Position numbers and translations under genes: made by a program. The notes under the pieces are model-generated. The model ran no database searches. It saw nothing but the letters and a program-made list of their open reading frames with translations, and was not told where the DNA came from. Shown in pieces: positions 1 to 32,326 of a DNA stretch of 32,326 bases (its first letter is position 1; every line of letters begins with the position of its first letter). Where the stretch lies: the NCBI GenBank assembly GCA_018303655.1, contig JAGVXT010000013.1, positions 1 through 32,326 on the forward strand, in the 5' to 3' direction. Source of the stretch: Candidatus Woesearchaeota archaeon (lineage in GTDB: Archaea; Nanobdellota; Nanobdellia; Woesearchaeales; GW2011-AR4).

Positions 1-30
1 TTTTTGTATTATTCCTCTTTTGTTCCTCAT

Positions 31-76
31 GGTGGGGTACGCTCCCACCCCCGAAACAGCCTAATGGCTGTTCGGG
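31..76 (+). other. Two adjacent strong hairpins (possible 3' end of a structured RNA or a terminator)
   Basis: GGTGGG(31-36)/CCCACC(44-49), then CCCGAA-A-CAGCC (50-61)/GGCTG-TTCGGG (66-76), 11 bp with one bulged A and loop TAAT, followed by an AT-rich tract. Confidence 0.4.
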
Positions 77-106
77 TTAATATTATTTTCTACAAAGCCG
101 ATTTTT

Positions 107-123
107 GGGCTTTGGCTCTAAAC
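107..123 (+). repeat. Left copy of inverted repeat GGGCTTTGGCTCTAAAC
   Basis: 16/17 match to the reverse complement of 4118-4134. Confidence 0.5.
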
Positions 124-162
124 CTTAATATCAACTATAAACCCTCATTTTGACTACAAACC
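116..162 (+). repeat. Three iterons CTMTAAACC-like at exact 19-bp spacing
   Basis: CTCTAAACC 116-124, CTATAAACC 135-143, CTACAAACC 154-162. Confidence 0.5.
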
Positions 163-266
163 AATTTACATAGCGACTTTATATTCTATCCAAAAGAATT
201 AAATGAGTTTAAAGAATGAGTTAGTATAAGGTTAAATAGTTTAGACAAATAAAGTGGATATTAACT

Positions 267-608
267 CTATTTTTTGAGTGGATATTTCTTTTTAAATCTT
301 TCAATTGTTCCAGTGCTTATTGACGCATTACATTGTTTGCAAATTGGACGCAAATTTGATATAGCATTGCTTCCACCCTTTGCAACAGCCTTATTATGTC
401 CTACTTCAAAATTATAGATTGTAATAGGCTCTTTGAACACGTAACATCTTCCTTCCATCTTATTTCCAAAATATTTTTTCCATACTAAATCACGCACATT
501 TTTTGGTATCTTCTTTCTATTCCTTTCTCCTGATAATTTAGAAAACATAGCCTCATTCTCCCTTCCAATCTTACCCATAAGATTTGATATAGTTCCCATC
601 AACATCAT
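267..608 (-). CDS. HNH endonuclease-like protein
   Basis: Motif FEVGHNKAVAKGGSNAISNLRPICKQCNASI resembles the HNH core (DH..P.skGG....NL...C..CN). Confidence 0.7.
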   Translation of the reverse strand: MMLMGTISNLMGKIGRENEAMFSKLSGERNRKKIPKNVRDLVWKKYFGNKMEGRCYVFKEPITIYNFEVGHNKAVAKGGSNAISNLRPICKQCNASISTGTIERFKKKYPLKK

Positions 609-612
609 CTTT

Positions 613-1254
613 TTAACTTGTTATTTTTGCCATTATTTGACCTACATTTGTATGCTGAATGCCAGGCGAACCATCTAAATTGGTTGTTGTATAGGTAACA
701 TTTAATTGTCCATCATATTTTGAGCCAGCATTAACGCATACAAATGTAAAATCCCCACTATTGCCATTTGCCACGCTGAAAGACAAACCCGTCAGGGCAG
801 TGCATTGCTGTGCTTTTGCACCAGTTACCATTATGTCGTAACCAAGCGAATTCTTGAAGACAATACGCAAACTTGTCGCAGTTGCCTTGTAGTCAAAGCA
901 AGCAAGCCCTGCCTGTAATGTGCATTTCTCTTGAAATACTTCACTTTTCGGTGCTTCTTTTTCCTTAACTTCTGGTTTAGTAGGCTCTGCTGGGGTTTCT
1001 ATAACTGGCGGTGTTATGCCTGATGGAGTTTCTTTTTCTTCAACTAAACCATCATCTTTATCGCAAATTGCATTGTCATTCTTATCTAAACAACATTCAC
1101 TTGAATATCTGATATAAGGTTTGTTGCATACAATCAATTCTTTTGATATTCTTTCTAAATCCTTGTCGCTTAATTTAGAAACATCTATTTTTTCACAGGC
1201 TGTTATAACTATAATAAGTAGCACCATTAAGACTAACAGAACCTCTTTTCTCAT
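613..1254 (-). CDS. Putative lipoprotein/secreted hypothetical protein
   Basis: N-terminal hydrophobic signal ending in lipobox-like ITAC; CCLDKNDNAICDKDD Asp-rich segment; P/E-rich linker; C-terminal domain with GLxCxxY. Confidence 0.6.
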   Translation of the reverse strand: MRKEVLLVLMVLLIIVITACEKIDVSKLSDKDLERISKELIVCNKPYIRYSSECCLDKNDNAICDKDDGLVEEKETPSGITPPVIETPAEPTKPEVKEKEAPKSEVFQEKCTLQAGLACFDYKATATSLRIVFKNSLGYDIMVTGAKAQQCTALTGLSFSVANGNSGDFTFVCVNAGSKYDGQLNVTYTTTNLDGSPGIQHTNVGQIMAKITS

Positions 1255-1354
1255 TTTGATTAGTCTATGAAGTAACCTCTATTTAAAGATTTTGGTAAGC
1301 ATATGGTAAATAGATGGGAATAAACTATATTACTATTCTTCTGGGGATTTTTAA

Positions 1355-1615
1355 TTGAATATGGTAAGTAAATGGTATTTAATTAGTAAAATAAAATCAA
1401 GTAGTTACAGAAAGAATGTCCTAATTCTTTTACATAAAAAAGAAATGACTCCAAGAGAGTTGGAAAAAGAAGCAAAAATTAAAATTTCACATATAAGTAG
1501 AGCATTAAAAGAATTATCTGAATTGGGATTGGTTAAATGTCTCACACCCGATACAAGAAGAAGTAAAATCTACTCTATAACTAAATTAGGCAAAGATATT
1601 TTAAAGAAATTATAA
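1355..1615 (+). CDS. Winged-helix DNA-binding protein
   Basis: RKNVLILLHKKEMTPRELEKEAKIKISHISRALKELSELGLVKCLTPDTRRSKIYSIT. Confidence 0.7.
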   Translation: MNMVSKWYLISKIKSSSYRKNVLILLHKKEMTPRELEKEAKIKISHISRALKELSELGLVKCLTPDTRRSKIYSITKLGKDILKKL

Positions 1616-2284
1616 ATGATTGCAGTTCCCAACCCATTTACAGAAGCCACAATCTTCATCAGGATTTGGTATTTTTCCTTCTAATACTTTTAATGCTTCT
1701 TTGAAGATTGTTTCAGCATTTTTTATTGAAACATCCATTTTTATTAAATCTGTATTAAAGACAACATCTCCATTTTCATTAACATTTTCTGGATGATAGA
1801 AAAGTAAATATGAATAATTTTCTGTTTCATAACTATTTTTTCTTAAAAGAAAATTGTAAATGTCCAATGAATTTTGATAGTGATTAGCAGTATCTTCCTT
1901 TAATTGAAAACCTCTTGTTTTGTAATCCAACACAATCAATTTTTGTAATTTTTGCAATATATTGTCAATTGCACCTCTAAACACATTGCCTTGTTCATCA
2001 GTCCATTGAAGACCTTTGAGATTATTTCTCCATATTTTCAGAAGTTCAACATTATCAAATAACTTTACATTGCCATTCAATTCTTCAAGTTCTGGTGGCA
2101 ATAAGCCTCTATCCCTAAATGAATCAAAATGTGTTTTTAATATTTTATCCATTCCAGAAGGTAATGAAGGGAATATTGTTGCTGGTCGCTTAATATCTTT
2201 ATTGAAATGAAGCCAGAAACATCTTGGACATTCTTTTAGTAAAGATAAACTTGATGGTGAAAATTTGTATGACATTTTAATCAT
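1610..2284 (-). CDS. PD-(D/E)XK nuclease, Cas4/RecB-like, with predicted Fe-S cysteines
   Basis: GAIDNIL...LIVLDYKTRG active-site pattern; N-terminal CPRC and C-terminal CGFCKWVGNC cysteines. Confidence 0.65.
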   Translation of the reverse strand: MIKMSYKFSPSSLSLLKECPRCFWLHFNKDIKRPATIFPSLPSGMDKILKTHFDSFRDRGLLPPELEELNGNVKLFDNVELLKIWRNNLKGLQWTDEQGNVFRGAIDNILQKLQKLIVLDYKTRGFQLKEDTANHYQNSLDIYNFLLRKNSYETENYSYLLFYHPENVNENGDVVFNTDLIKMDVSIKNAETIFKEALKVLEGKIPNPDEDCGFCKWVGNCNHL

Positions 2285-2568
2285 TCAACTTTTTTCCTAT
2301 AATAAATCCTTTTACCTATTTTTTCACTGCTTATCAGTCCATCTTCTTCTAATTTTTGAATTTTAACCTTTGAAGTAGCTGGATGCATATGTGTTAATCT
2401 TGCTATTTGAGTGTGTGTTAATCCAATCCTTGTATTCTCTAAATATTCAAGAATTGATTTTTCAAAAGGCGGGTATTTTTCAGGTGTAAGTTTAAATTTG
2501 TCTTTTTCCAATTCTAACTTTTTCTTTTCAAATTTTTTCTTTTTTTTAGGTGCTTTAAATTTTTCCAT
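2281..2568 (-). CDS. HTH (winged-helix) protein with Lys-rich N terminus
   Basis: GLTHTQIARLTHMHPATSKVKIQKLEEDGLISSEKIGKRIYYRK. Confidence 0.6.
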   Translation of the reverse strand: MEKFKAPKKKKKFEKKKLELEKDKFKLTPEKYPPFEKSILEYLENTRIGLTHTQIARLTHMHPATSKVKIQKLEEDGLISSEKIGKRIYYRKKVE

Positions 2569-2570
2569 TT

Positions 2571-2804
2571 TTAACCTTCGTATTTTACATATAACTTATT
2601 CTCTTTCCGAGTTTTTCCGAGATGAAATTCAAAAGTAAATTTCTTTTTTTCTTCATCCTTTGCTTTTTCTCTTGGCATCCCCATTTCTTTCGCTATTAGC
2701 GCAGGTATCCTGATTGAATGTTGCCTTCCGTCAAATTGAACTTTAACTGTTTTTGTAAATTTATTTGGATGTCTTTCTTCTTTTTGCTCATTATTCGCTT
2801 CCAC
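2571..2804 (-). CDS. AbrB/SpoVT-like small DNA-binding protein
   Basis: TKTVKVQFDGRQHSIRIPALIAKEMGM pattern. Confidence 0.45.
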   Translation of the reverse strand: MEANNEQKEERHPNKFTKTVKVQFDGRQHSIRIPALIAKEMGMPREKAKDEEKKKFTFEFHLGKTRKENKLYVKYEG

Positions 2805-2967
2805 TTATCACACCTTTTTTGCTTACTTATAAGGTATTACGAGCTTATATATAAATTTATCTAAAAATCATATGCTAATAAGATAAAAACCAAAACATTT
2901 ATATACAAAATGCAATTTCCAAAGTAATACGAAAATAATACAATAATGATTTATTGTAAGTAAGAAA

Positions 2968-4116
2968 ATGGCACAAGACAAAATGCAGGGTGTGAAGCCC
3001 ACAGAATTAAAAGATGATTTAACAGAACAGATAGACGACGACCTACTAAAAAAATCAAGAGAGTTGCTAAAAAGTGTGAACCCTGCTGTTAAAGACAAGC
3101 AACAAACACTTAATACATTTATTGACCCATACACTCCGAAGCCCTATGGAAGCAAAAAAACTTATCCACAGGATGATTGGTCATTATATGCTAAATCTCT
3201 TGGTAGAGAAAAAATAAATTCTCTTGTTATAATCAACGATGGAATTGATTTTTTGAACATTGGCTACAAGTATAAAGGAAATGGCAGACCACCTGTTGAT
3301 TTAAATGAAATTGCAAAATCTCTCGTTTTTGGTTCTTACAATAACTTTTCTTCTTGGAAAGTTGAAAGTGAATTGACATTGATAGCGCAGGCGATGGGAA
3401 TAATAGATAAGATACCTGCAAGAAGCACGTTTAACAAATATCGGAAAGACCCTGCATTAACTCCAATTCTTGAAAGATTATATAAGTTAATGGCAGAACC
3501 TCTTGCACCACTTGAAGACACCTTCATTGCGGACTCTTCTGGTATAAGCAACAGTTATGGAAACAAAAAATGGCGTGAAATCAGGCATAAAAAGGAAGAA
3601 CAAAAAGAGAGAAGAAAATTTAGTAAAATTCACATAATGATTGGTGCAAAGACAAAGATAATTTCTGCTGTCTTAATTACAGAAGGTTATCAGCACGAAA
3701 ACCGCACTTTAATCCCATTATTAAATGAGACTGCAAAAATATTTGACCCCGAGAGGGTATTGGCAGACGCAGGTTTTCTATCAAAAGGCAATGCGAAGGC
3801 AATTGCTGACATAGGCGCAGTTCCATACATCAGAACTAAAAAGAATGTTCATACTCCTATGAAAGGAGTTACCTCTGCCTATGGTAATATGTTAAGGGAA
3901 CAAAAAATCAATTCTACTATGTTTGATAGGATATATAATAAGCGTGCAATTGTTGAAGCGGTGTTCAGTTCTTTTAAGAGAACAAGGACTTCTTTTTGCA
4001 GGTCAAAATATCTTGTTAGCCAGAGAAATGAACTTCTTGCTAAAGTTGTGTGCCACAATGCCTCAATTTTAAGCCGAATGTTGTTGCGCCACAATTTGAA
4101 GTGCAAATTTCTATAG
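2968..4116 (+). CDS. DDE-type transposase (IS5/IS1182-like superfamily)
   Basis: FIADSSGI, VLADAGFLSKGN and YNKRAIVEAVFSSFKRTR give a D-D-E arrangement. Confidence 0.75.
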   Translation: MAQDKMQGVKPTELKDDLTEQIDDDLLKKSRELLKSVNPAVKDKQQTLNTFIDPYTPKPYGSKKTYPQDDWSLYAKSLGREKINSLVIINDGIDFLNIGYKYKGNGRPPVDLNEIAKSLVFGSYNNFSSWKVESELTLIAQAMGIIDKIPARSTFNKYRKDPALTPILERLYKLMAEPLAPLEDTFIADSSGISNSYGNKKWREIRHKKEEQKERRKFSKIHIMIGAKTKIISAVLITEGYQHENRTLIPLLNETAKIFDPERVLADAGFLSKGNAKAIADIGAVPYIRTKKNVHTPMKGVTSAYGNMLREQKINSTMFDRIYNKRAIVEAVFSSFKRTRTSFCRSKYLVSQRNELLAKVVCHNASILSRMLLRHNLKCKFL

Positions 4117-4154
4117 AGTTTATAGCCAAAGCCCGATTTTTGGAAACTTTTTTA

Positions 4155-5414
4155 ATGTCTTTAAGTTTAGCAGAAAACATGCTAATAGGAATTGTCGGAA
4201 AACCAAGCTGCGGAAAGAGCACTTTCTTCAATGCCCAGACTCTTGCGAATGTGGAAATTGCAAATTATCCTTTCACCACAATAAAGCCGAACCACGGCAC
4301 CGGCTATGTAAGAGTTGATTGCGTTGACAGGGAATTTAATACAAAGTGCAATCCGAGGTTTGGATACTGCATTGAAAGCAACAGGTTTGTGCCTGTTGAG
4401 CTGCTTGATGTTGCTGGCTTGGTTCCTGGAGCTCATGAAGGCAAGGGCATGGGCAACCAATTCCTTGATGACTTGAATCAGGCAGATGTATTAATACATA
4501 TAATCGATGTTGCAGGCTCTACAAACGAGAAAGGCGAGTCAGTTCCTGCATTAAGCTACAATCCTGCAAATGACATAAAGTTTCTTGAGCATGAATTGGA
4601 CATGTGGTATTTAAGATTGATAGAGAAAGGCTGGGAGAGGTTTGCAAGGACTGTAAACCAGGAAAGGCCGGAGCTGAAAAAAGCTGTTGCAAAGCAGCTA
4701 AGCTCATTCAGGGTTACTGAAACCTTGATGGAAAAAGTTATCCAGAAATTAGATCTTGACGCTGATATAATGAAATGGGACAAAAATATTCTTCTCAAAA
4801 TAGCGACAGAGCTCAGAAAGGCGACAAAGCCCATGGTAATAGCCTGCAACAAGATAGACGTCAAAGGCGCTTATGAAAATTTTGAAAGGCTGGAAAGGGA
4901 GTTTTCACAATATTTGCTTGTGCCGTGCAGCGCAGAGGCGGAACTGGCTTTGAGGGAGGCTGCGAAGCATGAATTAATCAAATACATCCCAGGTGATAAC
5001 AATTTTGAAATTATAAGCGAAGAAAAACTGTCGAATGCGAGTGAGCTAGTGCGAACTCGCTCACAACTCACTGAAAAGCAGAAAAATGCATTGAATTTCA
5101 TAAAAATAGATGTGCTTGGCAAATTTGGCTCAACCGGAGTGCAGAAAGTACTTGACATTGCAGTCTTTGACTTGCTTAAGTATGTCGCAATATTTCCAGG
5201 CGGTGTGAACAAGCTTGAGGACCAGCACGGAAACAGGTTGCCGGACTGTTTTTTGATGCCTCCTGAAACAACAGCTCTTGATTTCGCCTTTAAATTGCAC
5301 ACAGACATAGGAAAGAATTTTGTAAAGGCAATTGATGTAAAAAGCAGAAGGCCTGTTGGGAAAGACTTCATTCTGAAAAACAGGGATGTTATAGAAATTG
5401 CGACAAGCAAATGA
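4155..5414 (+). CDS. YchF/Obg-family GTPase/ATPase with C-terminal TGS-like domain
   Basis: GIVGKPSCGKSTFFNAQT (P-loop), LLDVAGLVPGAHEGKGMGNQFLDDLNQADVLIHIIDVAGS, C-terminal DFAFKLHTDIGKNFVKAIDVKSRRPVGKDFILKNRDVIEIA; start re-assigned from ORF start 4050 to avoid overlap with the transposase. Confidence 0.85.
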   Translation: MSLSLAENMLIGIVGKPSCGKSTFFNAQTLANVEIANYPFTTIKPNHGTGYVRVDCVDREFNTKCNPRFGYCIESNRFVPVELLDVAGLVPGAHEGKGMGNQFLDDLNQADVLIHIIDVAGSTNEKGESVPALSYNPANDIKFLEHELDMWYLRLIEKGWERFARTVNQERPELKKAVAKQLSSFRVTETLMEKVIQKLDLDADIMKWDKNILLKIATELRKATKPMVIACNKIDVKGAYENFERLEREFSQYLLVPCSAEAELALREAAKHELIKYIPGDNNFEIISEEKLSNASELVRTRSQLTEKQKNALNFIKIDVLGKFGSTGVQKVLDIAVFDLLKYVAIFPGGVNKLEDQHGNRLPDCFLMPPETTALDFAFKLHTDIGKNFVKAIDVKSRRPVGKDFILKNRDVIEIATSK

Positions 5415-5451
5415 ACCATTACTTTTATAAATCACTATTAAATATTCATTC

Positions 5452-5473
5452 TTGCGCTGGTGGTCTAATGGCT
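5452..5473 (+). repeat. 22-bp direct repeat copy 1 (TTGCGCTGGTGGTCTAATGGCT)
   Basis: Identical to 6413-6434; flanks the homing endonuclease gene. Confidence 0.95.
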
Positions 5474-5477
5474 ATGA
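5454..5477 (+). pseudogene. Truncated tRNA-Gly 5' fragment (intronless D-arm form)
   Basis: GCGCTGGTGGTCTAATGGCTATGA equals the first 24 nt of the predicted spliced tRNA-Gly at 6415-6565; TATA-like cttttataa ~26 bp upstream. Confidence 0.8.
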
Positions 5478-5519
5478 TGTAATAGGAAAATTTATATATT
5501 TGCATTTATTAATCATATT

Positions 5520-6383
5520 ATGAAATATCTAAATTTTCCAAAAAATCAACAAACTTTGTTCTTAAAATCAATTAAGTCAAAAACAAAATATTCATGGCGG
5601 AGACTTGCTGGTGTTTTAAACGTAAATAGAAGTATGTTATATTTTTATTTAAATGAATCTTCGAAATTATCATTAGATCGTTATATAAAATTATGCGACC
5701 TAGCTAAAATTAGACCAAAAAACATAGAAACTATTGAAATAAAAAATAAGCAAGTGACAATAAACATTCCAAGTCTATCCAACTTATTGGCAGAATTTGT
5801 TGGAGCATTGGCAGGGGATGGTCATGTTAATGATGTGACATATGAAGTATCAATTTCTATGGACAAGGATTTAGACAATCAATATTCAGATCATATTATA
5901 TATCTTTTCACGACTCTATTTAACATGACTACAAGGAAATTTGTTCAGAAAAATAAAGTAAAATGTTATGTTTATTCCAAAAGCCTTGTCTATTATTTAA
6001 GTGAAACTTTCCTGATTCCAATTGGAAAAAAGAAAGGAAAATTACATATTCCACAACAAATTAAAAATAACAATACTCTACTAAATTCTTATATCAGGGG
6101 TGTTTTTGATACAGATGGTTCTTTTCACAGACACCACAAAAACTCAGCTATGCTTGGGTTTTTTAGTAGAGATGAAACGTTTTTGAAAGAGTTACAGACT
6201 GCTTTAAGAAAATTTAAGTTTAACACCTATTTAAATGGAAAAAATCTATACATCTATAGAAAAGACCAAATAGATAAATTCTTTAAGGAAATAGCCCCTT
6301 CTAATCAGAAACATACAAGTAAATATGAGAGTTATATCAAAAATGGATTTGTGCCTCTTACTAAAGATATTTTGAATCGTTAG
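5520..6383 (+). CDS. LAGLIDADG homing endonuclease with N-terminal HTH
   Basis: Two motifs: LLAEFVGALAGDGHV and LLNSYIRGVFDTDGSF; N-terminal SWRRLAGVLNVNRSMLYFYL HTH-like; TATA-like tttatatatt upstream. Confidence 0.85.
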   Translation: MKYLNFPKNQQTLFLKSIKSKTKYSWRRLAGVLNVNRSMLYFYLNESSKLSLDRYIKLCDLAKIRPKNIETIEIKNKQVTINIPSLSNLLAEFVGALAGDGHVNDVTYEVSISMDKDLDNQYSDHIIYLFTTLFNMTTRKFVQKNKVKCYVYSKSLVYYLSETFLIPIGKKKGKLHIPQQIKNNNTLLNSYIRGVFDTDGSFHRHHKNSAMLGFFSRDETFLKELQTALRKFKFNTYLNGKNLYIYRKDQIDKFFKEIAPSNQKHTSKYESYIKNGFVPLTKDILNR

Positions 6384-6412
6384 TTTTTTATATTAACAGT
6401 CTACTCCAATGG

Positions 6413-6434
6413 TTGCGCTGGTGGTCTAATGGCT
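6413..6434 (+). repeat. 22-bp direct repeat copy 2
   Basis: Identical to 5452-5473; ends exactly at the predicted first tRNA intron junction. Confidence 0.95.
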
Positions 6435-6565
6435 TCAAACTTCTTCAACAGATGAAAAGATTGCCGTAAATGACTGCGGCCTTCCATTATTTAGAGGTCA
6501 GCCGCGTGTCCGGGTTCAAAATAGGGTTTGAAAAATCAGATTCTAGGAAATTCCCGGCCGGCGCA
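6415..6565 (+). tRNA. tRNA-Gly(UCC), three predicted BHB introns: 6435-6469 (35 nt), 6487-6499 (13 nt), 6521-6551 (31 nt)
   Basis: Exons 6415-6434, 6470-6486, 6500-6520, 6552-6565 give GCGCTGGTGGTCTAATGGCTATGACTGCGGCCTTCCAAGCCGCGTGTCCGGGTTCAAATCCCGGCCGGCGCA: 7-bp acceptor (one T:G), GUC/GAC D stem, GCGGC/GCCGC anticodon stem, CCGGG/CCCGG T stem, TTCAAAT T loop; CCA not encoded. Confidence 0.88.
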
Positions 6566-6613
6566 TATATCAACCAAAAGGTTTATATACACTAAATCTA
6601 GTATTTTACCACT

Positions 6614-7315
6614 ATGGAAGAGTGCCAAACTGAGAGTAATTCGGAATTGAAAAATGAAGACAGGCCGCGAGAAGAGAGAACTTTAGATGATAGATTAGAG
6701 TCAAAAGAACATAGGCATTCTGATAAGACTGTTGAAGAAAAAGAGATTGAATTATTGGAAAGGATGTATTCCGGTTCCGGAAGAGATGCTAAAAGAATCT
6801 CTGATAAAAGTGAGCAGCCTGCTGACACCTATGACGGCGCAGTTGCTATAATATACCATATTGACAGCGAAGGCAGGGTATACTTTTCTTTGGAGCAGAA
6901 ATCAGGAACTCATCCGAGCAGCGGAAAATACGCCCTTTACGGCGGCACTGTCAGGGTCGGTGAAAATCATGTAGCCGCAGCTGAAAGGGAGCTGCAGGAA
7001 GAAGACCCAAAAGGTTTCTCAGCTGTAATAAAGGCTTTGAATGATACCCATTACAAAGTTGCAGAAGTTCCTGAGTATATTGGCGGCACGCCGTCAAGAA
7101 TGACAATTTGGGCTGCGGAAATAAAAGATGCATCAGAGTGGGAAACATACAAGCTGACAAAAACAACAGAAGGGCATAAGACGATTTTAAGCCTTGAGGA
7201 CACGGTTGCCGCAGTGCAAAAAAATAATTTTGCCTATCCGTCCCAGGGAAAGGCACTTCTTGATTTTGCATACGTACTGCTGAATTCTCCTAAATTGCAG
7301 CAGTATCATCACTAA
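6614..7315 (+). CDS. Nudix hydrolase with charged N-terminal extension
   Basis: Nudix box GTVRVGENHVAAAERELQEE (GX5EX7REUXEE). Confidence 0.8.
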   Translation: MEECQTESNSELKNEDRPREERTLDDRLESKEHRHSDKTVEEKEIELLERMYSGSGRDAKRISDKSEQPADTYDGAVAIIYHIDSEGRVYFSLEQKSGTHPSSGKYALYGGTVRVGENHVAAAERELQEEDPKGFSAVIKALNDTHYKVAEVPEYIGGTPSRMTIWAAEIKDASEWETYKLTKTTEGHKTILSLEDTVAAVQKNNFAYPSQGKALLDFAYVLLNSPKLQQYHH

Positions 7316-7337
7316 TACAAAGGATTGATTAACAGAA

Positions 7338-8027
7338 TTATTTCTTAATCTCCCTTATCGTCTTTGTTTTTGGGGTCACTGTCTTTGTGACTATTTTCTT
7401 TGGCGTTATTGTTTTTGTGACTGTCTTTTTGGGAGTTACCTTCCTAGTAACGGTTCTTCTGGAAATTTTTCTTGCTGGTTTCTTTCCCCCTATCTTTTTG
7501 TTCAGCTGCAGAATGCGCTTTTTCTGGCTTGTGATTCTCGCCTCAAGCTCCAGGTTGCCTCTCTTTGCGGTCCTTAACCTGCTGCTGAAAAGATTTTTCA
7601 GCTTCCTGATTTCATTCTGGGACTGCTTTAATGCAGAATTGAGTTTTTTTATATCAAGCGATTGTCTTTTGTATTTTGGCAATAAATTTTTGATTGACTT
7701 GTCATTCCTGGCAATTCCTTTTGATGCTTCCTGGTTTTTGGAATCCATTTTCTTGAGTTTAGTGTTAAAATTTTCAATTGCATCAGAAATCTGCGCTGTT
7801 GACTTGATTATTCCCTCAATGTCGGATAAGTATTTGTCAAGTGTGTTTTTTAAATCAGCTGAATTGCTGCCCATCGCAGAAGCCTTTGACTCCAGCATAA
7901 GAAGCATATTTTTTATGTGCTCCAGGCTGATCATTATGCTTGAAACATCTGCCCTTACAAACCTGAATGACTCTACAGTCTTTCTCTTATGAACCAAAAA
8001 TTCGTTTCTTATCCCCAACATAACCAC
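7338..8027 (-). CDS. Coiled-coil protein with basic repetitive C-terminal tail
   Basis: Heptad-rich body; tail RTVTRKVTPKKTVTKTITPKKIVTKTVTPKTKTIREIKK. Confidence 0.6.
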   Translation of the reverse strand: MVMLGIRNEFLVHKRKTVESFRFVRADVSSIMISLEHIKNMLLMLESKASAMGSNSADLKNTLDKYLSDIEGIIKSTAQISDAIENFNTKLKKMDSKNQEASKGIARNDKSIKNLLPKYKRQSLDIKKLNSALKQSQNEIRKLKNLFSSRLRTAKRGNLELEARITSQKKRILQLNKKIGGKKPARKISRRTVTRKVTPKKTVTKTITPKKIVTKTVTPKTKTIREIKK

Positions 8028-8114
8028 TCCATAATAGCAAAATATGTATGTATTTAAATGTTTTTATTTCTAATCTTAAGCAAATTTATAAACAACTGTT
8101 TATTATAACAAGCT

Positions 8115-8816
8115 ATGCTAAGCATAATTATTCCAGCCTACAATGAGGAAACATATCTTCCAAAACTGCTGGACTGCATCAAAAAGCAAACCTACAGAGA
8201 TTATGAAGTGATAGTAGCAGACGCAAATTCAAAAGACAAGACAATAGCCATAGCAAAAAAATACGGCTGTAAAATAGTCAGGAGCGGGAGCCTTCCAGGC
8301 ATTGGCCGCAACAATGGCGCAAAAGCAGCTAAAGGCGGAATTTTGCTTTTCCTGGATGCAGATGTATTGCTTGATGATGATTTCCTGCAAAACTCTGTTG
8401 AAGAGTTTGAAAAAAGAAAGCTCTATTGCGCAAGCGTGAAAATAGTTCCACAGGGCAATAAAATCATAGACAAAATATTTCTTGGGTTTTTCAATTCATT
8501 GGTAATTGCAACCCAAAGATTTTATCCGCACGCAATAGGCGCCTGCATAATATGCAGGAAGAAACTTCATGACAAAATCAAAGGCTTTGACGAAAAAATC
8601 GCTGTTGCAGAGGACATGGATTATGTGAAGCGGTGCTCCAAATACGGCAAATTCAGAATTTTAAAAAACGCAAAGATATTTTTCTCAATGAGAAGGTACG
8701 AGCACCATGGGCATTTGAATGTTGCAATCAAGATAGTTCTTGGAGAAATCCACAGGATGTTTGCAGGCGAGCTGAAAAAGGATGTTTTTAATTACCAGGT
8801 AAGATACAGAAAATAA
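8115..8816 (+). CDS. Glycosyltransferase family 2
   Basis: LSIIIPAYNEETYLPKLLDCIKKQTYRDYEVIVADANSKD...LLFLDADVLL. Confidence 0.9.
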   Translation: MLSIIIPAYNEETYLPKLLDCIKKQTYRDYEVIVADANSKDKTIAIAKKYGCKIVRSGSLPGIGRNNGAKAAKGGILLFLDADVLLDDDFLQNSVEEFEKRKLYCASVKIVPQGNKIIDKIFLGFFNSLVIATQRFYPHAIGACIICRKKLHDKIKGFDEKIAVAEDMDYVKRCSKYGKFRILKNAKIFFSMRRYEHHGHLNVAIKIVLGEIHRMFAGELKKDVFNYQVRYRK

Positions 8817-8820
8817 CCAG

Positions 8821-11800
8821 TCAAATCTTCAAACTCACAACCTGTGAAATGCCGTCATTGTTCATAGAAACACCGTAAAGAATGTCTGCCTCTGAAACTA
8901 CGTTGTCATTGTGGCTTATCATGATGTATTGCGCTTTCTCCGCATACTTTCTTATCAGCTTTGCCAGCTTCTCGCTGTTGTGCTTGTCCAATGCAGCATC
9001 AACCTCATCCAAAACATAGAAAGATGCAGGTTCATGCTCCTGTATCGCAAAAATAAAAGCCAGCGCTGTCAAGGTCTTTTCGCCTCCTGACAGCCCCCTT
9101 ATGTCAAGGAACTTGCTTCCAGTTATCTTTACATTGATTCTTACTCCTGCCTCAAACGGGTTTTCCTCGTTTTCCAGCACCAAGTTTGCTTCCGCGCCTT
9201 TTGTCGTGAGCATGCCAAAAAAGTTCTTGAAATTATTATTGACAATTTCAAATGTTTTCATAAACAATTCTTTTTTCTTGCCTTCTATCTCCTTCATCAT
9301 TGTTAAAACATCATCCTTTTCCGTGCCAAGCTTGTCCTTTTTCTCCATAAATTCATTGTATTGTTTTTCAGCCTCGTCATAAACCTCCAATGCACGCATG
9401 TTGACTGAGCCGATGTCCTCTCTCATCCTTTCGAATTTTGAAATCTCGCTTTTCAGCTGCTCTTCTGTCTTTTCCAGGTCGAGCTTTACTCCTTCATACT
9501 GCGCAAATTCCTGGTTCAGTGCAGCCAGCGAAGCTGCAAATTCCGCGTTCTTCAACGAGTGGAAATTCACCTTTATCTCAACCTGCCTGCTTTCTTCCGC
9601 TAGTTTGTCATTAGCAAGCTCATTTTTTTGCATTTCACCGTTAATCTTGTTTTGCTTTTCAAATAACGACCTGAACCTCGTGTAGAACTCTTTTGCTAGG
9701 TTTTCCTTTTCCTTGAGCAGGGATTCTTTTTGGGCTATTGACTCCTGCAGCCTTTTCAGCTCATTGTTGAACTCGTTTTCGTCTTTATCAAGCTGCTTCA
9801 GTATCTTCTCGGTCTTTTCCTTGTCAGGCAAAAATATGTTTATTATCTGGGCATCAATATTCTTTATTTCAGAGCTGGCTCTTATTATCTCCTCGCTGAG
9901 CTCTTTGAATTTCTGCTCGAATGTGTTTAATTCAGCAAGCAAAGTGGGATTGTTAAGCTGCGCAATCACATTCCTTAATTTTTGCTTTTCTATCTTTAAA
10001 TTAGTCAATTGCTGGTTGAATGATGTGGTTTTATTGCTTATTTTGCTTATTTCATTATCGATTTCCTTTTCTTTTGACAGCAATTCTTTCTGCTGCTGCC
10101 TTGAAGCACCTGTATTCCCTGACTCAAAGTGCATTGATGTCTCTGACCTGATTACTTCTCCCTCAAGAACGGCTTTTTTTTCGCGAAGCTCTGTTATCCT
10201 TGCCTCATTCTCTGTCCTTCTTTTCTCAAGCACGCCAATAAGGGTTGAAAGCTCGCTTGCTTTCTTTTCATTTTCCTCAATGCTTTGCGCAACCTCCATT
10301 TCCTTGAATCCGAATGCCTCTTTCTTGCGCTCCCTATAGCCGCCGTGCATTGCCCCTGAAACCTCTGCAATATCACCATCAAGCGTCACAAACTTTGCCT
10401 TGCCTATTCCCAAGCGCGTTGCAACATTAATGTCGTCAACAACAAGTGTGTCGGAAAAAACATACGAAAAAATTTTTTTGAATTTCTGCTCGTAAGAAAC
10501 AAGGTTTATTGCAAGCTCGTGGACGCCCTTTGCGCCTATCAGCTTCCTGACATCTTCGGCTGCTTCCCTTGTATTCAGCTTGTTCAAGGGCAAAAATGTT
10601 GCAGTGCCCAATCTATTGTCCTTAAGGTATCTTATCAGCTCGGCTGCAAGCTTTTCATTTTCAACAACAATGCTCTTGATTCGAGCTCCTGCAGCAACCT
10701 CCAATGCAACTGCATACTTTGAGCTTACATTGCCAAGGTCGGCAACAGTTCCATAGATGCCTTCCCTTTTGTTTTTTAATTCTAAAATTTTCTTGACCGC
10801 TAAATCACCCCTTGAGATTTCCCTTATTGTGATGTCCTTTGCGCGAAGCTTTGCAAGCTCCTCATTGACAGAATTCATCTTTCTTCTTGACTCTGAAAGC
10901 TGGACCGCTAAGGAAGAATCCTCGTCAAGTCTCTTGTTCAGGTCCAAAGTTGCTGATTTAAACATCTGCCTCTTGTCATTTAATTCATCAAGGTGCTGCT
11001 TGTACTCCTTTTCAATGTTTATTACCTTTCTTATTTTGTCCTCTGCAGCGCTTATTTCATGGCCTATCCGGTCCTTTTCCCTTATAAGATTGTGCTGGCT
11101 TTCCCTTAATGCTGTTATCTCTTTCTGGATCTCATCTGCTTTTTTGTCGATTTCCTCCACATTTTTTTCAACATCGGCAACATTGTCCAGCTTGTTTTTT
11201 TCCTTGAATTTGAGTATCTTGCTGTTGATTGTTTCCCTATCGTTGTTTATTGCATTTATTCTGCCTTCATGCTCTTTTTTCTCGTTTGTCAGCTGCTCAA
11301 TTCTTTTTTCTGTTTCCCCGATGCTGTCCCTTAAATCATTTCTTCTTTGCTTTATTTTGCTTAGCTCATTTTTTAATGTGTCAATCCTTGAATTGTTCTT
11401 TGTCAGCTCTATTTTTAATGTCTCAACATCCTTGTTTAATTTTACCTGCTCGATTTCACCTTTTTCCTCGATTTCTTTTGAAATGCTTTCAATCTGCTTC
11501 TTCCTATATTCGTTTTCAAGCTTTAATTTGCTTATTTTTTCCCTTAATGATGCCAAATCCTTGTTGCCAAGGTCTATCTTTTGCTGTATTTCGTTTCTTT
11601 CAAAGTCTTTTTTGTCAATCTGGATTTTCAAGTATGATGCCTTGTTTTGCTTTATCCTGTCGCTCATATCCTTGTACTTCAAAGCCTGGTCTCTGTCTTT
11701 TTTTAACTCCTTTAGGTAAGTGCTTCTCTCTGTCATGATAAGCTCTGTCTCCCTTAAATGCTGCTCAACCTTTTCAAGCTCCAGCATTGCCTTGCGCTTT

Positions 11801-12384
11801 TTTTCCTCGTAAACGGAAATGCCTGCTATGTCTTCTATTAACGTTCTCCTGTCTTCAGGATGCATTTCAACAAACTTTATGATGTCTCCCTGCAAGATCA
11901 CATTATAGCCATCAGGGTCTATTTTCGCCAATGAGAGAATATTTGTGATCTGCTGCCTTGTCATGGCCTTGTCATTTATTTTGTATATGGATTGGCCGTT
12001 GTGCCTCACTATCCTTGTTATCTTGACTTCATTGTCTTCTGTGGGAAACACTTTGCTTGTGTTGTCAAAATAGATGCTTACCTCCCCATGTTTTGCGGGC
12101 TTTTTTGCCTTGCCTCCGTTATAGATAAGGTTGGCTGACTTTTCCGCTCTTAAGTCTCTTGAGGATGATTTGCCAAGAACAAAGCACAAAGCATCAAGCA
12201 CATTGCTTTTTCCGGCTCCGTTTGGCCCAAGAACGCAGTTGAAGTTTCCTCCAAATAGAATTTCGGTGTGCTTGGCAAACGACTTGAAGCCGTGTATCAC
12301 CATCTTGTTTATTCTTGTGGCTTTTAACGTCTCTGCTATAGCCATTTGTGGCATTCCTGATGTGCTTGAAACCTGCTCTTCCAT
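8821..12384 (-). CDS. smc: Chromosome segregation protein SMC
   Basis: N-terminal GPNGAGKSN Walker A, coiled coils with central hinge, LSGGEKTLTALAF signature, FYVLDEVDAALD Walker B. Confidence 0.97.
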   Translation of the reverse strand: MEEQVSSTSGMPQMAIAETLKATRINKMVIHGFKSFAKHTEILFGGNFNCVLGPNGAGKSNVLDALCFVLGKSSSRDLRAEKSANLIYNGGKAKKPAKHGEVSIYFDNTSKVFPTEDNEVKITRIVRHNGQSIYKINDKAMTRQQITNILSLAKIDPDGYNVILQGDIIKFVEMHPEDRRTLIEDIAGISVYEEKKRKAMLELEKVEQHLRETELIMTERSTYLKELKKDRDQALKYKDMSDRIKQNKASYLKIQIDKKDFERNEIQQKIDLGNKDLASLREKISKLKLENEYRKKQIESISKEIEEKGEIEQVKLNKDVETLKIELTKNNSRIDTLKNELSKIKQRRNDLRDSIGETEKRIEQLTNEKKEHEGRINAINNDRETINSKILKFKEKNKLDNVADVEKNVEEIDKKADEIQKEITALRESQHNLIREKDRIGHEISAAEDKIRKVINIEKEYKQHLDELNDKRQMFKSATLDLNKRLDEDSSLAVQLSESRRKMNSVNEELAKLRAKDITIREISRGDLAVKKILELKNKREGIYGTVADLGNVSSKYAVALEVAAGARIKSIVVENEKLAAELIRYLKDNRLGTATFLPLNKLNTREAAEDVRKLIGAKGVHELAINLVSYEQKFKKIFSYVFSDTLVVDDINVATRLGIGKAKFVTLDGDIAEVSGAMHGGYRERKKEAFGFKEMEVAQSIEENEKKASELSTLIGVLEKRRTENEARITELREKKAVLEGEVIRSETSMHFESGNTGASRQQQKELLSKEKEIDNEISKISNKTTSFNQQLTNLKIEKQKLRNVIAQLNNPTLLAELNTFEQKFKELSEEIIRASSEIKNIDAQIINIFLPDKEKTEKILKQLDKDENEFNNELKRLQESIAQKESLLKEKENLAKEFYTRFRSLFEKQNKINGEMQKNELANDKLAEESRQVEIKVNFHSLKNAEFAASLAALNQEFAQYEGVKLDLEKTEEQLKSEISKFERMREDIGSVNMRALEVYDEAEKQYNEFMEKKDKLGTEKDDVLTMMKEIEGKKKELFMKTFEIVNNNFKNFFGMLTTKGAEANLVLENEENPFEAGVRINVKITGSKFLDIRGLSGGEKTLTALAFIFAIQEHEPASFYVLDEVDAALDKHNSEKLAKLIRKYAEKAQYIMISHNDNVVSEADILYGVSMNNDGISQVVSLKI

Positions 12385-12465
12385 GAGGATATTGCTATAC
12401 TGGTGATATTTAAAGGTTGCGGGTTATATTTTTGGTAAATTGAGGTCAGCAGTTTTCTATTTTCT

Positions 12466-12948
12466 TCATTCTCCCAGTATCCTTATAGTCTCTCTTTGCA
12501 CTTTCAGTATTAATTCCTTGATTTTCTTTAACTGCTGTAAATCAATGCTTGTTTCAACGCCATAAGTGGAAAGTTCCCTTCTTTCTCTTACTGTTGGATT
12601 AGTGATATTCTTTTCAACATCAAGAGTATCAAATTGAGTAACCAAGTCTTTATCAAAGTTCAGTTTCTTATCGTTTATCAAAGTATGCAGAACAGTTATA
12701 GTGCAGGCCTGGTTTCGGGATTCATAGCCGTATTTGGCAAGGATTGCCAAAAAGCAGTGATAAACAGCATAAAAGCCAACATTAAATGCCCAGTCGTATG
12801 TCTTTAGCCTTTCAAGGGTCTGCACTACTTTATAGTTATATTCGGATTTCTTGACGTGCTTTTGCGCCAAATCCAAATCAGGCTTTGTTTTCACCAGCCT
12901 TTTTGGATCTTTCAAACACCATTTCAAATGCTCATCTATTTGCGGCAT
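12466..12948 (-). CDS. HEPN-domain protein
   Basis: YDWAFNVGFYAVYHCFLAILAKYGYESRNQACT and RERRELSTYG; overlaps the MNT gene by 13 nt. Confidence 0.65.
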   Translation of the reverse strand: MPQIDEHLKWCLKDPKRLVKTKPDLDLAQKHVKKSEYNYKVVQTLERLKTYDWAFNVGFYAVYHCFLAILAKYGYESRNQACTITVLHTLINDKKLNFDKDLVTQFDTLDVEKNITNPTVRERRELSTYGVETSIDLQQLKKIKELILKVQRETIRILGE

Positions 12949-13544
12949 TTCCTAACCACCTCAACATACTTTTCAGGATTATGGAATACAAGGCTTTCAG
13001 ATAGCATACTATACAAAATTTTGTCTTCTTTATTCATGAGAATATCCTTTTCAGCTATATCGACATACCTTATAGGTTTTTCAACTAATTCAGATTTTCT
13101 TATTTCATCCTTTATTTTTTTGATGCCTTTGGATTTTTCAGCATCATACATAAGCAAAACATCTATATCGCTGAAATCCCTGGTTTTTATGGATGAGCCA
13201 AAAACCAAGCCCATTTCGATGCAGCCCCTGAATTTTTTCAGGCTGTGGAATAAGACACCTAGCCATTTAGGAAACTCCTTGTCTTCCAAACTCAGCATAT
13301 ATTCCATGAATTTTATGGCCAGCTTGTTGCCATATTCATAAGAAAAAAAGACAGAGTTGCCAATCTCCTCTTTAGCCAATAGATGTTTATCTGCTAAAAT
13401 GTTGCATAATTTATTGGCATGGGCATGATTGATGTTCAATATTCTGGCCAATTGCCTGGCGTTATACCTGTCCCTGTAATGCTTAAACAGGTATTTTGCT
13501 ATCTGAATTTCAATCTTTGTGAATTGTATGTTATTAACAGCCAT
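12936..13544 (-). CDS. MNT-type nucleotidyltransferase with N-terminal HTH
   Basis: VFGSSIKTRDFSDIDVLLMYD (GS...DxD), HTH YNARQLARILNINHAHANKLCNILADKHLL; ORF extends to 13622, more likely start MAVNNIQF. Confidence 0.75.
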   Translation of the reverse strand: MAVNNIQFTKIEIQIAKYLFKHYRDRYNARQLARILNINHAHANKLCNILADKHLLAKEEIGNSVFFSYEYGNKLAIKFMEYMLSLEDKEFPKWLGVLFHSLKKFRGCIEMGLVFGSSIKTRDFSDIDVLLMYDAEKSKGIKKIKDEIRKSELVEKPIRYVDIAEKDILMNKEDKILYSMLSESLVFHNPEKYVEVVRKCRK

Positions 13545-13668
13545 ATGTATTCTAAAAACATACATACATATATAAACTTTACGATTTTGACAGCAATCGC
13601 ATACGTTATACCAAACCAACAATTATTTATACTACCTATTCCAATACAAGAATATAGGGGTGGTACTG

Positions 13669-14187
13669 ATGGAGCATGATTACAAGAACATTATTTCTCA
13701 CATTGACATAGACAGGAGCATAGATGCTACTGAATATTCCAGCTTTAACGGGGTTGATGATGATGCTATTCTTGATTTCAAGAATGACATTGAAGCAGGA
13801 AACGACTCGATTGAAATGCACCTTGTCAAGTCAAAAGCCTACAAGGAGGCATTGGTTTTAAGGCTAAAAAAAAGCAATGGGACTTTTTCCGACACTTGGA
13901 GAGATTTTCTAAAAGAAGAGCAGAAAACCTTTGGCGGAAGCAAGATGTTCTACATAAACAATGACTGCAGCAAGCTGCTGGTTTTATCCCTGCCGAACGA
14001 GATAAGAAACAAGATGAACATGGTCATCACAAGATTAAACAAGATTAACGAGAAAATAACAAGGATAAACTCAAGGATAAAAAAGGAGAACCTTGACCTT
14101 TACGCATCAAGACTGAAGGAAAAAGGCGCAATGGACAAGAAAAAAGACGACATCATCAATTTCATAAACCAGAATTTAAGGGTTTAA
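13669..14187 (+). CDS. Hypothetical protein
   Basis: Open frame with TATA-like ttatttatac upstream; start probably MEHDYKN. Confidence 0.55.
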   Translation: MEHDYKNIISHIDIDRSIDATEYSSFNGVDDDAILDFKNDIEAGNDSIEMHLVKSKAYKEALVLRLKKSNGTFSDTWRDFLKEEQKTFGGSKMFYINNDCSKLLVLSLPNEIRNKMNMVITRLNKINEKITRINSRIKKENLDLYASRLKEKGAMDKKKDDIINFINQNLRV

Positions 14188-15251
14188 ACCATCTCCCTCA
14201 ATCTTTTCACAAACTCTTCGAATTGATGGCTTTTGACATTTAATCCGCAGGCATGCTCATGCCCACCACCATAGCCTTCCAATCCTACTAATGCTTTCTC
14301 AATCAAAATGGGTAAAATAATCTTGCTTGACCTAAGCGAGCATTTCATCTCGTCATTTTTCTCGCGGGCAATCAGGATTATCTTGTCCGGAAACCTGTAA
14401 ATCGCCTCGTTGCTTAAGTCGCTTGTGAAGCTTGTCTTGTCGTCTTTGTAATTGAAGACAACAAGCTTGTCTTCTGTTTTCTCTGCTGTTTTTATAACAT
14501 CATCAATCAAAGGCTCGTACATTTTATTAACCTGCTCGTATCTTTTATAGATGAACTTGCCCTGCGCAGTCTCCTGATTAAGAATTTCGTAGGGGCTTTC
14601 TATCCTTGTCAGGATCTTGATGCATTTCAAAACATCATTTGTCTTGCCTTTTAAAACAAAGGAAAAAATTCTTATCAAATGGCCAAGCTTGGAATTATAA
14701 ATTATATCCCCGGGATATTTATACGGTTTTTCTATAAGCTCAGGAAACTCTTTCTTAAACTCATTAATAAAAGGCGGGATAAACCAGTCTGCCACGCATC
14801 CGATTGCCGCAATCCATAGGTAGCTGCTATGCGAAGCATCGCTCGCTTTCAACTCCTGCTGTACAACCTGGTGGCACATGTATGATGTTGGATGGTTGTC
14901 CTCCCAGTTTGCAATTCTGGGGTTGAAATATTTCACATTGTTTCTTTCAAAAGGACCGTGGTGGTCAATCCATATGACAGGCACTTTCATCTCATCAAGA
15001 AAATCCTGCTCGACAACAGCAAGGTCAAGGATAAAGACTTTGTCAGGACTGTATTCGTGCACCTTTCCAACAAAAGAAGTTCCCAGCTTTGGCGTTGTCT
15101 TGACAATTATTCCCTTTCCCTCTTTTTTATAGCGGTAAAGCTGCAAAAAGGAGCACAGTCCGTCCTGGTCATCGTCAAAAAAGAACAACGGCTTTTTGCA
15201 ATTATCCAGATTATCTCTTATCTGAGCAATTTGAGTTTTTGATAATGCCAT
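14184..15251 (-). CDS. DHH-family phosphoesterase (RecJ/NrnA-like)
   Basis: FFDDDQDGLCS, VIWIDHHGPFE, GYGGGHEHACGLNV. Confidence 0.85.
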   Translation of the reverse strand: MALSKTQIAQIRDNLDNCKKPLFFFDDDQDGLCSFLQLYRYKKEGKGIIVKTTPKLGTSFVGKVHEYSPDKVFILDLAVVEQDFLDEMKVPVIWIDHHGPFERNNVKYFNPRIANWEDNHPTSYMCHQVVQQELKASDASHSSYLWIAAIGCVADWFIPPFINEFKKEFPELIEKPYKYPGDIIYNSKLGHLIRIFSFVLKGKTNDVLKCIKILTRIESPYEILNQETAQGKFIYKRYEQVNKMYEPLIDDVIKTAEKTEDKLVVFNYKDDKTSFTSDLSNEAIYRFPDKIILIAREKNDEMKCSLRSSKIILPILIEKALVGLEGYGGGHEHACGLNVKSHQFEEFVKRLREMV

Positions 15252-15386
15252 AAGCCGTAAAATTGGCTTTTATTATATAAGGGTTTTTGTTTTTGAAGTT
15301 TTAAATAGAAAAATATAAATACATCAATAGCTTCCATATTTGATTTAACCCAAAACTTTATATTATTTCTTTCATTATCAAACTTC

Positions 15387-16622
15387 ATGCAAATCCCGTT
15401 CAGGCAGCACAAAGGCTATGATCCATTAGGAGACTGCGGCAAAGGAAAATGCCCGGTCTGCGCAAGAAACAATGCTATTTTTAAAGTAAAAAATACGCTT
15501 GAAAAGGAGGAATTCACAAGCGATGCTGTTTCTCCTTTTGTAGGCAGATTCGGGTATCCGAACATCAATGTGGGGATACTTGCGCCGCCGCAGCAAAATG
15601 AGGAAGCATGGCTTTATGATGCTCCAAAATACTGGTCAGCAGAAAACTATGAAATTCCAAAAATTGTTGACTTCAGGTCTTCTTTATTGAATTCCAGGTA
15701 CAATATCAATATTAAAAAGAGGATAAAATTGCTTGAGTTGTCGCAGGACATTGCAATGTCCTCAAAGCCGGTTGATGTTGACATTCAGCTTCATGAAAAG
15801 CCAAGATTCAGGTTAAATCTTGGTTCACATATGGCGCCGACCGGCCCGAATGCAAAGCTAAAAAAGGCCATTATAACAGAAAACCCGAAAATACACACAA
15901 AAGTTTACAAGGTTTTTGAAGACATTGACTTGAAAGCGAACGAAGCAGTCAATTACCTGTATCAAAACAAGTTCGATGAGAATTTCTTGAGCAAAATTTT
16001 GAGCGTTGGAACATTGGGGTTAAAAAAAGACAGAAAACTGGTGCCGACAAGATGGAGCATAACAGCCACTGATGACATCATAGGAAAAAACCTCATCAAT
16101 GAAGTAAAGGATTTTTCTGAAATAAGCTCCTGCTCTGCATTTTTTGGAAATTATCTTGGAAATTATTACTTGATTTTAATGTTTTCTGAAGTATGGAGCT
16201 ATGAGCTGTTTGAGACTTATGTGCCTCAAAACTGGAATTTTAATAAGCCATTAAGGTGTACAACTGATTACGAATCTTACAGCGGAAGAAAAAGTTATGC
16301 AGACGCTACAGCAGGTGGTTATTATACTGTAAGGCTTGCTATTCTTGAAAAACTGAAAGAGATGAAAAAGCAAGCTTCTGTTTTGGCATTAAGGTTCATA
16401 ACAGATGAGTACACGATGCCTTTGGGAGTTTGGGTAACGCGTGAAGCGACAAGAAAAGCAATGAACAATAATCCAATAGAGTTTTCTTCAAAGGAATTGA
16501 TGACTGATTACGCAAGAAAGCTGATAAAAAGAAGGTTTAACTACAACGTTGATTATTTGCTAAATTCCAGCAAATTGCTGAAAAACATCAAGCAACAGAC
16601 AAAATTAGAAAAGTTCATTTAA
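15387..16622 (+). CDS. nreA: Nre-family DNA repair protein
   Basis: GYDPLGDCGKGKCPVCARNN zinc-binding N terminus, FVGRFGYPNINVGILAPP, C-terminal PIP-like QTKLEKFI. Confidence 0.85.
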   Translation: MQIPFRQHKGYDPLGDCGKGKCPVCARNNAIFKVKNTLEKEEFTSDAVSPFVGRFGYPNINVGILAPPQQNEEAWLYDAPKYWSAENYEIPKIVDFRSSLLNSRYNINIKKRIKLLELSQDIAMSSKPVDVDIQLHEKPRFRLNLGSHMAPTGPNAKLKKAIITENPKIHTKVYKVFEDIDLKANEAVNYLYQNKFDENFLSKILSVGTLGLKKDRKLVPTRWSITATDDIIGKNLINEVKDFSEISSCSAFFGNYLGNYYLILMFSEVWSYELFETYVPQNWNFNKPLRCTTDYESYSGRKSYADATAGGYYTVRLAILEKLKEMKKQASVLALRFITDEYTMPLGVWVTREATRKAMNNNPIEFSSKELMTDYARKLIKRRFNYNVDYLLNSSKLLKNIKQQTKLEKFI

Positions 16623-16673
16623 AAAATGAAAGGTTTATAAATAAATTATATTTTCTACTATTGAGTATTAAAA

Positions 16674-17033
16674 ATGTCTGATGATATAGTTATAAAGCAC
16701 CACATTCTTAGTGGCAGCAATGCAGTTCCTACTGCAACACTTGATATTGTAGTTAATGGTGACACAAGACAAGTAGCTTCTGCTGGTCAAAGTCATCTTG
16801 ATGCTTTGCATCGGGCTCTTTTCAAAGCCTTTGGCTATGAAGTAGAAAGCTGGATAACAGTAACTCTTCCGGATCACAATAAAGTTTTGCTGAATGAACT
16901 TACTTTAGTTATTTTTGGCAATGGTAATAGATATGTGGCAGTGAATCAGTTCCTGGAAGACCCTGAAAGCTCCGGATTATACAATGCCACCATAGTTGCA
17001 TATTTGAAGGCATTAAGAGAACAAAAAATTTAA
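16674..17033 (+). CDS. Stand-alone protein resembling the LeuA allosteric/dimerisation domain
   Basis: SGSNAVPTATLDIVVNGDTRQVASAGQSHLDALHRALFKAFG...ATIVAYLKAL resembles the IPMS regulatory-domain pattern. Confidence 0.5.
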   Translation: MSDDIVIKHHILSGSNAVPTATLDIVVNGDTRQVASAGQSHLDALHRALFKAFGYEVESWITVTLPDHNKVLLNELTLVIFGNGNRYVAVNQFLEDPESSGLYNATIVAYLKALREQKI

Positions 17034-19574
17034 TTATTTAAATTTTTCTTTTATTTCCTCCATTTCCTTCAAAAATCTTTTAATGGTTTTATTTATATGC
17101 TCGGGCTGCGTCTTCAGTATTTTTGAAACCTCGTCAAGAACGCCCTTGCCTTCAAATTTTTTGAGGATTTTCAGTTCCAAATCATGCAGCTTTATGTCTT
17201 TTTTCTTTTCCATTGCTTTTTTTGCAAGCTTCCATTTCTCAAAAAGCTCATTAACCCTGGATGGCAAATGATAAATTTCAACATCCAATAATCTAGCAGC
17301 CTCCTCCAGAATTCCTGTTTCTGTTTTCTTCTCTTTTTGAGCAGCTTCTCCTGCTGTAAAATAAAGCCTTACAATCCCGTCGCTTATCTTTGCCGATTTC
17401 AGAATCTTTATTTCGCCAGCTTCGGAAGTGTTCTTCAAGTGAGTTCCTCCGCATGCCTCGACATCAACTCCATCAATGTTCACAATTCTCAATACTTTTC
17501 CGGGCACTGCCCCTCCCTGGTAAATTCCCATTCCGTAAGCCTGCTCTGCTTCTGTTCTTGGCAGGAAATTGCTGTGAACATCAATAGACTGCTTAACAAG
17601 CCTGTTTGCCTCCTTCTCAATTTTCTCAAGCTCTTCATCAGTAATGCTCTGGTAATGCGTCAAGTCAATTGTTGCGTAATCCACATCTTTCTTTGCACCG
17701 GCTTGATTTATATGGCTGCCCAAAACTTTTCTTGCAGCGGCATTTATTATGTGGGTTGATGTATGGTGCTTTGCCAACTGCAATCTTCTCTGCAGGTTAA
17801 TCTCGCATTCAACTTCCTGGCTTTCTTTTAGTTTCGGCTTTTCCTTCAGGACATGCACAATTACTCCGCCCTGCTTGAAAACATCAATTACTTCTTCCCC
17901 GTTTATTGCACCAACATCATGCAATTGCCCCCCGCTTGTAGGATAGAAATAAGTTTCATTCAATATGATTTTATTGTCAATAATTTTGATTATGTTGGCC
18001 TTGAATTTGTTTTTTGCGTAATCATTGTAGTACATTGCCTTTGTTTCCGGTACTCCTTCCAGATTCAATTTTTCCTCTCTTTTGGTTGCATGCTCCTGCT
18101 CCTGCTTTAAATGCAGCTCAGCAACCCTTGCATAGAAATTTTCAGGCACGCTGATTTTTTTATTAAGTTTTAATGATTCTTCCACTACAATCTCCGGCGT
18201 TATTCCGTAGCTGTCGTAGAGCAGCAGCAGTTTTTTATCATTAATGTCCTCCTTTACAAGCTTGGATATCATTGAATGTGTTTTTTGCTTTGTTGCCTCG
18301 TATTTTGATTTTTCAACTTCCAGTATTTTTTCAACTTCATCAAGGTTTTCGCCTAGTTCAGGAAACAAAGGCTTAAGGTATTCTGCATGCCATCTGCAGA
18401 CATCAGGCAAATAGATGTTCCATTTGTATTTGTCAATAAAAGACAATGCTCTCCTTAAGATTACCCTTAGGTTATAGCCTCCGCCGACATTGCTTGGCAA
18501 AGCGCCATCGCTCAAAGCAACAAGCAAGGCTCTTGAATGCTCTGCAACAGAATACAAGGCAGCCAATTCAAGTATAGTTTCCCTTAATTCCTTGACATCA
18601 GTTCCTACTTTGCCTGCTACATCTTTCCATACTTTGTCAATATCATCAACCTCGTCAACGTTCAAGTAAGATGAGTAAGGCAGAAATTTCTGCATCAAAT
18701 GCCCGTCAACCTTGACTCCTGTGATTTCATAAAGCTTTTTCACAACAGCTGGGAATGTGGTTTCATAGCTTGTTGACTTTCCTTGGGTGAACCATGCATT
18801 TCTCTCATGGCCCATTCCCATGTCAAGGACTTTCAAGTCAAGCTCTTTGTAGCCATTTGGAGTCTGCTCGAACATCATATAAACCTGATTTCCCAATTCT
18901 AAGCCGCGGGAAAAGTATTCCATGCACGGCCCGAAATTTCCTCCGCCTGCCCACGCGTCTTCATGGAACTTTATTTCTTCATTTGGCAAACCCAAGCCAA
19001 TCTTGAGCCAGTTATGGATGTCAGTAAAATATTTTGATTGGTTCCAGTCTTTTGGCTTCATGAAAGCATGCTGCCCGATCATGACAAAAGCGCAGTAATG
19101 GGCGCCTGTAATGCCTATATTGTCTATATCATTAAATCTTAAGCACATCTGAGGAACCACAAGGGGATTTGCAGGCGGCTCAACTGCTCCTGATACAACA
19201 TAAGGCTGGAAATCATAAATCGAAGCCTGCACAAAATCAGTGTCATCTCTCCAGCGAGCAACAACAGGGTATCTTTTAATCGGAGTGTATCCCCATTTCT
19301 TGAACAATTTAGAAAACTCATTCCAAACGCCAATATAATCTAGCTGCTTTTTTGCAGGCGTGTTGCCGATAAATCTGAAGCCGCCAGAGCAGGCAGGATT
19401 GCCGCAGGCATTGTCATCAGAAACGCTCCAATAGAAAGTGCCGCATTTTGTGCATTTTTTTCTTGAAAATCCCTCTTTCTTGAGAACAGAAGTTGCATAA
19501 TACTTGTCAGGCTCTTTCGAGGCTTTTGCCTTGAATTCTTTCTTGATTTCCTTGTCAGTGAGCATAATTGCCAA
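17034..19574 (-). CDS. alaS: Alanyl-tRNA synthetase, archaeal type
   Basis: AHYCAFVMIGQHAF, KHHTSTHIINAAARKVLGSHINQAGA editing domain, VEACGGTHL. Confidence 0.96.
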   Translation of the reverse strand: MAIMLTDKEIKKEFKAKASKEPDKYYATSVLKKEGFSRKKCTKCGTFYWSVSDDNACGNPACSGGFRFIGNTPAKKQLDYIGVWNEFSKLFKKWGYTPIKRYPVVARWRDDTDFVQASIYDFQPYVVSGAVEPPANPLVVPQMCLRFNDIDNIGITGAHYCAFVMIGQHAFMKPKDWNQSKYFTDIHNWLKIGLGLPNEEIKFHEDAWAGGGNFGPCMEYFSRGLELGNQVYMMFEQTPNGYKELDLKVLDMGMGHERNAWFTQGKSTSYETTFPAVVKKLYEITGVKVDGHLMQKFLPYSSYLNVDEVDDIDKVWKDVAGKVGTDVKELRETILELAALYSVAEHSRALLVALSDGALPSNVGGGYNLRVILRRALSFIDKYKWNIYLPDVCRWHAEYLKPLFPELGENLDEVEKILEVEKSKYEATKQKTHSMISKLVKEDINDKKLLLLYDSYGITPEIVVEESLKLNKKISVPENFYARVAELHLKQEQEHATKREEKLNLEGVPETKAMYYNDYAKNKFKANIIKIIDNKIILNETYFYPTSGGQLHDVGAINGEEVIDVFKQGGVIVHVLKEKPKLKESQEVECEINLQRRLQLAKHHTSTHIINAAARKVLGSHINQAGAKKDVDYATIDLTHYQSITDEELEKIEKEANRLVKQSIDVHSNFLPRTEAEQAYGMGIYQGGAVPGKVLRIVNIDGVDVEACGGTHLKNTSEAGEIKILKSAKISDGIVRLYFTAGEAAQKEKKTETGILEEAARLLDVEIYHLPSRVNELFEKWKLAKKAMEKKKDIKLHDLELKILKKFEGKGVLDEVSKILKTQPEHINKTIKRFLKEMEEIKEKFK

Positions 19575-19651
19575 ACAATAATAGCAATATTAAAAATTTA
19601 TTGTTTTTATGATGTCAAATAACAAAAATATAAATATCGGCAAAACAGGCC

Positions 19652-20293
19652 ATGATTATGCACTTCAAAGACAGGCATGAAGCAGGAATCAAGTTGGCAG
19701 AGCAGTTAAAAAAATACAAAGAGAATAAAGAAGTTATTGTATTAGCAATTCCAAGAGGGGGTGTTGAAGTTGGCTACGAAATTGCTAAATTCCTGAATGC
19801 AAGATTGGACATTATAGTAACTAAAAAGATCGGATTGCCTGGGAATGAGGAGTTTGCCATAGGCTCTGTCGGCCCGGATAAAAAAGTTGCACTTAACGAA
19901 GAAACAATAAGGATTTACAATGTTTCAGATGAATATATAAGCCGGCAAAAAAAGGAAATAAGCAAAGAGATAGAAAGAAGGTACAAGGCATACAGGGGGA
20001 AATACGAGCTGCAAAATTTAAAAAATAAAATTATTATTTTGACAGACGACGGAATTGCAACAGGATTTACAACAAAAGCGGCAATAACTTATATCAAATC
20101 CCAAAAGCCGAAAAAACTGGTCTTGGCTGTGCCTGTAGCTCCTGCGGATTTTGCAAGTGAAATAAAAAAAGAGGTTGAGCTTGTATGCATTCATTCAACA
20201 AATCTTTTCTTTTCAATAAGCCAGTTTTATGACAGCTTTCCGCAACTGGAAGATGAAGAGGTAAAAAAGTATCTGAAAGAAATAAACAAATAA
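19652..20293 (+). CDS. Phosphoribosyltransferase family protein
   Basis: AIPRGGVEVGYEIAKFL and PRPP loop ILTDDGIATGFT. Confidence 0.85.
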   Translation: MIMHFKDRHEAGIKLAEQLKKYKENKEVIVLAIPRGGVEVGYEIAKFLNARLDIIVTKKIGLPGNEEFAIGSVGPDKKVALNEETIRIYNVSDEYISRQKKEISKEIERRYKAYRGKYELQNLKNKIIILTDDGIATGFTTKAAITYIKSQKPKKLVLAVPVAPADFASEIKKEVELVCIHSTNLFFSISQFYDSFPQLEDEEVKKYLKEINK

Positions 20294-20295
20294 AG

Positions 20296-20562
20296 TCAGA
20301 TTTCCTTATAAACAATATCATGCTGCCGTACAGGCTCATTTACTTTCATTCCTATTGACTGCCCGGGCTCTGCAATCTGAATTTTGTCCTGTTCTATCTG
20401 CATAGAGCTTACTTTCTGCTTGAAATCGCTTGTATGCCCTTTTATATGTATTTCATCCCCAATCTTGATGCTACCGTCTGTGACATCAATCACCGCAACC
20501 CCTATTTTAGGGAAATAGTGCGTTACTTTTCCAACCTGCATTTCTTCCATAATTGCCCCCAA
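20296..20562 (-). CDS. Stand-alone EF-Tu domain-2-like protein
   Basis: VGKVTHYFPKIGVAVIDVTDGSIKIGDEIHIKG...GQSIGMKV. Confidence 0.75.
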   Translation of the reverse strand: MGAIMEEMQVGKVTHYFPKIGVAVIDVTDGSIKIGDEIHIKGHTSDFKQKVSSMQIEQDKIQIAEPGQSIGMKVNEPVRQHDIVYKEI

Positions 20563-20591
20563 GAAGCATTGAAATTTAAGAGTATTTAAAT

Positions 20592-21131
20592 TTAGCGGTG
20601 ACTGACTGGGGCAGAGGGCAAACCAACCGGAATTTGCTTCTGTGCCTTAACATATTCATAAAACCCACTAGCCTCCATCATTGATAATTTCAAATCTTCT
20701 TTAAACTTTCTTTTCGCAAAATTATTATTCCTTCTTGAGAATCTCATCTCATAATCAAACTTGCCAGTATCCCTAGCTGGCGTAATATCAAAAAAGCATA
20801 ACCATAAATTGTAACTTCCGTATGTTCTTCTTGCTCCGTTAGCACTAGGATAATCGCTTCTGAGAACAAGCGTTATCTCATCAGGAGGCATCATCCTTCC
20901 TTCATGCAATTCAATTCCTACGTGCAAGTTATCAAGCCTTCGATACGGATTTTGAGTAGATTTTTCTGTATAGTACCCACTTAACAACGCCCCGACTGAG
21001 TCAAATGCCTCTTTTTGCGCAATGCCTTCATCAAATTTTATAAGAACCCCTTTTCTGTTTGGGCTCATTTCTATTATTCTTATAATTCGAGTTGCTTCCG
21101 CAACTTTTCGCAAAACTATATCCTCCAGCAT
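20592..21131 (-). CDS. Hypothetical protein
   Basis: Long open frame; ORF start 21173 overlaps mdh, so internal start MLEDIVLRK is preferred. Confidence 0.55.
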   Translation of the reverse strand: MLEDIVLRKVAEATRIIRIIEMSPNRKGVLIKFDEGIAQKEAFDSVGALLSGYYTEKSTQNPYRRLDNLHVGIELHEGRMMPPDEITLVLRSDYPSANGARRTYGSYNLWLCFFDITPARDTGKFDYEMRFSRRNNNFAKRKFKEDLKLSMMEASGFYEYVKAQKQIPVGLPSAPVSHR

Positions 21132-21147
21132 TTCTTGCCACAAAATT

Positions 21148-22083
<936 letters not shown>

Positions 22084-22122
22084 TTAATGGATTTTTTAAT
22101 GGTTTTTAAATCTATTTAGAAA

Positions 22123-23496
22123 TCACCATTCAATATTATTAACAGCCCTCTGCACAACCTCGCTTAATGCAGGATGCACATGGACGGCATCGCTTATGGC
22201 ATCTGCTGCCAAGCCAGCCTTCATTGCAATAATAATTTCATGAATCAATGTTGATGCATCAGTCCCAAGGATATGGCAGCCTAAAATTTTTCTTGTTTTC
22301 CTGTCAGCAAAAATCCTGACAAATCCTTCTTTGTCCTGCAAAGCCAGGCCCATCCCTGATTTTATAAAATCATATCTGCCTGTTGCATAGCCAATTTTTT
22401 TATCTTTCAAGTCCTGCTCTCTTAACCCAACACCAGCCACTTGTGGGGATGAAAATATGGCATGCGGCATTGCATTGTAATCAACTTTGACCTTCTGGTT
22501 TAGCACGGCATTGCTGTAGGCATACTGGGCTTCCAGATTTGCGCTGTGCTTGAACATGTATTTTCCCGCTATATCGCCCAAAGCCCATGTGCTTTTTGCT
22601 GTTGTTTCCAAAAATTCATTTGTTTTGACAAACCCCTTGTCATCAGTTTCAACATTGCCTTTTTTAACATCCAAAATGTCTGTATTAGGAATCCTGCCTG
22701 TTGCAACAAGCAAAGCATCTGAAATTATATTTTTATTTTGTTTTTTCCCTTTAGCTGCAACAATGAAGTTTTTGCCTTTTTTTGAAAATTTCATTGCATC
22801 AAACTCCGTCAAAATATTGTATTTTTTCCTGAAAATATCGGTAAATTTTTGCGAGATTTCCGTGTCTTCAGCGGGTATTAACAATTTGCCCCTTTGCACA
22901 ATGTTAATTCTAGTGCCTAAAGACCCATAGAAATGGGCAAGTTCGGCAGCAATATACCCGCCACCTAAAATAGTCATTGTTTTTGGCTGCTTTTTCAACC
23001 GTAAAGCTTCGTCACTTGTGATGTAATCAACATCTTTTAATCCTTCAAGATTAGGAACAAAAGGCCTTGTCCCTGCCGCAATTACAACTTTGTTTCCTTT
23101 GATAGTTTCGCTTCCAATTTTTAATGTTCTTTCAGCAATAAATTTTGCTTCTGCCTTGAATAATGTTGTATTTTTATTCTCAATAATCGCTTCTTCAATT
23201 TCCTTTGCTTCTTTATCCACTATGTGGTATGCTCTGCTAGTTATTTTTTTAAAATCAATAGAAGAAATTTTCGAATTTATCCCAAATAGACAGGATTTCC
23301 TGATGGTTTCCGCAACATCCGCGCTTTCAATCAGAATCTTTGACGGGATGCATCCCCTGTTCAAACAAGTGCCACCCATCGGCCCTTTTTCCACGATTGC
23401 GACTTTCATTCCCATTTCAGCGGCTGCGGAAGAAATGTTCAATCCGGAGCCTGCCCCTATAACAATCAAGTCAAAAGTCTGCATTTTGATTGCCAT
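22123..23496 (-). CDS. lpdA: Dihydrolipoamide dehydrogenase-like flavoprotein disulfide reductase
   Basis: VIGAGSGLNIS, GGTCLNRGCIPSK redox disulfide, ALGDIAG, C-terminal HVHPALSEVV. Confidence 0.88.
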   Translation of the reverse strand: MAIKMQTFDLIVIGAGSGLNISSAAAEMGMKVAIVEKGPMGGTCLNRGCIPSKILIESADVAETIRKSCLFGINSKISSIDFKKITSRAYHIVDKEAKEIEEAIIENKNTTLFKAEAKFIAERTLKIGSETIKGNKVVIAAGTRPFVPNLEGLKDVDYITSDEALRLKKQPKTMTILGGGYIAAELAHFYGSLGTRINIVQRGKLLIPAEDTEISQKFTDIFRKKYNILTEFDAMKFSKKGKNFIVAAKGKKQNKNIISDALLVATGRIPNTDILDVKKGNVETDDKGFVKTNEFLETTAKSTWALGDIAGKYMFKHSANLEAQYAYSNAVLNQKVKVDYNAMPHAIFSSPQVAGVGLREQDLKDKKIGYATGRYDFIKSGMGLALQDKEGFVRIFADRKTRKILGCHILGTDASTLIHEIIIAMKAGLAADAISDAVHVHPALSEVVQRAVNNIEW

Positions 23497-23600
23497 TAAT
23501 CACATTATTTTTAAAGTTTTGGTTTGGGAGTTTCAAAAGCCAAACCGCAAAATTGGCAATATTTATAAACAAGGAATGGCTGAAGATGCGCATGGTTTGA

Positions 23601-24569
23601 ATGAGGGTTTTAAAGCAGAAAAAAAAGAGGCTATTTGAATTTCTGGGCAAATTAAAGCAGTCTTACGAGCTAATAGCCCCTGTCAGCAAGGACGTTGTCA
23701 GGTTTGAAAAAATTGATGATACTGGCGATATTTATCTTGAAAAGAATTCATACTTTCCCCTTAAGGAGTATTTTTTCAGGAAAGAGGAAGTCTTGTTCAA
23801 ATTCAACGGCAATAAAATTATTGTGCCGGCTCCTGAAGCTCCGGCAAGAGTGTTCTTTGGCATCAGAAAATGCGATTTGAATGCAATAAGTCACCAGGAC
23901 ATGGTGTTTATGAACCAAGTCAATGATCCTTATTACAGTTCTATGAGAAAAAACAGCTTTTTGCTCGGTTATCACTGCAACACTGCTCCCAGCCCATTCT
24001 GTTTCTGCGGCTCCTTGGAATTGGTGGATTATTCCGATTTGATGTTTTATGACAGGGGCGATTATCTGCTTGTTGAGATTGGCTCTGAAAAAGGAAAATT
24101 TTTAGCTGGCAAATTCAGAGAATTTTTTGTTGAAACCAATGCAGCAATAACACAAAAAGAAAAAATAATTCCTAGAGCAGACAGGCTTGACAAGAAGGAC
24201 ATTTCTCATCTTTACGACCATCCTGACTGGAAAAAGGGAGTTGATATCTGCTTGTCGTGCTCTGCTTGCACTGCCCTATGCCCGACGTGCTACTGCTTTG
24301 AGATTCATGACAATGTCGGCACAAAAAACCCAAAGGAAGGGGAGAGAAAGCGCAGCTGGAGCTCATGCCAGGTGCAGGAATTCACAAAAGTCGCAGGTGA
24401 GCATGTGTTCAGGAAAGAAAGGGAAGAAAGGTTCAAGCACAGAATTTATCATCAGCTTGACTATTTCAAGCAAAAAAATGGAATAAACCTTTGCGTTGGC
24501 TGCGGCAGGTGCATAGAGGCATGCCCCACAAGAATAGATTTTGTTGAGATTATTAACGAGATGAAATGA
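23601..24569 (+). CDS. hydB: Sulfhydrogenase beta subunit (4Fe-4S)
   Basis: FFGIRKCDLNAI, CLSCSACTALCPTCYC and CVGCGRCIEACP. Confidence 0.9.
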   Translation: MRVLKQKKKRLFEFLGKLKQSYELIAPVSKDVVRFEKIDDTGDIYLEKNSYFPLKEYFFRKEEVLFKFNGNKIIVPAPEAPARVFFGIRKCDLNAISHQDMVFMNQVNDPYYSSMRKNSFLLGYHCNTAPSPFCFCGSLELVDYSDLMFYDRGDYLLVEIGSEKGKFLAGKFREFFVETNAAITQKEKIIPRADRLDKKDISHLYDHPDWKKGVDICLSCSACTALCPTCYCFEIHDNVGTKNPKEGERKRSWSSCQVQEFTKVAGEHVFRKEREERFKHRIYHQLDYFKQKNGINLCVGCGRCIEACPTRIDFVEIINEMK

Positions 24570-25387
24570 AACAAAAACTAAAACAATTAGAAAACCCTTA
24601 CATCCCAAAACCATACAAAATCCTTGATTTCCATAGGGAAACCTTTGACACGTTTACTTTAACAGTTAATATGAAAACAAGCCATGAGCCTGGGCAGTTT
24701 GTCCAAGTTTCAGTGCCGGGCTTTGGAGAAGCTCCTATTTCAATCTGCTCCGACTCAAAGGATTTCATTGAATTAAACATAAGGGAAGTCGGAAATGTGA
24801 CAAGGGCGCTTGCCAAGCTGAGAAAAGGCGATAAACTGCTTGTCAGAGGGCCTTATGGAAAAGGCTATCCGATGCAGCATATTAAGGGCAATAACATAAT
24901 TATGATAGGCGGCGGCTGCGGCGTTGCGCCATTGAAAGGGGCAATAGGCTATATAGAAAATCATAGAGCTGACTTCAATGATGTCCTGCTGTACTTAGGA
25001 TATAGGTCTCCGGATGATATAATCTTCAAAAGGGAAATGGAAAGGTGGAAAAAGGAATACCACATAAAGGTAACTGTTGACAAGAATGCACATGGCAAGT
25101 TCTGCTACGATGCAAAAGAAGGCTTCATTACTGATGCGCTTAAAGCGTCGAGCTTCACAAATGAAAACAAAGTTGTGTTCATTTGCGGCCCTCCAATTAT
25201 GATGAAGGGCGCAATTGACATACTAAAGCAAAAAGGATTCCACGATGACCAGATTTTTATCAGTGCAGAAAGATTGATGTACTGCGCGCTTGGGATATGC
25301 TGCCACTGCATGATAAGAGGAAAGTTCACTTGCATTGACGGGCCTGTCTTCAGGTATGATGAGGTAAAAGATTTTAAGAATGATTGA
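24566..25387 (+). CDS. hydG: Sulfhydrogenase gamma subunit (FAD/NAD(P)-binding, 2Fe-2S)
   Basis: EPGQFVQVSVPGFGEAPISIC, MIGGGCGVAPLKGAI, C-terminal CALGICCHCMIRGKFTCIDGPVF. Confidence 0.92.
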   Translation: MKQKLKQLENPYIPKPYKILDFHRETFDTFTLTVNMKTSHEPGQFVQVSVPGFGEAPISICSDSKDFIELNIREVGNVTRALAKLRKGDKLLVRGPYGKGYPMQHIKGNNIIMIGGGCGVAPLKGAIGYIENHRADFNDVLLYLGYRSPDDIIFKREMERWKKEYHIKVTVDKNAHGKFCYDAKEGFITDALKASSFTNENKVVFICGPPIMMKGAIDILKQKGFHDDQIFISAERLMYCALGICCHCMIRGKFTCIDGPVFRYDEVKDFKND

Positions 25388-25424
25388 AATGAAAAAAACC
25401 GAATCCAGAAAACATTTTCAATGG

Positions 25425-25754
25425 CTAAAATAAATCGTTAACTTTAGACTTTAACAAATCAATTAATTCAGGCTGGTTATAATGGTAAACATCAGGAATA
25501 TCAAGAGAAAGGATACGCTTTTGCATATAGTGCTTGGGAAAGCGTTTGGCTATCTCGGCCCTTTGGGATTGCTCCATGACTATAACTACATTAGCCCAAT
25601 TAAGCTGTTTTTCAGTTACTGGGTTTTCATTATAAAGGCCAGCAGACTTGGTATTAAATCTGCCTTTAAAAGCTTCTTCAGCTGTTTTGCTCCTGTTCTG
25701 GTTCTGGTTGCAGACGAAAAGTACATTCATAGTCTTATGATTGGAAAAGCGCAT
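25425..25754 (-). CDS. Low-molecular-weight tyrosine phosphatase-like protein
   Basis: NVLFVCNQNQNRS (CX5R). Confidence 0.75.
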   Translation of the reverse strand: MRFSNHKTMNVLFVCNQNQNRSKTAEEAFKGRFNTKSAGLYNENPVTEKQLNWANVVIVMEQSQRAEIAKRFPKHYMQKRILSLDIPDVYHYNQPELIDLLKSKVNDLF

Positions 25755-25792
25755 AATTTAAATGTTTCTGTTAAAGTAGTGGATAGGGTACA

Positions 25793-26410
25793 ATGAGCAA
25801 AATAATTGATTTTTTCAGGGAGAATTGGATTGGAGGGGTAGTAGGAGGGGTACCATTATTACTGATCTCGTGGCCAATTCTTTTAGATTTTTGGTTTCCT
25901 CTAATCCCGGCGCTTCTTTTGGGTATGACTTTAGGAGCATTCATTAATAAATCTGCAAGAAGTGGCAAATATCTTTATGTCACTCTTGCCGTGCCTCTTT
26001 ATTTGGCGGTGTTACTATTCATGATTGCGCCCTATGGTGTTATAGAACTTCCCGTTGATTTACCATACAGGTGTAATTTTGAAAAGGGTTTGCAATGTTT
26101 AGAATATGAAATATCCAAGGACAGGGGAATTACGTTTACTGTGAGAAATAATTATAATGACACTATTTTATTGAATTCTGTGACATTCAAGAATTTAATC
26201 TCCAATGAAATTGTATCTTGCTTGAATCAACCATCTTTTCCCATGCAACTTAGGAAAATTGAATCAGTTTCAATTTCATCTAAAGAATGTTCCCTTTCTA
26301 ATGAACCAAAGGATAAAATAGGTTTGTCGATAGAATTGAATTATTTAATTGGTAATTCACTGGAGGAACAAGTTGCTCACGGAGAAATATTCACTTCCGT
26401 TGGAAAATAA
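25793..26410 (+). CDS. Membrane-anchored hypothetical protein with GLxCxxY C-terminal domain
   Basis: Hydrophobic N-terminal segments; CNFEKGLQCLEYEISKDRGITFTVRNNYND. Confidence 0.6.
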   Translation: MSKIIDFFRENWIGGVVGGVPLLLISWPILLDFWFPLIPALLLGMTLGAFINKSARSGKYLYVTLAVPLYLAVLLFMIAPYGVIELPVDLPYRCNFEKGLQCLEYEISKDRGITFTVRNNYNDTILLNSVTFKNLISNEIVSCLNQPSFPMQLRKIESVSISSKECSLSNEPKDKIGLSIELNYLIGNSLEEQVAHGEIFTSVGK

Positions 26411-26414
26411 AAAA

Positions 26415-27197
26415 ATGCCGAAACCAAAACTCAAATTAGGATTTTACGGAATAACAGGATGCGCAGGCTGCTTATTGTCGGTCATATTCAACGAGGATGA
26501 AATTCTTGATTTAATTCAATTAGTTGACCTGAAGGCATTCCCATTCATAAAGGAAGTAAATCCGGACGAGCAGTTCGATTACGTGTTTATGGAAGGATTG
26601 GTGGCTGACAAAGGTGATTTGGAGGAGCTTGAAAAGCTCAGGCAAAACACAAGATACATTGTGTCATTGGGGGCATGCGCATGCACTGGCTGCGTGCCTG
26701 CATACAGGCAATTTACCCTAAAGGAAAATTACGAGCATTTGTTGTATCGGAAGCAAAAAGAAGTTGAAGACATCCAGCCAACTCCGATAGACGCGCATGT
26801 CAAAGTGGACTATTACATCCCGGGCTGCCCTCCTGACAAAAGGGAAATTGTAACGTTCATAAAAAACATAGCGATAGGCAAAGAGCCAAAGCCGTATGAA
26901 AATCCCGTATGCGTTGAATGCAGGAAAAACGGCAACCAATGCCTGCTTGATTTGGGAAAGCCGTGCCTTGGCCCCATCACCGCCGGCGGGTGCAACTCTG
27001 TATGCATTAACGGCAATTTTGAATGCTGGGGCTGCAGAGGGCCAACAAAAGACATGAATTTGCCATTGATGATAAAAATTTTGAAGGAGAAAGGATTCGA
27101 CGACAAGTTCATACAGGACAGGATGAGGACTTTTGCAGGATTAAAGCTGCCGATGCTTGAGCAATTTTTTAATGTTAAGGTCAATGTAAAATGCTAA
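26415..27197 (+). CDS. hydD: [NiFe] hydrogenase small (delta) subunit
   Basis: GITGCAGCLLS, GACACTGCVP, PGCPPDK, CVEC, CLLDLGKPCLGPITAGGCNSVC; start re-assigned from 26349 to 26415. Confidence 0.93.
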   Translation: MPKPKLKLGFYGITGCAGCLLSVIFNEDEILDLIQLVDLKAFPFIKEVNPDEQFDYVFMEGLVADKGDLEELEKLRQNTRYIVSLGACACTGCVPAYRQFTLKENYEHLLYRKQKEVEDIQPTPIDAHVKVDYYIPGCPPDKREIVTFIKNIAIGKEPKPYENPVCVECRKNGNQCLLDLGKPCLGPITAGGCNSVCINGNFECWGCRGPTKDMNLPLMIKILKEKGFDDKFIQDRMRTFAGLKLPMLEQFFNVKVNVKC

Positions 27198-27210
27198 TAT
27201 TAAAAAATTC

Positions 27211-27368
27211 AATCCGTCCCTTTGGGACATTAGCCAGTGCTTGGCTTTGCTGTCTGCCACACGCAAAGCCTCGCAGATTTATTCATTATTTCAATGAATT
27301 CCTTCGAGGCGAAAATTCAATGGCAGTAGAATTTTCGCCGAGTGAATCTTATGTCCGAAGGACGGATT
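27211..27368. repeat. MITE-like multibranched palindromic element
   Basis: Terminal AATCCGTC/GACGGATT plus GACAT/ATGTC; internal hairpins GGCTTTGC/GCAAAGCC, ATTCATT/AATGAAT, GGCGAAAATTC/GAATTTTCGCC; flanked by ATTAAAAAATT at 27199-27209 and 27366-27376. Confidence 0.6.
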
Positions 27369-27402
27369 AAAAAATTAAAAGTTAAATAGGCAAAAACTGA
27401 AA

Positions 27403-28677
27403 ATGCCAAAAACAATAACCTTAAACCACATAACCAAGATAGAGGGGCATGCGAAACTTGAGATTGGGGTAGAAAGAGGTGGAATAACAAAGTGCCAGCT
27501 TTCTGCAGTCGAAGGCTCAAGATACTTTGAAGGGCTCGTCAGGGGAAGGAAATTTTTTGAAGCGCATGAAATAACCTCAAGAATCTGCGGCATCTGCAGC
27601 TGCGCGCATGTAATTGCAGCAATAAGCGCTGTTGAAGACGCTTTGAATTACAAGCCAAGCGAGCAAACTTTGCAATTAAGAAAGCTCCTTACTTTAGGAG
27701 AAAGAATAAGGAGCCACGCTACCCATCTTTACTTTCTTGCCTTGCCGGATTATCTTGGCTATGAGTCTGCATTGGCAATGGCTTCCAAATACAGGCCGCA
27801 GCTCCAGAATGCATTGAATTTGATGAAAACAGGCAATTTGGCAATTAAAATTATAGGCGGCAGGGACCTGCATCCTGTATCAGCAACCGTTGGAGGCTGG
27901 CTCAAGCTGCCAAAAAAATCTGATTTGCTGATTATCGGGAAGCAGCTGGAATCTGCAAAAGCGGATGCAATAAAAACATGCAAACTGTTTTTCTCTTTGA
28001 AGTATCCGGAGTTCCAAAGCAGGACGGAGTGTTTTTCCTTGATTGACAAAAATTCCTACGCTGTTCTTGAAGGCGAGTTTTCATCAGAAAAGATCTCTTT
28101 CAGAAAATCCCAGTATAAAGAATTTATTAACGAGTACCACGAGCCAAGGTCAACTGCCAACTTTGTCGTGAAAAGCGACCACAGGTACATGGTGGGCGCG
28201 TTATCGAGGCTGAACAACAGCCATAGGAAGCTCAGCAAAAATGCGAAAAAAATGCTCAAGCTGTCAAAGATAAGGCTGCCTTCAAAAAACCCGTATTTGA
28301 ATAATGTTGCGCAGGCAATTGAGATTGTGCATTGCATTGACGAAGCAATCAGGATATGTGAAAATCTTAATATCAGGAGCGAGGCTGTGGAAAAACCGAA
28401 GCTCAAAGCAGGCAATGGAGTTGGCGCGATTGAAGTTCCAAGGGGCACTTTATGGCATGATTACACTATAAATGATAATGGAGTCATAACAAATGCAAAC
28501 ATAATAACGCCAACAGCGCAGAACCTTTTGAACATACAGGAAGATATAAGGGATTTTGTGCCTTCTGTAGCAAGCAAAAGAAAAGAGAAAATTGTGCTCG
28601 AGGTTGAGAAGCTGATAAGGAGCTACGACCCTTGCTTCTCGTGCTCTGCGCATTTCTTGGAAGTGAAATGGTCGTGA
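27403..28677 (+). CDS. hydA: [NiFe] hydrogenase large (alpha) subunit, group 3b-like
   Basis: L1 RICGICSCAH, L2 DPCFSCSAH followed by extension FLEVKWS. Confidence 0.95.
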   Translation: MPKTITLNHITKIEGHAKLEIGVERGGITKCQLSAVEGSRYFEGLVRGRKFFEAHEITSRICGICSCAHVIAAISAVEDALNYKPSEQTLQLRKLLTLGERIRSHATHLYFLALPDYLGYESALAMASKYRPQLQNALNLMKTGNLAIKIIGGRDLHPVSATVGGWLKLPKKSDLLIIGKQLESAKADAIKTCKLFFSLKYPEFQSRTECFSLIDKNSYAVLEGEFSSEKISFRKSQYKEFINEYHEPRSTANFVVKSDHRYMVGALSRLNNSHRKLSKNAKKMLKLSKIRLPSKNPYLNNVAQAIEIVHCIDEAIRICENLNIRSEAVEKPKLKAGNGVGAIEVPRGTLWHDYTINDNGVITNANIITPTAQNLLNIQEDIRDFVPSVASKRKEKIVLEVEKLIRSYDPCFSCSAHFLEVKWS

Positions 28678-28727
28678 TGCTCTCATTATTTGGAAGAATC
28701 TAAATGGAAAGGCAAAAATGTATAGAA

Positions 28728-29099
28728 TTAAACATGTTTTGCGGAAACTGGGACTCCGCCAACCGAATATGTGTGGGGTGAATTTTCTTCGTCTTTGAAT
28801 TTGTTTCCCTTTCTCACAACAGAATCCACTACAGCCCAATAATAGTCTATGAACCTGCTCACCACGGGATTTTTCATATTGAGTTTGTACATTTTTGCCT
28901 TTCCAACGACTCTTGTCTGTACAACTATCTTCTTTTCCTTAAACTCTTTCCATAATCCTTTTAATGTAGTATATCCTACCTCGGAGTATCGCGCAATATC
29001 CTTCATTGAATAGTCATACTCCGAATGTACTATTAAGAAGCTCCATATCCTGTTTTTAGGCGTGTCGCCTTCTTCCTGCAAAAATACTGACTTTGGCAT
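28728..29099 (-). CDS. Winged-helix transcriptional regulator
   Basis: YSMKDIARYSEVGYTTLKGLWKEFKEKKIVVQTRVVGKAKMYKLN. Confidence 0.7.
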   Translation of the reverse strand: MPKSVFLQEEGDTPKNRIWSFLIVHSEYDYSMKDIARYSEVGYTTLKGLWKEFKEKKIVVQTRVVGKAKMYKLNMKNPVVSRFIDYYWAVVDSVVRKGNKFKDEENSPHTYSVGGVPVSAKHV

Positions 29100-29148
29100 T
29101 GTAATCTATACACTAATGCATACACCCATTAATATTTAAAGGTTTCTA

Positions 29149-29170
29149 TTTAGACCCATAAGGGACTAAA
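29149..29170. promoter_or_regulatory. Palindromic operator candidate TTTAGACCCATAAGGGACTAAA with adjacent extra half-site TTTAGACC (29171-29178)
   Basis: 22-bp near-perfect palindrome in the divergent intergenic region, just upstream of TATA-like sequence cttatata. Confidence 0.6.
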
Positions 29171-29214
29171 TTTAGACCATATACTTATATACTTCTTGAT
29201 GCTCATTTTTTTAC

Positions 29215-29520
29215 GTGGCCAAAGTAAAAAGAAGTGAGTACATAAGAATTAGCAGGACAATAGTAAAGAAGCTTTTTGATCAAAACTGCTTTGGGAAAGG
29301 CTCTGTTTATATTAACGTTTTAAAGTCAGGAATGCCAAAGGAAGATTTGGATAAAGTTGAGATTGTGCTGGAATCTCTGGTAAAGCAGAATATCTGCGGC
29401 AAAAAGAAAAAAGAGCATGGCTGGAAATACCACCTAAATATGGACAGGTACGACAAAATAAAGGAGATAATCAAAGAGAAAGGAAGTAATTCAATGATCC
29501 CGATTTTATTGTTACTTTAG
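29215..29520 (+). CDS. Small HTH-like hypothetical protein
   Basis: GTG start; VKRSEYIRISRTIVKKLFDQNCFGKGSVYINVLKSGMPKEDLDKVEIVLESLVKQNI. Confidence 0.55.
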   Translation: MAKVKRSEYIRISRTIVKKLFDQNCFGKGSVYINVLKSGMPKEDLDKVEIVLESLVKQNICGKKKKEHGWKYHLNMDRYDKIKEIIKEKGSNSMIPILLLL

Positions 29521-29543
29521 CAAAATTAAGAACCACTAATAAA

Positions 29544-29909
29544 ATGCGAAACCTGTATGTATTCGGCAATGAATACCTTGAAGATGACAATTTCGGCCAT
29601 AAAGTTGCACAACATTTAAAAAAAAAGTTCAAGATAGTCACTTGTTATTCGCCTGAAACCCTTCTTGATGCCGGGGAAAAAGAAATAATAATTTTGGACG
29701 TAGTCAAAAATGCCGAAAAGCCAATAATAATTGACGACATTTCAAAACTAAAAACCAACAAAATCATAAGCTTGCACGATTTCGACCTGGGATTTTTTTT
29801 GAACTTGATGAACAACATGGGGATAAAAAGAAAGATTAAAATAATAGGAATCCCGGCAAAGGGGAATATCCGGGAAACAACAAGGAAAGTTATCGGGCTT
29901 ATCGGCTAA
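29544..29909 (+). CDS. Hydrogenase maturation protease (HycI/HybD-like)
   Basis: LYVFGNEYLEDDNFGHKVA matches the GN.....D..G N-terminal pattern; downstream of hydA. Confidence 0.75.
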   Translation: MRNLYVFGNEYLEDDNFGHKVAQHLKKKFKIVTCYSPETLLDAGEKEIIILDVVKNAEKPIIIDDISKLKTNKIISLHDFDLGFFLNLMNNMGIKRKIKIIGIPAKGNIRETTRKVIGLIG

Positions 29910-29910
29910 A

Positions 29911-30855
29911 ATGGAGAATAAAAAAGGATTGATGCTGGTTTTTGGGACTGCAATAATCTCCGGATTTTCTATTTTTGTGAACAGCTATGCAATACAGGGC
30001 ACTAACGCGCCTGCTTTTGTTTTCCTCAAAAATTTGCTGGTTGCATTGATGCTTTTTGCGATATTGGCTTTTTTCGGAAGCTTTAAAGAGCTTAAAAAGC
30101 TGACAAAAAAGCAGTGGTATAAGCTCGTTGCAATAGGCTTTATCGGCGGCTCAATACCATTCATATTATTTTTTAAGGGACTGCAGATGATAGGGAAAGA
30201 GCCTGCTTCTGTTGGCTCGTTTATACATAAAACGATTTTCATTTATGCCGCAATACTTGCCATAATATTTTTGAAAGAAAAAATTAACAAATGGCTTATT
30301 GCAGGAGCTTTGTTGATTTTATCCGGGACTTATTTATTTGCAACGCCCAAATTCAGCTTAGTGGCATCGCAAACAATAATACAGGGCATGATTTTTGTGC
30401 TTGCAGCCACGATGATGTGGGCTTTGGAGAACGTAATTGCAAAACATGTGCTTAAAGAGCTTTCTGGAACAATAGTGGCTTTTGGAAGGATGTTTATCGG
30501 CTCAATTTTTATTTTGGCTTATTTGATTGCAACTGGCGAGCTGTCGGCAATAGCCAAGTTTGGACAGCAGCATTACCTTTGGATTTTTGTGACAGCAATG
30601 TTCCTTTTGCTTTATGTTCTTACATACTACAATGGCTTGAAGCTCGTTAATGTTACAACTGCAACTTCCGTGCTCTCTATCGGCGCTCCAATAACAAGTT
30701 TGCTTGCATTAGCTTTCAAAGGGCAGCAGATAAATCCTTACCAGATTTATGGGGTTATGCTCATATTTACAGGAGTTATTTCAATTGTTTGGATGCAGAA
30801 AATAGTATTCCCGGTTCATAAAATTCTTAAAGTGAAGGCTTATGGACGGGGTTGA
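29911..30855 (+). CDS. EamA/DMT-family transporter
   Basis: About ten hydrophobic segments; NSYAIQGTNAPAFVFLKNLL and IFLKEKINKW repeat features. Confidence 0.85.
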   Translation: MENKKGLMLVFGTAIISGFSIFVNSYAIQGTNAPAFVFLKNLLVALMLFAILAFFGSFKELKKLTKKQWYKLVAIGFIGGSIPFILFFKGLQMIGKEPASVGSFIHKTIFIYAAILAIIFLKEKINKWLIAGALLILSGTYLFATPKFSLVASQTIIQGMIFVLAATMMWALENVIAKHVLKELSGTIVAFGRMFIGSIFILAYLIATGELSAIAKFGQQHYLWIFVTAMFLLLYVLTYYNGLKLVNVTTATSVLSIGAPITSLLALAFKGQQINPYQIYGVMLIFTGVISIVWMQKIVFPVHKILKVKAYGRG

Positions 30856-31552
30856 ACTAGCAGCAAGATTTTCTTACATAACCAACTCGTTAAGATTTTG
30901 CGGCCCTGAAGAGGCTTCAAAGCAGTTTGTTGATTATATAAATGAAAAAAGCTCAGCAGAATCTGTGCGGGAATCAATAAGAAAGTTTGAAGGGCTTTAT
31001 CCTTATCTTTCCTCAATAGCGGAAAAGACAAAAAAGGATTTTCTTGACTACGATGTTGTCGAGGCATACTGGATTGGAAATGAGCTTCTTGAGGAATTTA
31101 ATGATGGGGATATTAAAGGTATAATAAGAAAACTGATTAACGGGGGCCTGCCAAAATCAATTGGCGAAAAATTAATGAAAAATATGCCTAACGGATTTGT
31201 GCCTCATCACAATTTCAATGTTTTTTATGTCGGCGTTGGCAGGACAACAGGCTCTGTGCCGACAACATTAAATAACATGGACAACTGCAGAGTTTCTTAT
31301 GGAAAAGTCGTTGAGATTTTGAAGGACAAACTGATTGTCTCGGCTTCTTCTCTCAAAAAAGAAAAAAACAAACTAATCATCAAGGAGCATGAGCCAAAAA
31401 CAGCAGTTTACATTCCGGAAATTCTTAAAGGTGTCAAAAAAGATGACATCGTAGCTTTGCATTGGGGGTTTGCATGCGCTGTACTGAACCAGAGACAGCT
31501 TGAAAACCTCAAAAAATACAGCCAGAGGATTCTTGATGTTCTGAATGGGTGA
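30842..31552 (+). CDS. Uncharacterised protein at the end of the hydrogenase gene set
   Basis: Complete ORF overlapping the transporter end; GLPKSIGEKLMKNMPNGFVPHHNFNVFYVGVGRTTGSVPTTLNNMDNCRVSYGKVVEI. Confidence 0.6.
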   Translation: MDGVELAARFSYITNSLRFCGPEEASKQFVDYINEKSSAESVRESIRKFEGLYPYLSSIAEKTKKDFLDYDVVEAYWIGNELLEEFNDGDIKGIIRKLINGGLPKSIGEKLMKNMPNGFVPHHNFNVFYVGVGRTTGSVPTTLNNMDNCRVSYGKVVEILKDKLIVSASSLKKEKNKLIIKEHEPKTAVYIPEILKGVKKDDIVALHWGFACAVLNQRQLENLKKYSQRILDVLNG

Positions 31553-31804
31553 AAAGTTCGTGAAACGCGTGTTATATGTTCGTGAGTGTCGCTTCGTTCA
31601 TTATTATTTTACCTTATAGGTCGTGGAAGAACTTTCGTATAAGCTTAGGAATGCAAACTCAAAGAGATTCGCATAACGGGGGATTATACGCAGGCTCTAA
31701 AATTTATATTCAATTGAATTCTCGCTAAATTACGGAAACTAGAAGGGGGCGTACTAACAAAAAACATGAATATTTATAAACAATGTAGAATATTTACTAT
31801 TAAG

Positions 31805-32326
31805 ATGAAAACAGAAACAAGAAAAAAAGTAAAAGAACTTGTGAAAGAGGTAATACTATCAAAAATTGATAATTACAATGCTGAAACTGAGTATAAACCA
31901 TTTTTCCAAGCAATTTTTACCAAAGAGCAAATATTAACTCACACTATTGTTCATTCGTTCTATACAAGCTTTGGAATGTCTATCTATGAGCAATTAGTGA
32001 AAATTCTTGCAGAAGGGGCAGGTTATGAAGCTCATACACAATATGATATATTAGGAGAAATAGATGAAAAAACAGAAGCAATTATCAGTAAAATTGATAT
32101 GGATTTAAGGGCAGGAAAAAGAAATCCTGATATGAAAACAGAGTTTGAAGAAATTAAAAAATCCATACAAAAAGGAAAATCACTCGAAGACCCTGATAAA
32201 AGAGTTGATGTATTTGTCAAGAAATCTGATGGAACAGAAGTTTATTTTGATATAACTTCCCCAAAACCAAATATTAAGGAGTTTGTCGCACTAAAAAAGA
32301 AGCTGTTAAGATGGATTGGTTTAAGA
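31805..32326 (+). CDS. Partial ORF: restriction endonuclease-like (TdeIII-like), runs off window
   Basis: 174 open codons from ATG 31805; RVDVFVKKSDGTEVYFDITSPKPNIKEFVALKKKLLRWIGLR resembles the catalytic block of TdeIII-type enzymes; TATA-like aatatttataaac upstream. Confidence 0.55.
   Translation, partial: MKTETRKKVKELVKEVILSKIDNYNAETEYKPFFQAIFTKEQILTHTIVHSFYTSFGMSIYEQLVKILAEGAGYEAHTQYDILGEIDEKTEAIISKIDMDLRAGKRNPDMKTEFEEIKKSIQKGKSLEDPDKRVDVFVKKSDGTEVYFDITSPKPNIKEFVALKKKLLRWIGLR

Follow-up and report, generated by a model that had tools for sequence, protein, structure and literature searches.

A likely member of a lineage-restricted family of modular palindromic mobile elements lies between two archaeal hydrogenase genes

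Rickettsia palindromic elements (RPEs) are palindromic, non-autonomous sequences comprising several families, many of whose members lie in frame within protein genes, and no dedicated transposase is known for those bearing a CGTC tag (PMC10969869, PMC3733652). In the REP system the RAYT (Y1) enzyme recognizes REP DNA in its single-stranded form, and some REPs are situated inside other palindromes (PMC3733652). The mitochondrial double-hairpin elements of Allomyces, in turn, lack flanking duplications (PMC2800124). At the level of individual hairpins, template switching is a documented route by which complementary stems are both created and kept (PMC8794818), and GNA hairpins of the d(GCGAAGC) type have been dealt with elsewhere (PMC10527192). 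A description of the element family reported here was not found in the literature searched.

The window, namely the entire 32,326-nucleotide stretch of Candidatus Woesearchaeota DNA that was analyzed, contains between two hydrogenase genes a complete 164-bp element with the ends TTCAATCCG...CGGATTGAA, formed by two inverted half-units of ~80 bp. A sequence-only reading of this DNA had described near-complementary ends, three internal hairpins of 8, 7 and 11 bp, and two copies of an 11-bp flanking repeat, all of which are indeed present, the hairpins corresponding to the stems of H2, H3 and H4 and the repeats to the two copies of ATTAAAAAATT in the following inventory:

26349-27197, plus strand: upstream gene with an Oxidored_q6 domain, hydrogenase small-subunit type (gene call and domain)
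27199-27209, no strand: left copy of ATTAAAAAATT, not a target duplication
27208-27371, plus strand: class I element, complete, two inverted half-units flanking a central hairpin (sequence and 31-copy family alignment)
27208-27216, plus strand: left terminal inverted repeat TTCAATCCG, kept across the family
27216-27228, plus strand: terminal hairpin H1, GTCCC-TTT-GGGAC, its stem differing from copy to copy
27240-27242, plus strand: junction strand P2, CTT here and CTC in most copies, pairing with 27340-27342 (family pairing)
27243-27270, plus strand: hairpin H2, GGCTTTGC/GCAAAGCC, stem 27243-27250/27263-27270
27271-27307, plus strand: central hairpin H3, TCG/CGA plus ATTCATT/AATGAAT, stem 27281-27287/27293-27299
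27308-27339, plus strand: hairpin H4, GGCGAAAATTC/GAATTTTCGCC, stem 27308-27318/27329-27339
27340-27342, plus strand: junction strand GAG, pairing with 27240-27242 (family pairing)
27353-27363, plus strand: terminal hairpin H5, GTCC-GAA-GGAC, with a GNA-type loop
27363-27371, plus strand: right terminal inverted repeat CGGATTAAA, kept across the family
27366-27376, no strand: right copy of ATTAAAAAATT, overlapping the terminal repeat
27403-28677, plus strand: downstream gene, NiFe hydrogenase large subunit (gene call and domain)

The loops of H2 and H4 carry the conserved motifs CTGCCA (27254-27259) and TGGCAG (27321-27326), respectively, and the ATG of hydA is located ~31 nt past the end of the element. 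The folding comparison proposed by the earlier reading showed that the element folds far beyond chance on both strands, with z = -6.1 (plus) and -8.2 (minus) relative to shuffles when folded as RNA, and z = -6.6 and -7.6 on the two strands when folded as DNA, where 0 of 200 shuffles folded equally well on either strand.

Sequence searches recovered additional copies, both whole and partial, from the same genome, and a query with two of its copies led to many more module sites (59 matches). Among relatives, matches were found in 22 of 59 genomes, its own genome counted in, and in none of 23 genomes from other families of the same order. An alignment of 31 complete copies was assembled, and a core model built from the family, R1, matched 25 of the 36 genomes that represent the family, all genomes compared being incomplete assemblies, and 0 of 233 other genomes sampled from the class (E <= 1e-5); per-genome counts from R1 overstate copy number because some matches represent one site read on both strands. 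Viral contigs gave no match to two exact element patterns. The consensus consists of two inverted half-units of ~80 bp, each comprising TTCAATCCG, a small hairpin, TAGTGCTCGGC, a CTGCCA-loop arm and GCCTCGCC, around an AT-rich center. A second form, class II, unites one half-unit with a domain of the form ACGAGAGCGACTTTT...AAAAGTAAACCGCTT. The copies at L087, L090 and L104 are themselves nested in a larger palindrome (TACTTTAG..CTGAAG / CTTCAG..CTAAAGTA), which constitutes a further level of nesting.

Comparison of one orthologous site reveals that the main element varies there between species in both presence and class. Between moxR and DUF58, class I elements are found in genomes G000, G002, G006, G009 and G016 and class II-type elements in G017, G018, G013 and G004, and no element is present in G007, where the gap is 48 nt, or in G008, where the two genes overlap. 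Filled and empty sites can be paired cleanly in the case of accessory palindromic modules, one of which lies in the window itself:

5031-5069, plus strand: accessory palindromic module B, 39 bp, in frame (13 codons) within the Obg-like GTPase gene at 4050-5414 (length of relatives and empty site)

The matching stretch of this YGR210-type GTPase gene spans 570 nt in the window versus about 531 nt in relatives, and G005 displays the exact empty site, AAACTG/ACTGAAAAG. The module encodes SNASEL...TRSQLT, and the same peptide ends recur in a 105-nt in-frame insert in the FKBP-type isomerase gene of G000, which is absent from the readable relatives, several others having no recovered frame. The third of the in-frame insertions in protein genes is a 57-nt insert in the Lhr helicase of G000; G013 has an insert of like architecture but with different arms at the same place, which is empty in 13 genomes of the same genus. 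Upstream of rps19e, G004 carries a 148-bp double-hairpin insert (module C, with ends TGTCAAAA...TTTTCGACA), and G010, near-identical otherwise, shows an empty site with neither duplication nor loss, i.e., two adjacent hairpins were inserted free of duplication. Modules are also found inside the loops of H2 (L128, L142), H3 (L129), H4 (L004, L005, L134) and H5 (L092, L140). Palindromic in-frame inserts within coding genes are restricted to the accessory modules, the main element overlapping a called gene in none of 82 copies with flanks. As separate observations, two loci in the same genome as the window (L040, L050) show module B close to the N-terminal end of a secreted-type protein and module C where a methyltransferase-like ORF ends, and the loops of the 148-bp insert at L246 contain ACCAGTCAAAGACTGGT and ATCAGTCATAGACTGAT hairpins that are perhaps IS200/IS605-like ends.

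On the whole, the family is multi-copy, dispersed, lineage-restricted, palindromic and mobile, and its accessory hairpin modules enter new sites without target duplication; the search for copies and empty sites suggested from the sequence alone was answered by clean filled and empty pairs for the modules and by variation at moxR-DUF58 for the main element. The window copy itself was compared with distant empty loci only, namely those of G040 and G037 from other families, in which hydD and hydA abut without the element; searches of other genomes of the genus did not recover the hydrogenase gene, and the named relatives of the hydrogenase found were distant bacterial matches only. Judged by the behavior of its family, the window copy would likewise be mobile, and we consider it likely that it belongs, as one copy, to a non-autonomous family of palindromic, modular mobile elements confined to this lineage.

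The genomic context of the copies bears on whether they might instead be upstream DNA regulatory elements, such as operators or boundaries, which were spread by transposition and kept in the vicinity of promoters. According to the codon-usage gene predictions made in this analysis, 53 of the 82 copies lie between tandem genes, 18 between divergent genes and just 6 between convergent genes, with 5 undetermined. This distribution, together with the avoidance of called genes, would suit such a role, as would the class II elements, whose ends are usually directed at the start codon and which recur beside rps19e in several species. Against it, some species have no element at the same site (the moxR-DUF58 cases above, and G012 at rps19e), and compact genomes offer little other space in which insertions would be tolerated, leaving this explanation improbable. 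The copies often end ~25-35 nt from a start codon, and those in tandem contexts are antisense to the flanking genes in 37 cases and sense in 16; this orientation bias and the recurrence at rps19e make some function for the elements conceivable. The class II domain was seen near rps19e at L235, L239, L244, L245, L246, L248 and L249, the species concerned including G010 and G004, which gave no R1 match. Upstream of rps19e (L235, L239, L244-L248) there is in addition a conserved stretch, GCTAAC...GTTAGCC...CACCGCAAGGTG, which may be a leader RNA or a small RNA and for which no Rfam match was obtained in the loci tested.

The pairing pattern of the family addresses the other possibility raised from the sequence alone, namely that of a structured RNA. 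In the named structure across the 31 sequences, 101 cells are changed on both sides versus 34 in shuffles; all 8 pairs of H2 show double changes in some family copies, and 99% of H4 cells are paired. This conservation of the fold with compensatory changes indicates that the structure of the element is real. RNA helices usually tolerate far more G-U pairs than are seen here: among ~1,970 core pairs in 82 copies, 1,828 are Watson-Crick, and G-T (13) and A-C (15) mispairs are equally rare. With G-U no commoner than A-C, unlike in ordinary RNA helices, the pairing appears to be kept at the DNA level, the yardstick being the G-U content usual for RNA helices in general, and the structure is more likely maintained as DNA. 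When read outward, 80 of 108 called terminal hairpins have a c(GNA)g loop and a single one the complementary c(TNC)g; for H1 this loop appears on the opposite strand in 42 of the 51 copies with a called hairpin. The terminal stems, by contrast with these retained loops, are freely rewritten between copies, with 19 different sequences on the right and 22 on the left. GNA-closed mini-hairpins of the d(GCGAAGC) type are unusually stable as DNA. A kissing-loop RNA formed by CTGCCA and TGGCAG was considered and rejected, since H2 and H4 represent the same half-unit in opposite orientations, from which the complementarity of their loops is expected.

A structured regulatory RNA, selected for its folding in the 5' leader of a gene or between the genes of an operon, has in its favor the strong fold and its covariation, to which the frequent spacing of ~25-35 nt from start codons and the orientation bias may be added. 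This reading appears still less probable than a DNA regulatory element, given that both strands fold, that G-U is not favored over A-C, that the neighboring genes are many and different, and that presence at one site differs between species. A search of Rfam 15 yielded no match above the gathering score and one weak match far below the cut-off, and a tRNA/tmRNA search of the element found none. The copies are not tied to hydrogenase genes, and the results do not support an RNA with a role specific to the hydrogenase.

The least probable account is that of a classical MITE, i.e., a DDE transposon shortened by deletion, which the transposase of its parent moves through the terminal repeats with target duplication: the family does share with MITEs its small size, terminal inverted repeats, dispersed and multi-copy intergenic occurrence and variable presence, and its dispersed copies with terminal inverted repeats are what a MITE would lead one to expect, but it has no known parent transposon, no autonomous copy was seen in the loci examined, the module insertions are clean, and a target duplication signal is lacking. 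The 11-bp ATTAAAAAATT had been taken for such a duplication and was rejected as one, since its right copy begins inside the terminal repeat (CGGATT) and hence is not a clean flanking duplication, and since flanking direct repeats across 49 copies with clear ends showed no clear excess over shuffled pairings.

Returning to a non-autonomous palindromic mobile family, its movement probably involves single-stranded DNA. The form recognized would be a folded single strand, each outward-reading end of which is capped by a c(GNA)g mini-hairpin, and a trans-acting enzyme encoded by the host or by an IS could mobilize this strand. Switching of templates from one hairpin arm to the other might rewrite the stems with complementarity retained. 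If the element influences hydrogenase expression, this would follow incidentally from its insertion a short way before hydA. Some family genomes have Y1 transposases, but none were found in several element-rich ones (incomplete assemblies), and the Y1 flanks that were read had other ends, with neither element-type ends nor an autonomous partner with the same ends among them; 31 of the 36 family genomes yielded no reverse transcriptase. Both enzymes were rejected as mobilizers for want of consistent co-occurrence with the element. A bolder and, in our estimate, rather unlikely generalization is that the mobile units are recognized by single-stranded DNA shape, i.e., GNA-capped mini-hairpins and fixed loops and not stem sequence, that the loops of other hairpins serve as their insertion sites, that their arms are rewritten by template switching, and that nested hairpins thereby grow and diversify within an archaeal lineage.

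Since loops and pairing outlast the changes in its stems, the family lends itself naturally to testing whether compensatory changes originate in mutation through template switching or in RNA selection, a question that matters to anyone who takes covariation to prove that an RNA is functional. Among known systems, the family is closest in behavior to the Rickettsia palindromic elements and the mitochondrial double-hairpin elements. REP/REPIN sequences are likewise palindromic, but the family has neither GTAG nor CGTC as a fixed tag, its occurrence is not followed by that of Y1 genes, and ends like those of the element were not seen in the Y1 flanks that were read. Mitochondrial double-hairpin and other repetitive hairpin-forming elements share with it short hairpin modules and lineage-restricted bursts; in sponges, however, double-hairpin elements have conserved stems and variable loops, whereas the terminal hairpins described here have conserved loops and variable stems. 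With RPEs the family shares palindromic, non-autonomous units and in-frame inserts in protein genes. RPEs are bacterial with CGTC-tagged ends, whereas this family is archaeal and joins two half-units in inverted orientation, its loops being conserved and its stems rewritten, and its consensus ends reading CCGT and then variable (a distinction drawn from the consensus); furthermore, it is the accessory modules that insert in frame, the main element being seen only between genes. The family represents an archaeal counterpart to the in-frame Rickettsia palindromic elements, one for which relatives provide clean pairs of filled and empty sites.
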